A DNA stretch of 64,000 nt from Clostridium sp. BJN0013 (GTDB lineage Bacteria; Bacillota; Clostridia; Clostridiales; Clostridiaceae). The notes beneath the pieces are model-generated. The model saw only the letters and a program-made list of their open reading frames with translations. It did not search any database and was not told where the DNA came from. A program made the translations under genes and the position numbers. Positions 1 through 64,000 of the stretch are shown in pieces. The stretch is from the NCBI RefSeq assembly GCF_040939125.1, contig NZ_CP162495.1, positions 2,666,001 through 2,730,000 on the forward strand, in the 5' to 3' direction. The first letter of the stretch is position 1, and each line of letters begins with the position of its first letter.

Positions 1-483
1 ATTTGCACTCTTTATGTTAGAAATATCCTCCGATTCCCCTTTTACTCTCTGACTTAGCAGTATACATTGGTGAAGAATTTCTTTTTTTATTTCCTCAGTT
101 TTTGCTAAAGGCAAATAGTTTAATAATAATTGAATCATAGACAATAAAAATGGAAAACAAGAATAGTATTTCTTTATCATTTTGTTACACTGCTCCATTA
201 CTTCATCAAAAGGTTTTGTAGCAAATTCATGTGAAAGTTTATTGTAAATTTTTTTAATGTCTTCCTTTGTAAGTTGTGGAGAATATCCCAATAATTCATC
301 CACTGAAACATTAAAATAGGTTGCAAGTTCAGGAAGAAGTAAAATATCAGGATAACTTAATCCTGATTCCCATTTGGAAACAGATGCTTTAGAAACTCCA
401 ATATAATCTGCTAACTGCTCTTGTGTTATTCCTTTCTCTTTTCTTTTTTGAATAATGCATTTACTTATATTTAGTTCTTTCAT
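1..483 (-). CDS. XRE-family transcriptional regulator, 3' end outside window
   Basis: The reading frame starts with ATG at 483 on the minus strand and stays open to base 1, so the C-terminus is missing. The first 60 residues form a classic Cro/C1-type helix-turn-helix: a KEKGITQEQLADYIGVSKAS helix pair followed by VSKWESGLSYPD. The rest is a helical, Leu-rich tail seen in Clostridium HTH regulators that carry a C-terminal sensing or oligomerisation domain. It probably binds DNA as a dimer and represses a nearby gene; the target is not visible. No operon partner is seen inside the window, and the divergent side (484-770) is non-coding. Confidence 0.8.
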   Translation of the reverse strand, partial: MKELNISKCIIQKRKEKGITQEQLADYIGVSKASVSKWESGLSYPDILLLPELATYFNVSVDELLGYSPQLTKEDIKKIYNKLSHEFATKPFDEVMEQCNKMIKKYYSCFPFLLSMIQLLLNYLPLAKTEEIKKEILHQCILLSQRVKGESEDISNIKSAN

Positions 484-590
484 ATCTATCACCTCTAATG
501 ATATTTTATGTATTAAGTCATTTCCTGTCGATGGATTTATAGTTGATTTTAATGAAATAAGTTAACTTACAGGAAACTTCCTTCAATAAT

Positions 591-625
591 TAAAGCCCTG
601 CTTCTCTTGATTAAGCAAGGCTAAT
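591..625 (-). terminator. Possible terminator stem-loop after the glycosidase gene
   Basis: Arms at 594-603 and 613-622 pair over 10 bp with one G-U pair and a 9-nt loop. It lies between the 3' end of the glycosidase gene (771) and the regulator start (483). The T-run on the minus side is weak, so termination is only likely, not certain. Confidence 0.4.
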
Positions 626-770
626 ATAGATAATTTTTACTTGTAACAGCATTGAGTAAACTCTCGCCTTTCAAGTATATTTAACTTCATTTACCATATT
701 ATATATAATTACCTAAAATCTTTTATTATTCATATTTATTATTTGAATTTCTAAGTTACCTGTAACAAGT

Positions 771-2141
771 TTACTGTTCCTTACTATACCAATTTCTGAT
801 AACTAATGTACTTTCTTCACTTGGGTAATAACGTTTATCCTTATCTTGTTTGCCTATTGCGAATACAGAAAACCCCAGAAACCATGGCTCATTCTCAAAT
901 TCTCTTCTATAAGCTTCAAAGCAATTAGCTTGTTCAACATTATTTACAATGCTATTTTCATCTGGATCCCATGGATGAAATGATGCTTCATCAGTTTTAG
1001 GAAAACCAATCTCTCCAAAGAAGATAGGTTTATTCCATTTATCATAAAAATTTTTTATCTCTTGTTTTATATTTTGGTTTCTAACTTCTCCATTTACAGA
1101 TATCTGTGAACTTTCTATTGCACTTACAAGATTTTCCGCAGTATTTGTAGCATTATTTGTAAGTTCGAAATAAGCTGCAATAGATATAAAATCTAGTTTT
1201 GAAAACAACTTATTATTTAGCTTGTTTTCATAGTCAGTAATACTTTTAGTATCCCATGATGCTGTATACCACCAATTAGTTCTATAGGTTACTAATCCTT
1301 TATAATAGGTTCTAACATAATCTATGGTATCACACCAATTTTTTTCTTCAGGTTCTATATTTACAAAATTACTCCCTATGTTTAGTGCATCTACATTGTA
1401 TGGTACTGCAATATCATCTATTAATGTCTTTAATACATTTGCCCTCCAATTTAAAAAGAAAGTATCCATATCATCTGGATTCCAATCTGTTTCAATATCC
1501 TCTCCCCCAGCTATCCAGGGATAAGGCTCTAGTATTATATTTATATTTTTACCATTTAATTGTTTAATTAAGTTTATTGCTTTCTCTTCGCTTGATCTGT
1601 CAACTCTCATACCACTTGAAGAAAGATTATCTATTTCTATTTTTACAGGTATATTTAAGGTATTCAATTGAAACTTATCTATATCACTTAAGGCTTGTTC
1701 AATGTCATAGTCTGTAGATAGATTTCCTGATTTAATCTTCTTTCCATTTAACATTTCACCTTCATTACTTTTAATATTAAAGTTCAATGTGTATTCTTTA
1801 TTCAAAGTCTTACCTTTAGTAGAATGCACCTGATTTCCGATGTTTAATATGTAACTTTCTCCTGCCGTATATCCCCCTTGAGGAGCTGTCACTGTAACTG
1901 TTTTACTATCCTGACCTAATTGTATTCCCACATTTACTTTATCACCTTTACTGTCTGTTACAGTTATTCCTTGCCTGGTTAAGTCGTCAAATTCAACATC
2001 ACTTGTAAATTTGATTGTCCATGTTTTATTAGCATCTACTGTTTGATTGTCAGTAAAGCTTACTGCTTTTACATTAGGTGTAATTAATAAAAAAATACCA
2101 AAAAAAGTTGCCATTAAAATTTTGTTTTTCAATTTATCCAT
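771..2141 (-). CDS. Secreted GH113-like glycosidase with N-terminal Ig-like domain
   Basis: The 456-residue protein starts with a clear signal peptide (KNKILMATFFGIFLLITP...VKA). Residues about 27-125 form a beta-rich Ig-like module of the Big_5/SWM kind, and about 135-456 form a TIM-barrel-like domain. Its C-terminal part contains FFGEIGFPKTD with a candidate catalytic Glu, and an ending (EPWFLGFSVFAIG) typical of GH113 mannanase-like enzymes. Family knowledge suggests cleavage of beta-mannan or a related cell-surface glycan outside the cell; the substrate is inference. It is a single-gene unit. A GH5- or GH26-like clan A enzyme is the main alternative. Confidence 0.6.
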   Translation of the reverse strand: MDKLKNKILMATFFGIFLLITPNVKAVSFTDNQTVDANKTWTIKFTSDVEFDDLTRQGITVTDSKGDKVNVGIQLGQDSKTVTVTAPQGGYTAGESYILNIGNQVHSTKGKTLNKEYTLNFNIKSNEGEMLNGKKIKSGNLSTDYDIEQALSDIDKFQLNTLNIPVKIEIDNLSSSGMRVDRSSEEKAINLIKQLNGKNINIILEPYPWIAGGEDIETDWNPDDMDTFFLNWRANVLKTLIDDIAVPYNVDALNIGSNFVNIEPEEKNWCDTIDYVRTYYKGLVTYRTNWWYTASWDTKSITDYENKLNNKLFSKLDFISIAAYFELTNNATNTAENLVSAIESSQISVNGEVRNQNIKQEIKNFYDKWNKPIFFGEIGFPKTDEASFHPWDPDENSIVNNVEQANCFEAYRREFENEPWFLGFSVFAIGKQDKDKRYYPSEESTLVIRNWYSKEQ

Positions 2142-2264
2142 CCCCTTATTATTACTTATATACTTAATTATATATTTTGGGGCAACAATAATCTACATAG
2201 TACTCTTATATACCTAATAGGTTTTGCACGAAGGTATACTCATTAAAAAGAAATAAGTAATTTT

Positions 2265-2303
2265 TTATTTCCCAAGCTCTACTGAAAATATACCTGAAAA
2301 TGA
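2265..2303 (-). pseudogene. Remnant of a third substrate-binding-protein C-terminus
   Basis: Directly after the stop of the binding protein at 2310, about 12 codons read FSGIFSVELGK then stop. This resembles the C-termini of the two intact paralogs (YSGLFSADWK and YSGVFFEDWKDE). It looks like the leftover 3' end of another copy, suggesting the gene array was once longer or underwent tandem duplication and deletion. The match is short, so the call is tentative. Confidence 0.4.
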
Positions 2304-2309
2304 TAAACA

Positions 2310-3470
2310 TTATTTCCAATCTGCTGAAAATAAACCTGAATACTTAACCGGCATATATTTATCAAAAAATTCTTTTCTATCTTTTTCAGGATTTAAGTCC
2401 TCAAATTCACTTGGAAATAAGAATTTTGCCATTTCCTCAACACCAGCAAAATTATAAGGTCGAATATAAAGATTGTAATGAAGTGCGTAAAGCCTTCCAT
2501 TTTTAATTGCATTTAAATCAGACCATCCCGCTCTTTGGGTGTAAAGGCTTAAATGCTCATTAGCACTTTGCCCAGTTGCAAAAAATCCAAGACGCATAAT
2601 ATTATCAGTTGGACTCCAGTTAGCTCCACCTATGATAATAATATCAGGATTTGAGGCAAGTACCTTTTCGGCATTTAATGGCTGGCCTGTGACACCAATA
2701 CTAATATTATCTGCGCCGAGTTTGTCCCAAACATAACCCCAACTGGTTTTCACATCACCATCTGTCTGACCAATCTTATCTGGAGCCACATTGCCGCACT
2801 CCCAATATAATACAGGCTTTTTTATTCCGCTTGAAATAACTTTTTGAACTCTTTGCAGCACAGCATCAGTTTTCTGGTTAGCATAATCCACCATTTCATC
2901 AACTTTCGATTCTTTACCCAGCATTTTTCCTACCATTTTTATACTCTTTCCAGGTCCATAAAAAGGATCGGAATTATTATCCATAATAACAACAGGCAAT
3001 CCTGTAGAAATCATTTTCTGTATGCAATTTTTATTGTAGAATTGTTTATCAACAATGATTATATCTGGATTTAAATTCACAACAGATTCAACACTTATTG
3101 CATCGTCATACACACTGCCAAGGGCAGTCATTTTATCAAGATTCTTGTATACTTTTGAAAACATATTATATCCATCAATATCGGTACTCTTGAAACTTTG
3201 GCCTACAGCCACTAATTTTGTATCTAGTTCTTTACCTAAAATTGAAGAGAGCATATATATATCCATTGTTCTCACAAGTACAATACGTTTAACATTAGTG
3301 GATAGTGTCACTTTCCTGCCAACCATATCTGTAAAAACCTTCGTTTTTGAAGCAGTTGAAGCCGGATTCGATGATGTTGAATTATTAGAACCACACCCTG
3401 AAAATGCGAAGATAAGTGCAGCTGTCAATAGCAAACCAATAATTCTAATTCCTAATTTTTTGTTTTTCAT
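2310..3470 (-). CDS. ABC transporter substrate-binding lipoprotein, helical-backbone metal/corrinoid type (copy 1)
   Basis: 386 residues with a lipoprotein signal peptide and lipobox (FAFSGC, about residues 21-26), so it is anchored to the outer face of the membrane. The body is a Peripla_BP_2 (FepB/BtuF-like) fold: a DMVGRKVTL entry, then NLDKMTALGSVYDDAISVESVV and NPDIIIVD signatures. It should deliver a chelated metal or corrinoid/heme-like ligand to the FecCD permease at 5590. It is the last gene of the operon and about half identical by eye to the next upstream gene. The paired paralogs suggest two related ligands or two oxidation states (inference). Confidence 0.85.
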   Translation of the reverse strand: MKNKKLGIRIIGLLLTAALIFAFSGCGSNNSTSSNPASTASKTKVFTDMVGRKVTLSTNVKRIVLVRTMDIYMLSSILGKELDTKLVAVGQSFKSTDIDGYNMFSKVYKNLDKMTALGSVYDDAISVESVVNLNPDIIIVDKQFYNKNCIQKMISTGLPVVIMDNNSDPFYGPGKSIKMVGKMLGKESKVDEMVDYANQKTDAVLQRVQKVISSGIKKPVLYWECGNVAPDKIGQTDGDVKTSWGYVWDKLGADNISIGVTGQPLNAEKVLASNPDIIIIGGANWSPTDNIMRLGFFATGQSANEHLSLYTQRAGWSDLNAIKNGRLYALHYNLYIRPYNFAGVEEMAKFLFPSEFEDLNPEKDRKEFFDKYMPVKYSGLFSADWK

Positions 3471-3568
3471 CTTGATTCCTCCTCAGCATATAATTAATTA
3501 AATTTGAGATACTATTTCATATTTTTCTCATATGCCAGACTTGATACTGTTTTCTTAGCTATATACTA

Positions 3569-4744
3569 TTATTCATCTTTCCAGTCTTCAAAAAATACTC
3601 CAGAATAGTTAATAGGCATATATTTAGAAAAAAATTCTTTTAAATCTGCTTCTGGATCAACATCTTTAAATTGTTCCGGCCACAATTTCTTCCCAATATA
3701 TTCAACAACTGCAAAATCAAAGGGATATTTGGCATAATTAAAATGAAATCCATATAATCTGCCATTTTTAATAGCTGAAAGCTCACTCCAGCCAGATCGT
3801 TTCGTATACTCTCCTAAATGTTTTTTAGCTTGTTCTTCAGTGACAAAATAACCAAATCTCATAATATTTGACGTTGGATTCCAATTTGCTCCACCTATCA
3901 TAATCATATCAGGATTTGAACTTAAAACTATTTCAGGATTCAGTGATTCCGACCCGTGCCCTTCTCCTATATTTTCAGCACCTAATCTTTTAAGTAACGC
4001 TCCAAATCCAGTAGATGTCTCTCCTCTTGTGGTTCCAATTTCCTCAGGTGTTACATTCCCCAATTCAAAATAAACAGACGGCTTTTTCGAACTTTCTTTT
4101 ACAGCTTTATTGGCAATCTTTAGTACATTGTCAATTCTGTCTCTAGCATATTTTACCATTTCGTCTGTCTTTTCTTTGTACCCTAACATATCACCTAACA
4201 TAGACATACTGTCCAGCATACTATATAATGGATCCTTTTTAGGATTAGAGCCATCCGAATCAATAAAAACTACAGGCAATCCAACCTCAATCAATTTTTT
4301 AACGCTGCTCTTCTGCATAAAATAATAATCAACAATAATAATGTCCGGATCGAGCTCCAGCAGTTTCTCACTGCTTACTGAATCATCATATATGCTTCCA
4401 CATTGTACAATTTTGTCCATGTCAAAAGTTTGTGAAAACTTTTGATACAAATCTATGTCATTGGTTTTTAAATCCTGCCCTAGAGATATTACTTTTTTGT
4501 CAAAATCCTTACCCAATATGGCCCCTAAAATATTCGTTTCCATATATCTCAGTGTGACAATTTTATTTATGTTAGTTGATAATTTTACTTTTCTGCCTGC
4601 CATGTCAGTATATGTTTTCGTTGCAGGTGTATTCTTTGCTGTTTCTTCTTTTCTTGCTGTGGTGCCACATCCAACCAAAGATATCAACATGACTGCAATG
4701 AATAACATACTCAGCAGTTTTCTCTTCATATAAATCTTTTTCAT
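3569..4744 (-). CDS. ABC transporter substrate-binding lipoprotein, helical-backbone metal/corrinoid type (copy 2)
   Basis: 391 residues, paralog of the gene at 2310, with lipobox ISLVGC near residue 26. It shares the AGRKVKLSTN entry, the NPDMIMIGGANWNPTSNIMRFGYF block, and a C-terminal KYMPINYSG motif with its neighbour. The conserved GGANW...NIMR stretch in both copies probably lines the ligand cleft. The gene follows the ATPase gene after a short gap and precedes copy 1 by 98 bp. That places both receptors at the end of the nitrogenase-like/importer operon. Confidence 0.85.
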   Translation of the reverse strand: MKKIYMKRKLLSMLFIAVMLISLVGCGTTARKEETAKNTPATKTYTDMAGRKVKLSTNINKIVTLRYMETNILGAILGKDFDKKVISLGQDLKTNDIDLYQKFSQTFDMDKIVQCGSIYDDSVSSEKLLELDPDIIIVDYYFMQKSSVKKLIEVGLPVVFIDSDGSNPKKDPLYSMLDSMSMLGDMLGYKEKTDEMVKYARDRIDNVLKIANKAVKESSKKPSVYFELGNVTPEEIGTTRGETSTGFGALLKRLGAENIGEGHGSESLNPEIVLSSNPDMIMIGGANWNPTSNIMRFGYFVTEEQAKKHLGEYTKRSGWSELSAIKNGRLYGFHFNYAKYPFDFAVVEYIGKKLWPEQFKDVDPEADLKEFFSKYMPINYSGVFFEDWKDE

Positions 4745-4775
4745 TTCAATTCCCTCCAGTTCGTATATAATTGAT

Positions 4776-5582
4776 TTAAATATGAGATACTAATTTATAT
4801 TTATTCTTATCAGTTTCAGTGGAAATGCCTACGAATTCAATAACTTGTTTACCTTGTTTATTTACATATATTTCACTATCAATTTTATATATTTCCCTTA
4901 TCATTTTTTTTGTTAAGACTTCCTTAGGTGTTCCGTGAGAATAAATATTGCCATCTTTCATGACAACAATATTATCAGCATATCTTGATGTGAGATTTAT
5001 ATCGTGCATTACAATTATTACAATCATCTTTTTTTCATATGCTAAATTTGATACTGTATTCATTAGTGAAAATTGACGATGTATATCTAGATTATTTAAT
5101 GGCTCATCTAATATGAGAATTTCTGGTTCTTTAATTATTGATTGAGCTAATGACACCATTTGAAGCTGACCGCCACTTAATTCATTAATTTTACTTTTTG
5201 CTAAGTGCTGCAATTCAAAAGCATCTAAAATATTATTTACCTTTTGTTCCTGCTTTTTACTAACTTTAAGATTTAGTGTATTTATTAGTCCTAAAAGCAC
5301 AGCTTCAAAAACAGTAATTGAAGCATCATTTTGTGTTGTTTGGGGCAAGTAACCTACCTTTTGCTTAATAAATTCTTTTTTCTGTTTCTTAATGCTTTCA
5401 CCTTGGTAATACATTTCACCATCACACTTATATATATTTAAAATACACTTAACTAATGTAGACTTTCCTGAACCATTTGGCCCAATAATTGCAGTTACAT
5501 TATTATGAAAAGTCAAACTAATATTATTTAGAGAAAATTTAGAAGAATGTTTATAATTAATATTCTGTATTTTAAGACTCAT
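4776..5582 (-). CDS. ABC transporter ATP-binding protein, FecE/BtuD type
   Basis: 268 residues with Walker A GPNGSGKST (about 33-41), Q-loop (LPQTTQ), signature LSGGQ (about 136-140), Walker B ILILDEP and a switch His (VMHD). Family length and order are normal for the energising subunit of iron-siderophore, heme or cobalamin importers. It lies 7 bp downstream of the permease gene, so the two are co-translated. The substrate cannot be read from the ATPase; the operon context points to the cargo handled by the nitrogenase-like pair. Confidence 0.9.
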   Translation of the reverse strand: MSLKIQNINYKHSSKFSLNNISLTFHNNVTAIIGPNGSGKSTLVKCILNIYKCDGEMYYQGESIKKQKKEFIKQKVGYLPQTTQNDASITVFEAVLLGLINTLNLKVSKKQEQKVNNILDAFELQHLAKSKINELSGGQLQMVSLAQSIIKEPEILILDEPLNNLDIHRQFSLMNTVSNLAYEKKMIVIIVMHDINLTSRYADNIVVMKDGNIYSHGTPKEVLTKKMIREIYKIDSEIYVNKQGKQVIEFVGISTETDKNKYKLVSHI

Positions 5583-5589
5583 ACTCTTC

Positions 5590-6645
5590 TCACCTTCCTT
5601 GTTTTAAAATAAGTACCAATAAAAACGGAATACCTATAATTGAAGTAACTATTCCTAAAGGAATCTGTACCCCTGATATGGCAACCTTGCTTAGCACAGA
5701 TGAAACTGATAACATAAATGCTCCAGTTAACATAGATGCCGGAATAAAAAACCTTTGTTCTTCTCCTACTAAAGACTTAGCTACATAGGGTGCAACTAGT
5801 CCAACAAAGCCTATGGTTCCAACAAAGCAAACTGCGATGGATGTTATTAATGAAGATAATATCAAAACCTTTGTTCTTAACTTTTCTACATTAATCCCTA
5901 AAGCTGCTGCAGTACTTTCCCCCATACATAATGATGTTAGCTTCCAGGATTCTCTAAAGAGAATTGGTGTCACTATTACAAGTACTACAAATACTATTGC
6001 ATCCTGCTGCCATGTAGCTCCTAAGATACACCCTTGTGACCAGTTAGTTATACCTCTTAAAATTTCATCTGGTACAAAGTATGTAAGAATAAAATTTAAC
6101 GCTGTAAACATAAAACTTATTGCAATCCCAGCTAAAATTATTGTTCCTCTATCCTTTTTTATCTTTCCAATGGTATAAATAAAAAAGGATGATATTAATG
6201 AAAAAGCAAAAGCAAATATAGGAGTGGCATAATTATTCATGTATTTGGGTAAGAATGCATATCCAAAAATCAAAGATATTGAGGCTCCAAAAGATGCTGC
6301 CGAAGATATTCCCAGTGTATACGGACTAGCAAGATTATTATTAAGTATAGTCTGCATTTCCATACCTGCAATTGCTAATCCTGCACCAGCTAATAGTGCC
6401 ATAGTTGCTATTGGTAATCTAATTACCCTGACAATTATATTCACTTTTCTGCCCAGTGACTCAGGATTCATCAATGAAGTGATTACATCAAAAATATTCA
6501 ACATTGCCGGTCCAGTTGAGAGATCAATTACAAAGCTTATTAATACAAGCAGTATTAAAATCATCAACGCTATTACTTTTCGCATAATAACTAACTTGTA
6601 ATTTTGAGACTTTCCAATAGCAATTTTTTTAGAGCTTATATCCAC
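5590..6645 (-). CDS. FecCD-family ABC transporter permease
   Basis: 351 residues with about ten hydrophobic segments. It has the family hallmarks GLAIAGMEMQTILNNNLASPYTLGISSAASFGAS in the N-terminal half and GFVGLVAPYVAKSLVGEEQR near the C-terminus (coupling helix). As in BtuC/FhuB/FecCD permeases it should homodimerise and move a metal chelate across the membrane with the ATPase encoded 7 bp downstream. The 30-bp gap to the upstream nitrogenase-like gene supports one transcript for catalysis and uptake. Confidence 0.9.
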   Translation of the reverse strand: MDISSKKIAIGKSQNYKLVIMRKVIALMILILLVLISFVIDLSTGPAMLNIFDVITSLMNPESLGRKVNIIVRVIRLPIATMALLAGAGLAIAGMEMQTILNNNLASPYTLGISSAASFGASISLIFGYAFLPKYMNNYATPIFAFAFSLISSFFIYTIGKIKKDRGTIILAGIAISFMFTALNFILTYFVPDEILRGITNWSQGCILGATWQQDAIVFVVLVIVTPILFRESWKLTSLCMGESTAAALGINVEKLRTKVLILSSLITSIAVCFVGTIGFVGLVAPYVAKSLVGEEQRFFIPASMLTGAFMLSVSSVLSKVAISGVQIPLGIVTSIIGIPFLLVLILKQGR

Positions 6646-6675
6646 GATTTCTCCCTCCTTCTAAACTGATTTTTA

Positions 6676-7854
6676 TCAATATTTTGCAATAAGTTTATAA
6701 AAATAAGCCAAATTCAATATGTCCTCAACCAAAAATGACATTCCTTCAACCCCAGCATAACCACTTTTGCTAATACTAATCTTGTCAAGCACTGGATATG
6801 TATACTGCAGAAAAGGAATATCCAGTTCATTAGCTAATCCCCTCTCAAAAGACGATCCAAAAATCATTACTGAATTAGATTTAAAAACTTCATCTCTTAT
6901 CTCCTCCCTGTCTTTTTTTTGTTCAGTATCAATTAACACATCTACAACTATTCCAAGTTCAGTTTCTAAAAATTTTTTTAGACCATATATTCTTGCCTTG
7001 TCTCCTAAAACAGCTACTGGCATACCCATAAAAGTATCTATAAATGAGTGAAGTTCATTTAATAATTCTAATGATAAAGTTTCCTTTTCATCGAAATTTT
7101 CATGGACTTTAATTGACAATGCTGCCAGTATTTTATTTACAAAAATTCTACTGCCCGTTATTCCATATGGATAACTGACAGTTATATAGGGAGTTCCAAA
7201 TTTTTCTTTTAACATTTCTCCAACAAACTGGAACCCATCTAATACAACATTTACCACAGCTGATGGTACTTTCATAATATTCTCATAGCTATCATAGGGA
7301 AAAATAGAATTTATATATATGAAATCCTCCAGCATATTCTCTATATTAATTAAATCCGAATCAACTTTGTAATCATCAGAGAAAAAGCCTATTAAATTAA
7401 TTGAATTTTTAATTATTTCTCTTGGCATCATTTCATCTATTAATAGTTTGAATGCACTTTTCATACCTCTTATACCTGCATCATTGAAACCTGGTTCATT
7501 TAATAAAAAAATATTTTCTAAATTGTTCTTCTGTTTAAACCTATTAATGACATTTAGAGCATCATCATTTAATATTTCAGGTATGCATCCAGTTATCACA
7601 TATATAACTTCAGCCTCATAGAGTTTAACTATATTTTCTAAAGCTTCTTCTAAAATTTTTTCTCCTCCATTTACTATCTCTTCTTCATAAATAACTGTAG
7701 ATGTCTGTCTTATATCACTTATTTTTGATGAAATATGAAATGCTAGTGTTCCCCAGTTACAACCAACTGTTGAATGAATCAAAATTACAGAATCTTTAAT
7801 ACTTATAACTACTCTGTATGCTCCAAACAATCTACACTCACTATCACAATTCAT
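6676..7854 (-). CDS. Nitrogenase component 1-like protein, NifK/NifE-type half
   Basis: 392 residues, Oxidored_nitro superfamily, shorter than true NifK (about 460-520). The N-terminal Cys motifs are recognisable: CDSECRLFGA (C3, C7), HSTVGC (about C32) and VITGCIPEILNDDA (about C108). These match the three ligand positions used for a P-cluster or [4Fe-4S] in this fold. It starts 1 bp after the stop of the partner gene, so the two very likely form a heterotetramer. No true-nitrogenase cofactor genes (nifB, nifEN, nifH) are nearby. A BchN/B- or CfbD-like role on a tetrapyrrole or other imported substrate is inference. Confidence 0.8.
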   Translation of the reverse strand: MNCDSECRLFGAYRVVISIKDSVILIHSTVGCNWGTLAFHISSKISDIRQTSTVIYEEEIVNGGEKILEEALENIVKLYEAEVIYVITGCIPEILNDDALNVINRFKQKNNLENIFLLNEPGFNDAGIRGMKSAFKLLIDEMMPREIIKNSINLIGFFSDDYKVDSDLINIENMLEDFIYINSIFPYDSYENIMKVPSAVVNVVLDGFQFVGEMLKEKFGTPYITVSYPYGITGSRIFVNKILAALSIKVHENFDEKETLSLELLNELHSFIDTFMGMPVAVLGDKARIYGLKKFLETELGIVVDVLIDTEQKKDREEIRDEVFKSNSVMIFGSSFERGLANELDIPFLQYTYPVLDKISISKSGYAGVEGMSFLVEDILNLAYFYKLIAKY

Positions 7855-7855
7855 C

Positions 7856-9343
7856 TCATTTCCCTCCTCTCTGTAGCCAGAGAATATCCCACATTTTTTT
7901 ACTTACCTTCTCATTGACATTCACACTATTATAATTATCTAAAAGCAAGCTCTTATCCTCACGAAATACAGTTCTATTAATCATATCTATATAATGAAGT
8001 ATAAATTTTTCATAATTATTAAAATCTAATGGTATGAACGATGGTAGATTAATATGTTTAGAATTTTGAATATGTGTATACCCAATGCATAAATCTGCAT
8101 TTTCTTCAAATGCAATGATTTTTTCTATATCAAAATTAATTTTCCAATTAACCTCATAATCTAATTCATTTAAACCTTCTACTATATTTTCTTTTGCCAT
8201 CTCAAACAATGTATCTTTAGAAAATAAACTCATATACCCATTTTGTTTAACTGTAACAACTACATATTTTATTTTTAGTTTTAATACGCAGCCATAAAAA
8301 TAAATTAATTTATATATATCTCTAAAATCTTCACAATATATAGCACAAGTGTATTTACTCATCTTAAGCAATTTTTTTTCTAGCCTCTCCTGAATATGAA
8401 CTTTCCGCTCATTTAAGTACCTGCCTAATCTCTCATAAGCTCCAATTTTCTTAGCTATATCTATATAAAATTCTTCAATTCCATTTAGACCTCTGTAGCC
8501 ATAATCTTCGTTTTTGACTATCATAAATTCCGTTCCATATAATTCTTTCATTTTTATTACCCATTTAACACGACTTGTTATTATATTAAGTGCTGCTCTA
8601 GGTGCTGTTTCTAGTTCTTCAACAGAACAATTTGGTATAAATGCATTTATTTTTATTCCCATCTTCTCCAATTCTTTTTTTATACCATTTACCATGGCAT
8701 TTTCATGAATTCCCCAGTAAAAACCGCATATGTTTATAAGAGTATTCTCTACTTCTTGAGGTTTCATTACATTTTCAACGATTACCTCCATAGCTTCTGA
8801 AAACCCACAACTTTTTAAATTGCCATCATGAATCTTTTTCTTATCAGTGTTATTTTCACAAAAACTTTTTCTTGCATTACCTCTCTTATCAGCATGTGAA
8901 ATCTTTTTTGATTTAACGAATAATAGCTTACAAGTAATTTGAGGCTGTAACTCTCTAATAACTCCTTCTATATCATCCCCAGTCATATCAACAGAGGATG
9001 CTGGAATAATGCCAATTAATGATGGATTATATTTTTTCGCCGTTTCAATAATTGCCTCCTTTAATTTTTCACTTCCCCCCATTATAATATCTTTTTCCTT
9101 TAAACCCGTACATTTTAGATTATATGCTGGCTTCCAGCTTCTTCTGCAAACATATCTGTAATGAAATCCACATCCGCTAGAACCATGTAAAATAGGAATG
9201 GCATTTTCAATTGTTGAAATTGCAAATATTGCTCCAGCAACCTTTCCACTTGGTGTAAACTCATGAATATATGGAACTCTATCATATAGATAACTATTTT
9301 TATAGAACTCTCTTAGACTTGTCTCCATTTTCCCATTTCCCAC
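7856..9343 (-). CDS. Nitrogenase component 1-like protein, NifD-type half with degenerate cluster ligands
   Basis: 495 residues, first gene of the operon, start chosen at the ATG after a GGAGTGGG ribosome site. The fold is shown by ILHGSSGCGFHYRYVC (second ligand region), the NLKCTGLKEKDIIMGG segment, and SSVDMTGDDIEG. In NifD the last motif reads CPVGLIGDDI, so here the Cys is replaced by Ser. The first ligand Cys also appears lost (TPSGKVAGA in place of a CxxxGA-type motif). The pair may therefore hold a [4Fe-4S] cluster with fewer ligands from this subunit. The protein is not expected to bind FeMo-co. Group IV/VI nitrogenase-like reductases are the closest concept. Confidence 0.75.
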   Translation of the reverse strand: MGNGKMETSLREFYKNSYLYDRVPYIHEFTPSGKVAGAIFAISTIENAIPILHGSSGCGFHYRYVCRRSWKPAYNLKCTGLKEKDIIMGGSEKLKEAIIETAKKYNPSLIGIIPASSVDMTGDDIEGVIRELQPQITCKLLFVKSKKISHADKRGNARKSFCENNTDKKKIHDGNLKSCGFSEAMEVIVENVMKPQEVENTLINICGFYWGIHENAMVNGIKKELEKMGIKINAFIPNCSVEELETAPRAALNIITSRVKWVIKMKELYGTEFMIVKNEDYGYRGLNGIEEFYIDIAKKIGAYERLGRYLNERKVHIQERLEKKLLKMSKYTCAIYCEDFRDIYKLIYFYGCVLKLKIKYVVVTVKQNGYMSLFSKDTLFEMAKENIVEGLNELDYEVNWKINFDIEKIIAFEENADLCIGYTHIQNSKHINLPSFIPLDFNNYEKFILHYIDMINRTVFREDKSLLLDNYNSVNVNEKVSKKMWDILWLQRGGK

Positions 9344-9391
9344 TCCTTTCTATAACAACTAGATATAGGCACTTTCAGAATTTTGTATTAG

Positions 9392-9426
9392 TTCACCTAT
9401 GACAAATCAGCACAAAATTATGCTAA
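9392..9426. repeat. 35-bp dispersed repeat, copy A (operon upstream region)
   Basis: The block from TTCACCTATGACAAATCAG onwards matches 12422-12456 over 35 bp with one mismatch, and similarity continues on the left (TAGGCAC...TTCA). It sits 50-85 bp upstream of the nitrogenase-like operon start. It may be a regulatory sequence or an insertion scar. Confidence 0.7.
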
Positions 9427-9569
9427 ATTGTGTCAAAGGTATTATTTTGGTATTTGATTCATTATAATTTAATTTCATATTTATCACAATACTTTTTTAA
9501 TATTTTATCATAAATTATATATATTTTTTAAATAATTAATTATTTTTCCGGGAATTATTATCTATTTAT

Positions 9570-9588
9570 CAATATTGAAATCATTATC
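9570..9588. promoter_or_regulatory. Weak Fur-box-like 19-mer
   Basis: The minus strand reads GATAATGATTTCAATATTG, matching 12 of 19 positions of the classical Fur consensus, with the left half-site perfect. Iron regulation would suit a siderophore-type importer, but a 12/19 match in AT-rich DNA is not strong. Confidence 0.25.
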
Positions 9589-9893
9589 GATCTACTATAT
9601 TTTATAAAATTATGTTGAATTTTAATGTTTTTAATACCATATTATTTAGTTTCTAGAAAACATTAATTTAACCATTTACGTCGTAGTTTTTTCATATCTT
9701 AAACAACCTTTTTTATAAAAAATCTTATACTTTGGCCTAACACCACCGAACGTGTTATAAGGGGCAAAATAGCTTTAATAAATTGGATAAAATAAACGAC
9801 CATTTGCTTTACTATTTTTCTTTTTATATTACAAAATGTAAGTAAGCCATTTCTATAGTTAATAAACTCGGTAACTAAATCAAAGTGAAGATA

Positions 9894-9922
9894 TTGACTT
9901 AGTTAACCATTTACTTTACTAT
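9894..9922 (+). promoter_or_regulatory. Candidate promoter of the mmcQ-like gene
   Basis: TTGACT at 9894-9899 and TACTAT at 9917-9922 are separated by 17 bp, about 80 bp upstream of the ATG at 10004. Spacing and boxes fit a sigma-A promoter. Confidence 0.45.
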
Positions 9923-10003
9923 ATTTAGTATAAATTGCTATGGAAGGACGTTAAATAATGGTATTTGGGTATGTGATAAATCGGAATTTCAGGAGGTATT
10001 TTT

Positions 10004-10360
10004 ATGATAGAAAGAGAAGAAATTTTTGCTTATGTAAAGGAAAAATTTGATACAGAGCCTGACTATCCTTGGTTTAAATATCCAGATTATGCGGTAATTA
10101 GACATGAGGGGGGTGGCAAATGGTACGGACTAGTTATGAATGTACCAAGAATTAAATTAGGCTTGACAGGAAAAGGAAGTGCTGAAATATTAGACTTGAA
10201 GTGTGACCCAGCATTAAATAGTTTATTAAGAAGCCAACAGGGGATTTTACCTGCATACCACATGAATAAAGAACACTGGATTACAATTATTTTGGATAGC
10301 CCTTTTCCTAAAGAGGAAATCTACAATTTAATTAATTTGAGTTATGATTTAACAAAATAG
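10004..10360 (+). CDS. MmcQ/YjbR family protein
   Basis: 118 residues, complete for this family, with a strong AGGAGG ribosome site 7 nt before ATG. The typical ordering is visible: YPWFKYPDYAVIRHEGGGKWYGLV in the middle, LDLKCDPAL, a G-rich turn, then YHMNKEHWITIIL and a final helix. Members have a CyaY-like double-wing fold and are annotated as DNA-binding by structure; the cellular role is not established. It is a single gene with its own promoter, reading away from the nitrogenase-like operon. Confidence 0.8.
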   Translation: MIEREEIFAYVKEKFDTEPDYPWFKYPDYAVIRHEGGGKWYGLVMNVPRIKLGLTGKGSAEILDLKCDPALNSLLRSQQGILPAYHMNKEHWITIILDSPFPKEEIYNLINLSYDLTK

Positions 10361-10909
10361 AAATTAATGAACAAAAATAAAATATAATTCACAAATTCTA
10401 ATTTCAAAGTTTATGTCTTCAAAAAAATTATGAGTACAGGAGCTTTTTTGATATATAAAAAATTATATCAAAGTAACACTTATTCTAAAATTTACAATAA
10501 CATAAATTTGTCTTACCTCAATCTCTTACACTAATTGATTTAATGCATTATTATCGTTTCTTAGCTTGATGGCCATGTGGTATTACCAGCAAGTGTGTCA
10601 TGTACTAAAAAATAAATGGAATTAAATGGTATTAAGTAGAATTTTATAGTTATGAATCGGTGAAACATTGTATGTAAATGTAAGCATAATATCTTTTAAT
10701 CGCTAAATAAAAACAGAGAATAGTATTATTACTCACCTCAATTCTGTCATATACTATCTCTGTATCTTACCTCTTAATATAATAAACATTATTAACTTAT
10801 AATGTACTTGCAAAACGAACTGGTGACAATTTAATTCCGACTGCTGATTTTTTTATTTTAGACAAAAAAGAAAGAGTACAGACTCAATGTCCATACTATA
10901 AAAATTATT
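10361..10909. repeat. 549-bp gene-free stretch with one long inverted repeat (10713-10763)
   Basis: No supported gene here. The only structure seen is an inverted repeat with arms at 10713-10726 and 10751-10763 (ACAGAG...ATAGTAT against ATACTAT...CTCTGT, one bulged base). It lies in the gap between convergent genes. There is no T-run next to it, so a terminator role is uncertain. Confidence 0.45.
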
Positions 10910-11665
10910 TTAATCTACTAATTTTATTCCTAGTTTTTCATAAAACTCAGAGTCTATATTATGGCTAATTGTAAGTTTATTATCTTTTCTAAATTTTATT
11001 ACATACTGCTTCATCTCCTCCCCATATATGCCATCTAAATTTCCAGGATAATAACCTTTTTCTTTCATTTTTCTTTGCACCTCTAAAACATCTGCCCCTC
11101 TATCTCCAGGTTTTAGAGTTACTAATCCTTTCTCAAAAGGACCATATGGTCCAGCATATATGCATACTATCATTCCTAGGTCTACATACTCATATAACTC
11201 TTCGACATCTTTATTTTGCATTCTAATGCATCCATGAGAAGCCTCATCTCCAATTGAGCCCGGTCTATTTGTTCCATGAATTCCAAATATTCCCCAAGGT
11301 ACATTTAATCCAATCCACCTTGTGCCAAAACCTCCACTCCATTTCCCCATACTAGTAACTTTCCATGTACCTACTGGAGAAGGTGTTTCCACCTTACCAC
11401 TAGCTATAGTATATTTTTTTAAAATTATATTTTTCTCTGTATCTATCAAATAAAGTCTCTCTTCACTTATGTCTACTAATATAGAAATATTTTTATTTGA
11501 ATTAATTTTTGAAACTGATTTTACATGATATTCACTTATATTAAATATAAAAATAATTACGACTACAAAAAGAATTTTCTCTATAAACCTTTTTCTTTTC
11601 AATATATTGCACCTCACTTTGTATAATATTCTTTCAGCTCTTTTATCAAAATATGTAAATATCAC
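10910..11665 (-). CDS. L,D-transpeptidase (YkuD) with C-terminal peptidoglycan-binding domain
   Basis: 251 residues. One membrane anchor lies at about 29-46, the YkuD catalytic domain at about 60-175, and a PG_binding_1 module at about 185-245 (RGADVLEVQRKMKEKGYYPG). The catalytic signature HGTNRPGS...SHGCIRM gives the active-site Cys (about 145) with its His. It should form 3-3 peptide crosslinks or attach proteins to peptidoglycan outside the membrane. The start may lie further in (MILKRKR-type positions), since the first residues are unusual. Single-gene unit. Confidence 0.88.
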   Translation of the reverse strand: MIFTYFDKRAERILYKVRCNILKRKRFIEKILFVVVIIFIFNISEYHVKSVSKINSNKNISILVDISEERLYLIDTEKNIILKKYTIASGKVETPSPVGTWKVTSMGKWSGGFGTRWIGLNVPWGIFGIHGTNRPGSIGDEASHGCIRMQNKDVEELYEYVDLGMIVCIYAGPYGPFEKGLVTLKPGDRGADVLEVQRKMKEKGYYPGNLDGIYGEEMKQYVIKFRKDNKLTISHNIDSEFYEKLGIKLVD

Positions 11666-11887
11666 CAGATCTATTTAATAATACTGCTACATTAATGGCC
11701 TCTCTTTGCCAATATTCGACTCGCATTAACTGTCACTTTAGTGCAAAACAACAATATAGAAGTTATAATGAATATAATAATAATGTTATGTAATATAGTA
11801 TTGAATTTTTTCATTTTTATCCTCCATATAATAATTCAACTCATATATAATTCTAAAATTTACATTAATAATAATTTTATTATATAT

Positions 11888-12214
11888 TGTAATAAGAAAG
11901 CTTATACTAGGCATTTAATACCAAATGAAATACAAAGAAGCAGGGTGGTTGCACTAGATAAAGTTATTTCAAAACTCTATCTTCTCAACCTTGATAACCT
12001 GTTTCCCATAATCAAGCCTTTATATTCTGATTTAGGCCGCCCCGCCAAAAATCAGCAAGGTATAATACGATCTCTCGTATTGATGCTTGATCAACAGGCC
12101 TATTCTATCACAAATTGGGCCGCAAAGGTAGCCTCAAATCCTTTACTTTCTGATTTATGTGATTTTGATGATGCTATACATCTGCTGAAGAATATGAATG
12201 TCAAAGCGCAATGA
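11888..12214 (+). pseudogene. N-terminal remnant of an IS transposase
   Basis: About 105 codons read NEIQRSRVVALDKVISKLY...LGRPAKNQQGIIRSLVLML...SITNWAAKVASNPLLSDLCDFD and then stop. This is the N-terminal dimer/DNA-binding part of a long DDE transposase found in clostridial ISs (IS1182-like style). The catalytic part is gone. The open frame upstream (from 11741) is low-complexity Ile/Asn and probably not coding. Confidence 0.6.
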
Positions 12215-12421
12215 TGCGTATGCCTTTAGCCACTTTTGCAGTAATTAATATACATTTAGATGCTTGGATAAAACACACTGGATTTAGTTTTATCAACTTT
12301 TTATAAAATTTCCGTTTAATGATAAATGGTTGGCTAATTATACTCTTTTTCAGAACTTCCAGCTACTTTTCGAAAGTCTTCTAACTAAATGTAGGCACCT
12401 TCATAATTTTGGAGGCATTAA

Positions 12422-12456
12422 TTCACCTATGACAAATCAGTACAAAATTATGCTAA
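12422..12456. repeat. 35-bp dispersed repeat, copy B
   Basis: Second copy of the block at 9392-9426 with one mismatch. Downstream, TGAATTTTAATGTTTTTAAT at about 12474 matches 9616-9635. This copy therefore looks like the intergenic region of the nitrogenase-like operon with about 150 bp deleted. It lies in IS debris. Confidence 0.7.
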
Positions 12457-12457
12457 T

Positions 12458-12664
12458 TTATGTTATATATTGAATTTTAATGTTTTTAATTAGAAATCTA
12501 GGGTTCCAGGAGAATTGTATCTTTTGTGCTAATGGCTTTGCTCCTGTACTTGCACTTAAATAGGTGTAGGTTTTAACACCTTTTGCCTTCTCTGGCTCAG
12601 AAGTCCCATAGACTGTTAAATCCTCATTTAACTGGGGGCAAGTACCATATTTATTATTGCCCAC
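12458..12664 (-). pseudogene. Unrecognised short ORF, probably gene debris
   Basis: A 68-codon frame reading GTCPQLNEDLTVYGTSEPEK...TYTYLSASTGAKPLAQ looks like the end of a beta-rich extracellular or phage-type domain. Further similar sequence (NGCTDTSGSSSK) lies upstream behind two stops. The first bases of the repeat copy B run into its 3' end. No ribosome site is seen. I do not recognise the family, and it is best treated as a remnant. Confidence 0.3.
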
Positions 12665-12720
12665 AATTTATTATTTAGAAGATGAGCCTGAAGTGTCCGT
12701 GCAGCCATTGTAAGTTATAT

Positions 12721-13050
12721 CCCACATTCCGCACGTAGAATTTAACATTTTTTAATGTTTATTTATCCATAGTATCATTATTATGGATAAAATCGTTTCT
12801 TAAATAACCAAATAATCATTATTAAAACAGGGGATATACCAGATATTAATGCGATTTAATACATTTTGTTATAATATTTACAACAAGTGTAATTGTCAGA
12901 TTTTCACACATTGTATTTTATAGATTGATTTATGGAAATATATATTATATTAAGGCTTCTATTCCATAATACAGAGGAATTTCATGTGAAATGTAGGCTG
13001 AATGGTTACTGTAATTAATTATTTGGTAATTTTTACGTGCGGAATGTAGG
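12721..13050. mobile_element. MITE-like element with 17-bp terminal inverted repeats and TTATAT target duplication
   Basis: The left end reads CCCACATTCCGCACGTA and the right end, on the other strand, CCTACATTCCGCACGTA: 17 bp with one mismatch. The 330-bp element is bounded on both sides by TTATAT (12715-12720 and 13051-13056), a likely target-site duplication. The interior is AT-rich and has no ORF, so it must have been moved by a transposase encoded elsewhere. Confidence 0.75.
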
Positions 13051-13200
13051 TTATATACACACAAGCATCTATTTACAAGTTCCCCTTCTTTGAAATTTCG
13101 AACATGAAAAAAGCCTATACCGTTAGATATGGGCTTTTAGTCCTCTAATAAGAATAATGTGACTTAGTTAAAACTATTAATAATTTTTATTCTTTTAATA

Positions 13201-14073
13201 GGGTGTGTCTGAAAACAATGCAACAATAAATTACTTAGATAAAATAAAAATAGCAGCAATATAAACAAAAGCAAGGAAAGAATCAGCAAGCTTGTCATAA
13301 CGAGTTGCAATTCTTTTAAAATGTTTGATTTTGTTAAAGAAACATTCAACTAAATGACGTTCCTTGTACAGCCACCAGTCACAATTCCATGGTTCTCTTA
13401 CATTTGATTTTGGTGGAATAGTATATGAGGATTTCTTTGAAGTAATATATTCTCTAATTTCATTTGTGCCATATGCCTTATCTGCCAGGATATTGCTGCC
13501 TTCTATATCAACGTTGGAAAGAACATCTACGGCCTGTGTACTGTCGTGTAGATTGCCAGATGATAATTGAAAATGGATTGCCAAGTCCATCAATAACTGC
13601 ATGAATTTTTGTTGTATGTCCGCCGCGACTCAATCCAATATGCTGTTTTGTTTCGCTGTTTACAGCCCCTTTTTAGCACCAGCACTGTGCTGGTGGGCTT
13701 TTATACATGTTGAATCAATGCTTAAATTTTCATAATCTGCATCTGAGGTTAACTCTTTAAAAATTGTTAATAAAGTACCATCGTTACGCCACTTACAAAA
13801 ACGACTGTATACAGTTTTCCATGAACCGAAGCGTTCTGGTAAATCACGCCATGCTGCACCACTTCTTGCAATCCATAGTATGGCATTAAATATAAGTCGG
13901 TTGTCTTTTGGAGGTCGTCCTGTTTTTGCTATTGGAATTAAGTTTTTTATTTGATCCCATTGTTCATCTGATATTTCATAACGCTTCTGTGACATATTTG
14001 CACCCTCCGAGTTTTTTATCTTATTTTACCTAAAACTCGCTTCTTTCGCAATATTTAGTTTTTAGACACACCC
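13201..14073 (-). mobile_element. IS5-family (IS427-like group) insertion sequence, 873 bp
   Basis: Ends are inverted repeats GGGTGTGTCT at 13201 and AGACACACCC at 14073. A TA dinucleotide lies on both sides, the usual short target duplication of this group. It contains one transposase gene on the minus strand, split between frames. Confidence 0.85.
13231..13995 (-). pseudogene. IS5-family transposase in two reading frames
   Basis: The first part (13660-13995, 111 codons) has the DUF4096-type N-terminus (WDQIKNLIP...GRPPKDNR...WRDLPERFGSW) and a catalytic Asp (SIDSTCIKAHQH). At the AAAAAGGGG run near 13666-13674 the protein continues in the -1 frame as AVNSETKQHIGLSRGGHTTK, a normal programmed shift in this group. 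Near 13580 a second shift returns to the first frame for the C-terminal part (SSGNLHDSTQ...ADKAYG...ERHLVECFFNKIKHF, the DDE's last residue region). Two shifts suggest an inactivating indel in this copy. Confidence 0.8.
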
Positions 14074-14088
14074 TAATGTAATTTATAT

Positions 14089-14619
14089 TTATAATTTTTG
14101 TAAAATATATTTAGTAAAGTCTTTTACTAAATTATTATCAATTTGGTTTAAAATTTTGTTTTTTAAGAATAATGATAAGATTAGCAACCCAATAAAAATA
14201 CTAATATATACATCTTTTAGGTCAAATGTAAAAAAACCGTTTAATAATATGTAATCTAAACTACCATTCCAAAAAATCTTATCAATTAGTGAACACATAG
14301 CACCAGAAAATATAAAAGCATACATAATATTAATAATTTTATTGGTTCCAAATAGTTTATTTAGATATTGATAAAACAGATATATTAATATACTCATAAT
14401 TACTACTGCTAAAATATGTATCCATTTATCAATACCCAATTGCAATATAGAATTAATCCATGAATAGCTCCTATTGAATGTAGGCTCAAAGTATAGCAAA
14501 GAAGACAATATAGGGAATGTTTTGTCAAGAAAATTGTTGTTAATTATTATTTTAATAACTTGGTCTATTATTACTAAAATAATCACTGCTATACGTGTCT
14601 TTTTGTTCTGAACTTTCAT
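14089..14619 (-). CDS. Divergent signal peptidase II (LspA)-like membrane protein
   Basis: 176 residues with four hydrophobic segments. LspA-like motifs appear in order: DQVIK near residue 19, FNRSYSWIN (like the NxGxA block), SGAMCSLIDKIFW (like GAxGNxIDR, first catalytic Asp) and FDLKDVYI (like vvDFxxxD, second Asp). The family cleaves lipoprotein signal peptides inside the membrane. The motifs are degenerate and the gene sits beside an IS5 element away from the usual rluD/pyr neighbours. It may therefore be an accessory paralog with a special substrate (inference). Confidence 0.65.
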   Translation of the reverse strand: MKVQNKKTRIAVIILVIIDQVIKIIINNNFLDKTFPILSSLLYFEPTFNRSYSWINSILQLGIDKWIHILAVVIMSILIYLFYQYLNKLFGTNKIINIMYAFIFSGAMCSLIDKIFWNGSLDYILLNGFFTFDLKDVYISIFIGLLILSLFLKNKILNQIDNNLVKDFTKYILQKL

Positions 14620-14817
14620 ATTTATTTTGCACCACCTAATATAAATAATCTATGTATAAATCTACAAATGTATATTGTATTATATTTTAACTTTATTCCA
14701 AATGGAAATATTATTTAAAATTATATATAATAACAAGTGGATTTACGAAAAAGCTAGAAACAACGAGTTTGGATTGTCTAATTTATTGGGGAAAGGGCAC
14801 ATTGACTAAAGATTATA

Positions 14818-15327
14818 TTAGTCAACCGCTCTCATACACCACCAAATACCTTCGTCCGTTTCCCTATATTTTTTCATTCCACATTTTTTTAACACTTTAT
14901 GAGAAGCAATATTATCTTTTTCTGTTTCTGCAATGATAAGAGACACATCACGTTGACTACTAGCCCACTCACAAATGGCCTGTGCCGCCTCAGTCATATA
15001 TCCTTTGTTTTGATAAATAGTATTAATACCATAGCCTATTTCAACTTGACCATTTTCATCCGGACATTTCATAAAACAAGCGCTACCAATAGTTTTATTT
15101 TTAGATTTTAAAATAATTTGCCAATTTGTGTACCACAAATAGCTACCTCTATTTTTTACAGCTTTTTTGTATAATCCTTCCATTGCTTGTTGAGTATGCT
15201 CATCTAAATGTTCATCGGAGGCACTTAAATTTAATTCCTTTTCCATTTTATCAATTCCATCAAGTAATAATCTAAACTGATAAAGCGTTAAAGGTATAAT
15301 TCTTAACTGTTCTGTATTTAACTCCAT
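14818..15327 (-). CDS. GNAT acetyltransferase, RimJ-like
   Basis: 169 residues. The Acetyltransf_3 pattern is clear: IGSACFMKCPDENGQVEIGYGIN, then QNKGYMTEAAQAICEWA (acetyl-CoA pyrophosphate loop) and ASHKVLKKCGMKK (C-terminal motif B). It should transfer an acetyl group from acetyl-CoA to an amine, such as a protein N-terminus or small molecule; the acceptor is unknown. Single gene with a GGAGAA ribosome site. Confidence 0.85.
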   Translation of the reverse strand: MELNTEQLRIIPLTLYQFRLLLDGIDKMEKELNLSASDEHLDEHTQQAMEGLYKKAVKNRGSYLWYTNWQIILKSKNKTIGSACFMKCPDENGQVEIGYGINTIYQNKGYMTEAAQAICEWASSQRDVSLIIAETEKDNIASHKVLKKCGMKKYRETDEGIWWCMRAVD

Positions 15328-15533
15328 TTAATTGTTCTCCTTTTCTAATGGACCATTATTTTCAATAGATCTAGTACGATCCTTAGATCCTTAACTACTA
15401 TAGCTGATAAACCAACAGATACATCAATTTCACAATTAGTTAATATCTCCTTCAAATAGTTGAGGCAACACTAAGTCTACCTTTTAATTTAATATATATT
15501 AACTATTTTTATAAAAGTTCAATAACTACTTTA

Positions 15534-16079
15534 TTATTCCTTTGTTCTTAAATAAAACAATATAATGAATAGTATAAAAGACATACTATACCCGACCTGA
15601 AAATAAAATATCTTGTTACCTTGAAAAAAAGGTAATTGAAAGAATAATGGGACTGATTGTAAAAATGCAAAAATAAAAACAACTAATTCTATAATAAAAG
15701 CATATTTTCTTTGAGCACTATTTTTTAAATATACGTTATATTTATGTAAATATTCTAAGGATTCTTTTGCCTTGGTAATTTGTTGCTTCAGAAGACTTGT
15801 CTGAATCATTTTATCAAATATGCCTTGATATCTTGTTGCAATTGTAGAATCTATTAGTTTATCAGTTTGTTGATAAATTCTTGTAAGATCCCACTCAAAC
15901 TGATCTATATTTTTTGACTTATAATTTTCTTCTAATAAAAATTCACACCATGTATTTGTATAATGACTCATTACCCAGGCTAATTGAGTACGTACTTCTA
16001 ACGGTACATAAATTTTTTCACTTAAAAAAGCATCATCACCTAATATAACAATATTTTCCCATGACATAAAGCAGCACAC
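15534..16079 (-). CDS. Hypothetical protein with C-terminal membrane hairpin
   Basis: 181 residues, family not recognised. Residues 1-125 are soluble and rich in helices (possible coiled coil at 85-120). Two membrane segments follow at about 127-147 and 155-177, ending in a short charged tail, so the N-terminal domain should face the cytoplasm. The N-terminal MCCFM is odd; the second Met (MSWENIV) may be the true start. It could be the C-terminal part of a once larger gene. No partner is seen. Confidence 0.5.
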   Translation of the reverse strand: MCCFMSWENIVILGDDAFLSEKIYVPLEVRTQLAWVMSHYTNTWCEFLLEENYKSKNIDQFEWDLTRIYQQTDKLIDSTIATRYQGIFDKMIQTSLLKQQITKAKESLEYLHKYNVYLKNSAQRKYAFIIELVVFIFAFLQSVPLFFQLPFFQGNKIFYFQVGYSMSFILFIILFYLRTKE

Positions 16080-16359
16080 TGCATTATTTAGTGTAATTAT
16101 TCATAAAACCATTTTGCACATCCACTACTATTAGGGCTGAATTATCCAATTTATAACTCATAAACATCACCTCATCTCTATTTTAGCATATTTTACACAA
16201 AATAATAAACTATATTTCTTTTATAGGTCATAGTAAAAATTTATATGGCGCAAATTCTTCTTTAATATTAATGTTTTTCATTTTTCATTTTGGACAGAGA
16301 TACTCCATTGTATTTTATAATGCATTTTTTGAATTTATTGTAATATACTTAACATAAAA

Positions 16360-16683
16360 TCAAAAACCTGATAGACTCTTTAATATTTGTCTAGTTCTTG
16401 TAATTTTGCCTTGTCCATATATTATGCTGCTTTGTATATTTTCATTATATTTTCTGGCCCTTTTCTGTTCTCTTATAAGTGCCTTTACTTCAGCATTTAT
16501 AGCTCTTTTACATTCTTTTAACTGTTCCTTGATAATTTCATTAACATCTATAAAGTCTATAATTCTGCTGTTTCTTAATATAGTTCTTAATTTTACCTTT
16601 ACTTTATTAGAATGTTTAAGGCAAAGAATTTTACTCATATGCTTTGCCCCCTCTATAGACCAGACTGTTCCACTATCTTTCAT
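16360..16683 (-). pseudogene. C-terminal remnant of an ISLre2/UPF0236-type transposase
   Basis: About 107 codons begin DSGTVWSIEGAKHMSKILCLKHSNK. This resembles the conserved C-terminal 'W...GA..M..L...K' block of the UPF0236 family, followed by a Lys/Arg-rich tail. The N-terminal two thirds are absent. A degraded IS copy is the simplest reading. Confidence 0.55.
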
Positions 16684-16847
16684 TCTTGAAGCTGTTACAT
16701 TCCAATTCCCATTTATTTTGACCTAAGTATTAAAATATCATATTCACTCCCAATTTGAACATCAATGAATTAGTAATTATATTTACATTTATCACCAATA
16801 TCCAGATATTTTTATCAAAAGCTGTTTTTATTTTTCAGTAAAGAAAA

Positions 16848-17639
16848 TTATAATTCATAGTTATGCATGTGAAAATGTGCATGATGATTTCCTTTATGAC
16901 AGTGATAATATTCATCTACTAAATTTACTTTTTTCAGTAAATCTATCTCTGCTAGCAGTTTCTCTGTTGGTAAATCAGCTGCAATACAATGATCCTCTCC
17001 AAACAGTACAGCTCTTTGGGATATTTCCTGTACTAATTCTAAATTATGTGTTGAAGTTATCAATGTCTTCCCTGTCTTATTCAATTTAACTAGAAACTCC
17101 GCAAGCCATCTCTGAGTTCTAGGATCAAGACCGTTCATAGGTTCATCAAGGACAAGAACTTCTGGATTTAAAGCTAGAACACAAGCAACAGCAACTTTTC
17201 GTTTTTCTCCACCACTTAAATGATATGGCTGCCTATGCTTGAAATCAGTAATATTTAACAATGATAGACAATCATTAACTCTTTCATCTACATCATTCTC
17301 ACTCATTCCCATCTGTCTGGGTCCAAATGCAATTTCATCATAAACATCAGCACAGAACAATTGCGTATCTGAATTTTGAAATACAAAACCTATTTTCTGG
17401 TGAAAGAGTTTTGAGAATTTTGTATCTTGAAGTTTATCATGAGTTATTTCTTCATTATTAAACTTATAACATCCACTATCAGGGAAAACAATACCATTTA
17501 TTAGCTTCAGCAATGTTGATTTACCACTGCCATTGGCTCCTAATAATGCCACAGCTTCTCCTTTATTTATATGAAGATTTATATTTTTTAAAGCAGGAAT
17601 ACCTGAATACGAATACGATACATTACTTATATCAATCAT
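16848..17639 (-). CDS. nikO: Nickel/cobalt ECF transporter ATP-binding protein
   Basis: 263 residues with Walker A GANGSGKST, signature LSGGEKRKVAVA and Walker B VLVLDEPMNGLDP, the energy-coupling A-component pattern. The tail carries a His-rich run (HCHKGNHHAHFHMH) that could store or sense Ni(II)/Co(II). It lies 1 bp after nikQ and completes a MN-Q-O operon. Sequence alone cannot separate Ni from Co; larE close by favours nickel. Confidence 0.85.
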   Translation of the reverse strand: MIDISNVSYSYSGIPALKNINLHINKGEAVALLGANGSGKSTLLKLINGIVFPDSGCYKFNNEEITHDKLQDTKFSKLFHQKIGFVFQNSDTQLFCADVYDEIAFGPRQMGMSENDVDERVNDCLSLLNITDFKHRQPYHLSGGEKRKVAVACVLALNPEVLVLDEPMNGLDPRTQRWLAEFLVKLNKTGKTLITSTHNLELVQEISQRAVLFGEDHCIAADLPTEKLLAEIDLLKKVNLVDEYYHCHKGNHHAHFHMHNYEL

Positions 17640-17640
17640 T

Positions 17641-18438
17641 TTAAATCCTTCCCATGTATATAAAAATAACTATTATTAGTACATTAACTATTATATATAT
17701 ATAGTCTATAAAATTTAATTTATTTTTATTATTAATAACTCGATATTCTCCTGTGAAGCCTCTGCACTCCATGGCAGTATACATATCTTCAGCGATTTCT
17801 TTTGACTTTATAAACATTGTTCCAGCAATTCCTGAAAGCGGTGTATATTTACTACTATTTTCACCAACTGATCTAAGCTTTAATGAATATAACATATTTA
17901 ATGAAAATTCACCCAGCATAACTATGTATTTTATAGTAATATCCATGACAAAAATAAAAATATCGGGCACAAAAAATCTTTTTAATGCACTGATTATAAA
18001 GTTCCATCTTGTAGAATGAGAAAGTATATTTACACAAGTTACTGTTGCAAAGACTTTAGATGTAATCATAATGCTGCTAAATCCACTGTTCCAAAAGATT
18101 GCCGGCAAAAGTATAATAAACGTGAAAGCTGACATTATCAGACTAATTTTTAAAACTTTTATAATTTCTTCGCCATCCATCATACTCAATGTCGCTAGCA
18201 GATACACATTAATAATAATTGTAAATGTAAAACTTCTTGTAATAGAAACTAACAATATAAGTATAAATGTAAATGTAACTTTCAAGGTTACATTTATTTT
18301 AAATTTATTTTTTTTATATCCGCTTTGAGTTCTTATCTTCGAAAGAACTTCTAATATGGACAGAATACTTTTTGTAATAAAAGTGTCCTTATCTGATTTA
18401 GGAATATAATTTTCATCTTTTAACAACCACTCAGGCAT
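17641..18438 (-). CDS. nikQ: Nickel/cobalt ECF transporter T-component
   Basis: 265 residues, CbiQ/NikQ family. There are about five hydrophobic segments after a soluble N-terminal 40 residues. The coupling-helix motifs are EFSLNMLYSLKLRSVGENS and AMECRGFTGEYR (the A-R-G motif binding the ATPase). It joins NikMN to NikO in the membrane. It follows nikMN after 5 bp and precedes nikO by 1 bp, showing tight co-expression. Confidence 0.85.
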   Translation of the reverse strand: MPEWLLKDENYIPKSDKDTFITKSILSILEVLSKIRTQSGYKKNKFKINVTLKVTFTFILILLVSITRSFTFTIIINVYLLATLSMMDGEEIIKVLKISLIMSAFTFIILLPAIFWNSGFSSIMITSKVFATVTCVNILSHSTRWNFIISALKRFFVPDIFIFVMDITIKYIVMLGEFSLNMLYSLKLRSVGENSSKYTPLSGIAGTMFIKSKEIAEDMYTAMECRGFTGEYRVINNKNKLNFIDYIYIIVNVLIIVIFIYMGRI

Positions 18439-18443
18439 ATATA

Positions 18444-19460
18444 TTACTTCTCCTCACTTTTACCAATTATGTCTCTAGTTTTATTTTTCTTCAAACTGCT
18501 TATAATCTTAAATAAAATTACTAAAATTACTACTCCTGCAACTGCTGATAAAATATACCCAGCAGTCTCTGGCAGTCCCTTAATTGCATAATCTGGCATA
18601 AAGGTATTAAAGCTAAATCCATTTTTCATTCCTTCAGGAACATAGCCAAGTGCCTTACCACCAACCGACACATTCTTTATTTCATCAGCTCCCCATTCAC
18701 CCCATGCTGTTCCAGTTGCAATAAGCCCTATAGGTGTCAAACAAATTAAAGCGACAATTAATCCATAGATAACTTTTGTCTTTCTCCTGGCTCCTTCGTA
18801 TATTGTGCCTGGAGAAACTTTCTTTATAAATGAAAAAACTGCCACTGTAAATATAACTTCAATTACGCCTGCAACTAGCAAATGAGGAACAAGCATGGCT
18901 GGAATTGATACAGACAATGGATACGGACTGTATAATGCTTGTCCAGCCGCATTTTTAAATAGTAGAGGCTGAATACCAAATTCTATTCCTGCCATAAAAG
19001 CTGCAAAATTGATTCCTATATAAGATCCTAATATTATTCCAACATATTCACCTTTTTCAGAATTAGTTCTATCCTTGATAAACTTATAAATGAAATAACC
19101 AAGAAAAGGCATTATGAATGCCATATTAAAGCAATTGGCTCCAAATGCCAGTATTCCACCATCTCCAAAAAGCAACGCCTGGATAAGAAGAGCCACAGTA
19201 ATTGAAATACATGCTGCAAATGGTCCTAAAAGTATAGCCAGCAGCGTTCCTCCTACAGCATGTCCTGTTGTACCTCCTGGCAGCGGTACATTAAACATCA
19301 TCACAAGAAAAGAAAATGCAGCACCTATACCAAGTAATGGCATTTTAACCTTAGATATTTCATTTTTTACCTTTTTAACTGATATCGCCCATATTGGAAT
19401 CATAGCTGCCCCCATGACTGCACAAGTCGATGGACTTAAATAATTATCTGGAATATGCAT
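18444..19460 (-). CDS. nikMN: Nickel/cobalt ECF transporter substrate-binding subunit, fused NikM-NikN
   Basis: 338 residues. The N-terminus MHIPDNYLSP is the hallmark: the free amine of Met1 and His2 bind the metal together with His67 (GGTTGHAVGG), which falls exactly at residue 67. CbiM/NikM spans about 1-215. A NikN-like C-terminal extension with a final membrane helix (GYILSAVAGVVILVILF) covers the rest. First gene of nikMNQO, behind a MerR-type promoter at 19507-19537. Confidence 0.88.
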   Translation of the reverse strand: MHIPDNYLSPSTCAVMGAAMIPIWAISVKKVKNEISKVKMPLLGIGAAFSFLVMMFNVPLPGGTTGHAVGGTLLAILLGPFAACISITVALLIQALLFGDGGILAFGANCFNMAFIMPFLGYFIYKFIKDRTNSEKGEYVGIILGSYIGINFAAFMAGIEFGIQPLLFKNAAGQALYSPYPLSVSIPAMLVPHLLVAGVIEVIFTVAVFSFIKKVSPGTIYEGARRKTKVIYGLIVALICLTPIGLIATGTAWGEWGADEIKNVSVGGKALGYVPEGMKNGFSFNTFMPDYAIKGLPETAGYILSAVAGVVILVILFKIISSLKKNKTRDIIGKSEEK

Positions 19461-19506
19461 ACTTTAACACCCCTTTTTCACAAAATAACTTTAATTTCTT
19501 AATATA

Positions 19507-19537
19507 AAAATACTACTTAGAGTCAACCCCAAGTCAA
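19507..19537 (-). promoter_or_regulatory. MerR-type promoter of the nikMN operon (site 1)
   Basis: On the minus strand TTGACT (19532-19537) and TATTTT (19507-19512) are exactly 19 bp apart. The spacer holds a dyad CTTGGGGT-TG-ACTCTAAG. A 19-bp spacer with an internal dyad is the signature of MerR-family activators, which untwist the promoter. It lies 47 bp upstream of the nikMN start. Confidence 0.8.
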
Positions 19538-19543
19538 GAAATT

Positions 19544-21145
19544 TTATAAACTTTTTAGTACTCCATTTATACCTTTTTCTTTGAATATTTTTTTGTAATA
19601 ACTTAGTTCATCCTGAATTAATTCATCGATTACCCTCATTCCTAAAAGTTCCACTGGTGCCTTATCATCAGTCAGAAGATAATTTCCTTTTACATATATG
19701 TCCATATTATCTGCAATGTTATACATCAATGTCTTTAATTCATTGTTTCTTAATTCTCTAGTGTTTTGCTCAAAAGTTTTAGCTGCTTCCATATTCTGCG
19801 TTGCAAATAGTTCTCTGTTGGTTGAGCCATCTACATTCACTGTATATACCTCATTAAAAACATTTGCTATGGTGTCTGATAAATGCTGTGTAATATTTCC
19901 TTTTTTTTCGGTATGCATATTCATATTTACAACCATGATACCATCTTTTGCTAAATGATTTTTAACAATAGTAAAAAATTCTTTAGAAGACATCTGAAAA
20001 GGTATGGTTATATCCTGATACGCATCTACCATAATCACATCATATTTCTTATTTTCAGAATTCAAGTATGCTCGTCCATCATAAGTATTTACTTTTATAG
20101 TGTTCGGGAGCTTAAAATACTTACTAGCTAAATTGGTTATTTTCTGATCTATTTCTACACCTTCAATGGAGACATTGGGAAAATATTTTTGACACTGTTT
20201 TGCATAAGTACCTGTTCCCATGCCAAGCACTAAAATCTTTGCATTTTTTTTCTTATGAATTCCGGACATAACGGGTGCTGCAAGTGCGTAGTCATAATAC
20301 ATTCCCGTCAAACTGTTATCTTTTTTCATAATGGATTGAACTCCAAAAAGTACGTTGGTAGAAAGAATTACGCTATCATTTGTATCCTTCACCTGCAGAT
20401 AATTATAAATGGATTCTCCTTCGTACAAGAGATTTTTCTCCCAAAATGCAAAACTATCCGAAGAGCCAAATACGCTGCAAAAGATGAACAAAATAGCACT
20501 TATAATACATTGTACTTTCTTTGCTTTTGTGTTTATAAAATAAATCATGCCAAGTATCAGAAGAATCCCCGAAAATATTAAAAATGTAACGGATGTTCCA
20601 ACTGCCGGGATCGTAACAAAGGTAGGTAAAAATGTGCCAATGATGCTTCCAATTGTATTAATTGCGCCTAACATACCCACTATCTTTCCATTGTCACTCA
20701 AACTATTTACCGTATATTTCACCAGAGAAGGTGTAACTGTCCCCAGCAAGAAAAGCGGAAATACAAAAATTATCATACATGCTAAAAAGGTTGCTAAAAT
20801 TAAAAAGTTATTACTTATTGTTAAAACAAGTGCTGCAGATACAGCTAAAATTATATACTTTCCCAGAAGCGGTATTGCTGCAATCCATATAGCAGCTATA
20901 ATCATTCGCATATACAACTTATCCGGATTAGGATTTTTATCTGCACTTCTTCCCCCCCAGATATTGCCCAATGCCATTGCAATCATGATAGTTCCGATAA
21001 TAATTGTCCACACAATTTGTGAAGAACTAAAATACGGTGCTAAAAGCCTGCTCGCTCCAAGTTCCACTGCCATTACTGACATTCCTGCAAAAAATTCTGT
21101 CATATACAAATAAAACTTATTCTTTAATATAGTCCTCGTTTCCAT
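19544..21145 (-). CDS. Membrane-fused spermidine synthase-like protein
   Basis: 533 residues. The first about 210 hold seven hydrophobic segments of the MFS-like membrane half found in fused spermidine synthases. About 240-480 is a Rossmann aminopropyltransferase-like domain: ILVLGMGTGTYAKQ, VEIDQKI and MVDAYQDITIPFQMSSKEFF. Classical SpeE binds decarboxylated SAM at GGGEG and uses an Asp gatekeeper in a DSTDP loop. Both are altered here, so the product need not be spermidine. Its own MerR-type promoter and place between larE and nikMN hint at a role in metal handling (inference). Confidence 0.8.
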   Translation of the reverse strand: METRTILKNKFYLYMTEFFAGMSVMAVELGASRLLAPYFSSSQIVWTIIIGTIMIAMALGNIWGGRSADKNPNPDKLYMRMIIAAIWIAAIPLLGKYIILAVSAALVLTISNNFLILATFLACMIIFVFPLFLLGTVTPSLVKYTVNSLSDNGKIVGMLGAINTIGSIIGTFLPTFVTIPAVGTSVTFLIFSGILLILGMIYFINTKAKKVQCIISAILFIFCSVFGSSDSFAFWEKNLLYEGESIYNYLQVKDTNDSVILSTNVLFGVQSIMKKDNSLTGMYYDYALAAPVMSGIHKKKNAKILVLGMGTGTYAKQCQKYFPNVSIEGVEIDQKITNLASKYFKLPNTIKVNTYDGRAYLNSENKKYDVIMVDAYQDITIPFQMSSKEFFTIVKNHLAKDGIMVVNMNMHTEKKGNITQHLSDTIANVFNEVYTVNVDGSTNRELFATQNMEAAKTFEQNTRELRNNELKTLMYNIADNMDIYVKGNYLLTDDKAPVELLGMRVIDELIQDELSYYKKIFKEKGINGVLKSL

Positions 21146-21193
21146 TCATACCCTCCTCTGATAAGAATTCATATGACAACTCCTCTCTATGTT

Positions 21194-21224
21194 ATCTTAT
21201 CATTTTAGGTAAACCCTAAGTCAA
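21194..21224 (-). promoter_or_regulatory. MerR-type promoter of the spermidine-synthase-like gene (site 2)
   Basis: Minus-strand TTGACT (21219-21224) and TAAGAT (21194-21199) with a 19-bp spacer holding the dyad CTTAGGGT-TT-ACCTAAAA. Same architecture as sites 1 and 3, with a weaker right half-site. It lies about 50 bp before the start at 21145. Confidence 0.75.
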
Positions 21225-21248
21225 GAAATAATCAATTAAAACATTTCA

Positions 21249-22073
21249 TCAAACTGTCTTTTCTTCTGCTAAAAGCACTTCATTCATACTACCAGTTCTG
21301 TATCCTAACATATCTAAAGTAATATAAGTAAACCCGATCTCTTTGAATTTTTTCCCTATCTTATCCATTACTTCAATATCAAAAAATTTAACTCTCTCCT
21401 CAGGAGAAACTTCAATTCTAGCTATTTCTCCATGATGTCTTACCCTTACTTGTCTTATACCCATATCAAGCAAAAACTGTTCTGCTTCCTCCACCATCTT
21501 AAGCTTTGGAATAGTAATTTTCTTTCCATAAGGAAATCTAGAAGATAAGCATGCAAAGGAAGGTTTATTCCAAGTTGGAAGTCCTAGCTCTTTTGAAAGT
21601 TCTCTTATATCTGCCTTAGTAAGATTCGCTTCCTTAAGTGGACTTATTACTTCTAATTCCTTTGCTGCTTGCATTCCTGGTCTATAATCACTAATATCGT
21701 CAAAATTTGAACCATCAAAAATACATTCGACGTCATTTTCTTTAGCTACTTCTTTTATCTTTGTAAAAAGTTCTTTTTTGCAATAGTAACATCTATTTTT
21801 AGGATTGCTAGCAAAGCCTTCAATATCTAACTCTTCTGAAGATATAATTAAATGTTTTACACTCATATCCTTAGCATACTTAATTGCTTCTTTTAGTTCT
21901 CTTTCGGGATAAGTCGATGAAGTAGCTGTAACTGCTATTAATTTATCACCTAATACTTCATGTGCAACCCTAACTAAGAAAGTACTATCCACTCCACCTG
22001 AAAAAGCAACTGCTGCACTACCTCTCTTTTTAATATTACTTTTTAATAATTTAAACTTCTCTTGTAATAACAT
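21249..22073 (-). CDS. larE: ATP-dependent sacrificial sulfur transferase LarE
   Basis: 274 residues. PP-loop SGGVDST at 25-31 adenylates the carboxylates of the nickel-pincer precursor. NRCYYCK at 93-99 and FACLSSRFPYG with Cys175 match the region of L. plantarum LarE Cys176, the sulfur donor. LarE helps build the nickel-pincer nucleotide of lactate racemase-type enzymes. larA, larB and larC are not in the window, so the user enzyme must lie elsewhere. The gene has its own leader and neighbours nickel uptake genes. Confidence 0.9.
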   Translation of the reverse strand: MLLQEKFKLLKSNIKKRGSAAVAFSGGVDSTFLVRVAHEVLGDKLIAVTATSSTYPERELKEAIKYAKDMSVKHLIISSEELDIEGFASNPKNRCYYCKKELFTKIKEVAKENDVECIFDGSNFDDISDYRPGMQAAKELEVISPLKEANLTKADIRELSKELGLPTWNKPSFACLSSRFPYGKKITIPKLKMVEEAEQFLLDMGIRQVRVRHHGEIARIEVSPEERVKFFDIEVMDKIGKKFKEIGFTYITLDMLGYRTGSMNEVLLAEEKTV

Positions 22074-22227
22074 ATTTGCTGGCCTCCTAAATTTAATTTT
22101 TCTCCAATTATTTTAATTAAGCACCTTGAAAATTTAATTTCTATTCTTCCTAAAATTCGATATTCCATATCTAATCCTATCCTAACTAAAGATATCATTT
22201 CAAGTTAATTTACTCATTCATCAGTAA

Positions 22228-23382
22228 TTATTTTCTTGTAGGGATAATACTGTTCTTTTCAAACTTTTCTACAACATCTTTCAAATATGTAGTAATTGGC
22301 AGATGTTGTGGACAAGCACGCTCACACTGTTTACATTCAATACATTCACTTGCTTTTCCATGGTTAATAGCAATATTGTTGTAATATACCATCTGACTTG
22401 AAAAACTACCGGTAGTACGCATAATGCTGTTGTACAGTGCAAAATATTTGGGAATAGCGATGTTCTTTGGACATCCATGTGTACAATATTCACAAGCAGT
22501 GCACTGTACGGCTGTATTTAGATCAATGATTTTAGTAACCTTTTGAATAATGGCATTCTCTTCTTCATTTAAAGATATAAAATTTGCCATAAATGAGGTA
22601 TTATCCTCTACCTGTTCCATACTGTTCATTCCACTTAATACACGAAATACTCCCTTCTGACTGGCTGCAAAACGAAGTGCCCAGCTTGCAGTAGAAGCAG
22701 TGGAATTATAGTCTTTCATCAGTTTTTCAGCCTCTTTTGGTATATTTACAAGATTTCCACCTTTGCAAGGTTCCATGACAATTACTGGTTTATTGTACTT
22801 ATTGGCAATTTCCAGGCAGCGACATGATTGAACATTTGGCTGTTCCCAGTCAATATAGTTAATCTGCAGTTGAATAAAATCCAATCCACCACCATGCTCT
22901 GATAAAATTTCCTCTAATAGCTCTGGTGTGTCATGGAAAGACATACCGACAACTTTAATTTTACCCTCTGTTTTCTTTTTCACAACAAAGTCAAAAGCAC
23001 CATATTTGCAGCACTTTTGGTAAACATTAGAACCCATATTATGCAGCAGATAATAATCAAAGAAATCAACACCACAGTTTGTCAACTGTTCGTCAAAAAT
23101 GCGTTCCATATCCTCATTATCTTTGAAGTCACGCAACGGTAATTTTGTAGCCAACTGAAATGAATCCCTGGGATGGCGTTCTATCAAAGCCTTACGCACA
23201 GCTTCTTCACCATGATAGCCATGATATGTATAAGCAGTATCAAAATAAGTAAATCCCTTTTCTAAATAGGTATCAAATAACTTGTTAATTAGGTCATAGT
23301 CAAAAGAAGTCTGGTCTTCCTTATTTAACAAAGGCAATCGCATGCATCCATAACCAAATTTTTTTTCTTTCATTAAATCCAT
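22228..23382 (-). CDS. Aldo/keto reductase with C-terminal 4Fe-4S ferredoxin domain
   Basis: 384 residues. The AKR barrel spans about 1-270 with the tetrad regions FDTAYTY (Asp and Tyr), ATKLP (Lys) and YLLHNMG (His). The C-terminal about 80 residues carry two cysteine clusters, CTACEYCTHGCP and CIECKQCERACP, that bind [4Fe-4S] clusters. Such proteins reduce aldehydes or ketones using electrons from NAD(P)H or ferredoxin. It lies downstream of the cupin and flavodoxin genes in the same direction and is probably read from the promoter at 24492. Confidence 0.9.
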   Translation of the reverse strand: MDLMKEKKFGYGCMRLPLLNKEDQTSFDYDLINKLFDTYLEKGFTYFDTAYTYHGYHGEEAVRKALIERHPRDSFQLATKLPLRDFKDNEDMERIFDEQLTNCGVDFFDYYLLHNMGSNVYQKCCKYGAFDFVVKKKTEGKIKVVGMSFHDTPELLEEILSEHGGGLDFIQLQINYIDWEQPNVQSCRCLEIANKYNKPVIVMEPCKGGNLVNIPKEAEKLMKDYNSTASTASWALRFAASQKGVFRVLSGMNSMEQVEDNTSFMANFISLNEEENAIIQKVTKIIDLNTAVQCTACEYCTHGCPKNIAIPKYFALYNSIMRTTGSFSSQMVYYNNIAINHGKASECIECKQCERACPQHLPITTYLKDVVEKFEKNSIIPTRK

Positions 23383-23453
23383 AATAGAACCTCCTCATAT
23401 TATTTCTATTTTCTCATCCCCAGGAAATTTTATTTATTATATATTTCAAAATA

Positions 23454-23876
23454 TTATAGTTTGTTATAATATTCGTCTGTTACTGGTTCCAACCATTCTG
23501 CTGGGCCTGCTGATGCATCTGCTTCTATTGCTAAATGTACAAACCAGCTGTCTTTTGCTGCTCCATGCCAGTGTTTCACATTTGGAAGTATTTCTACTAC
23601 ATCTCCTGGATAAAGTTTGCGTGCCTCTTTTCCTTCTTCTTGATACCATCCTCTTCCGCCAGTAGCTAAAAGAATCTGTCCTCCTGGATGTTTATGCCAA
23701 TTATTACGGCATCCTGGCTCAAAAGTTACATTCCCAATTGGGCACTTTAATGGACTATCAACTGGTACAACCATTTTGAGATAGCTATTACCAATAAAAT
23801 ACCTTGCAAATACCGATGGAGTTTTTTCGCCTCTTGGAAAAATTATACTATTACTTAAATCATTTAAATTTTTCAT
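23454..23876 (-). CDS. Cupin-domain protein
   Basis: 140 residues with both cupin motifs: GCRNNWHKHPGGQILLATGGRG (motif 1, metal His pair) and PGDVVEILPNVKHWHGA (motif 2). Small cupins like this occur next to flavodoxin and aldo/keto reductase genes in clostridia and are linked to quinone, halide or aldehyde stress. The substrate is unknown. It is the middle gene of a flavodoxin-cupin-AKR set. Confidence 0.85.
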   Translation of the reverse strand: MKNLNDLSNSIIFPRGEKTPSVFARYFIGNSYLKMVVPVDSPLKCPIGNVTFEPGCRNNWHKHPGGQILLATGGRGWYQEEGKEARKLYPGDVVEILPNVKHWHGAAKDSWFVHLAIEADASAGPAEWLEPVTDEYYNKL

Positions 23877-23970
23877 TGTTCTGTCTCCTTTATTTTTTAA
23901 TTATAAATTTATAAATTACTTGTAAGAAGTTTTATATATTCATTCTTAATAATATAATAAAAAATTATAC

Positions 23971-24438
23971 TTATCTCTGAAGCCAACATGATACCTCTTT
24001 TTCTGCTCCATGCACACTACTACCTCTAATTGGCAAACCCCTTAAAACATTAGATTTTGGACAAAGTTTCTTAATATCACGTTCACTTCGGCCCATTCCG
24101 CTTCCTTCATGTGTGCAGAATGGAATGATAGTTTTATCTGAAAAATCATATGATTCGAAAAATGTAAATACACCCATCGGAATCGTACCCCACCAATTAG
24201 GAAAACCAATATAAATTACATCATAGAAATCCATATTTTCTACTTTTCTTGCCAACTCTGGTCTGCTGTCAGCATCCTGCTCTTTTCTTGCAACATTAAC
24301 TACATCATTATAATTTGATGGATATTTTTCTACTGTTTCAATTTTAAACAGATCACCACCTACATTCTCTTTTATCATACTTGCGATTACCTCCGTATTT
24401 CCCGAATGCGAAAAATATGCAATTAAACTTTTTACCAT
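23971..24438 (-). CDS. Flavodoxin
   Basis: 155 residues starting with the FMN phosphate loop: AYFSHSGNTEVIASMIKE (about 6-23). It continues with YIGFPNWWGTIPMG, which packs on the isoalloxazine ring, and a FCTHEGSGMGRS block typical of long-loop, Flavodoxin_4-type proteins. It should carry electrons or act as an NAD(P)H-type flavoreductase. First gene after the MerR-type promoter at 24492-24522. Confidence 0.88.
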   Translation of the reverse strand: MVKSLIAYFSHSGNTEVIASMIKENVGGDLFKIETVEKYPSNYNDVVNVARKEQDADSRPELARKVENMDFYDVIYIGFPNWWGTIPMGVFTFFESYDFSDKTIIPFCTHEGSGMGRSERDIKKLCPKSNVLRGLPIRGSSVHGAEKEVSCWLQR

Positions 24439-24491
24439 TTTATCCCTCCTGTTATTCTTTTTGAATAAATGTGCTGAACCTTCTATAATTC

Positions 24492-24522
24492 ACTTTACTA
24501 CTTGGAGTTAACTCTAAGTCAA
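24492..24522 (-). promoter_or_regulatory. MerR-type promoter of the flavodoxin operon (site 3)
   Basis: Minus-strand TTGACT (24517-24522) and TAAAGT (24492-24497) with a 19-bp spacer holding a near-perfect dyad CTTGGAGT-TA-ACTCTAAG. This is the strongest of the three sites and about 54 bp upstream of the flavodoxin start. Confidence 0.85.
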
Positions 24523-24586
24523 GAGGTTTTATAAACTTTTTTAAACTTTTTTTGTAAAATGAAAAGGTAATTTGTTGTATATGGTG

Positions 24587-24694
24587 TAATATTAATCAAG
24601 AGAACAAAAATGTTTTTAGTTAGCCACCTTCCGGAATTTATCTCTTACAAAAGAGGTTGTTGCAGTTAATCTGACAGCAGAGGAGGTGACAAAT
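24587..24694 (+). promoter_or_regulatory. Structured leader, copy A, with anti-ribosome-site segment
   Basis: About 100 bp before the small gene repeat at 43806-43912 with high identity. TTAGCCACCTTCC near 24620 is complementary to the ribosome site GGAGGTG (24681-24687). A small ATCTCTTAC/AAAAGAGGT hairpin lies between. The arrangement could hide the ribosome site. No known riboswitch class is recognised. Confidence 0.5.
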
Positions 24695-25117
24695 TTGAGT
24701 AAAACTGTTATTGCATTAGGATTTATATGTGCTACAGCACTTGGCTTAACAGCTATGGTGATTGTAGGAACATATTTTAAAGATAAGATTGAAATTAAAG
24801 GAAGTAATTTTTACATTCCTCTCCAGGTAGCCCTTAATACCGGAATGAGAGCAGGTGAAGTATGTGGTCTTACTTGGGACTGTGTAAATTTAGAAGACAA
24901 ATTTATAAAGGCCGAGAAAATATTAATTGGCAAGGGTAAATGTATATGGGAATTTGGCACACCCAAAACTTTTAGAAGGTATACTTGCCACCCAAAAATA
25001 AATTACGGTGGCAAATGGGTGGGAAAACCTATTTTTTATATTGCTTTATTCTGTATAATCATTGGTATTCCTTACTATCCTAGTTATACACTCCACATTA
25101 TTTTGGCAATAAAATGA
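24695..25117 (+). CDS. Chimeric ORF: small membrane protein joined to an integrase fragment
   Basis: Start chosen at TTG 24695, 8 nt after GGAGG (an in-frame GTG at 24686 overlaps that site). Residues about 1-37 match the small membrane protein at 43913. The next about 55 residues (IPLQVALNTGMRAGEVCGLTWDC...) are the middle of a phage-type tyrosine recombinase including its first catalytic Arg. The last about 45 (KWVGKPIFYIALFCIIIGIP) form another hydrophobic segment of unknown source. The gene appears to be a fusion left by integration and deletion, and its function is uncertain. Confidence 0.6.
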   Translation: MSKTVIALGFICATALGLTAMVIVGTYFKDKIEIKGSNFYIPLQVALNTGMRAGEVCGLTWDCVNLEDKFIKAEKILIGKGKCIWEFGTPKTFRRYTCHPKINYGGKWVGKPIFYIALFCIIIGIPYYPSYTLHIILAIK

Positions 25118-25189
25118 TACAATTTGATGTCTGACCTCTCATAAGAGTGTTTCTAGCTTTTTTGAGGAAAAACAAAATGACAAGACCCC

Positions 25190-26314
25190 CTAAGAAATCA
25201 TCTCTCCGGGTTTATAGCCGTCAGGCAATTCTTCTTCACTTAAAAATTTGAAATTGTCATCACGCAGTATTGGTAAAAATACTGCATATGGAATCCCAGA
25301 AAACTCACAGGCATAATTACTGGCTCCGAACCACTTACCCTCTTTGCTGCTCAAATTTAAACCTCTAGCAAATTTTGTATAGTTTGAGCAATCATGAACT
25401 ACTAAATCCCACTTTTCTTCATCGGCTATTTTCATGAATTTCAGAGTTAATTCTCTACTCCAAATTGGAGATATATAGCCATGTCTGGAAATATACATGT
25501 TTTCCCCATAATAATTATCTATGTTATTCTCATTTAAATGTAATTCTGCACAATTGATAAAATCAAGTTTTGTCTCTAAGATAGCTTGCTTTTTCTTAAA
25601 AAAAGCTTCGAAAAACTCAGGGGTCATTGGAGTTTCAATACCTACATTTTTAATATATTTTTTCGCTATTCCAATATTTTCAATCACTTTGTCTGAACAC
25701 TTAGAAGCACCCAGGTTGAAACGTATCTCGTTAAGACCGGCTTCACCTAATGCTTTCAATGTCTCTTCCGCAGCTAAAATGCCATTTGTATATAGATGTT
25801 GATGAATTTGAGCATCACTAAATTTCTTTATTACCGAATAGTATTTTTCAATTTCCATGAATGGCTCTAAATAAACGTAGGAAATGCCAGTGGGTTTCTG
25901 CTGGATCGAAAGAAGTAAATCAATATCTTTCTCATAAAATTTTGTACCTCCAATTTCCCACATACCTTCGCCAACTGGAGGAATATCTTCTAGTTCTCCA
26001 TAATTATAACAGAACTTACACTCTATGTTACATTTGTTCGTTTTCCTAATTGCACTCAAACCAGTACCCAACAAACAAGAACGACATCCTTTTGGGAATT
26101 TACTTTCATTTCCCACAAAAAAAGTTCTATTCTCCAAAGTTTTCAAACTTTTAATTTTCGACATTAACATATCATTTCTATGATCGATCGCTGCCTCAAT
26201 TTGTGCAAAGGTAGAGTAAATGATTTCTTGTTGTTTTGTCATAATTTCCTCTTCCTCAGGCAATATTGAAAAAAATTCAAACCATATCAACGCATCTTTC
26301 TTTGAAATTTTCAT
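25190..26314 (-). CDS. Radical SAM protein
   Basis: 374 residues. The radical SAM cluster is CNIECKFCYNYG near residue 96-107, followed by a barrel with YLEPFME and LNEIRFNLGAS strands. An extra upstream motif KGCRSCLLGTG may coordinate another cluster or structural metal. The C-terminal region (DCSNYTKFARGLN) is not a known SPASM domain. It probably performs 5'-deoxyadenosyl radical chemistry on an unidentified substrate. Single gene. Confidence 0.82.
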   Translation of the reverse strand: MKISKKDALIWFEFFSILPEEEEIMTKQQEIIYSTFAQIEAAIDHRNDMLMSKIKSLKTLENRTFFVGNESKFPKGCRSCLLGTGLSAIRKTNKCNIECKFCYNYGELEDIPPVGEGMWEIGGTKFYEKDIDLLLSIQQKPTGISYVYLEPFMEIEKYYSVIKKFSDAQIHQHLYTNGILAAEETLKALGEAGLNEIRFNLGASKCSDKVIENIGIAKKYIKNVGIETPMTPEFFEAFFKKKQAILETKLDFINCAELHLNENNIDNYYGENMYISRHGYISPIWSRELTLKFMKIADEEKWDLVVHDCSNYTKFARGLNLSSKEGKWFGASNYACEFSGIPYAVFLPILRDDNFKFLSEEELPDGYKPGEMIS

Positions 26315-26507
26315 AATATATCCTCCTCGTATGTTTGTGGTATTTTAACTCTTAATTGACATGCTTTCAAGTTATATTTCTGAAGTTAAACTTATGAAAT
26401 TTACTACGATACAATATATCCGGGTAGTTTAGATATTCTAAAGTTATTGGTATTATAATGATAATTCTTAAAATTTTCTATTAATCATAACCAAGAACAT
26501 TATTGAA

Positions 26508-26990
26508 TTACAAACTATAGCAATAAAATTTTTTATCCACATCCATAATCAGAAAATTAGCAGGCAATTCTTTCTTGTCAATTTCCTTAAATCCATTTTT
26601 TTCATAGAATCTATGAGCTGCTAAGAATTGAGGTGTTGTCCCTAAAAATATTCTAGTAAGATTTTTCTGTTTTGCCCAATCAAGTAATTTCAACAGAAGG
26701 TTGTTTGATACTCCCACGTCTTTTCCTCTATATTCCTGCTTAACAAACATTTTTCTAAGCATAGCATTTTTATTGTCGATATTCCTTATGGCAATAGTTC
26801 CTATAACTACCTGCTTATTAATATCTGCCCAAAAATTACCATTATTTTGTTGATAAAAAGTTTCTATATTTGCTAAATCCGGTTGGTCATTTGCTGTTAT
26901 TGGTAAATTATATTCTTCCTGCTGAATCTTTAAAATCATTTGAGTAATTTCATCCTTATAATCATTTTTATATTCATATATTTCTATCAT
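26508..26990 (-). CDS. GNAT acetyltransferase
   Basis: 160 residues. Acetyltransf_1 pattern: VIGTIAIRNIDNKNAMLRKMFVKQEYRGKDVGVSNNLLLKLLDWA, the beta4 strand plus pyrophosphate loop, and then LAAHRFYEKNGFKEI, the motif B helix. Close in style to small MarR-associated acetyltransferases. Acceptor unknown. A RBS (GGGGGAT) precedes the ATG. Confidence 0.85.
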   Translation of the reverse strand: MIEIYEYKNDYKDEITQMILKIQQEEYNLPITANDQPDLANIETFYQQNNGNFWADINKQVVIGTIAIRNIDNKNAMLRKMFVKQEYRGKDVGVSNNLLLKLLDWAKQKNLTRIFLGTTPQFLAAHRFYEKNGFKEIDKKELPANFLIMDVDKKFYCYSL

Positions 26991-27028
26991 AAAAATCCCC
27001 CAATTTATATCCTGCTGAAATTATATTT

Positions 27029-27478
27029 CTAAATTTTCTTTTCAATTCTTCTGTGAAGAATGCCTGTTTTTGATGACGGAAATATTTCATTTGATACGGA
27101 AAATCCATATCTTTTAGCTATATTGGTAACGGGCAATCTTATTTCTCCCCAAAGCTCATGCACATTATTTTCTTTTGCCTTTTTAACTAATAATTCAAAT
27201 AGATTCTTAGCAACAGTAATTTTTCCTCTCATATTTTCTTCTATAACAAATTGAGACAATTGTCCAATGTCATCATCTACAGTAAGTCGCATATATCCAA
27301 CTACTTTATCATTTAAAACAGCAGCCAGGTGGTAGCTCCTTTTTTCAAGAGTATCAAAAACCGCACTTATTGGAGTGTTTGTTGGTTTATAAAACACTCT
27401 ATATCTTAAATCAACAACTTCATTATAATATTTGGAATTTAAAGAAATAAAAATATATTTAATGTTGTATTGCTCCAT
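27029..27478 (-). CDS. GNAT acetyltransferase
   Basis: The start is taken at the second Met because AGGAGG lies 6 nt before it. The 149-residue protein has AVLNDKVVGYMRLTVDDDIGQLSQFVIEENMRGKITVAKNLFELLVKKA, the GNAT core, and a C-terminal NIAKRYGFSVSN motif. Typical of GNATs that act on homoserine lactone-like or small amine substrates (ElaA/N-acyl synthase-like); the acceptor is unknown. The next gene upstream in the same direction is the other GNAT. Confidence 0.8.
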   Translation of the reverse strand: MEQYNIKYIFISLNSKYYNEVVDLRYRVFYKPTNTPISAVFDTLEKRSYHLAAVLNDKVVGYMRLTVDDDIGQLSQFVIEENMRGKITVAKNLFELLVKKAKENNVHELWGEIRLPVTNIAKRYGFSVSNEIFPSSKTGILHRRIEKKI

Positions 27479-27776
27479 ACGATTCCTCCTTATAAGCAAA
27501 ATATAACTTTGCCATAACTAATTCTAATATATCATAAAAAGTGATGTCTAGTTACATATTTATCATATCTTCTGATACCCATAAGCTTCCATCAAATAAG
27601 GAATTTCTCTCAAAATAATTTCAAATTATGGTAGATATCTCCCAATTATTAATAAATTATTTTTTACTTAAAACACCACACTATTTAGTTATCAAAGATT
27701 CTTATTTATATCTTTATTTATAATAGCTACGTCACTTATCACTATTCGTAATAAAATAAATCTTTTATATTCCCTT

Positions 27777-28085
27777 TTAAGTTGTATTATAGTTAACCCT
27801 TATCTCCTTTAATTTTAGAATATCTGTACTAGCTGTAATTTCCATATACCACGTAAATCTTATCTTCTTATCTAAAAGACCAAGAGATGTCCACTGCGCT
27901 TCAGTAACTCCTTGAAGTACTAAGATAGTCATCCCTTTAGTTTTCACATCTTCCATATTGGTTATATCAACTGATACCCATGAACTTCCATTCCACGATT
28001 TCCATGAAGTTCTACTATCTGTACTTACTATAAAAGCTATAATTCCACTACCTGTATTATCTAAACTCACTACTGTATTAACCAA
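27777..28085 (-). CDS. Prophage-type structural protein, small
   Basis: 102 residues starting at TTG with a GGAGATG site. The sequence (TVVSLDNTGSGIIAFIVSTDSRTSWKSW...) resembles short beta-rich phage tail or baseplate appendage proteins; the family is not certain. It lies downstream of broken phage genes with the same orientation, so it is prophage debris even if still open. Confidence 0.4.
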   Translation of the reverse strand: MVNTVVSLDNTGSGIIAFIVSTDSRTSWKSWNGSSWVSVDITNMEDVKTKGMTILVLQGVTEAQWTSLGLLDKKIRFTWYMEITASTDILKLKEIRVNYNTT

Positions 28086-28089
28086 GTTA

Positions 28090-28545
28090 TTTCATCTCCA
28101 GACTTTCAATACTTATAAAATTACTGCTGTCTAAAAGTTCAAAACTGTACAGCTTTCCTGAATCTATTGCTTCCTCAACTGCTTTGTTATCAGCATAAAG
28201 AATCCTCATATGAAGTACCCAGGGACGCTTTCTCCAGTATCTCCAAAGCCTTCAGTAAATCTTATTCTCACACCATTAGCAGGCTGCAGTGAAACCTGCA
28301 ATAACCAAGCACTATTCTATTAACAAAGCTGTCCCTGTCAACAATATAGTTACTAGAATCAAATATAAGCTCCTTGCCGCCTGTATCCCTGTATCATAGT
28401 ACTTAATACTTTCCACACTTTGAACTGGCGAAGAGTTTTTAAATGAAATGCAGTTATCTCCTGGAAAAGAATCCATCACTAACCCCATCAGAATGCCTGT
28501 ATTACTTTATATTTTTCAATTATTGCCATATTATAATACCCTCCT
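28090..28545 (-). pseudogene. Broken phage structural genes
   Basis: Fragments in several frames read RMRILYADNKAVEEAIDSGK...SNFISIESLEMK (ending in a stop just before 28085) and MAIIEKYKVI... near 28530. They look like phage minor structural proteins interrupted by frameshifts and stops. Confidence 0.45.
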
Positions 28546-28573
28546 CGATTTTACATTATCGATATTTGAGCGT

Positions 28574-28608
28574 AAAAAAACTAGCTTAATATCCATCTAA
28601 GCTAGTTT
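28574..28608 (-). terminator. Rho-independent terminator of the zeta-toxin-like gene
   Basis: A perfect 10-bp stem (28578-28587 with 28599-28608) with an 11-nt loop and a minus-strand T7 run (28574-28580). The stem begins at the stop codon of the gene above it. Confidence 0.85.
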
Positions 28609-29171
28609 CACTCTAGAATTATCATACTCCATTTCGGCATATTCTCACTTCTCCATTTAACATCCCCATTAACCAAATAAGCTATTTGCTCAATTTGCTT
28701 TGTATTATCATATATATTTATTTCATCACATACAGGCATTAATATCTTTAAATTTCCTAATGATTCATAATATCTTCTTTCTATATCATCTTCTGCAATT
28801 CCATGTCCGCCTTTTAAAACTCTAATTCTAACTCTTTCTTTGGCAATATCAGGACTATCTACTCCAATAAAGTTCATAACTACATAGAATCCCTTTTCTT
28901 TTGATTTATTTATATTTCTAACAATACTTTTACCTGAAAGAGTTGTTTCTTGATTAAACGATATATTATTTTTTATATAGTAATTTGTAAGTTTTACTGC
29001 TTCCCTTGCACACTTAATTTGAAGATTACTATCTTTCCATGAACCTATCCTTGCTACCATTTCATCTGTGTTTATTCTCTTCTCGTTTTTATTTTTCTTA
29101 TAATAAACCGATTCATATATTGAAGTTTTTCCGGCACCATTAACACCCGCAAATATAGTGTATGTAGCCAT
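28608..29171 (-). CDS. Zeta-toxin-like P-loop kinase
   Basis: 187 residues. Walker A GVNGAGKTS (about 8-16), then a RINTDEMVARIG segment like the zeta Asp/Arg substrate loop, and QETTLSGKS. The motif order and length fit the zeta toxin/UDP-N-acetylglucosamine kinase superfamily, which blocks peptidoglycan synthesis. A shorter AAA-like non-toxin kinase is the alternative. It sits within prophage debris with a 44-residue ORF just upstream, so a toxin-antitoxin pair is possible (inference). Confidence 0.7.
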   Translation of the reverse strand: MATYTIFAGVNGAGKTSIYESVYYKKNKNEKRINTDEMVARIGSWKDSNLQIKCAREAVKLTNYYIKNNISFNQETTLSGKSIVRNINKSKEKGFYVVMNFIGVDSPDIAKERVRIRVLKGGHGIAEDDIERRYYESLGNLKILMPVCDEINIYDNTKQIEQIAYLVNGDVKWRSENMPKWSMIILE

Positions 29172-29209
29172 ATCTATTTACCTATCACCCTTTTCTGTTC
29201 TCTTTGTAA

Positions 29210-29344
29210 TATCATATTAGACAAAGTTATATAAAAATCCTGTTCTTCCTTTGTTTTTGCCTTCTTAAATAGTTCTTTTAAATCCCAATATGAATATTTT
29301 AGAAATTGCTCATATAAGTTATTTTTCTCATTTATCTTTTCCAT
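29210..29344 (-). CDS. Small ORF upstream of the zeta-like gene, possible antitoxin
   Basis: 44 codons, ATG 7 nt after GGAGG, helical and charged (KINEKNNLYEQFLKYSYWDL...KAKTKEEQDFYI). It lies 38 bp before the kinase gene in the same direction. The family is not recognised, and it is shorter than classical epsilon antitoxins. The excellent ribosome site is the main support. Confidence 0.5.
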
Positions 29345-29459
29345 AGCATTTCCTCCGATAAATAATACTTTTATTATATTATAGCCTAATACATTATTTA
29401 TATAAACAATTTTCTATCTATCACCTAAGGTCACAAATGGACTTAAAAAATTAGCTCCT

Positions 29460-30098
29460 TTATAAGGTGTAAAGGGGCATTCCAACTCCAGTTCCATTTA
29501 TTATGGCATCGTCAATTTTAAAGGACATTTCATCTGCATAGGCCTGTTTTACTATTGCTTCAAGGGCTGTGGCATCCTGGAGCAGGTCATCTACAACATA
29601 GCAAAGTACCATTAATCTATTGGTATTTGCACCTATGGGAATCATCCTTATTCTATTTGCCACCTGACTTTCTGCCATCATTGCATCAAACAGTCCCTGT
29701 ATAAAATCATTATACAGCATAAAGCCTCCTTCAGAAGTTACACTTTCATTTAAACCTGTGGCTAAATTCTGGTATACCAGCCTGTTATCCATTTTTCCAC
29801 CGGGTGAAGATGCCGTTGCTACTGCCTGGAGAAATTCTCCCACACCTCCCTTCCATTTCTTTTCATTAGGATCTTTAGGCTTTGCATATATTGGCTCATT
29901 TACAGGTATTTGTGCCTGCTTTTGCCTTTGTTCCTCTAATGCATCGATTTCTTTTTGTGCTTCAATTTTAGCTTTATGTGCCTTAATTTCAGAAAGCTTC
30001 GCAGTGATTTCCTCGGCTGTTGCGTCCTGTTTATTTATGAGGTTTTTAGACTCTGTTTCTAAATTGGTAAGCTTTTCTAACAATTCTTTCATTGACAT
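29460..30098 (-). pseudogene. HK97-type major capsid protein, truncated
   Basis: 212 residues. The N-terminal about 75 are a Lys/Glu/Gln coiled-coil scaffold (delta domain) and about 85-212 the start of an HK97 capsid fold (GGFMLYNDFIQGLFDAM, RIRMIPIGANTNRLM). Full proteins are about 400 residues, so the C-terminal half is missing. Confidence 0.75.
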
Positions 30099-30138
30099 AT
30101 TATATTACCTGCCTTTAAAATTTTACATAACAAAAGCC

Positions 30139-30480
30139 CTAAAGTTCACACTCTAAGGCAAGTTTTGCTTTCAATAATTTAATTTTTAATGACTTCTCGT
30201 CCTGTTTTAATTCCTTAAATCTTTTATTGTACTGCTCTATAAATTTTCTAGTGCTGCTATTTACACTATTTTGTACACTAAGCCTGCTGAATATAAAGGA
30301 GTTTTGTACAGGTTCTCCTTCACTTTCATAATAAAGAATCCCATCTGTAAAGCCTTCAGTAACTGCTTTTTTAGCATTCATCCAAGTTTTCTCATCCATC
30401 ATCTGTGATATTTTTGCCCTTGATTTGCCTGTTTTAAGCCGGTAGACATTAATTATAGTTTCTTTTACTTCATCAAGCAC
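30139..30480 (-). pseudogene. C-terminal part of a phage ClpP-like prohead protease
   Basis: 113 residues reading TGKSRAKISQMMDEKTWMNAKKAVTEGFTDGILY, the typical end of the ClpP-like prohead protease. It is followed by a long basic coiled-coil linker. The catalytic Ser/His part upstream is gone. It is next to the capsid fragment in normal phage order (protease then capsid). Confidence 0.7.
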
Positions 30481-30830
30481 ATCCGCACCATGTCTTAAAT
30501 CTTTAGCTTCACCTTGAAAATTCCCCTACGGATTGTAAAGCATCATAATTGTTATCTGAACAAGCTTTTAATATGACATTATTTTCTATTATATGATATA
30601 ATTCTACATAAGATAGGTCACAACGATCCCAAAATAAAAATGAGCTTTTTTAGAAAATCACTCTGTTCACAAGTGTGAGATTCGTATTTTAATTTCATAA
30701 CAAAGACCTCTTTATTTTGCTACCATCAAGCGGTATAGTAGCAATTATTACAAAATTCATAAGTGATTTTCTAGCATTTAATATATCTTGCTATTTTCGT
30801 GAAATAAGAAATATACGTACTAGCAAGATC
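30481..30830. repeat. 350-bp gene-free gap with a stem-loop at 30785-30829
   Basis: Contains prophage scraps near 30481-30560 and otherwise nothing coding. ATCTTGCTA (30785) and TAGCAAGAT (30829) form a 9-bp stem immediately after the PhzF gene; without a T-run it may still act as a weak terminator. Confidence 0.35.
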
Positions 30831-31721
30831 TTAAAATGTTAATTCACCATTTAATACAGTGACAGCGGTACCACCTATTTTTATCTCATTTATTTCATTA
30901 TATAGTTTTGAAATAGTTACATGTACACAACCAGGTCTGTTTACTTCCTGTCCCTCTTCACCAATTAAATTTACATTTTCATTACATTTTATCAACTTAT
31001 TGTGAATGATATAGGATGCAACACATCCATTACCAGTACCACAAACAGGGTCCTCTGCTGCTCCAGCAAAGGGAGCAATAGCTCTCATATGATAACTATA
31101 TTTTTCATTTAATGTCTCTAAACAAAATGGAGTGATTCCAACGATATTATATTTATCGCTTATTTCTTCAATAGTTTTTAAATCTGGCTTTGCATTTATA
31201 AGTTTATCTAAACTTTTCACACCAAATACTAGCCACCATAACCCAGTACTTACTTTCCTAGCAGGTATATCTATCAAATCATTTTCACTAAGCCCAATAA
31301 GTTTTGCAATACTACTTTTATCCATATAAAACTGTTCAAATTTAGGTGATGGTTGCGTCATCATAAATACCTTTTCACCATTAATATCTGCCAATTCAAC
31401 AGGCAGCACACCAGCCTTAGTTTCTTGAAAAAATATATTTTTACTTAAATCTAACTTCTTTTCTTCATATAATGCAGAGAATATGGCAATAGTTGCGTGA
31501 CCACATAAGTCTACTTCGAATTTAGGAGTAAAAAATTGTACTTTGAAGTCTGCAACTTCAGAGGGTGAAACAAATGCAGTTTCAGATAAATTCATTTCCC
31601 TAGCAATCTTTTGTTTTTCATTATTAGTTATAGAAAGAACATCAGTGACAACTCCAGCAGGATTACCACTAAAAGGGATTGTTGTAAAGGCATCAACCTG
31701 TTTAATATTAATATTTTTCAT
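30831..31721 (-). CDS. PhzF family isomerase
   Basis: Start taken at the inner ATG (31721), 8 nt after GGAG, giving 296 residues. The two diaminopimelate epimerase-like halves carry QVDAFTTIPFSGNPAG at the N-terminus, the general acid/base Glu in REMNLSETAFV, and a mirrored GRAxCGHAT-like DLCGHATIAIF plus EDPVCGTGNG. Phenazine biosynthesis itself is not expected here. Such proteins often catalyse epimerase or proton-shuttle steps in unknown pathways. Confidence 0.88.
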   Translation of the reverse strand: MKNINIKQVDAFTTIPFSGNPAGVVTDVLSITNNEKQKIAREMNLSETAFVSPSEVADFKVQFFTPKFEVDLCGHATIAIFSALYEEKKLDLSKNIFFQETKAGVLPVELADINGEKVFMMTQPSPKFEQFYMDKSSIAKLIGLSENDLIDIPARKVSTGLWWLVFGVKSLDKLINAKPDLKTIEEISDKYNIVGITPFCLETLNEKYSYHMRAIAPFAGAAEDPVCGTGNGCVASYIIHNKLIKCNENVNLIGEEGQEVNRPGCVHVTISKLYNEINEIKIGGTAVTVLNGELTF

Positions 31722-31831
31722 TTTCATCACTCCTATCAATTTTTTTAGAAATATATATTTCATGCTTAAATCATATTCTTATCTCTTACCAAGGCTATAA
31801 TGAGAGAATAACTACCTGAAAATACTTTCTT

Positions 31832-32698
31832 TCAGAGAATAGCCTTTATTTTTGTAATTTTTGAGAGAACAACACCAAAAAAAATAAGTGCTGCTCCTAT
31901 ATAAGCTTTTACATTCAACACTTCATGCAGAAAAATGTAGGATAAAATCGCAGAAAATACTGGTTCTAGTGAAAATATAAGTCCAATCTTTTCAGGTGAC
32001 GCATAGCGTTGTGCGATAGGCTGAACAATAAAACCGTATGCGCTGCAAATTAATCCAAGACAAATAATTGCCCCCCATTGTACTGGTGTTTCTGGAAGTG
32101 CAGGAGTCTCAATGCATATCATTAGCAAAACTCCTAACAAGGAAGCAACCCCTAATTGAATAATACTGATTAGAAGCGTATCCTCGTTCTTTGCGATCCT
32201 ATCAAACACAATAATATAAACTGCATAAAACAGTGCTGCAATGAGGCAATACATTGAACCTTTGTCCAATGTAAAGGTATCTTTTACTATCAAAAGATAT
32301 AAACCAATTACAGCAAGAAAAATACTCAACATGATAGACTTATTAGGGAGCCTGCGTCTTAAGATGCTTTCCAGAATTGGAACTATTATCACGGTGGTAC
32401 TAGCCAAAAAACCTGCAGTGGAAGCTGTCGTATAATTGACACCACAAACCAGCCCGGAGAAAAGCAGAAAAAGTATTACTCCCATTAATACACCTTTTGC
32501 CAAAATGGAAACGGTAAGAGCACGGAAGCCAGGTAAAAATACAAGTGTCACGCAGATAAAAGCAGTCCCGAACCGCAGGGCAATCAAATTAAATGGGCCT
32601 ATACCGTCCAGTCCTACTTTCATAAGCAGGTAGGAAGAACCCCATGCGAGGGATACGCTCGCCATGAGAAGCTCTGCCTTTTTACTATTCAGCTTCAT
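31832..32698 (-). CDS. EamA (DMT) family transporter
   Basis: 288 residues with ten hydrophobic segments and the double EamA repeat; the first begins SLAWGSSYLLMKVGLDGIGPFNLIALRFG. It should export or import a small metabolite; many relatives handle amino acids. The start overlaps the 3' end of the upstream YbaK-like gene by 14 bp, so the two are translationally coupled and divergent from the LysR gene. Confidence 0.88.
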   Translation of the reverse strand: MKLNSKKAELLMASVSLAWGSSYLLMKVGLDGIGPFNLIALRFGTAFICVTLVFLPGFRALTVSILAKGVLMGVILFLLFSGLVCGVNYTTASTAGFLASTTVIIVPILESILRRRLPNKSIMLSIFLAVIGLYLLIVKDTFTLDKGSMYCLIAALFYAVYIIVFDRIAKNEDTLLISIIQLGVASLLGVLLMICIETPALPETPVQWGAIICLGLICSAYGFIVQPIAQRYASPEKIGLIFSLEPVFSAILSYIFLHEVLNVKAYIGAALIFFGVVLSKITKIKAIL

Positions 32699-33170
32699 TT
32701 ACAAACCAGTCCTTGCACACGTCAACCCAACCTGAAGATGAGGAATGCGTTTCAAGCTCTTCTAAAGATAATTTCACTGTACTGTTTAAGTTGCCTCCGA
32801 CCGTATATATAATGTCAAAGCGTTTGAGAGATACATCAAGAAATGTACGGACTCCTTCGTTGACAGCAAAAGGACAAATTGCGCCTGGTACATGCCAAAT
32901 ATAAGCTTCTACCAGTTCGCCAGGTATCATTTTTGCTTTTTGATGAAAGCAGGATTTATATTTTTTGTTGTCTATTTTAGCATAGCCTGCCATTACAATC
33001 AGAACAGCTTTTTCGTCGAGAAAAAATGCCATTGTTTTTGCAATATGTTCCGGTTTACAACCAATCGACTCTGCCGCCTGTTCCACCGTGGCACCAATCT
33101 GTTCCCGTTCCACAACACGCCGGCCTAAACCCGCTCCCTCAAAATATTCTTTAACTTTTCCAAAAGACAT
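32685..33170 (-). CDS. YbaK/EbsC-type aminoacyl-tRNA deacylase
   Basis: 161 residues. Family features: TVEQAAESIGCKPEHIAKTMAFFL near the N-terminus, a conserved Lys (YKSCFHQKAKM), and PGAICPFAVNEGVRTFLDVSLKRF. Family members hydrolyse mischarged aminoacyl-tRNA such as Cys-tRNA(Pro). It is coupled to an EamA transporter downstream. Confidence 0.85.
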   Translation of the reverse strand: MSFGKVKEYFEGAGLGRRVVEREQIGATVEQAAESIGCKPEHIAKTMAFFLDEKAVLIVMAGYAKIDNKKYKSCFHQKAKMIPGELVEAYIWHVPGAICPFAVNEGVRTFLDVSLKRFDIIYTVGGNLNSTVKLSLEELETHSSSSGWVDVCKDWFVNEAE

Positions 33171-33224
33171 ATTTCTTCACCTTCTCTTGTGTTCTTTATA
33201 TTTTTAATATATACTGTTTTTTAG

Positions 33225-33250
33225 AATAAGTAAAACAAATATCTCTTATT
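33225..33250. promoter_or_regulatory. LysR-type operator, copy A
   Basis: AATAAG and CTTATT separated by 14 bp form a dyad between the divergent YbaK and LysR genes. The same arrangement with flanking similarity occurs at 41359-41384, upstream of the thioesterase. LysR regulators bind such long dyads next to their own gene. Confidence 0.65.
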
Positions 33251-33280
33251 CAAACATTAGAGAAGGTGATTCGTCAAATT

Positions 33281-34150
33281 ATGAACCGATATATTGCACT
33301 TCAAAAAATTGTAGAGCTTAATAGTTTTACCAAGGCAGCGAAGGCCCTTGGATACACGCAATCCGCCATGAGCCAGATGATCTCATCGTTAGAAGATGAA
33401 TTGTCTATTAAATTGTTATATCGTTCTCGAGTAGGAGTAAAATTGACATTAGAAGGTGAGGATTTATACCCATTTATCGAAAGAACCATTCTTCAATATC
33501 AATCCATGCAGGAAAAAGCAAACGAAATAAAAGGTCTGGAAACGGGAGTAATCCGCATAGGTACGATTTCAAGTATTACCTGTCACTGGATGCCACAGTT
33601 AATAAAAGAGTTTCAATCACTTTATCCCAATGTACAATTTATTCTTCATCAAGGAGACTATAGTTCCATACAAGAGTGGATAAAAGTTGGGGCCGTGGAT
33701 TTCGGCTTTATCACTCCCGCTGCTGTAACTGGTTTACATACAATTACTATAAAAGAAGGAAGAATGTTAGCAGTTCTGCCAGAAAATCATAAATTGGCTT
33801 CCCACAGTACTGTTAACTTGCATGAAATAGTGAACGAACCATTTATTTTGTTAGAGGAAGGTCATTTTAGTGAACCTATGGAAGCATTTCATGCCTGCAA
33901 TTTAGAACCAAACATAAAATTTTGTATCCACGACGATTATGCCATTATGACAATGGTAGAAGCGGGATTGGGTATCAGCATTTTGGCAGAGCTCGTGCTG
34001 CGTCGTACAAATTATAATATTGTCTTTCTGCCAATTGATCCTCCTATTACCAGAACGCTTGCTATAGGATTCAAAGATAAAAACAGCTTGCCTATTGCGA
34101 GTAAATATTTTATCGAATACCTAACCTCTAACATTGACAAGTTGCCATAA
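33281..34150 (+). CDS. LysR-type transcriptional regulator
   Basis: 290 residues from ATG 33281, which has GAAGGTG 13 nt upstream. A GTG at 33266 is also possible. The N-terminal winged helix is MNRYIALQKIVELNSFTKAA...YTQSAMSQMISSLEDELSIKLLYR, and the two effector subdomains follow. It reads away from the YbaK-EamA pair and probably controls it and itself through the operator at 33225. A C-terminal scrap of a second copy lies at 40534. Confidence 0.9.
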   Translation: MNRYIALQKIVELNSFTKAAKALGYTQSAMSQMISSLEDELSIKLLYRSRVGVKLTLEGEDLYPFIERTILQYQSMQEKANEIKGLETGVIRIGTISSITCHWMPQLIKEFQSLYPNVQFILHQGDYSSIQEWIKVGAVDFGFITPAAVTGLHTITIKEGRMLAVLPENHKLASHSTVNLHEIVNEPFILLEEGHFSEPMEAFHACNLEPNIKFCIHDDYAIMTMVEAGLGISILAELVLRRTNYNIVFLPIDPPITRTLAIGFKDKNSLPIASKYFIEYLTSNIDKLP

Positions 34151-34226
34151 TGATATAAATAATAAGAGCTAATAGCAGAAGGCCCAGCACCTTGTCTATT
34201 TTACTTTATGTAAATATTGGAAGAAA

Positions 34227-34275
34227 GGTCATAAAAGTTCCGACATGAAAGTGTAGGATCTTTTATGCCTTTTTA
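34227..34275 (+). terminator. Terminator of the LysR gene
   Basis: A 13-15 bp stem (34227-34241 with 34256-34269, one bulge) is followed by TTTTT at 34271-34275. It stands 75 bp after the LysR stop. Confidence 0.8.
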
Positions 34276-34420
34276 TATATAGTTTTTTGAGAAGGTGAGG
34301 AATGTTTTTCAAATTCCTCAAAAGGATAATAAGATATAAAACATATACCTACTGCACAAAGTTACAATTCTATATCACAAAATCCAATGAAAACATGTAA
34401 ATTATTTATATAAAACTATT

Positions 34421-34744
34421 TTAAAATGATTGACTTTTATTCTCATCTTTTTTCCATAATTGAATTGCATTTAATGATTCTTTTACTGCATCAAGATCGC
34501 CAAAAATTCCTATCATTATTATATGCTGTGGACAGTTTCCAATAACTTCAGAAACTCCTACATTGGATGCTTTTTCTGCTATATCAGCAGCCCTTATAAT
34601 TTCAGCAACATTACCTTGTACTAATCCAACGGCCTTTACCTTCCCATTTTGTAACATTTCCCTAATATTATTATCATGTATTTTACGCATAAGTATGGAT
34701 ACCGTACCTTTTGAAGGATTACTAAGTACTTCAACTCTCATCAT
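34421..34744 (-). CDS. Bacterial microcompartment (BMC) domain shell protein
   Basis: 107 residues from the first of two adjacent ATGs (34744). Pfam BMC signature: AVGLVQGNVAEIIRAADIAEKASNVGV and a GIFGDLDAVKESLNAI end, the hexamer-forming fold. No cargo enzymes or second shell gene are in the window. Microcompartment shells normally come in clusters, so this is an orphan, perhaps a helper or a leftover. The ribosome site is weak. Confidence 0.85.
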   Translation of the reverse strand: MMRVEVLSNPSKGTVSILMRKIHDNNIREMLQNGKVKAVGLVQGNVAEIIRAADIAEKASNVGVSEVIGNCPQHIIMIGIFGDLDAVKESLNAIQLWKKDENKSQSF

Positions 34745-34924
34745 TTTTATCTCACCCACATTCTTTATATACACTTCATAAATATCATAATATATCAAAT
34801 ACCAATTTTCTTCATATTACAATATTCAAGTTCTTTTCCTGCCTGAATATTTATACTACATTCTATAGCTACCCCCTAAATAAGGTTTCTATACAGTGAA
34901 GACAAAATATATATAACCTGGATT

Positions 34925-35110
34925 CATAAGCTCAGTTTTCTCTTGCTTTATTAGACCAATTTGGATTGCAAAATGAAGCCTTGTAGATCCCACAAAATCT
35001 GTACGACCTTCTTCTATCATTTTATCTGCATAAGCCCCTCTCTAATTACTGCTGCCGATATTACAGGAATACTAATTGATTTTTTATTTCCTCTGCAAGA
35101 TATAACTTCC
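34925..35110 (-). pseudogene. Remnant of an old yellow enzyme C-terminal part
   Basis: In several frames one reads YLAEEIKN, then ISIPVISAAVIRE, then ADKMIEEGRTDFVGSTRLHFA. This is the FMN-phosphate-binding C-terminal half of a flavin:NADH oxidoreductase. Frameshifts and lack of a start show it is dead. A complete relative starts at 35513. Confidence 0.6.
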
Positions 35111-35472
35111 ATCCTTGAGGAAAAGATATAGCTTCTCAGGATACATTCATAGTTTCATAAATGCCAGCACTTACATCTAGGAGTGTCGCCAACAAAATCC
35201 ACGCTAAGACATAAAATAAATAAAAAAATCAATTTATACTCACTTTAAAACAACAATAAGCAAATATAAGTACCATAAAGGTTATTACAATTTATTTTGA
35301 TACTTTATCTTTGATAATAGTTTTGACACTTAAAAATACTTATAAATAAACTATTTTCAAATACTTCGAAGAGAACCCCAAAAGCCAACGTTTATGGGAT
35401 TAATTTGCTTAACGTGGGATTTGTCGGTTTTGTTGGCTGCGCCCCTACCGGTATATTGATAGTATTTTAGCG

Positions 35473-35571
35473 ATTAAAAATACAGGCTGTTTCAATACTG
35501 TTGAAGCAATTATTACATGAAATTAAAAATACAGATTGTTCCAGTACTATTGAAGCAATTATTACATGAAA
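35473..35571 (-). repeat. 49-bp tandem duplication at the 3' end of the OYE gene
   Basis: Two adjacent copies (from 35473 and 35522) of a 49-bp unit encode SCNNCFNS-type Cys-rich ends, differing at a few bases. The unit is not a multiple of three, so the duplication changed the C-terminus of the OYE protein; the original end can be read in the outer copy as CIFNR-stop. Confidence 0.75.
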
Positions 35572-36604
35572 CGCACTTTGCTGGGGCAGTATCTTTTTCC
35601 CAGCGGTTAATTAAATCGCTTTCACAAATAAATGGTCTGCAAAGAGAAATATACTCAATATCAGTATTATTTAAAATTTCTGTCATGGCTTTGACATCCC
35701 GATTACCACCGACTAATATGATCGGTATTTTGATTTCTTGAGCAATTTCTACGGCATATTTTTTGTAGTAGGATTCTTGTTCAGGTGGAATTTTGCGAGC
35801 GAAACCCTCGTTCGGACGTGATGAAAAGTTGCGACCACTGATTTCAATCGCGTCTATCTCCGTATCTTCCAATTTATGGCATATATATTTACAATCCGAA
35901 AAAGTCATTCCCTGATCAAAAAAATCTTCACTGTTGATTTTTATAAACACTGGATAGTTCGAACCAACTCTGTTCCGTATTGCTTCAAAAGTTTCCAACA
36001 CCATTCTCGATCGATTTTCTTGATTACCACCATATTGATCTGTTCTGCGGTTATAATAAGGTGTCAAAAATTTACTTAATAAATAGCCATGTGCTGCATG
36101 TATCTGGATACCATCGAACCCTGCTTTCTTAGCCCTATCAGCTGCATCAGCGAACGCTTTTTGCACAAGGATAATTTCCTCCTTTGTCATTTCCTTCGGC
36201 GTATTTTTATAAGCCAAGTCTTCCACCGAGCTTGGCCCCCACACTGCCTTACCACTATTTGCGTCAACCGAAACTTGTGAACCGACGCAGGCAAGTTGCA
36301 TGATAATATTAGCATTATATTGGTGAACCATCTCGGTAAAATTTTGATACTCATTGATAAATGTATCATCATAGATCCCCGCCTGTCCTGGATAAACATT
36401 CTCTAAATCACTTACAAAAGTCATCCCCGTGATAATTGTGCCCACTCCCCCTTTTGCTAAATCTTCATAGATTTCGTACAGCCTTTTTGTCATATGTCCA
36501 TTTTTATCAGCAAATCCATCATAGGTTGCTGAGCGGATAAACCTGTTCTTCAGTCTCATACCTGCTAATTCTGTTTTGTCAAACAAAGATTTCATTAATT
36601 TCAC
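35513..36604 (-). CDS. Old yellow enzyme-type NADH:flavin oxidoreductase
   Basis: 363 residues. An Oxidored_FMN barrel: KNRFIRSATYDGFADKNG at the start, HAAHGYLLSKFLTPYYNRRTDQYGG at the active site (His pair and Tyr), FIKINSEDFFDQGM, and PIILVGGNRD at the phosphate site. The C-terminus ends in a CVSCNNCFNS motif like the Fe-S type 2,4-dienoyl-CoA reductases, but shortened. It reduces an activated C=C bond with NAD(P)H. Possible operon with the downstream duplication only. Confidence 0.9.
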   Translation of the reverse strand: MKLMKSLFDKTELAGMRLKNRFIRSATYDGFADKNGHMTKRLYEIYEDLAKGGVGTIITGMTFVSDLENVYPGQAGIYDDTFINEYQNFTEMVHQYNANIIMQLACVGSQVSVDANSGKAVWGPSSVEDLAYKNTPKEMTKEEIILVQKAFADAADRAKKAGFDGIQIHAAHGYLLSKFLTPYYNRRTDQYGGNQENRSRMVLETFEAIRNRVGSNYPVFIKINSEDFFDQGMTFSDCKYICHKLEDTEIDAIEISGRNFSSRPNEGFARKIPPEQESYYKKYAVEIAQEIKIPIILVGGNRDVKAMTEILNNTDIEYISLCRPFICESDLINRWEKDTAPAKCVSCNNCFNSTGTICIFNFM

Positions 36605-36639
36605 TCCTTTTAAAATATTTTTATATATGAATTTTTACA

Positions 36640-36975
36640 TACAACTATTCCTCTGAAAAACCTTTGATGCAATCATAAGATCAAAGATGATAAGCTGTAT
36701 AGATTGTTTTGCTGTCTCTGCGCGTAAAATTTCAGACTTTACTCTAGCTCTCATAAATTCCCCAAAGTAATCTAGCGTCTTCAAAATGATGTATGCTTAT
36801 CACTAAAGGTATCATATAAACTTCTACGATGGATTTCCATATACTCTATCAAGTCATTTATAGATGTCTTTTCATAGCCTTGTTTCCAAAATAATTCCAT
36901 GACTTTTTGGTGAACTACACTTTCTTCAAATTCCTTGCTTTGAGTATCTCCAGTTTCTTTTAGCAGTACGGATAC
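36640..36975 (-). pseudogene. TetR-family regulator remnant
   Basis: One reads VHQKVMELFWKQGYEKTSINDLIEYMEIHRRSLYDTFSDK (the TetR DNA-binding part), a stop or frameshift, then TLDYFGEFMRARVKSEILRAE. No complete frame exists. It may have controlled the OYE or tautomerase gene. Confidence 0.65.
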
Positions 36976-37021
36976 TACGACCTTAAGCTTACTATAATTC
37001 TCAATATTTATATATTCTTCA

Positions 37022-37468
37022 TTAGCCTTTGCCTTCCATAAGAGCTTTTACAATTTCTTTTGCTCCATCAGGAAGACCTTTCAACCACTCATCCTCCTGC
37101 CCATCAGGCGGGAAAACCTGTCCATATTTCAAAATACTATCTGGTTCAATACCGCACAAGTCAATCCAGATTGTGTTTATATCCCAGTTAATTGACTCGC
37201 TAACATCCTTAACCATTGTCAGCATCCACTGCCTACGCTGCTCAGCAGTTCTACCTACTCTGACATCTCCGCGTATCCACATATGTCTGTTAAAGCGATA
37301 TCCGCTTACATAACGATTGCTGTCTAGGATTTCATTAAAAATAACCTGTACATAGAACTCTGGTGCTCCTGTAGAATTAGTGTGTGACTTAGTGATAGCC
37401 TGTACTACCTTCTGTTTTTGATCATCATTCAAGGTATTAGCTTTTACATATACATTATAAGTAGGCAT
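37022..37468 (-). CDS. Tautomerase superfamily protein, cis-CaaD-like
   Basis: Start at ATG 37468 after GGAGGG, so Pro is residue 1 of the mature protein, as needed for catalysis. 148 residues, close to the 149 of cis-3-chloroacrylic acid dehalogenase. After Met removal the active-site equivalents are His28 (ITKSHTN) and Arg69/Arg72 (R-V-G-R, one position shifted from Arg70/Arg73). It could hydrate or tautomerise an unsaturated acid. It stands in a decaying catabolic patch with aldolase-type genes. Confidence 0.8.
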   Translation of the reverse strand: MPTYNVYVKANTLNDDQKQKVVQAITKSHTNSTGAPEFYVQVIFNEILDSNRYVSGYRFNRHMWIRGDVRVGRTAEQRRQWMLTMVKDVSESINWDINTIWIDLCGIEPDSILKYGQVFPPDGQEDEWLKGLPDGAKEIVKALMEGKG

Positions 37469-37550
37469 TATATTTTTCCCTCCATACATAAAATATTTTA
37501 TGTGATTTTACCACACAGACAAAATTTTGTTAATTTGTAATATCATACAA

Positions 37551-37778
37551 TCACATACTTGCAAAGCCATCCCTGAATTGCCACTGCTTTCCCTTAAGAG
37601 TTTCGGTAGCGAACTTTGCTGCAACTGTTCCTTGAAATGGATCTATATCTTCGACCCGAACAAAAGGTGTCAGATTTTTTAATTTGGCAATTCTGATTAA
37701 ATTCACGGCACTTTCAGTATCAATTGGGCTGTGTTCAGAATTAATTATTATATAGTTTATTTCTGAGTACCCAAGCAT
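37551..37778 (-). pseudogene. HpcH/HpaI aldolase remnant
   Basis: 75 codons carry EINYIIINSEHSPIDTESAV and LTPFVRVEDID, the start of an HpaI-type aldolase barrel. The rest of the barrel and the metal sites are gone, and the last 25 codons are unrelated. It fits the catabolic theme of the surrounding genes. Confidence 0.6.
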
Positions 37779-37861
37779 TCTGCAATTCAGATCTTCTTTC
37801 CAATATTAATTAAGTAATTTAACTGAAAAAATACGTTAACATCTTTCGTTATATCATTGGC

Positions 37862-38060
37862 TTATCCCTCTATAGCCCCGCCTATTTGACGCAAATGCTC
37901 TCTGAAGCCAAACTCAGGGTTTTGCACACGTTGCGCCAAGTAACTTTGAAAAGCAGCTTGTTCTCTAAAGCTGCGCCCTGAACGCATTTCACCAGCCTGG
38001 CGGCGTTCCGTTTCCCGAATGTTTTCCGCTGCCGGTATGATATCCACCAAACGCTTGTAA
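37862..38060 (-). pseudogene. C-terminal part of the split RraA-family gene
   Basis: Reads KRLVDIIPAAENIRETERRQ and then a MRSGRSFREQAAFQSYLAQRV tail ending FREHLRQIGGAIEG, the exact C-terminal helix of RraA-like aldolases. The GC content (about 50%) matches the N-terminal part at 39938-40456, not the neighbours. The IS110 element lies between the two parts. Confidence 0.85.
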
Positions 38061-38232
38061 GACCAGCTAGTAAAAGTCAATAGTTAATTTAAAAAATTTA
38101 TTTACTAAATTTAAGAGCAAAAAAGAGCATGGCAAACAAACCATAAAAAAATACGAACTATGGCAAATTTTTACTAAAACTAAATTGGAAATAATTTATC
38201 CAATTTGGACCATAATTAATTTGTCTAAGTGG

Positions 38233-39531
38233 TTAAGAAACTGATCTTGAAAAATTAGTAACATACATTTGGTTGTGCAGTTTTGGTTCACGAATTTCAT
38301 AAGGCTTTTGATCTCTAAGAACTGCAAATATGTACTTTACAAGTTTGTGCATAATTGCACAAAGAGCAACTTTCTTCTTCTTACCATTTAAGTTTTTATT
38401 GCGATACTGGTAAAGAACACTGTTAATTGGTTTACCAGTTTTGGATTTTCTTATTGATGCAAGAGCAGCAGCATAAAGTGCTCTTCTACCAAAGCGTGTA
38501 CCACGCTTGGACATTTTATTTTGGTCACTATTAAATTTCCCGGATTGACTAACTGAAGGGTCAATTCCAAAGAAAGCAACCATTTCTTTTGGATGCTTGA
38601 ACCTTGTAGGATCGCCTATTTCACTCATTATGGTTACAGCTGTAATAAAGCCTATACCTTTGAAAGAAAGAAGCAATGCTATGTTGTTCTTAAATGAAGC
38701 AGGTGTTGAGTCATTTTTAACTGCTGATTCTATTTCATTTACTAGAGTTTCAATTTGTTCATTAATGATGTTTAAAAGCTTTATATTTATGCCTATAGTT
38801 ACTTTAAAGGAATTATTGGTTATTCCTATTTGTACAGCACTTAGTGCAGCGTTTAAAAGTTTGTTATATGTGTTTGTACACCAGTCAATTGATTTACAAG
38901 AATTTTCCTTTAGTAAAGCAATTAAATCATCTTTTGGTGCATCAACAATTGCTTTAGGGGATGAAAATTTACTTAAAACTGCTAATGAAGTAACACCAGC
39001 TACGTCAGAAAAAACATTATGATATCCAGGAAAAAACGTTCTAAGATCAGAAGATAACTTTTTCTTGAACTGGGAACGGTTATCTATAAGGCTGTAGTAA
39101 TCACGACAAAGTGATCTTACAGCAAATATTGGGATATCTAAATAATCAGACATTTTTATATTTTGAAATTTTGCTATGTTTGCAATAGTTAAGGCATCCA
39201 TTTTATCATTTTTCACTTTTCTTATTCCTAAATTTTTGTTACTATTAGTAATAAGAGGATTTATAACGAAAGTTTCTAATTCGTTATTCTTTAGGAAGTG
39301 GAAAAGAGTTAAATGGTAAACACCAGTTGATTCCATGAAAAGTGATGGTTTCATGGAGAACTCTTTTTCCACTTTTCTCATTTCTTTGAGAAGATAAGAG
39401 AAACCATCAGAAGTGTGCATTATCTTGAAAGCCTTTCTATAAACTGCTCCATCAGGGGCTAGTATTGCAACCATAGAATAATCAGCAGAAACATCGATAC
39501 CTACTACAGGTAAATTAAAAAATTTTGACAT
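38233..39531 (-). CDS. IS110-family recombinase (transposase)
   Basis: 432 residues. The N-terminal DEDD RuvC-like domain starts GIDVSADYSMVAIL and includes FMESTGVYH and the KNDKMDALTIANIA DEDD acidic motif. The C-terminal Transposase_20 domain has LLSFKGIGFITAVTIMSEIGDPTRFKHPKEMVAFFGIDPSV and the catalytic Ser region (SQSGKF...SKRGTRFGRRALY). It inserts the element by bridge-RNA guided recombination in related systems. Intact, thus possibly active. Confidence 0.9.
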   Translation of the reverse strand: MSKFFNLPVVGIDVSADYSMVAILAPDGAVYRKAFKIMHTSDGFSYLLKEMRKVEKEFSMKPSLFMESTGVYHLTLFHFLKNNELETFVINPLITNSNKNLGIRKVKNDKMDALTIANIAKFQNIKMSDYLDIPIFAVRSLCRDYYSLIDNRSQFKKKLSSDLRTFFPGYHNVFSDVAGVTSLAVLSKFSSPKAIVDAPKDDLIALLKENSCKSIDWCTNTYNKLLNAALSAVQIGITNNSFKVTIGINIKLLNIINEQIETLVNEIESAVKNDSTPASFKNNIALLLSFKGIGFITAVTIMSEIGDPTRFKHPKEMVAFFGIDPSVSQSGKFNSDQNKMSKRGTRFGRRALYAAALASIRKSKTGKPINSVLYQYRNKNLNGKKKKVALCAIMHKLVKYIFAVLRDQKPYEIREPKLHNQMYVTNFSRSVS

Positions 39532-39589
39532 TGTAAATATCTCCTTTTCATATATTTTTGAAGATAGAACAGAGTATCCATACCTAACA

Positions 39590-39745
39590 GTGAGCTAACA
39601 ACCTCGTTTGTGACACGAGTAATTCTTCCGCAAGGGAAGAAACTCAACCAGCTAAACATCTAATCTCACTGATGGAATGATACGCTTTTTCACGGGTATA
39701 GGAACTCCGAAGGAGTCCTCCCAGGAGGAATACATCTAACCTCTA
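39590..39745 (-). ncRNA. Candidate IS110 bridge RNA
   Basis: The non-coding end upstream of the recombinase has stacked hairpins on the minus strand. They are GGACTCC/GGAGTTCC with a TTC loop (about 39704-39721), CTTCCCTTGCGGAAG (about 39627), and CTCGTG...CACAAACGAG (about 39602). Such a multi-hairpin RNA next to the recombinase is where bridge RNAs are encoded. Target-specifying loops cannot be assigned by eye. Confidence 0.6.
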
Positions 39746-39937
39746 TTCAGAAGATATTATACAATGATTTAACTATTAATCAAGTTACCCTTGTGGAAGA
39801 TACACTCTTATTATTTTTAGACTTACTAAAGGATATTGCAATTTCCAGAACGGAACTTGAGATGTACGAACAATAATTAATTTATATTTATAAATATCCG
39901 TTAGTAGAGATGATCTAATCTCTATTGATTGGTACAA

Positions 39938-40456
39938 CTATATTATACGAGGAAGGAATATGACACCATCACCATCACCAACGGCAACATCTTCAAGAGT
40001 TACTATCCATTCACCAACACGCGCCCAGTGGAGAGCATCGGGCGAACGTTTGTCAAGGCTCAAAGGGCCTGTCGGTAACGAGCCTAGCGAAAAAAATGGA
40101 AGACCGATTTCCTGCAATTCCATGGTATCACGATGCAGACCCCAGATTACAATTCCTCCCAGTCCTCCTGTAGCCATCTCAAGTGTCACCAAATCGCCTA
40201 CACACGCCTGATCAGTGCGCCCTCCGTTATCAACAACCAGTATATCTCCTTTTTCAGATATTTCCAAAGCCTCCAGGAATATATCCACACTACCTACATG
40301 GCGTGCCGGGAGAACTCTGCCAGCGCAGTGCATCTCAGGCGTCAAGGGGCGTAGTGTAGTTGGTGCACATCTCACTGTTACTCCCACTCTAAGGCATGCA
40401 TCAGCAAGGTGTGGTGTACTTAACGTATTAAGGCGTTCAATTAATTCACATTTCAT
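39938..40456 (-). pseudogene. N-terminal part of RraA-family aldolase gene, split by IS110
   Basis: 172 codons to the IS junction. RraA/HMG aldolase-like features: LSTPHLADACLRVG, AGRVLPARHVGSVDIFLEAL, VDNGGRTDQACVGDLVTLEMATGGLGGIVIWGLHRDT (active-site Arg-Asp, metal site) and DGDGVIFLP. The frame runs on a few codons into IS sequence and stops. Joined with 37862-38060 it gives a normal length protein. Family members cleave 4-hydroxy-4-methyl-2-oxoglutarate or act as RNase E inhibitors. Confidence 0.85.
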
Positions 40457-40533
40457 AACTTGTTCTCCTTTCTCCTTATAATTGATTTCGATAATATTGA
40501 ACGGGTATTTTTGTCGTTTTATTCAAAACTCTT

Positions 40534-40640
40534 CATATTACCAGAACACATACTATCGGATATAAAGATAAAAACAGTTTGCCGATTGCGAGTAAATACT
40601 TTATAGAATACCTAACCTCTAATATTGACAAACTGCCATA
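40534..40640 (+). pseudogene. C-terminal scrap of a second LysR gene
   Basis: About 107 bp repeats the last codons of the LysR gene at 33281-34150 (matching 34045-34150) with a few changes, including the DKNSLPIASKYF and NIDKLP-stop end. The remainder of the copy is missing. Confidence 0.85.
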
Positions 40641-40698
40641 ATACTTTTACCTAGTTAGCTTCATTTCGCTAATCTTCATTACGTAGTTGGAAGGCATA

Positions 40699-40737
40699 AC
40701 AAAAGCCGAGCGTTCTCGTCAGTGTCCAGGCTTTTGT
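40699..40737 (-). terminator. Possible terminator of the thioesterase gene
   Basis: ACAAAAGCC and GGCTTTTGT pair perfectly over 9 bp with a 21-nt loop, with a short T-rich flank on the minus strand. A second dyad CAGACAA/TTGTCTG lies just beside it at about 40744-40760. Confidence 0.5.
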
Positions 40738-40777
40738 ATCATCAGACAACACTTGTCTGGATGTAAATCAAATAGAG

Positions 40778-41203
40778 TTATTTCCTGGTTTGCGTCGTGA
40801 TCATTGTTGCCAACATTTTTGCGATTATATTTTCTCCGTTTTCATCTGTAACAACCGCTTCGGCTATGACTAGTGTTTTACCAGTTTTAACAACTTGTCC
40901 AGTTGCTACAATTTTATTTGAACTAGCAGGTCTAATTAGGTTTATCTTAAATTCCACTGTCAAAACTTCGGAATCTACGGGCATTGTAGTCAGCGCTGCA
41001 TAGCCGCAAGCTACATCTGCTAATGATGTAACCACACCCCCATGTAACAATCCTTGTTGTTGAGTTAGAGTATCTTTGCGTTTACATGTTATAATTACTT
41101 TGCCATCTTCAACATGCTCAAGTTCGGCACCAATCAGTGACAAGAAATTTTGTTTTTTGAAACTGTTATTTATTCTATCGTAAAGTCTCTTGTTTGAATT
41201 CAT
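40778..41203 (-). CDS. PaaI-type hotdog thioesterase
   Basis: Start at ATG 41203 with AAAAGGAG 9 nt before it, giving 141 residues. Hotdog features: CKRKDTLTQQQGLLHGGVVTSLADVACGYAA (active-site motif HGG and Asp) and VEFKINLIRPA. It probably cleaves an acyl-CoA or aryl-CoA. A LysR-type operator lies about 155 bp upstream. Confidence 0.85.
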   Translation of the reverse strand: MNSNKRLYDRINNSFKKQNFLSLIGAELEHVEDGKVIITCKRKDTLTQQQGLLHGGVVTSLADVACGYAALTTMPVDSEVLTVEFKINLIRPASSNKIVATGQVVKTGKTLVIAEAVVTDENGENIIAKMLATMITTQTRK

Positions 41204-41358
41204 TATATGCACTCCTTTTGAAAAGCTCAATAAGATAAAAGTTATAATGATATTATTTTTGTAATTCATTTCATCATACAAATAATTACAAATGTCACCT
41301 ATTTCACAAAGATATTTTTTCCTACGCTTTTTTAAGTTTAGTATATACTGATCTTTAA

Positions 41359-41384
41359 AATAAGTAAAATAAATGTTTCTTATC
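41359..41384. promoter_or_regulatory. LysR-type operator, copy B
   Basis: AATAAG, 14 bp, CTTATC, with flanking similarity (41344-41390) to 33210-33256. The LysR that binds copy A may also control the thioesterase gene. Confidence 0.6.
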
Positions 41385-41593
41385 TAAATATTATAAAAGC
41401 TAATTTATAAAACTGTAAGACGATAGAAATGACAGAAATACTTAGAATATTTGCGACAAATTAAAATTTATTTATCTAATTTTATATACCAATTTCTTGA
41501 ATCCAGTTTGTAACTTGCTGTTTGTCAAAATTACTCATCGATGCAAATCCAGAAAGAATTGTTGATTTGGGACATTCTTTCGCAATATTACTC

Positions 41594-42187
41594 TCAAGTC
41601 CCTCCAATCCATATGCCAAGTATATCTTTACGACCTTTTATATCAAGTGCCATACAGATATAGTCAGCTTTACTAACGATTCTATGTTCTTCTCTTACTT
41701 TAAAATGTATAGCGTCCATATATACTATTGGATAGATCTCATCCATGGATCTATTCTGCCATACTACAGCTGTATCCATAACTTTATCAGTAATTTTAGA
41801 TATCATTGAAGGGGATATATCTATACCGTAAGGTTCATCTATCTCTGATTTGATATCATCTACGGACATTCCCCTGGCATATAACCCTATAACCTTTTTA
41901 TCAAGCTCATTGCAGACTGTCTCATGTTTTTTCACTATTTTAGGCTCAAATTTAGCTTTTCTATCCCTTGGTACATCTACTTTAATTCCATCTAAGCTGG
42001 TCTTAATATTTTTAGAACTATATCCGTTTCTATAATTTTTATCTCCTTCAGATAGTCTATCATATTTTTCTCTTCCTAGATGTTCTTCCATTTCTGCTTC
42101 TAAAAATTGCTGTATTATACCTCCAAATAATCTTTGCATCAACCTATCCTTTCCCACTAAATCTTCCATGCTGTTGCATTTTTTCAA
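41594..42187 (-). pseudogene. IS256-family transposase, N-terminal half
   Basis: 197 codons: LMQRLFGGIIQQFLEAEMEEHLG, YRNGYSSKNIKTSLDGIKVDVPRDR, YARGMSVDDIKSEIDEPYGIDISPSMISKITDKVM, and the first catalytic Asp in IVYMDAIHFKVRE. It stops at LGIWIGGT; the remaining catalytic residues are missing. A different sequence of unknown origin (ESNIAKECPKSTILSGFASM) begins at the break. Confidence 0.8.
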
Positions 42188-42928
42188 TTCTTTTTTAAGT
42201 CTATATCAGGTATTTCCTATACATTCGTAATTTCCTTTCTCCTCTCTAGTAATATTTCATACTTATTATTACCATTATTGCCAGCTACACATACATTAAA
42301 ATAACTTACCTTGATTTGTTTTACACAAACCTAGGTACGTTCCCCGTACTGTGGGTAAATATTTGAATGGATATGTGAAGTCCACTACTAGAAACCGTAA
42401 ATCTAAAATAGACTCTTTTGAGCGTATTATTAAAAAACTTCTTAGTAAACTGTCCACCATCAAACCTAACCAGTTCATCCAAAAAGTTATCATCTTTTAA
42501 ATGTTGTAAATAATCAATTACTTCCAGATAAGGACGAATCACATCTGCAACATCCAATAGCGCCAGACCCATTTTGGCTAGTGCTGGCGGATGTGCTTGT
42601 ACCACTACTATTGCTTACTTGAGCTATGTTATCCCCTTTTGTAGTTCCATTGATGTTTATCGCCCATAATCCCCTGTTATTCTCTCTGGCATCCGCACAG
42701 AATTTCTTAAAATATTCAGCATATTTTACATTAGCTGTACTGTCATCTGTTGCGCATAGCCATTATAAGCCAGTATCACATAATTTTCATACATAAAACT
42801 TAGTATATTTCTATTTTTCACAAATTTGGTTATTTATTGTGAAATTATAGGACAAATTACATAAGTTTCACACCGTATCGTAATACAGTTGTCATAATTA
42901 TTAATTACAATTTTATTTGAAAAGGAAT
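42188..42928. pseudogene. Degenerate stretch without an intact gene
   Basis: I see no supported gene. Short frames on the minus strand (42321-42605, PPALAKMGLALLDVADVIRPYLE...; about 42630-42740, YAEYFKKFCADARENNRGLWAI) look like ends of real proteins cut short, but I do not recognise the families. The last part is AT-rich promoter DNA. Confidence 0.35.
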
Positions 42929-42959
42929 TTAAGTGAAAACCACTTAAAGGTACTATAAT
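42929..42959 (+). promoter_or_regulatory. Promoter with dyad operator before the secreted repeat protein
   Basis: TTAAGTG, 5 bp, CACTTAA form a perfect 7-bp inverted repeat (42929-42947). TATAAT follows at 42954-42959. The dyad lies where the -35 region should be, so it is a likely regulator site. The ATG at 42986 has GGAGG 8 nt before it. Confidence 0.6.
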
Positions 42960-42985
42960 AATAAAAAATTTAGGAGGCAATAAAA

Positions 42986-43420
42986 ATGTCAAGAACAAAG
43001 TACAAATTACTCTCAGCTGTAATGCTTGCAACACCATTGTTACTTAATACAGGGATCGCTACGACAGTTAGCGCACACCCTATCAATAATGGTGTACAAC
43101 CTGTAGTTTATAGGTACAACTACACTTTTGCAAATTTCCAGACTAAATTAAATGCTTTAGTAACAGCCGGTGTTATAACTCAAAGCCAAGAAACAATAAT
43201 ACTAAATTTATATTATAGTGGTCAAATAACAACAAGATCAACTTTCAAGGCTCAACTAGATGCTTTAGTAGCAGCAGGTACTATAACCCAAGGCCAAGAA
43301 TATTCAATATTAAATGTATTTACTGGTTGGGGTACCAATTGGGAATTACCAGCACCACCTAATGAGCCTGGACATAATGGTGGATCACCTAACGGATCTG
43401 AACATAATCATGGAAAATAG
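42986..43420 (+). CDS. Small secreted protein with two helical repeats
   Basis: 144 residues with a signal peptide (LSAVMLATPLLLNTGIATTVSA). Two repeats follow: FQTKLNALVTAGVITQSQE (about 46-70) and FKAQLDALVAAGTITQGQE (about 80-105). The C-terminal tail is Gly/Asn/His-rich. The family is not recognised. It resembles small cell-surface or matrix proteins of clostridia. The promoter dyad suggests strong regulation. Confidence 0.75.
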   Translation: MSRTKYKLLSAVMLATPLLLNTGIATTVSAHPINNGVQPVVYRYNYTFANFQTKLNALVTAGVITQSQETIILNLYYSGQITTRSTFKAQLDALVAAGTITQGQEYSILNVFTGWGTNWELPAPPNEPGHNGGSPNGSEHNHGK

Positions 43421-43805
43421 AACTCTTTAGGTGAATTAGTAAATGATTATATATCAAAAACATCAGATTAATAAAATAATGTGTATCAATTTTTAACATT
43501 AACTTTACTAATAGTCCAGTTTTATATATCTTTAGCATTAAAATATATAAAACTGGACCTAGATATTAGTCAAATTTAATAAACGATATTAAACACTTGA
43601 TATAATCCAATCATATATTTAATTATAAATATATTCCCTTCAATAAACTTCTATAGCTAGATATTCCTACATATGTTTCTATATATATTTCTAATATATT
43701 CTTAAAAGTGATAAGAACTAATTATTTAAAACATATCATAATCTTCAATTCATGAATACTATAAATTATAATATCTTCTTTTTTATCTAATTTATAAAAT
43801 ATGGT
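43421..43805. repeat. Intergenic region with a perfect 16-bp inverted repeat (43514-43558)
   Basis: GTCCAGTTTTATATAT and its exact complement with a 13-nt loop. It is 90 bp after the secreted protein gene and could end its transcript although the T-run is weak. Nothing else is seen here. Confidence 0.6.
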
Positions 43806-43912
43806 ATGATATTAATCAAGAGAATAAAAATGTTTTTAGTTAGCCACCTTCCGATTTATCTCGTACAAAAGAGATCTTTGCGGTTAATCTGACAGCAGAG
43901 AAGGTGACAAAT
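43806..43912 (+). promoter_or_regulatory. Structured leader, copy B, with anti-ribosome-site segment
   Basis: About 85% identical by eye to 24587-24694. CCACCTTCC near 43846 pairs with GAAGGTG at 43900-43906, the ribosome site of the small gene. A short TCTC/GAGA hairpin lies between. Conservation in two places favours a working leader. Confidence 0.55.
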
Positions 43913-44092
43913 TTGAGTGAAACTGTTATTGCATTAGGATTTATATGTGTTACATCACTTGGCTTAACGGCTATGGTGATTATAGGAACATATCTAAAAG
44001 ATAGACTTGAAATTAAAGGTAAATCTTCAGTTCATAAGTTAACTGAAAATGAAATTTCCATAACTGTCGAAGATAAAAACTCAAAAAACTAA
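43913..44092 (+). CDS. Small single-helix membrane protein
   Basis: 59 residues from TTG 43913 (GTG 43904 also possible). A hydrophobic helix (TVIALGFICVTSLGLTAMVIIGTY) is followed by a short charged tail (KDRLEIKG...EDKNSKN). The first 37 residues are shared with the chimera at 24695. Role unknown. Confidence 0.6.
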   Translation: MSETVIALGFICVTSLGLTAMVIIGTYLKDRLEIKGKSSVHKLTENEISITVEDKNSKN

Positions 44093-44218
44093 AAATAGTT
44101 AATCTTAAAAACCGTGACGGCTTCTTTCAAAAGCATTCCCAAATACGGAATACCAAAGGTGCATAGTGCACCAGGTAAGAAATACATTAAAATATGTATC
44201 CTATAAGGAAGTGTATTT

Positions 44219-44353
44219 ACAAGTGACAAATCCTTACTTAAGGCACTTTATCTTTCTACCTTTGAGGCAATTAAAAAGTGTCACCTTCCTATTAGAAACT
44301 GGGGAAAAGCATATGGGAAGTTTTCCATAATGTATGAAGGACGACTTAAGTAG
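44219..44353 (+). pseudogene. IS256-family transposase, last codons
   Basis: One frame reads SLLKALYLSTFEAIKK, CHLPIRNWGKAYGKFSIMYEGRLK-stop, the C-terminus of IS256-type transposases. It lies in the opposite direction to the N-terminal half at 41594. Confidence 0.7.
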
Positions 44354-44354
44354 T

Positions 44355-44404
44355 AAAAAATAACATGTCATAAATATCCTTTTTCAAGGGTATTCTTGAC
44401 ATGC
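44355..44404 (-). terminator. Terminator of the small gene at 44537
   Basis: A long stem (about 44365-44381 with 44387-44403, two mismatches, AAG/CTT next to a GAAA loop) is followed on the minus strand by a TATTTTTT run. Confidence 0.6.
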
Positions 44405-44536
44405 TTATAATTAATTATTATATTATACTAAAGAGATTAAGGTAGTTTCATATTCTTTAATGCTTTAAAATAATTATCATAGTTAGCTATTTACAGAAAA
44501 ATTTCATACTCTCCACACTCTAATGCATCCATTAAA

Positions 44537-44728
44537 TTATTTATTGAAAATAAACTGTATATAAATAGGATACAATAAAAATATTCCAAGAACTATAACA
44601 ATCACTTCAAAAATACCGATACCATAACCTATCTTACCATAAGATTCTTCTTTTAGTTCTCTTCTGAATCCATCACCAGTAGATTCAGAATTCTCCTTAT
44701 CAGAAAATCTATTATATATATTTATCAT
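44537..44728 (-). CDS. Small membrane protein with charged N-terminus
   Basis: 63 residues from ATG 44728 (GGAGG 6 nt before). The N-terminal half is charged (RFSDKENSESTGDGFRRELKEE); a single membrane helix (YGIGIFEVIVIVLGIFLLYPIYIQF) ends the protein. No family recognised. A stem-loop terminator follows, which supports it being real. Confidence 0.55.
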   Translation of the reverse strand: MINIYNRFSDKENSESTGDGFRRELKEESYGKIGYGIGIFEVIVIVLGIFLLYPIYIQFIFNK

Positions 44729-44981
44729 AACATTACCTCCATGTAATATACATTTATAGGTATTTACTATTGTTTTTGGTAAGGTAGGAATCAAACAGAA
44801 CCAAACTTAAAAATCAATACAAAAATGAGAAAATCATTGCAGGTACTCTAAAAGAAATAATAAATATTCTTTTTACTGCTTCCAAATCAAGTTTTTATTT
44901 AAGTGTATTTCTTAATCTATTTAACTCATTTTTAAACATATCTGCATTTTTATTTAAATTATTTTTAAATACTTGTGGAGC

Positions 44982-46477
44982 CTGACGTATGGACATATAT
45001 ATGGTTATAACAAGTTAATCTTCTAAAAATTTCAATAAATACTTTCATAAAGTGCTGCTTAGTTCTAATTTTCATAGTATTTTCATCCTGATAATATACT
45101 GCATTAACCTTATATAGTTATATATTAATATAATTCAATATTATGGACATATAAAGGTATAGACTATTACCCTGGATTAACCGACACTATAAATATCCAA
45201 ATTATTACTATAATGTTTGGTTATAATTACTTCTCATGTAGAATAAAATCAAAATTAAGCCTGTACTTTTTTCTATAATCATTGTAGCATCTCTTAAACC
45301 ATTTCAAACCCGCCCTAAACAGACTGTATACCCTTATTGTCTTTTTATTCTTGTTAATCCTTACAGCTCCCAGCTCTTTATTTTTCTTATTCTTTGTGCA
45401 GATTTTTCCTAATATTATAAGCCAAGTATAGGCTATGGAAAGACATAAATATAAGTTCTTAAAATAAGTTATTCCTTTTGACCAGCTATCCTCCATATTA
45501 AATCCATTGCTCTTTAAATCTCTGAATGCTTCCTCAATATCAAATCTTTTTTGATATTCATTTATAGCTTTTTGGGGCTTCATGTTTGTTGCAATATACC
45601 ATACATCATTATCTTCTGCTAAGGCAACTCCCAGATTGCATTCATATTTTTCCTCTGTTAACAGCACTTTCTCAAAGGATTTTCGCTTATTTGCTTTTAT
45701 CTTTATGTCACTCAATTTTTTGATTCCAGGCTTGTTTGAAATTCTAACATTTGTAGTTGATATACATCTTATTGCATATTTCCATTTTAATTCTTCATCA
45801 ATAAACTTAAACAATTCAACACTTCTAAAGCCTCTATCAGCTAAAAGAATTACATCAAAATTATAAGGGGATAAGAGTTCATGAACCACTTTTAATCCTT
45901 CATAGACATGCTCAAATTCTTTGTTTTTCTTATCTTGATACTCAAATATTTTATGCCACAATGGAATCACTCTGTTATCAACCCTTAGTGAAAATTGAAG
46001 AATAGTAAATACATCCTCTTTTGTGGTATGGTCAAAAATTATATGAACCTTTCCTGAATGATTCTTATATTTCTTCAGAAGAGTCCTTGCAAAATGGTAT
46101 TGAACTATATCAGTATTTATTTTATCATTTGTTAAGAATCTGAAAATCCTTTTTACTTTACTTGCTTCAGTTGCCTCACTGAAGTCGCTCTTTAATTCTT
46201 GTGCAATTTTTGATAGCACAACTGATCCTGAGTCTATAATTCCTATTATAATTGCTACTAAAATTCTTAATCTAGGTGCTGTCAAAAAAATCATAGATTC
46301 TAGGCTTTTTTTCAGTTCTGTGATAATATATTCTTGAGTATTTAACATACTTGTTAACCGCCTTCCTATTTATATTGGTTGCAACTATATTTTATAGGGT
46401 TTTAAGGCGGTTTTCTATATAATTTTATCCTGCAAATGTTTTATACATTAATTTACATTAAACTGTCCATACGTCAG
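44982..46477 (-). mobile_element. IS4-family insertion sequence, copy 1
   Basis: Perfect 14-bp inverted repeats CTGACGTATGGACA at 44982-44995 and 46464-46477. 1496 bp. No matching 10-bp duplications are found on its flanks, unlike copy 2. It marks the left edge of the higher-GC region. Confidence 0.85.
45227..46348 (-). CDS. IS4-family transposase, copy 1
   Basis: 373 residues. Catalytic features: HIIFDHTT (first Asp), VILLADRGFRS (second Asp) and the YQKRFDIEEAFRDLKSNG block with the third catalytic Glu and the Y-R-E-K style spacing. An intact frame with start at ATG 46348. About 55-60% identical by eye to the gene at 62427. Confidence 0.9.
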   Translation of the reverse strand: MLNTQEYIITELKKSLESMIFLTAPRLRILVAIIIGIIDSGSVVLSKIAQELKSDFSEATEASKVKRIFRFLTNDKINTDIVQYHFARTLLKKYKNHSGKVHIIFDHTTKEDVFTILQFSLRVDNRVIPLWHKIFEYQDKKNKEFEHVYEGLKVVHELLSPYNFDVILLADRGFRSVELFKFIDEELKWKYAIRCISTTNVRISNKPGIKKLSDIKIKANKRKSFEKVLLTEEKYECNLGVALAEDNDVWYIATNMKPQKAINEYQKRFDIEEAFRDLKSNGFNMEDSWSKGITYFKNLYLCLSIAYTWLIILGKICTKNKKNKELGAVRINKNKKTIRVYSLFRAGLKWFKRCYNDYRKKYRLNFDFILHEK

Positions 46478-46566
46478 GATTTGCCCCTATCCTATACGTA
46501 CTTGCAGGATCGTTGTATAATAATAAGAGGAAAATAAAGTAATCTGTATATTGGTTTAGATAGGAG

Positions 46567-47271
46567 GTGCATTGCATGAAGGAAAGGCCAATTTTGATTG
46601 TAGATGATGAATTAGAGCTTTTGACCATGCTTCGTTCCATTTTTGAACGGGCCGGATTTACACAGATCATTACCGCTCCGTCCGGCGAGTCAGCTCTTAA
46701 CGTACTCAAACAGAAAATGCCCGATATGGCGATTCTGGATGTCATGTTGCCAGGCATGGATGGTTTTACATTGCTCAAAGAAATCCGGCAAGTGAGCAAA
46801 ATTCCCGTTATTATGCTGACAGCCAAAGGAGAGGCCGAGGACAGGTTTTCCGGCTTTGAATTCGGCGCGGATGATTATGTTGTGAAGCCTTTTTTGCCCA
46901 AGGAACTCCTGCTCCGCGTTCAGGCCATCTTAAAGCGTACCTACCCGGAGGGCAGCCGTATTGTACCTCTCGCTGCCGCAGAAGTGGATTTGGACAAGGC
47001 CGAGGTACGGCGCGGTGAAATGGTGATTCCCTTAACGGCAAAGGAACACGGTATTTTTCTTAAACTCTCTGAAAATGCCGGACGTGTTGTAACCATTGGC
47101 TCATTGTGTCAGACTGCTTGCGGAGAAATCTGGCAGGGCTATGAAACAACGTTAATGACACATATCCGGCATCTTCGGGAGAAAATTGAAGAAACTCCTT
47201 CCGCTCCCGTTTCACTAATCACAGTCAAAGGTTTGGGGTATAAGCTCATTTTGAAGGAGGCGCAGCAATGA
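46567..47271 (+). CDS. OmpR-family response regulator
   Basis: 234 residues. Receiver domain with D10/D11, phospho-acceptor D55 (ILDVMLPG), T82 and K104. The winged-helix DNA-binding domain starts about 135 (VPLTAKEHGIFLKLSENAGRV). AGGAGG ribosome site. It overlaps the kinase gene by 4 bp. It resembles regulators of bacitracin/vancomycin-type or antimicrobial peptide export systems. Higher GC than the left flank. Confidence 0.9.
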   Translation: MHCMKERPILIVDDELELLTMLRSIFERAGFTQIITAPSGESALNVLKQKMPDMAILDVMLPGMDGFTLLKEIRQVSKIPVIMLTAKGEAEDRFSGFEFGADDYVVKPFLPKELLLRVQAILKRTYPEGSRIVPLAAAEVDLDKAEVRRGEMVIPLTAKEHGIFLKLSENAGRVVTIGSLCQTACGEIWQGYETTLMTHIRHLREKIEETPSAPVSLITVKGLGYKLILKEAQQ

Positions 47272-48638
47272 AAACAGTAAAGCATTTCTTTCGGAAATAC
47301 TTTTTGTCCACCATTCTCATTTTGCTGCTGTTTTTATTGGTAAATGCCGTTTTAGTTGCCGGGCTGTTTTACGTTGCAGACAGCAGGGCAAGCAGCCCCG
47401 ATTTATCTATTGAGAAATTAGCGGATATGGTTTCCGTGGAAAATGGTAAAATACAAGTTTCAGAAGAAATGGCGCCCCTTCTTCATACAAAAAATGCTTG
47501 GGCTATGCTTCTAAACGAGAACGGCATGGTATTATGGGAGGAAAACTTACCCGCAGGTCTTCCCCATAGTTATGACGCAACACAGATCGCCAAATTCAGC
47601 AAATGGTATTTAGGGGATTTTCCTGTGCTTGTGTGGGAGCATCCGGCAGGCTTGTTTGTAGTTGGATACCCGCCTGATTCTGTCGTAAAGTATAATTTCG
47701 TTTTGGACAGGAACTATGTTTCCATTAGCCTGATTGGAACCGCCCTTGTTTTTGTGGTCAATATATTGCTTATGCTATTGCTTTTTTGGCACAATACCCA
47801 TCGAGTGGAAAAGGCAGTCGGCCCCATCCTTACAGGCATTGAAACGATGGCCGGAGGAAAAGAAATTCAGCTTGCCGAACAGGGTGAGCTTGCAGAAATA
47901 AACGCGGGGCTGAACAAAGCGGCCAGCCAGCTTGCGAAAAAAGATTCCGCCCGTGCTGAATGGATTAACGGTATATCCCATGACATCCGCACCCCTCTTT
48001 CCATTATGCTCGGTTACGCGGGAGAAATAGAGGATGATAACAAACTCCCTACTGATACAAGAGCGCAAGCGGAAATCATCTGCAAACAAGGCGAACGGCT
48101 GCGCAAATTGGTTGCCGATTTGAATCTTGCTTCAAAACTAGAATACTCCATGCAGCCTATGAACAGAACGTTGATCAGTCCCGTAGAGCTTACGCGGCAG
48201 GTGATGAGTGATTTTCTAAATAACGGGATAGATACTGTATTTGATATGGATTTTGAGGCATATGTAGGAACTGAAAAGATTGTGATTGAGGGAGATAGCA
48301 TCCTCCTTACAAGAGCGTTGGAAAATCTGATTCACAACAGCATGATTCACAATCCCGCTGGATGCAACATCAAGATTATAATTTTCGAGTACGAAGGTAG
48401 CTGCACCATAAGCGTTGCAGATACGGGAAGCGGGATTGCAGCCTCGCTTTTGGAACGCCTGAATTCTAAAGATGTGCAACCTTTTACATGGGATGCTTCT
48501 GGCGAACCTACACATGGTTTAGGACTAAATTTGGTACAACGAATTGTAAAAGCCCATAGTGGGAAAATAACCTTTGAGAATGTCGAGCCTCATGGTTTGA
48601 AAGCCATTCTGGAATTACCAATCAAGGACAAAATATAA
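47268..48638 (+). CDS. Sensor histidine kinase
   Basis: 456 residues. Membrane helices at about 13-36 and 150-172 enclose an extracytoplasmic sensor of about 115 residues. The phospho-acceptor is H238 (INGISHDIRTPLSIMLGYAGEIE). The ATPase domain has N-box NLIHNSMIHNP, G1 DTGSGIA and G2 THGLGLNLVQRIV. Partner of the response regulator. No target transporter is in the window. Confidence 0.9.
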   Translation: MKTVKHFFRKYFLSTILILLLFLLVNAVLVAGLFYVADSRASSPDLSIEKLADMVSVENGKIQVSEEMAPLLHTKNAWAMLLNENGMVLWEENLPAGLPHSYDATQIAKFSKWYLGDFPVLVWEHPAGLFVVGYPPDSVVKYNFVLDRNYVSISLIGTALVFVVNILLMLLLFWHNTHRVEKAVGPILTGIETMAGGKEIQLAEQGELAEINAGLNKAASQLAKKDSARAEWINGISHDIRTPLSIMLGYAGEIEDDNKLPTDTRAQAEIICKQGERLRKLVADLNLASKLEYSMQPMNRTLISPVELTRQVMSDFLNNGIDTVFDMDFEAYVGTEKIVIEGDSILLTRALENLIHNSMIHNPAGCNIKIIIFEYEGSCTISVADTGSGIAASLLERLNSKDVQPFTWDASGEPTHGLGLNLVQRIVKAHSGKITFENVEPHGLKAILELPIKDKI

Positions 48639-48650
48639 AAAGAGCTTTAA

Positions 48651-48698
48651 AAAAACAGAGCAAAGCATTGAATGAATTGAGCTTTTCTCTGTTTTTTC
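48651..48698 (+). terminator. Terminator of the two-component operon
   Basis: Stem of about 15 bp (48651-48667 with 48681-48698) with one bulge and TGTTTTTT at its foot. It sits 13 bp after the kinase stop. Confidence 0.85.
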
Positions 48699-49019
48699 TC
48701 TTAAAGATAAAAGCTTCATAAATTTTTAATTATTTACAAATAAAAAAGACTTGAGTAAACTAAAAGTTTACTACAAATCTTTTTCATATTTTAACATTCA
48801 CAAATTCATATTTGTAATATTAGAAATTCTTGCTCCATGATGCAAACTTCTACAATAAATATAGTAAATTCAACACCTCTTTTTTTACATTTAAATTATT
48901 ACTAAATATTAAAATATAAAAACTACTTTATTCATGATAATATGACATTCGTTAGTATTTAGCCAATTATATATAGCAGGTACACAAAAACTTAATGTTA
49001 ATAATGTGCCTGTTATTTT

Positions 49020-49916
49020 TTATTTAATAATCATCCAATTTCTATCTTTCTCCAGAGTTAAATCAAACTGTGAAATCTGTATCGCTTTTGTCTGTTGATC
49101 CAGATATTTCACGGATACTGATGCTTTCACTTTATTATCCACTTTCCGATATACCGGATTGATAAGCTCTGAAAATATATAATTTTTGCCAATCGGCTTA
49201 AGTACATCATCTTTGACATAGTAGGATAACTCCTTTTTACTTGTAGTAGGATAAAGTTTAAAGAATGTCTTTAAAAATTCGTTGATTTCCTCTGTAGTAG
49301 CTTCATCCACCGTACCATTATTTTCTGGTACTTTTGGCTCATAACCTGACTTTACAGGAATTCCACAAATGCTAGGGTTCTTTATGATTACCATGTTACT
49401 GGATTTATCTACGTAGACTGCCACTTCATAAGAGGAATCAACAACATTTTTCGTATTACTTTCCGTTATCAACTGATCAACAGAAAAAATAACTTCATAT
49501 TTATTATTATCTACCTTTTTTACTTTCCAAATTTCCACGTCATTAGCTATTGAAGATGTTGGTATATCCCTACGAATTGTATCGGTGTTTAAATCTTGTA
49601 ATTCCTTAGTCAAATACTTTTTCAGATTTTCTGTTCGTTTGTCTATAGAATCCTGGTTGTTTTGCCATGAGTAATAGACTTTGGCAAAGTTCTTTACGAA
49701 ATTTTCTATCTGATTGGTATCTACTACCTGTTTTTCAATAACCTTTGTTTCATGAACAGTTTTTATATCTATGGCAGTAAAGTTCTTGTAAATTCCAAAG
49801 GCGACACTACCAATAAGCAGCACCCACAAAAAAATAACGGATTCCCTGTGGGTACCAACTTTCATAACATGTACCTTTTTGGGGCTAGGATGCTTTTCCT
49901 TTTTCAATATTTTCAT
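49020..49916 (-). CDS. Conjugal transfer protein, TcpC/Tn916 ORF13-like
   Basis: 298 residues: short cytoplasmic N-terminus, one membrane helix (about 29-45), then two NTF2-like domains (IENFVKNFAKVYYSW and IDEFLKTFF regions). TcpC-type proteins dock the transfer channel at the outer membrane face of Gram-positive conjugation systems. Last gene of the module. Distance to the NlpC gene is 17 bp. Confidence 0.8.
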   Translation of the reverse strand: MKILKKEKHPSPKKVHVMKVGTHRESVIFLWVLLIGSVAFGIYKNFTAIDIKTVHETKVIEKQVVDTNQIENFVKNFAKVYYSWQNNQDSIDKRTENLKKYLTKELQDLNTDTIRRDIPTSSIANDVEIWKVKKVDNNKYEVIFSVDQLITESNTKNVVDSSYEVAVYVDKSSNMVIIKNPSICGIPVKSGYEPKVPENNGTVDEATTEEINEFLKTFFKLYPTTSKKELSYYVKDDVLKPIGKNYIFSELINPVYRKVDNKVKASVSVKYLDQQTKAIQISQFDLTLEKDRNWMIIK

Positions 49917-49933
49917 ATCTCAAATTTTCCTTT

Positions 49934-50935
49934 CTATTTATTTTTGATTCTACCCGCACTGGCTAGATGCTTCTGCCAGTATGAAGTAGTGAGGTCGGCA
50001 TACCCTATAGGATTGCCTGCATTATACATACGATTGTTTCCAACATAGATGCCCACATGTGTAATGTAAGTGCCTGCGTTATAGGTACCATGAAAAAACA
50101 CCAGATCACCCGGTTTTGCTTCCGATAGGGGTATGTGTTGCGTCATGTCATATTGCTCCTGGGCTGTCCTGGGAAGTCTAATTCCAGCCTTTCCAAAGCA
50201 CCACTTAACAAGTCCACTGCAATCAAAGGAAGTGTTTGGATTGTCACCACCAAACACATATTTCCATCCATGATATTTAAGCGCTTCTGTCATAATTATC
50301 TGAACTGTGGCATCGTCAAAACGAGCAACGGTCAGATATTGTGATACCAGAGGTACATAAAACATATTGCCGTAGCTGTAGCGCCAACCACCGTTTTTCT
50401 TTACAGCAACAGGGTTTGTATAAGTAACTTTATTTCCACTGGATTTTTCTCTTGCAAAGTTCTCCGCAAGTTCAAAGGTGTACTTCTTGCCATGGCTAGC
50501 AACGTAGTCTATGAAACCTTCTCCATAGTTATAAGATTGGATGACAGTACTTATATCGCATCCTTTTTTCTTGGAATACTTAAGCAAGGTAGCAAAATAT
50601 TTGCAGCCCTGCTTTATGGATTTCTCTACAGAAAAGGAATTCTGCGACACTCCTGCGGATTCAATGGACTGCATGACATCTACGCCGCGTCCGCCACTTT
50701 CCACCTGCATAATGGCAAGCAAATAACTTACATATTCTTCAATTCCATATTCCCTGGCATACTTTTCAACCATAGGCTTGTGTGCCAGGACTTCCTGTGA
50801 CAAATTTGAAGCTGCAATATCAACATCGCTCCCATTTCCACTGTCTTCGTCAGAAATAAAGACAGCAACAAAAATAAGCAGAGAAAGTAGGGCAGCAAAG
50901 ACAGTACCAAGGACAATCAAATGCTTTAGCTTCAT
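49934..50935 (-). CDS. Bifunctional lysozyme/NlpC-P60 hydrolase, Tn916 ORF14-like
   Basis: 333 residues: membrane helix at the N-terminus, a lysozyme-like domain (about 60-180; catalytic Glu in IMQVESGG), and a C-terminal NlpC/P60 domain with Cys in DCSGLVKW, His in THVGIYVG and the third polar residue near AGNPIG. It locally opens peptidoglycan for the DNA transfer channel. Overlaps the VirB6-like gene by 4 bp. Confidence 0.88.
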   Translation of the reverse strand: MKLKHLIVLGTVFAALLSLLIFVAVFISDEDSGNGSDVDIAASNLSQEVLAHKPMVEKYAREYGIEEYVSYLLAIMQVESGGRGVDVMQSIESAGVSQNSFSVEKSIKQGCKYFATLLKYSKKKGCDISTVIQSYNYGEGFIDYVASHGKKYTFELAENFAREKSSGNKVTYTNPVAVKKNGGWRYSYGNMFYVPLVSQYLTVARFDDATVQIIMTEALKYHGWKYVFGGDNPNTSFDCSGLVKWCFGKAGIRLPRTAQEQYDMTQHIPLSEAKPGDLVFFHGTYNAGTYITHVGIYVGNNRMYNAGNPIGYADLTTSYWQKHLASAGRIKNK

Positions 50936-53142
50936 TTCTCACGTCCTTTCTGCCTGCTGACTACTTGTTCCTTTATTTCTCGGCGTTGCTGTGTGTTATT
51001 CTTTAAGGTTGCAGACTTTACAGTCGGCTTTTGAGAAACAAGCCCCGATTCTTTCCTTTTTTCATAAGAGAGTTCTCTGCTAGGAACATGATTTTCTGGT
51101 TTTGGGCTTTCCATAGGCCTTGGTGTACTGGCTACAGGACGGTTCATAGCAGGCTTTTCAATACTGTTTGTTGTCGTTCTATTAGTAGATGAGTTTGCTT
51201 GATTCATGTTATCCCTGTCTATTGTAGAAATACCATTAGATGTTACAGGTCTAGTACGTATCGGAGCAGAAGTTGATGTTTTCTGTCTCTCTGGCTGTTC
51301 TGTTGTCTTTTGCTGGCGTGCCTTGTCAAACTCCATTCGGCGCTTGGCAATTGTCTCTCGGTGCAGATTTCTGTTTTCTGCTCGTTCCTGCTTTTTATCC
51401 TTTAGTGTCTGGGCCACACCACTTTTGAAGCCATCCACATTTTTTGCTACCTTATCGGATACTTGCTTTTTCCCATGGTACAGAGCATAACGGGCATTGA
51501 CTGGCAAGTCCTTTGCCTGCTCTTTTATTTGGCCTGCTTTATCTGCAATATGGTCTTTCGTATCCACAAGCGCTCCAACTTTCCCACCGACACGCTCTCC
51601 AAAACTTGGCTTATTTTCGAGTGATATATCAGAGCTGCTGGCCGGACGTTTATGACTAGGCTGTGTCTTTCGGTATTTTCCAGATTTCTTAGAAACTGCT
51701 GCACCAGCCATGGCTCCAGTTGCCGCACCAGTTGTTCCAGCCACAAGGATGCGGCCGATCTTCCTTTTGAGTCTTCGTGTTCCACGGTTTAATAGCATAT
51801 AAGGCTTCTTAAATATTCTGTGTTCCATTTGCTTGGAATCATTTGCCTGCAAGTTGAACATGCCCATTAGATCTCCAAGCTTCATATAAATGCCGGCAAA
51901 TGTGACTATCTGCAAAAATGCAATCAGGAAAAATGGAAAACCTTCCGACAGGGTATAAAGTATTGTGGAAATGGAGAAGGCAGTAGTTACAATAAGTGTA
52001 ATACCCGCCCGTGTCATAATTACATTAAAGAGCTTCATTATGGCACGCTTTGCCATATTATCAAAACCAGGTATCATGGACAGTAGAAAACTCATAGGTA
52101 AAAACATTGCATAGATTATAAAAAGTATCTGTGAAAATATCATGATACCCGTCAGTAAAAACACGAATATGGAAATCCCTATATTGAAGATAAACAGGAA
52201 AAACACCATACCAAGTCGTGTAATGGTCTTTGTTATAGTTAGATTCATATTGTTCTTGTCCTCAATTTCCTCTTTTACCACCGTTTCTCTATCTTTACCG
52301 TTGTTTTTATCCGGGTCCGCAGACAGCAGCTTTTCAACTCGCTTTTGCCTAATTTTATCTATATCAGAATTGCCATACTGCAGTAGAAGCCAAGGCTGCT
52401 GCACCTGTATGGAAAACAGGTTATCTCGTATCATGTCTACACTGTCTTTGCCTTTGCTTTCCGAATTTGGCATGACAATTTTTCCGCCAATAGACAGACT
52501 GGCACTGCTTACATCAGATGAAAAATCATTAATTTTACTGATATAGTCCGGAGCATAGGCAATAAAGGAAGCAGACAGTATAAAGACCATAACTAAATTA
52601 ATAACTGCATGGACAGCTTTTGTAGTTTCTTTCTTGATAAGCCCTACATAGGCAACATATATTCCAACTATCAGAATAAAAATCAGCAAAAATCCCACAT
52701 AAAAGCCGGAGCTTTGAAAGCCATTTGGCGAAATACCTGCCAAAGTCTGCATGTTCTTCCCAATAGCATCTGAAGTCTTAGAAATAAAATCCAGTGAATA
52801 GGCTTCCTGCACAAGATACCCTGTGGCATTGGAAAGATAGAGTGAAATTGTCCATATAAAATTGGTGATTGCATATAGTCCATACATAACCTGTTTGCCT
52901 ATGCCATCTGTCCAATTCCAAGGCAGCCAGTCCCAGGAATTATCCACATAGAAATCAAGCTGATAATTGCCAAGAGGATATTTAGAGTAAGTATTCTTGG
53001 AACTTACCGTATCATCTACAAGACCTGATGCATGCACTACAATTCCAACAAAGGCTAAAAAAAGAAAGGATATTATAGTGATCAACAAGATAGCTATGAA
53101 GATTTTCCATATCCTTTTTATCTGTAACTTTTTAAAATGCAT
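50932..53142 (-). CDS. VirB6-like conjugation membrane protein, Tn916 ORF15-like
   Basis: 736 residues. Signal-like first helix, a cluster of about seven membrane helices between 140 and 440, then a long Ala/Lys/Gln-rich cytoplasmic tail with many basic residues. Typical of the CD3337/EF1877 family that forms the inner-membrane channel. Gene order with its neighbours is that of Tn916-type transfer modules. Confidence 0.85.
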   Translation of the reverse strand: MHFKKLQIKRIWKIFIAILLITIISFLFLAFVGIVVHASGLVDDTVSSKNTYSKYPLGNYQLDFYVDNSWDWLPWNWTDGIGKQVMYGLYAITNFIWTISLYLSNATGYLVQEAYSLDFISKTSDAIGKNMQTLAGISPNGFQSSGFYVGFLLIFILIVGIYVAYVGLIKKETTKAVHAVINLVMVFILSASFIAYAPDYISKINDFSSDVSSASLSIGGKIVMPNSESKGKDSVDMIRDNLFSIQVQQPWLLLQYGNSDIDKIRQKRVEKLLSADPDKNNGKDRETVVKEEIEDKNNMNLTITKTITRLGMVFFLFIFNIGISIFVFLLTGIMIFSQILFIIYAMFLPMSFLLSMIPGFDNMAKRAIMKLFNVIMTRAGITLIVTTAFSISTILYTLSEGFPFFLIAFLQIVTFAGIYMKLGDLMGMFNLQANDSKQMEHRIFKKPYMLLNRGTRRLKRKIGRILVAGTTGAATGAMAGAAVSKKSGKYRKTQPSHKRPASSSDISLENKPSFGERVGGKVGALVDTKDHIADKAGQIKEQAKDLPVNARYALYHGKKQVSDKVAKNVDGFKSGVAQTLKDKKQERAENRNLHRETIAKRRMEFDKARQQKTTEQPERQKTSTSAPIRTRPVTSNGISTIDRDNMNQANSSTNRTTTNSIEKPAMNRPVASTPRPMESPKPENHVPSRELSYEKRKESGLVSQKPTVKSATLKNNTQQRREIKEQVVSRQKGREK

Positions 53143-53883
53143 TTAGGTCACCTCTTTCTTAACCGGTGGGCGAGTGTCAAAGGCATGGAGAAGTTCTTCA
53201 AATACCGGATGAATCTGAATGACACCTACACGGCCATAAAGATCAGAGATTAGGCATTGACCATTTTCAAGATCACGCAATCGTTTCTGGTTATTCTCAT
53301 CCTCCTTGTCCACTCCAAAGAACTCCAGTGTCTTTTTTATCTCATTGATATCCGTGGAGCGAAATGCAAATTTGAGGCCTATATTGTTCTTCATCTTTTC
53401 GTCAAGTAAATCGTCTGCATTCTGCGTTACAAAATAAACACCGGCATTCATGGCACGGCCAGCCCTTACAAGCTTGTTGGAAAGTGTCTTACCCTGTGAC
53501 ACCTGCAAAAAGCTCCATGCTTCATCCAAGTCCACAATTTTGAATACACTTCTGTCGGAGTGAATGAAATCAAGGGCAAAGGTGCTTATAACAATTAGAA
53601 TGGCTACACTTAAAAGCTCCACAGTTGTATATTCCTTAAAATTCGTTTCTGCATCCGGAAGAACCAAGTCCGCCACTTGTATGATGTTCAGCTGTTTATC
53701 AAGGCTGATGGACTGAATAGTAGTACCGTCTGAAAATAACAGTTGACCAAGATTGCTGTCCTTAATACTGTCTATATGATCGGCAATACTGTTGGCAACA
53801 GTTGTATTTTCCTTATGCAGCTCGTCAATGACACGTAAAAGGCCTTGGCTGTCACTTTGTGTTACTCTGCGAATGGCTTTACG
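53143..53883 (-). pseudogene. VirB4-type conjugation ATPase, C-terminal fragment
   Basis: About 247 codons open in one frame up to the transposon boundary at 53884. The Walker B strand KIVDLDEAW is present, plus GVYFVTQNADDLLDE and the FAFRS C-terminal part. The Walker A half (about 550 residues) is missing. An apparent start (53676) is an internal GTG only. The transposon end follows directly. Confidence 0.85.
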
Positions 53884-54114
53884 TGTTGATTTACACTTTG
53901 TTTTCTCCTACTTTTTTCAAACTATTTTATCCTGGCCCAATATAGATTTTCACAATAGAATATCCTTTAATCACAATAAATTAACCAACTTTTGCAAGCA
54001 AATTTAACCTATATAAGAAAAAGAGCAGATAACTGCTCTAATAAATTGTGTATTTCTTCAAAGTTTAATATATCTATTATGGAAACAAAGGTACTTTATT
54101 TACGAATTCCTCAA

Positions 54115-54933
54115 TTAAATAAGATTTATCTCATTTTGCGCTAACATTACTGTTTCTGTATCAATAACTTTTAAGTTTTTTTGATAGCCTATCATTAAAC
54201 ATTTTTCAATAAGAAAATTTAGTATTCTTGTAGAACCATTACAACAAGAATTTACAGCTTCTAAAGCGTTATCGTTAAATATTTCAGTGAACACTCCACA
54301 AAGCTTTAGCCTTGAAGAAATATACTCAATAACTTCTTCTTTGGATATTCCTTCATAGTTATAGTTAATTACAATTCTTTGTTTTAAGGCTTCATGGATT
54401 TGTTTTGAAAGTATGTTGTTTAAAAGAGGTTGTCCGCAAAGTATTAGCACAGCATAATTTCTAGAGTCCATATCAAAATTTAATAGTAATTTAAGGTCAT
54501 TTAAAACCTCTGTTTTCAAGTATTGTGCCTCATCTACAATAATTACAGGTGTGATTTTTTTATCCCTACATAATGAAATAATTCTTTCCTGGATTGCTTT
54601 AAACAGATCTATTTTCTTTGAATAGATTTCTACACCTAAGCCGTAGGCGAGGGATTTATAAAATTCCAATACTGTAACAGTAGATAGTGTTAGATAAATA
54701 ACTTTGTATAAATTTGAGTTCAATGAATTTGTAAAACATCGTAAAGTATAGGTCTTTCCTATGCCTGACTGACCTGTAAATAGTCCTATTCCTTTAATAT
54801 TTTTAAGATGCTCTAATCGTGACATTGCCTGTGAAAAATCTTGAGATTGAAAAAAGTTTTTTTCGCTTAAGCCTTTCTCAAAGGGATTAAACTCCATTCC
54901 CCAATAAGCTTTATACATTTTATTCTCCTCCAT
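54115..54933 (-). CDS. ExeA/TniB-like AAA+ ATPase of a transposon
   Basis: 272 residues. MEFNPFEKG start, Walker A GQSGIGKTY (about 53-61), Walker B VIIVDEAQYL, and an arginine finger region LKQRIVINYNY. ATPases of this kind select or hand over target DNA to the DDE transposase. It overlaps the upstream transposase gene by 14 bp. Confidence 0.85.
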   Translation of the reverse strand: MEENKMYKAYWGMEFNPFEKGLSEKNFFQSQDFSQAMSRLEHLKNIKGIGLFTGQSGIGKTYTLRCFTNSLNSNLYKVIYLTLSTVTVLEFYKSLAYGLGVEIYSKKIDLFKAIQERIISLCRDKKITPVIIVDEAQYLKTEVLNDLKLLLNFDMDSRNYAVLILCGQPLLNNILSKQIHEALKQRIVINYNYEGISKEEVIEYISSRLKLCGVFTEIFNDNALEAVNSCCNGSTRILNFLIEKCLMIGYQKNLKVIDTETVMLAQNEINLI

Positions 54934-56173
54934 TGACTTTAGAATAATCTATAACATTTCTCTTAATCTTTGAATTATCAACCTTTTTTAATGGATAAAC
55001 TGTATCGCATATATTATTGTCTTTGTCAAAAATGAATGCCTTATTTAAATCTATAGGTGAGTACCTTAAATTAATTCTTTGCCCTATATACTTTGCAGGA
55101 ACTTCAAATTGAAGACAATTTAATTTAATTGTAGCGTCATTACTAACCTTTCTACTTACTCGATGTAGAAAATGGTTATCTAATTCTTCATGTGGTATAA
55201 ATTTCATTTTATCCATATCTTGAATATATCTTTCTCTAGGGGTTATACTTAAAGAGGAGTGAATACAATTGATATATTTCTCATTTAAGTATTTATTGAA
55301 ATCTATATTTAAGGCTTCTAACGAAGTGTAATCATTCCAATTGATGCCATTCATCCAGTTATCTTTTATAGTTCTAAAGGACCTTTCTATTTTACCTTTT
55401 GACTCTGGACTGTAAGCCTTTGTATGAATTAACTCAATTCCTAAAGAAGCACAAATTAGCTGTAACTGATCATTTTTATAGGTTCCTCCATTATCTACAA
55501 ATAGTCTTTTAGGAATTCCATATTTTGAAACAGCTTTTTTAAATACAGTCTGCATATTCACCGCATTGTCTTGAAAAAAAAATTCACCATGAAGTATTAG
55601 CCGGGAGGCATCATCGATAAAGCTTATCAAGAAAGTTTTCTTCTTTTGTTGTCCAGTAACCTTAATAATAGGGCCATAGGAAGTGTCTGACTGCCAACAA
55701 TCGTTTGCAAACTCCATTTCATAAGCTTTTCTATCTACAGGAGCTAATTGGCTTCTTTTCAAGTTATTTTCCCTTATGTATCTTAAAACTGTTGCTAAAG
55801 AAGTTTTACTCTCTTTAACATATCCTTCTTCAATAAGCTTTTGATAAACTAAGCTTCCTGTTATATAGGGTAATCTTTCTTTTAATTCATGAATTTTTGC
55901 AATAGCATTAGCATCAATATTTCTAGGTTGTCCTACATCGGCTCTCGCCTTAGGTATAAGTGCATCAAAACCACCATGTTTATAATTTAGAAACCACTTT
56001 TTTATGGTTCCAGAGGAAATTTTAATGTTATGTCCATTTGGTAAAGTATGTTCTTTAGACGCAATATCTCTAAAAAATTGATTTTTAGAAGCAGCTTCAT
56101 AAGTTTCATTTACTAAAGGAGCTATTAAAGAGAATCTAAAAAGAGCTATGGCTTGTTTTCCTTTATCTTTCAC
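54920..56173 (-). CDS. DDE (rve) transposase of the three-gene transposon
   Basis: 417 residues. N-terminal HTH (ISSGTIKKWFLNYKHGGFDALIPK), integrase core at about 155-330 with Asp in CWQSDTSYG, second Asp in RLFVDNGGTYKND and Glu in SPESKGKIERSFRT (DDE). C-terminal Mu-type beta barrel. It should cut and join the element's ends. Intact. Confidence 0.88.
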   Translation of the reverse strand: MKDKGKQAIALFRFSLIAPLVNETYEAASKNQFFRDIASKEHTLPNGHNIKISSGTIKKWFLNYKHGGFDALIPKARADVGQPRNIDANAIAKIHELKERLPYITGSLVYQKLIEEGYVKESKTSLATVLRYIRENNLKRSQLAPVDRKAYEMEFANDCWQSDTSYGPIIKVTGQQKKKTFLISFIDDASRLILHGEFFFQDNAVNMQTVFKKAVSKYGIPKRLFVDNGGTYKNDQLQLICASLGIELIHTKAYSPESKGKIERSFRTIKDNWMNGINWNDYTSLEALNIDFNKYLNEKYINCIHSSLSITPRERYIQDMDKMKFIPHEELDNHFLHRVSRKVSNDATIKLNCLQFEVPAKYIGQRINLRYSPIDLNKAFIFDKDNNICDTVYPLKKVDNSKIKRNVIDYSKVNGGE

Positions 56174-56265
56174 AATGAAAAACCTCCTTAAAATATATTT
56201 GATTTGATATTACCAGGACAAGCTATCAAATTCTATTCAAGAGTTATGTGGGTTGGAAAAAGTAC

Positions 56266-56931
56266 TCAGTAGAAGCCCCCAATATAAATTGGACGAGGTA
56301 AAACATTTTGAAACTTAAGCATTAGAAATATCCACTGAGAGTTAAAGAAATATTGGTATAAAAAGTTCCCATTCAATTGATAGTTGGCAATTGCGGGTAC
56401 TATCGCATCTAGAGTAGAAGCCATGGAGGAGCTTAGGCTTCTTAAAACAGATTTACAAGAATTAAGAAATGATGAAAGTTTTGATATAAACACATAAATG
56501 ACTTGAAAAGAAATAGAGAAATTCGAACTTATTTCCTTAACTTTATGCTGCTTAGAATAATATGCTGTTAGAACCTTTAAAATAAATGAAAAAGAATAAA
56601 TACAATAAGGTATAATATCATTGGGCAAAATAGCGTGAGTGCTCCTACATGAAGAGCATTTAACCCTTAAAATAAGCATCTTTCTATCTTGTATATTGTC
56701 AAATTCATCAATAAGGAAGACATTTCTTTCGTAGCAGCCATGTCTAGTTAAGGAATGTTTTGCGCCACACTTTGGACAAGTATAAATAATAATTGAATAA
56801 TTTTTTAAAATCCTATCATCATAATTATTGAAATTTACTGTAAAATCTATTATCATAATATTATTGGTTTGAACTATCTTTATAGTTCTATTCAGATTTG
56901 GAGAAGTAACTTTGATCGGTGGCTTCTCCAT
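56266..56931 (-). CDS. DUF6431-like zinc-finger protein of the transposon
   Basis: 221 residues. Two CxxC pairs (TCPKCGAKH and KCSSCRSTH) form a zinc ribbon at about 50-90. The following part is helical and hydrophobic, including PNDIIPYCIYSFSFI. DUF6431-type proteins occur beside DDE transposases with an ExeA-like ATPase. Its job in transposition is not known to me. Confidence 0.65.
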   Translation of the reverse strand: MEKPPIKVTSPNLNRTIKIVQTNNIMIIDFTVNFNNYDDRILKNYSIIIYTCPKCGAKHSLTRHGCYERNVFLIDEFDNIQDRKMLILRVKCSSCRSTHAILPNDIIPYCIYSFSFILKVLTAYYSKQHKVKEISSNFSISFQVIYVFISKLSSFLNSCKSVLRSLSSSMASTLDAIVPAIANYQLNGNFLYQYFFNSQWIFLMLKFQNVLPRPIYIGGFY

Positions 56932-57019
56932 TTCTTATTTTATATCAAAAACAAAGGATAAAAGAATGTTAGATATATTTCTCATATTCTTTTATCCTTT
57001 TTTCATTCTAGTGGTTAAA

Positions 57020-57139
57020 TTAATTTGAAATAATAACTGATATTTGAGAGCGTGTAAAATACAAATCTACAGTTACGCTGAACATGCATGTCAGAAGCAA
57101 TACCACGAAAAGGATAGGCAGGATTCTTTTCAGTTTCAT
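57020..57139 (-). CDS. Small ORF with signal peptide, cut at the transposon end
   Basis: ATG at 57137-57139 with AAAGGTGG 7 nt before it. The first 22 codons make a good signal peptide (KRILPILFVVLLLTCMFSV). The last 17 codons come from the transposon end. Without the transposon the frame would continue into the virB4 side and stop after KPFAE. A truncated gene of the Tad island is likely. Confidence 0.5.
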   Translation of the reverse strand: MKLKRILPILFVVLLLTCMFSVTVDLYFTRSQISVIISN

Positions 57140-57173
57140 AAGATTACCACCTTTCAAAATTAATTTTGCATAG

Positions 57174-57203
57174 AAAAAAACCGCAAGACTTTGTGCCTTG
57201 CGG
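57174..57203 (-). terminator. Terminator after the large secreted Tad-island protein
   Basis: CCGCAAG/CTTGCGG 7-bp stem with a 9-nt loop and a T7 run on the minus strand. It follows the stop at 57224 by about 20 bp. Confidence 0.85.
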
Positions 57204-57223
57204 TCCTGTTTCTTTTCTGTTGG

Positions 57224-58924
57224 TTATGGTCTTACAGGCGCGATATGCCAGTCATCCCAAAGGCTTCCCCCGATAGTCACCGAATCGGTGAGGTTCATGG
57301 AGAGCATGCCAACCGGAGTCCAGCAGTCGATAAGCCATGTATACGGCGTATAACTTCCGTCCGGCATCCATATGGGAGTGAAATGCGTCCGCCGCTTGTA
57401 GGTTGAGTATTTGTTGGGCGCGAACTCAAATTTGGAGCTGTATCCGGTCTGTGTGCGTTCCAACAGCCGCCAATAGGTATTGTACTGGAATTCGGGGAAA
57501 TAGGTAACCGCGTTCTGTGCGTCGGTTACCGCCGAGGATTGATTCGTACTGACGTTGGCGGTAACGGCCTGATTGATCCCATACCCGCTTCTCATCGTTT
57601 TTCCTGACGCGGTGGGATCTTTTGCGTCCGGAACAACGCTCATGGAAGCCGAAAGGCTGGCGGTATACGCAAGCCAGTCCAACTCCCACCATCCCTGGTC
57701 GGACCAGAAGCCGTCCTCATCCGTCCCAATCCATACCCAATTGGAATGCCATCGCGGGCGCCATACGCCCCATGATGCCGAGGTTTTCTGCGCTTTGTTC
57801 GGCACGGATGGCGCGGTATAGGAACTATTCCGGTCATCGGCCACCGGATTCGGAGGATCGTTGCCGGAGAGATCCACAATCTTTGCGGTAATGGTTCCCT
57901 GGCTTGCGGTGCCATGTCCGGTCACCGATACGTTAATCCGCATAGTCTGAGGTGTCGACGGAGTCTTCCAACGCACCCACACCAGCTGGCTGTCGCCTTC
58001 CGGATAATACACACCGCTTACGGTATAGGTCTGACCGCCGATTGTAAACTTCACTGTGACGGGCTGATCGGGATCTGCCTGACCGCCACTCACGGTCACC
58101 GAGGTGATTACCTCGGTATTGACCCTGTATTCATAATCAGACGCGGCTATTTCAGGCGGCTCCGGTTCCGCGTCGTTGAAACGCACAATACCGAGCCCAA
58201 GGGATGAGATAATATCCGCGTCGGACGCGGCTTTGGTTGTGGAACCACCCCAGGCGGGATAACCAAGATCCGGAGTTTCCAGAAACATCGCCAGAGGCAG
58301 GTTTTTATGACTGAGAGACACCATCTTGCTCCGCAGTCCGCCGTCCAGCTGCCGGTCAAAAAGCGCGGCTTCGGTGGCGGTCATTGCATACTTGATCCCT
58401 CCGAAAGTCATGTAGGCAATGGGTTCCAGGAGCAGCCGGTACTGCCCGTTTATTAAAACATCGAAATTCATTCCCGTGAGTCCGACGATGCTCCGGATAA
58501 CCTGCTCGTCGGTGAAATAGCTTTTAATGGCTTCAATATTGCCGTTTCCGCTGGAAGTGCTGATAATTTTCGGAAGCGGCTGGGTTGGATTCGTATAGTG
58601 ATATGCACCCTGTACAGGTGATAAAGATCTTCCGTTCGTGTACTGCATCTTACTGACTTTCCCGAAATGGATTATCGAACTTACGGGTGTTTTGTTGGTT
58701 AAATCAATCGGTGCTGTTACTACCGCATGGTCGCTTACCCGGATAACCGTCACCCTTACGCCCTCATCGCCGGTATTCCAGTAATCGGTGCCTGTGCCGT
58801 TACCCATCCCTCCGCCGCCTCCATCCACATTCCCGTCCCCGATACTATCAGCATGAGCAGTAACAGGAGCTAATAATGTCAGCAGCAATACAAGCGATAA
58901 AAAAACACCGAGCACTCGTTTCAT
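57224..58924 (-). CDS. Large secreted protein of the Tad-like island
   Basis: 566 residues from ATG 58924 (AGGAGG before it). Signal peptide (VFLSLVLLLTLLAPVTAHA), then a Gly-rich linker, a middle region with a DEQVIRSIVGLTGMNFDVLINGQYRLLLEPIA motif, and Ig-like beta repeats (about 280-380). The C-terminal part is Trp/Tyr-rich (WIGTDEDGFWSDQGWWELDW). Function is unknown to me. A surface adhesin or pilus-associated protein is plausible. GC content about 52%. Confidence 0.6.
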   Translation of the reverse strand: MKRVLGVFLSLVLLLTLLAPVTAHADSIGDGNVDGGGGGMGNGTGTDYWNTGDEGVRVTVIRVSDHAVVTAPIDLTNKTPVSSIIHFGKVSKMQYTNGRSLSPVQGAYHYTNPTQPLPKIISTSSGNGNIEAIKSYFTDEQVIRSIVGLTGMNFDVLINGQYRLLLEPIAYMTFGGIKYAMTATEAALFDRQLDGGLRSKMVSLSHKNLPLAMFLETPDLGYPAWGGSTTKAASDADIISSLGLGIVRFNDAEPEPPEIAASDYEYRVNTEVITSVTVSGGQADPDQPVTVKFTIGGQTYTVSGVYYPEGDSQLVWVRWKTPSTPQTMRINVSVTGHGTASQGTITAKIVDLSGNDPPNPVADDRNSSYTAPSVPNKAQKTSASWGVWRPRWHSNWVWIGTDEDGFWSDQGWWELDWLAYTASLSASMSVVPDAKDPTASGKTMRSGYGINQAVTANVSTNQSSAVTDAQNAVTYFPEFQYNTYWRLLERTQTGYSSKFEFAPNKYSTYKRRTHFTPIWMPDGSYTPYTWLIDCWTPVGMLSMNLTDSVTIGGSLWDDWHIAPVRP

Positions 58925-58943
58925 GGGATTCCTCCTTTCAACG

Positions 58944-58971
58944 CAAAAAAGCACAGCATTTCTGCTCTGCT
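58944..58971 (-). terminator. Terminator between the Tad-island genes
   Basis: AGCACAGCA and TGCTCTGCT pair (one mismatch), loop of 4, with a T6 run on the minus strand. It ends the transcript of the gene at 58995. Confidence 0.75.
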
Positions 58972-58994
58972 TCTCCTGCTTATTTTATTAGCTG

Positions 58995-59546
58995 TCAGTC
59001 CATGTCTCCGATTTTGTTGCCGTTTTCATACATATCATCCGCTTTAGTGCCCACATTATCTCCACTATTGTCTACCCAGCCGAATCCTGGCACCCACACC
59101 TGCCCTTTATCATTTTTGTCACCTGATTTTGGCGTTGACGAAGATGTATTGCTATCCGGCTTTGTTGCCGCCGGAGTGGATTTATCCACTTTTTCACCAT
59201 CTGGCTTTTGGGAGGGGTTGGTTTTTGCTTCCTGCGACGGCTCCGGAGGCTTTGTAACCTCAGACTGAATACTCTGATCAGTCCCGGTGGAATTGCCGGT
59301 GTCCGTAGACTGATCAGGCACCTCGGATGAATCGATGGGGTTAGCGTTTACCTCCTGTGTACCGGATGAATCTGTGCCGGGAGTACCGGGACTGACCACA
59401 TCCGATGCAGGTGAGGAAGGCTGAAGGGCCGCATCCCTGGGTTCCTCCGTTTTAAACTGTGAGGCTATCGCTATAACAAGAACTATGCACACCACGCCGA
59501 GGCCGGCGATGGTTAGCCGTTTCTTTGCTCTGTCGGTAAGTTTCAT
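58995..59546 (-). CDS. DUF6550-like membrane-anchored, Ser/Thr/Pro-rich protein
   Basis: 183 residues with one membrane helix at about 12-30. A long disordered segment rich in Ser, Thr, Pro, Asp and Lys follows, then a compact end (QVWVPGFGWVDNSGDNVG). This end repeats in clostridial mobile-element secretion islands. It may link the membrane with a surface protein. Family assignment is tentative. Confidence 0.55.
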   Translation of the reverse strand: MKLTDRAKKRLTIAGLGVVCIVLVIAIASQFKTEEPRDAALQPSSPASDVVSPGTPGTDSSGTQEVNANPIDSSEVPDQSTDTGNSTGTDQSIQSEVTKPPEPSQEAKTNPSQKPDGEKVDKSTPAATKPDSNTSSSTPKSGDKNDKGQVWVPGFGWVDNSGDNVGTKADDMYENGNKIGDMD

Positions 59547-59642
59547 AAAGGGTTACCTCCTTTTCAATTGTTTCTGGTGTTGTTTTTTCAACCACACCAT
59601 ACTACAGAAGTTTCCGGAAGTCTATGGCCAATCCGGAAACAG

Positions 59643-60188
59643 TTAAAATAAAGGCATATATTTGACCTGCGCCTTGAGATTTATCCTCATGGGAGGCAGG
59701 CTTTGTCCGCAAAAGGACACCGGAACCTCCAGCTTTACGGCCGCGTCGGCCAGAAACCATTTGGAATTGTCGGGATCTGCGGGGGCGAAGGGCATGTTTT
59801 CAAGGTCGACGGAGAGATCCGACAGGCGGAACTCAATCGCATTCCCGGCATATTTCACATGGCTTCCGTTTTCCGAGCGAAGCCCCAGCACCTTATCCAG
59901 CCTCTTATATATATCGCCATAATCAAGGCTTTCGTTAAAATCATCGGCAGAGGGCTGATAGGCTCCGCTGTAGCCCTCCCGGACTCCGTGGTACACCTCG
60001 CTGTAGTTGTCGTTAACTGTCGAAATCACGGCGGACTGCACCGCGTCACGAACACCCTGGGCAATGATCATCAGGCGGATGTATTCGGAGATACCGCAGA
60101 AGATAATCAAAAGGGCAAGGGTCACCGCGACGATGAGCGGGAAGGATGTACCTCCCTTATTCCTGATTATACCATATATTTTTCTCAT
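59643..60188 (-). CDS. TadE/TadG-like pilus-associated protein
   Basis: 181 residues. N-terminal pseudopilin-style start (RNKGGTSFPLIVAVTLALLIIFCGISEY) with Gly-Gly and a long hydrophobic helix, then a soluble domain. It fits minor pilins of Tad-type systems. Its start overlaps the DUF4320 gene by 4 bp. Confidence 0.7.
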   Translation of the reverse strand: MRKIYGIIRNKGGTSFPLIVAVTLALLIIFCGISEYIRLMIIAQGVRDAVQSAVISTVNDNYSEVYHGVREGYSGAYQPSADDFNESLDYGDIYKRLDKVLGLRSENGSHVKYAGNAIEFRLSDLSVDLENMPFAPADPDNSKWFLADAAVKLEVPVSFCGQSLPPMRINLKAQVKYMPLF

Positions 60189-60580
60189 TTCCAGTACACC
60201 TCGCTCTTGCCGCTTGCCTGCGCCTTCAGGGTGACAGGGAAGCTCCCGAACCCCCCGAACACTCCGATATCCGCCTTTGTGCTGACTGTCACGGTAAATT
60301 CCTCATTAAGCTGAAGCCTTCCGGTCTTTGACCACGAAATGTCCGGAGCAAGGCCGGTTTCTTCGGTAAGGACCTGCGCCCTGAGGGTGGTTTCACTGCC
60401 GACGCGCCCGGCGATTTCCGCTTCCCGGCACAGCTCCGAGGCATAGGTGTCCAGCTGGTTCTTGGTCACAAACACCGGCAGGACGCTGACCGCCACCGCG
60501 ATGACCATCATCACGCACAGCACAAGCACCGCCGTGTCGATATAACCCTCGCCGCGACGGGAGCGGAGCAGCTTCAGCAT
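60185..60580 (-). CDS. DUF4320 pseudopilin-like protein
   Basis: 131 residues. N-terminus RSRRGEGYIDTAVLVLCVMMVIAVAVSVLPVF resembles a processed prepilin, and the length and sequence fit DUF4320 of clostridial Tad-like islands. Overlaps the genes on both sides, so translation is coupled. Confidence 0.75.
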   Translation of the reverse strand: MLKLLRSRRGEGYIDTAVLVLCVMMVIAVAVSVLPVFVTKNQLDTYASELCREAEIAGRVGSETTLRAQVLTEETGLAPDISWSKTGRLQLNEEFTVTVSTKADIGVFGGFGSFPVTLKAQASGKSEVYWK

Positions 60581-60945
60581 AGGCGCACCTCCTGCTCGGG
60601 CGGACGGAAGGCTTCGTCCAGCTCGTATATTTGCTCGGCATCCCCCTTGTCAACAATGTTCCAGAGAACATGACTCATTTCCTCGTCATGGGAAACATTC
60701 TGTTCATTCAGCCACTGATCCCGCACAACCTGCAGCGGGTTTTCAAAGCGCAGCAGGTATTCCGTGTATTCCGGATCACAGCCGTCCATGAGTTCTTCGT
60801 ATACGAGCTTTGCCGCGGCGATTTCCCCGACCTGCTCGATCAGGTCGGATGCCGGTTTGGTCTGAAGCTGCTGGATATAGGAACGGTAATTTGCCTCTAT
60901 CTTTTCCCGCAGCTTTTTCTCCAGTTTCTTTTGATCCATATTCAT
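60574..60945 (-). CDS. DUF3848-like protein
   Basis: 123 residues from ATG 60945 (GGAGG before it); longer starts upstream have no site. All-helical, acidic: KLREKIEANYRSYIQQLQTKPASDLIEQVGEIAAAKLVYEEL. DUF3848 proteins occur in clostridial conjugative and Tad-like elements; function unknown. Confidence 0.6.
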   Translation of the reverse strand: MNMDQKKLEKKLREKIEANYRSYIQQLQTKPASDLIEQVGEIAAAKLVYEELMDGCDPEYTEYLLRFENPLQVVRDQWLNEQNVSHDEEMSHVLWNIVDKGDAEQIYELDEAFRPPEQEVRLC

Positions 60946-60959
60946 GAGAGTTCCTCCTT

Positions 60960-61841
60960 CTAAAACATATTGCCGAGAGAATCCAGGATCTGCACGGCAA
61001 TGACAGCCAGATAGGTGAGCAGGAAGCACAGAAGCATGATAAACGAATATACCCGGATCTTCGGCGGGATCTTCTGCGCCTGACCTTTCAGCCGCTGCAA
61101 TTCCAATGCTTTAAAGTCATGCGCCAGCATCTGAAAATACACGGCGCCGTTATCGCCCCGCAGGACGCCGATCAGCCCTCGGACCACATCGGAAAGCATC
61201 GGGGAATTGAGCCTCGCCTCAAACCTTGTCAGCGCCGCCTCATAGGAAGATGAGCGCATGTCCGCCGTCAGCACATCCAGTTCGCGGGCGAAGGCGGGAC
61301 CGGCGTTTTTCTTGTAATTTTCGATCATCGCCAGAACGTCGCGGCTGGCCTTGAGTGTCTGTTCAACGGTAGCGACAAACCGGGGCAGTTCTCCCTCGAT
61401 CTGGTCCCGCTTTTTCCGGAGCCGCTCGTCGGCTTTCCGGATCTCTTTGAAATAGGTCAGCACGGAAAGGATGATCAGCACCGGCGAGAGCAGCGGAAGC
61501 AGAATCAGGCACGGGATTACCCCCAGCATGATTGCTCCCGCTTTTGTAAGGGCATAGGCGGAATACACCTCCGGCGTCATGGAAATTCCCGCCGCCTTGA
61601 GGACGTTTGCCATCCTGCTGTGCTTGTACTCATCCATCCGGATGTATTTTGACAGCTTTACCGCTTTTGACATGAGCCAGGCGTCCACGGTCTTTGCAGC
61701 TTTTTTGTCCGCTTTTCCGGCGCCCAGCATGGCTTTGGCAGTCCTCATGGTCGGGAGCTTCAGCCTGTCCGCCAAAATGAGAAACAGGCCCAGGGCGAGA
61801 AGAATTCCTGTAAAAAACAGTTGATTCATCATCCGCGTCAC
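60960..61841 (-). CDS. TadC-like type II secretion system F-domain protein
   Basis: 293 residues: N-terminal membrane helix, basic cytoplasmic part, helices at about 105-140, T2SSF domain (about 150-260, RFVATVEQTLKASRDVLAMIENY), and a final membrane helix. It is one of two inner-membrane platform proteins of Tad pili. Its start overlaps the end of the tadB-like gene by 4 bp. Confidence 0.85.
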   Translation of the reverse strand: MTRMMNQLFFTGILLALGLFLILADRLKLPTMRTAKAMLGAGKADKKAAKTVDAWLMSKAVKLSKYIRMDEYKHSRMANVLKAAGISMTPEVYSAYALTKAGAIMLGVIPCLILLPLLSPVLIILSVLTYFKEIRKADERLRKKRDQIEGELPRFVATVEQTLKASRDVLAMIENYKKNAGPAFARELDVLTADMRSSSYEAALTRFEARLNSPMLSDVVRGLIGVLRGDNGAVYFQMLAHDFKALELQRLKGQAQKIPPKIRVYSFIMLLCFLLTYLAVIAVQILDSLGNMF

Positions 61842-62290
61842 CTCCTGTACTCAATGGGCCGGGTCAGTCTGATAACGCGCGCGGCTGAGATAAAGATCGC
61901 GGCCGCGCAGACCGCGAGGATAATCTGTCCCACCACGGTGTGCATCAGCGTATGGTACCAGCTCTTGTTGAGGAAATACATCACGGGGATGTTCCCGGCT
62001 ACCATCATCGCCATGATGATGAATTCCTTGCGCGGCTCCGACACCAGGTATTCCAGATCCGCGTTGACAATCCGCATATCGCTGAGCTTTGAAACAATCG
62101 GCGTCAGCGTTGTCTTGAGGCTGCGGTCATACTGGCAGGCGGCAATAGCGTCGCACCACTCATGGAACACCTCGTTTTCGATTTTTGGCTTCATGACATG
62201 AAGCGCCGCCTCCACATCGGGGTTAATGAGTTTTACCTGCGTCAAAAATTCCGCAAAAACGCTCCTGACAGGCGGATTAAGGTATTGGAC
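61838..62290 (-). pseudogene. TadB-like gene, 3' part (split by IS4 element)
   Basis: From the target duplication (62281-62290) the frame reads VQYLNPPVRSVFAEFLTQ and then the T2SSF part (KPKIENEVFHEWCDAIAACQYD), a membrane helix, and ends IRLTRPIEYRR. Joined with 63726-64000 the frame is restored without any base change. Confidence 0.9.
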
Positions 62291-63725
62291 CTAACCTACG
62301 GACAGCTAATAACCATATAAATGGGAATTAAAATTTGTATAGAAATATTCTGAAAATAATAAAAAGCACCAATTCATAGTATAAAATTGATTTGCAGCAC
62401 AATTTTACTAGAAAAGGTGGCTTATTATGATCAATGATCAAGAATATATTACTACAGAATTAAAAAAAATACTAGAAAAAATGATAATTTTATCATCATA
62501 CCGTTTAAATAACTTAATAGCTATAGTTGTAGGAATAATAGTTTCACAGTCAGTTATATTATCCAAAATATCTCAAGAGCTGAAGGATTCCTATTCTTCA
62601 GGTACAGAAGAAAGTAAAATTAAAAGATTGAGAAGATTTTTAACTAACAAGGCTATTAATTGTGAGAAAATATATGAATTCTTCGCATATAGGTTACTAC
62701 AAAAGTATAAAAGTCATTCAAAGAAAATATATATAATTTTTGATCACACAACTATTATAGATAAATTTGTTATATTACAGTTTTCTTTAAAAGTGGGAAG
62801 AAGGGCAGTTCCCCTGTGGTATAAGATGTTCTTATATAAAGATGAGGGAAGTAAAGATTTCAAGTATATTAAACAAGGACTTAATTTTATACATAAAATA
62901 GTAGTTCCCTATAATTTTGATGTTACAATTTTAGCAGACAGGGGATTTAAAAGTGTCGATTTGTTTAAGTTTATAGATAAGACTTTAAAATTCAAGTATT
63001 GTATCAGGTGTACAAAAAATTTAAAAATATCAATATGCGGTAAACCAAATATAAAAAAGCTGGGAAATATAATACCTTTAAAGGGAAAGACAAGACACTT
63101 TTACAATGTAAAATTAACATCTAAAAAATATATATGCAATCTGGCAGTCTGCAGGGCAGAAAGTTCTGATGATACCTGGTTCATAGCAAATAATTTAGAA
63201 CAGACCTTTTCAATTAGAGAATATAAAAAAAGATTTGATATAGAAGAAATGTTTAAAGATTTTAAATCTGGTGGGTTCAATTTAGAAGGTACCTGGACAC
63301 ATAATATCCAGTATGCAAGAACCTTATATTTATGCATTTGTATAGCTTACTGCTGGATGATAACCCTTGGAACATCTTGTACAAAAGATAAGAAAAATAA
63401 ACTTATTGGGGCTACAAAAACATTGAGAGACAAACAGGTAAGAATCTACAGCTTATTTAGGGCTGGAGTTAAATGGTTCAAAAGATGTTATTATTCTTTA
63501 AGAAATACCTATTATTTAAAAATTGCTTTTACATTATATGAATATTAGTTCCTTTTATTTACATTGACATAAAACACTGTTATAAGTATAAATTTATACT
63601 TACATTTTAATCAATTTATTCAATAATAATCAATTAGGAATATGATTAAATCCTTGAGTATAAACATCAACATCAATCATTATACTTTAATGGAATTTTA
63701 TATAAATTTACTGTCCGTAGGTCAG
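62291..63725 (+). mobile_element. IS4-family insertion sequence, copy 2
   Basis: 1435 bp. Inverted repeats CTAACCTACGGACAG (62291) and CTGACCTACGGACAG (other strand, 63725), 14 of 15. Flanked by GGTATTGGAC at 62281-62290 and 63726-63735, a perfect 10-bp target duplication as expected for IS4. Confidence 0.95.
62427..63548 (+). CDS. IS4-family transposase, copy 2
   Basis: 373 residues. Catalytic blocks IIFDHTTIIDKF (Asp), VTILADRGFKS (Asp), YKKRFDIEEMFKDFKSGG (Glu, Y-(2)R-(3)E pattern). Same length as the gene at 45227. Complete, so the element may be active. Confidence 0.92.
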   Translation: MINDQEYITTELKKILEKMIILSSYRLNNLIAIVVGIIVSQSVILSKISQELKDSYSSGTEESKIKRLRRFLTNKAINCEKIYEFFAYRLLQKYKSHSKKIYIIFDHTTIIDKFVILQFSLKVGRRAVPLWYKMFLYKDEGSKDFKYIKQGLNFIHKIVVPYNFDVTILADRGFKSVDLFKFIDKTLKFKYCIRCTKNLKISICGKPNIKKLGNIIPLKGKTRHFYNVKLTSKKYICNLAVCRAESSDDTWFIANNLEQTFSIREYKKRFDIEEMFKDFKSGGFNLEGTWTHNIQYARTLYLCICIAYCWMITLGTSCTKDKKNKLIGATKTLRDKQVRIYSLFRAGVKWFKRCYYSLRNTYYLKIAFTLYEY

Positions 63726-64000
63726 GGTATTGGACACTTTCATCCACCGCCGTAAGGATATCCTCGTTTCTGAGGTAGGCCGAGGTAACGATGGAAAGTG
63801 CCGTCTCCAGTTCCGCGGCAACGCTGTTTTTGTAGTGCGTCGCAGTCAGGCGGACATACCAGAATGGCAGGAACATCAGGCCCACAGCCATCACAGGTAC
63901 AAGAAACACATTCTCCAGCAGGATGGCGATGGCGGCTCCGACCGCGAAAAGGAGAAGGGAAGCCGCGCAGATCATGGAGAAACGGGAGCTCCTTCCGGTC
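63726..64000 (-). pseudogene. TadB-like gene, 5' part, open to the window end
   Basis: From the window edge the frame TGRSSRFSMICAASLLLFAVG...AELETALSIVTSAYLRNEDILTAVDESVQY reaches the IS junction. Two membrane helices are seen (about the first 60 codons), then the start of the T2SSF domain. It joins to 61838-62290. The N-terminus lies outside the window. Confidence 0.9.

Follow-up and report, generated by a model that had tools for sequence, protein, structure and literature searches.

What would two nitrogenase-like proteins be doing in one operon with an ABC importer that has two binding proteins of its own? The question is raised by a window of 64,000 nucleotides from Clostridium sp. BJN0013, where, as a preliminary description had proposed and as Pfam matches and coordinates confirm, an Oxidored_nitro pair is followed first by a FecCD permease with its ATPase and then by two lipoprotein receptors that are paralogues, all on the minus strand (Table 1), with gaps of 1, 30, 7, 31 and 98 bp. 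The domain matches of all six genes lie above the curated cut-offs (28.6 bits for Oxidored_nitro), and the window holds no PF00148 match besides the pair. The same description saw no NifH-type Fe protein nearby and indeed, of seven PF00142 matches genome-wide, none falls inside the window, while the two scored NifB proteins of the genome map to two other loci. Because homologues start at or near that methionine, the true start of gene 1 is probably the ATG at 9328 rather than the GTG at 9343. The promoter-like stretch upstream is also seen, by eye, 5' of the pair in genome G393; since such sites between 1900 and 10003 show no excess over shuffled sequence (47 against a mean of 48.0), it is this resemblance that argues for a promoter here.

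Table 1. Features of the operon and its upstream region (positions within the window).
Feature	Position	Strand	Evidence
Gene 1, D-side nitrogenase-like subunit	7856..9343	-	PF00148 148.3 bits; 495 aa as listed
Gene 2, K-side nitrogenase-like subunit	6676..7854	-	Oxidored_nitro 199.8 bits; 392 aa
FecCD-type permease	5590..6645	-	PF01032 264.5 bits
ABC transporter ATPase, FecCDE type	4776..5582	-	PF00005 (ABC_tran) 114.2 bits
Substrate-binding lipoprotein 1	3569..4744	-	PF01497 (Peripla_BP_2) 81.3 bits; 4mo9 E 1.2e-56
Substrate-binding lipoprotein 2	2310..3470	-	PF01497 (Peripla_BP_2) 81.7 bits; 4mo9 E 5.4e-58
Upstream region	9344..10003	-	promoter-like TTGTGA-17-TATAAT at 9489-9461

As NifDK, VnfDK or AnfDK the pair was rejected, its scores lying below the curated cut-offs: gene 2 reached at best 73.9 bits, with the vnfK model (cut-off 873.95), and gene 1 at best 60.2 bits, with N2-ase-Ialpha (cut-off 486.05). 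The ligand residues lead to the same rejection, as a nitrogenase catalytic component needs three P-cluster cysteines in each subunit plus the cofactor cysteine, and here there are one and three, with no cofactor cysteine. Gene 1 keeps C58 alone, the other two P-cluster-type positions being G33 and S116 (its first ligand position is unsure in two of three modes); gene 2 has C7, C32 and C90; and where the cofactor cysteine would lie, gene 1 has S257 and gene 2 has D206. This 3+1 pattern recurs in six of six bacterial rows with both subunits, and the four cysteines could hold one interface cluster, which we infer from these residues to be of the [4Fe-4S] type. The family also suggests that the ligands of an interface cluster may switch subunit side while their total of four stays constant. 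Membership in the dark-operative protochlorophyllide reductase (DPOR) family was likewise rejected for gene 2 (TIGR01278, 106.7 of 490.35 bits; TIGR01279, 40.5 of 419.95) and for gene 1 (43.5 and 16 bits, respectively, both below cut-off), as was membership in CfbD (TIGR03282, where the pair scores 42.3 and 22.2 bits and 268.4 are required), which moreover is encoded by one gene and not two. The preliminary description had called for a phylogeny, and this was run in part, with the VnfDK, AnfDK, VnfE and VnfN of the same genome in the tree and the NifDK, Bch and Cfb proteins left out of it. Among the proteins included, the pair is a lineage apart, beside VnfDK, AnfDK, VnfE and VnfN; grouping with VnfE or VnfN was rejected for gene 2 (AU p 2.9e-16 and 9.3e-8) and for gene 1 (6.6e-6 and 9.3e-8).

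The importer shares with the FecCD-type systems for siderophores, B12, heme and molybdate a permease, an ATPase and Peripla_BP_2 receptors, all above Pfam cut-offs. The two lipoproteins are 47% identical paralogues whose N termini, by eye, both look lipobox-like; 4mo9 is the nearest solved chain for both. Where importers of specific cargo are concerned, however, the window's system stays below the cut-offs of the cargo models: among the NCBIfam families listed (B12, heme, Fe-dicitrate, ferrichrome) none was reached, the best scores being 174.2 of 406 bits for the permease and 83.0 and 87.8 of 374 bits for the receptors, and the ATPase reached at best 196.6 of 261 bits, with none over cut-off among the 25 listed of 199 matched NCBIfam families. 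The cargo is therefore not readable from sequence.

A further clue comes from the company that the pair keeps. Within the genus, it is restricted to exactly the species with a VnfD above cut-off, a finding that is new here: the pair was found in four of 13 genomes and VnfD in the same four (Fisher p 0.0014, uncorrected for kinship, which inflates such co-occurrence statistics). In the class sample, the pair occurs in four of 391 genomes and VnfD above cut-off in three, all of them among those four, with at most four candidates scored per genome in the VnfD runs on both samples. The fourth, G110, has a pair (33% identical) and no VnfD. Two genomes, G399 and G090, whose sole TIGR01860 match is below cut-off and AnfD-like by score, are both without the pair, and a Bacillota MAG found via the pair alone also carries VnfD (929.3 bits). 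Gene 2 is 96% identical to that of the window in G393, 98% in G394, 78% in G318 and 48% in Ruminiclostridium hungatei. This exclusive co-occurrence within the genus hints at an undescribed step in the supply of vanadium for nitrogen fixation.

The pair also lies close to vnf genes in two species. In G318, a congener, one strand carries vnfH-D-G-K-E-N, the pair, the FecCD permease and the ATPase, at which point the contig stops; the gaps range from -49 to 92 bp, and 68 bp separate gene 1 from vnfN. In R. hungatei, the end of vnfN is about 13 kb from gene 1 on the same strand, with another FecCD importer in between and two opposite-strand genes breaking the string. In four of the six bacterial genomes with both (G000, G393, G394 and the MAG, there on separate contigs), the two loci are unlinked. 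Linkage to the importer, whose conservation had been proposed as a check, was found in five of five near-relative loci (G000, G393, G394, G318 and the MAG; the window's permease is 92% identical to the linked one in G318 and 88% in the MAG) but not in R. hungatei, where the nearby FecCD permease is just 31% identical; the pair of G110 sits on a 5.3-kb contig on which such linkage is not readable. The idea that the electron donor is encoded elsewhere holds for the window, but not for all relatives: a NifH gene comes immediately after gene 2, both in G110 and in five of six nearest-type archaeal loci, and vnfH heads the string of G318, so an Fe protein can share an operon with the pair.

Based on these results, our preferred reading, put forward tentatively and with less than even confidence, is that the operon couples metal-chelate uptake to ATP-driven reduction in the service of the vanadium nitrogenase. 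The two lipoproteins would capture a metal-bearing compound, possibly one carrying vanadium, and the importer would take it into the cell; the nitrogenase-fold pair, with its single predicted [4Fe-4S] cluster and without a FeMo-co-type site, would receive electrons from a NifH/VnfH Fe protein, VnfH being the candidate donor, and hand them to the metal or the ligand of the imported compound, so that vanadium, or some other requirement of the V-nitrogenase, would become available. Import and reduction of a metal-organic compound had already been suggested in the preliminary description, and this remains a good frame, partly supported by our data, to which the tie with vanadium nitrogenase is an addition. 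Counting against this explanation are the G110 pair and the archaeal sisters, which occur without VnfD, the unlinked loci in four of the six bacterial genomes, the interrupted string of R. hungatei and a second FecCD importer, which adjoins the vnf genes of the same genome next to a regulator with HTH and PBP_like domains, and which could by itself supply vanadium.

Salvage of tetrapyrroles is the alternative that survives best, even though we consider it doubtful. The importer would carry a metallo-tetrapyrrole (heme, corrinoid or F430-like), the pair and NifH would reduce the ring in the manner of DPOR or CfbCD, and the tie to vnf would be secondary, for example through a shared VnfH. What keeps such a substrate in play are the archaeal sisters, whose neighbours include NifH, FecB-type receptors and, at some of the loci, CobN-type chelatases, in genomes without VnfD (none of eight with the nearest sister type; among 16 with a profile match, the two with VnfD both have weak profile matches). 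CobN, however, is abundant in these archaea, with four to nine matches in each of the ten genomes tested, so that its proximity may be due to chance; no match to it was found in the seven bacterial genomes with the pair; the NCBIfam BchN/B/Y/Z and CfbD scores are far below cut-off; and the bacterial co-occurrence with VnfD would be left unexplained.

It is unlikely, in our opinion, that the pair is instead a NifEN-like maturase that receives vanadium from the importer and helps build or load the FeV-cofactor. NifEN has four cluster cysteines in total, as the pair does, and in G318 the pair comes directly after vnfEN. That metal transport may be coupled to the assembly of a cofactor was also proposed in 2012, in general terms, for loci of this kind (PMC3464626). 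VnfE and VnfN, however, are there already, and grouping of either gene with them was rejected; both subunits are without the cofactor cysteine; and archaeal relatives exist in the absence of VnfD. Joint movement of pair, importer and vnf genes on an island, which would make the co-occurrence a matter of shared transfer and not of function, agrees with the closeness of the loci in G318 and R. hungatei and with gene 2 identities that leave few independent cases in the genus, but is improbable given that the pair is retained where unlinked to vnf and that the divergence of the R. hungatei gene 2 points to an old association.

To our knowledge, how anaerobes acquire or process vanadium for V-nitrogenase is an open question, and a defined gene set that tracks this enzyme in the sampled bacteria makes it testable. 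Going beyond the coupled uptake and reduction that we prefer, it is conceivable, if quite unlikely, that the pair works as a chelate reductase with a nitrogenase fold, driven by ATP, that would free a transition metal from an imported metal-organic complex: in clostridia vanadium for V-nitrogenase (from a vanadophore or vanadyl porphyrin, for example) and, in methanogens with CobN-type chelatases, another metal, perhaps nickel or cobalt, out of tetrapyrroles. If so, the nitrogenase superfamily would have a kind of chemistry new to it, and no earlier route of vanadium uptake, as far as we know, has an enzyme devoted to it.

Among known systems, DPOR provides the best fold match for gene 2. Like the arrangement predicted here, BchN-BchB is a heteromeric pair with an interface [4Fe-4S] cluster, no cofactor site and an Fe-protein donor; its three-cysteine subunit, however, is BchN, whereas here it is the K-side gene 2, and the window has no chlorophyll context. 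NifEN and VnfEN share fold and cluster position with the pair, which differs in its absent cofactor cysteine and its separate lineage. Reports of nitrogenase-like pairs that neighbour ABC transporters go back to 2012, one of them proposing a vanadium role. From Firmicutes and Archaea, Dos Santos et al. 2012 (PMC3464626) describe NifEN-type pairs that lack FeMo-co ligands and have ABC transporter genes nearby, and for these the authors propose, in general terms, the coupling mentioned above; in the portion of that paper dealing with them, the pairs are not tied to vanadium nitrogenase. The likeness lies in two Oxidored_nitro subunits by an ABC transporter; the cysteine patterns given there are 3+0 in C. 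botulinum and A. oremlandii and 2+1 in M. labreanum and D. hafniense, and the 3+1 of the window's pair sets it apart from those clades by published counts. Nif operon II of Desulfitobacterium hafniense DCB-2, as portrayed in the relevant portion of PMC3306737, combines nitrogenase-like genes, termed VnfN/VnfE-like, with an ABC transporter and is implicated by the authors in V-dependent N2 fixation; the transporter there belongs to the nitrate/sulfonate/bicarbonate type and not to FecCD. CfbCD of F430 biosynthesis resembles the proposed system in its NifH-type donor and nitrogenase-like catalytic part. Methylthio-alkane reductase (Mar) is likewise nitrogenase-like and from anaerobes, but carries, in the portion of PMC12552129 dealing with it, a P-cluster and a large cofactor cluster, the full ligands for which are absent from the ligand columns of the pair, so that it too was rejected. 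If an imported chelate is indeed the substrate of the pair, metal acquisition would join the reduction of N2, tetrapyrroles and thioethers among the roles of the nitrogenase superfamily.

The preliminary description had placed a nitrogenase-like pair, an importer and two binding proteins in one operon, and this is borne out in the Clostridium sp. BJN0013 genome (a single contig of 4,101,691 bp), where six consecutive minus-strand genes between 9343 and 2310, separated by 1, 30, 7, 31 and 98 bp, carry the corresponding Pfam domains. Two transposase-like ORFs of the window, related in appearance, flank, by eye, a stretch at about 49-62 kb with conjugation-like genes.

Features of the window (domains by Pfam unless stated otherwise)
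Feature	Position	Strand	Remark
Gene 1, Oxidored_nitro	7856-9343	minus	495 aa
Gene 2, Oxidored_nitro	6676-7854	minus	392 aa
FecCD permease	5590-6645	minus	3' of gene 2
ATPase	4776-5582	minus	follows the permease
Peripla_BP_2 lipoprotein	3569-4744	minus	3' end of the run
Peripla_BP_2 lipoprotein	2310-3470	minus	3' end of the run
GH113-domain gene	771-2141		168 bp beyond the run
YjbR gene	10004-10360	opposite	upstream of gene 1
Transposase-like ORF	45227-46348	opposite to the next	373 aa, by eye
Transposase-like ORF	62427-63548	opposite to the former	373 aa, by eye

Neither subunit reaches an NCBIfam cut-off, gene 1 scoring at best 81 bits (against the 1229 required by the NifEN model) and gene 2 at best 106.7 bits (against 490.35 for the BchB model). 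In a tree of 52 proteins, comprising both subunits from bacteria and archaea together with the genome's own VnfDKEN, AnfDK and further nitrogenase-like pairs (quick search, SH-aLRT support only, midpoint root), gene 1 and gene 2 form clades of 16 rows (support 99) and 18 rows (support 97) made up exclusively of this pair's family, with two more distant archaeal rows falling outside them. The phylogeny by which the preliminary description proposed to place the pair keeps it, in this set free of NifDK, BchNB and CfbD, apart from the genome's own VnfE and VnfN, as grouping of gene 1 or gene 2 with either was rejected by AU tests (p = 2.9e-16, 9.3e-8, 6.6e-6 and 9.3e-8). Cysteines of the putative interface cluster are divided 1+3 over gene 1 and gene 2 in bacteria and 3+1 in the nearest archaeal group, with a total of four in both, and the ligands thus appear, judging from the sequences, to swap sides between the subunits. 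Five further nitrogenase-like pairs (loci L029, L031, L032 and L033) were seen in the same genome, adjoining by eye SsuABC-type transporters, MetNIQ-type transporters (near SUF genes) or cysteine synthase, neighbours that point to sulfur compounds. At L035:8165-10461 a solitary 383-aa protein of the Oxidored_nitro type (69.1 bits) adjoins a FecB-type receptor, and no partner subunit for it was seen alongside.

The pair is rare. With the gene 2 protein as query, and at most four candidates scored per genome, 4 of 391 class genomes matched at E <= 1e-30; a six-sequence profile recovered the same four at 624-668 bits, scores that are high by construction because these genomes are rows of the profile, and everything else at 152 bits or less. 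Archaeal genomes outside the profile still scored 470-477 bits. In the phylum sample our genome was the sole match among 398 at E <= 1e-60, and a scan of a named genome collection yielded three loci, in a Bacillota MAG (82%), Ruminiclostridium hungatei (49%) and Methanothrix harundinacea (37%). Within the archaeal class of the latter, 16 of 199 genomes matched the profile at E <= 1e-45, the best eight, which include the profile row M. harundinacea itself, reaching 3.4e-141 or lower.

Where the sampled bacteria carry the pair, they tend to carry vanadium nitrogenase. Within the genus, 4 of 13 genomes (our own, G393, G394 and G318) have VnfD, called as TIGR01860 above its cut-off, and these are exactly the four that have the pair. 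In the class sample VnfD occurs in 3 of 391 (our own, G318 and G294), each of which also has the pair; G110, the remaining pair-bearing genome, gave no VnfD match at E <= 1e-150. The MAG, found through the pair alone, also has VnfD. Fisher p values for the two samples are 0.0014 and 4.0e-7, uncorrected for kinship, and by our own estimate perhaps three or four independent lineages stand behind the association. Because two genomes with only an AnfD-like, below-cut-off match (G399 and G090) lack the pair, it seems, on these two cases, to track vanadium rather than iron-only nitrogenase. Our genome has both VnfD and AnfD above their cut-offs and only two strong NifH matches; its 20 PF00148 proteins, with 22 matches in all, include no NifD or NifK above cut-off.

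In two genomes the association is also one of position. In G318, vnfH, vnfD, vnfG, vnfK, vnfE, vnfN, gene 1, gene 2, FecCD and the ATPase follow one another on one strand up to the contig end, spaced by -49 to 92 bp, with vnfN 68 bp before gene 1 (VnfD 916.8 bits, cut-off 823.1; VnfK 840.8, just below its cut-off of 873.95; vnfG, vnfE and vnfN named by position and similarity). In R. hungatei (VnfD 948.8 bits; genes lacking a Pfam or NCBIfam call named by eye), vnfH and vnfD, two PII-like ORFs, vnfG, vnfK, vnfE, vnfN and a nifB-like gene share the strand of the pair. The interval of about 13 kb from vnfN to gene 1 contains, besides other genes, a FecCD permease with its ATPase, a 584-aa protein that matches no Pfam family, two ORFs resembling permeases and two opposite-strand genes, of which one encodes an HTH-PBP_like regulator. 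Past gene 2 comes a TOBE-domain protein. The pair and vnf loci are hundreds of kilobases apart in our genome, G393 and G394, and on different contigs in the MAG.

Linkage to the same importer holds in G393, G394, the MAG and G318, but not in R. hungatei, whose nearby permease is only 31% identical to that of the window and 70% identical to the one beside our genome's vnf string. The window permease shares 88-92% identity with its linked counterparts in the MAG and G318, and the order pair-FecCD-ATPase-receptors is kept in our genome, G393, the MAG and, up to the contig end, G318, while in G394 a further receptor gene stands between those of the permease and the ATPase. The operon has one receptor gene in the MAG, two in the window and G393, and three in G394; the nearest solved chain to the window's receptors, 4mo9, is annotated just as a periplasmic binding protein. 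A second FecCD importer lies beyond vnfN in our genome, on the opposite strand, beside a regulator with HTH and PBP_like domains, of a type known from molybdate sensing; at that locus (L030:13530-19501, also L078) we noted three receptors and then a radical SAM gene. The genome thus has two vnf-tied FecCD importers, and that of the window may carry another compound.

The archaeal sisters offer a different setting. In five of the six nearest-type loci inspected (L039, L101, L102, L103, L105 and L109), the gene immediately after gene 2 encodes NifH (L101 scored, the rest by eye); in L039 that place is taken by a small ORF and one resembling a transposase. The pair is immediately preceded in L101, L102 and L105 by FecB-type receptors bearing repeats at the N terminus (Pfam-checked for a single receptor in each of L101 and L102), L101 also having FecCD, ATPase and methyltransferase genes; L103 has exporter-type genes at that position, L039 an ORF resembling a receptor remnant, and L109 is cut off. 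In Methanothrix-type genomes (L102, L105, L106) several such receptors stand in a row beside pairs, their repeats dockerin- or EF-hand-like in appearance. A CobN-type chelatase adjoins a second-type pair in L104, lies beyond NifH and one further gene from such a pair in L106, and is about 5.7 kb from a nearest-type pair in L105. Each of the ten tested archaeal genomes has 4 to 9 CobN matches, against none in the seven bacterial pair genomes, although two of the nine genus members lacking the pair do match. VnfD is absent from the eight archaeal genomes with the nearest type and present in two of the eight others, those with weaker profile matches. The archaeal context favours a tetrapyrrole, and the bacterial context vanadium. 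The authors of a paper on HmuS, a CobN relative that removes iron from heme anaerobically, call the role of archaeal homologues unclear (PMC12583661).

The common denominator is an importer of a metal-bearing compound, a nitrogenase-fold pair with one cluster and a NifH-type donor. Because this set accompanies vanadium nitrogenase in the sampled bacteria, we rank first, tentatively, an ATP-dependent reductase whose substrate is an imported metal chelate and which serves that enzyme: the importer would bring in the chelate, possibly of vanadium, and the pair would reduce it, perhaps with VnfH as donor. Tetrapyrrole reduction without a vanadium role, to which the archaeal neighbourhoods lend themselves, is a less probable alternative, and a cofactor scaffold appears somewhat less probable still. 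Mere hitchhiking with vnf is improbable, as the pair is retained where it is unlinked to those genes, a weak argument given that three such genomes are close kin. A unifying reading, in which metal is released from metallo-organic complexes, tetrapyrroles included, strikes us as equally improbable.

Our searches of open-licence papers gave no prior statement of the association between pair and VnfD. Dos Santos et al. 2012 (PMC3464626) describe nitrogenase-like pairs without FeMo-co ligands, some adjoining ABC transporters, and propose metal transport coupled to cofactor assembly. In the genome paper on Desulfitobacterium hafniense (PMC3306737), a nif operon that combines VnfN/E-like proteins with a transporter of the nitrate/sulfonate type is implicated by the authors in vanadium-dependent N2 fixation. 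The idea of joining such a pair to a transporter in the vicinity of vanadium use has thus already been published for another locus.
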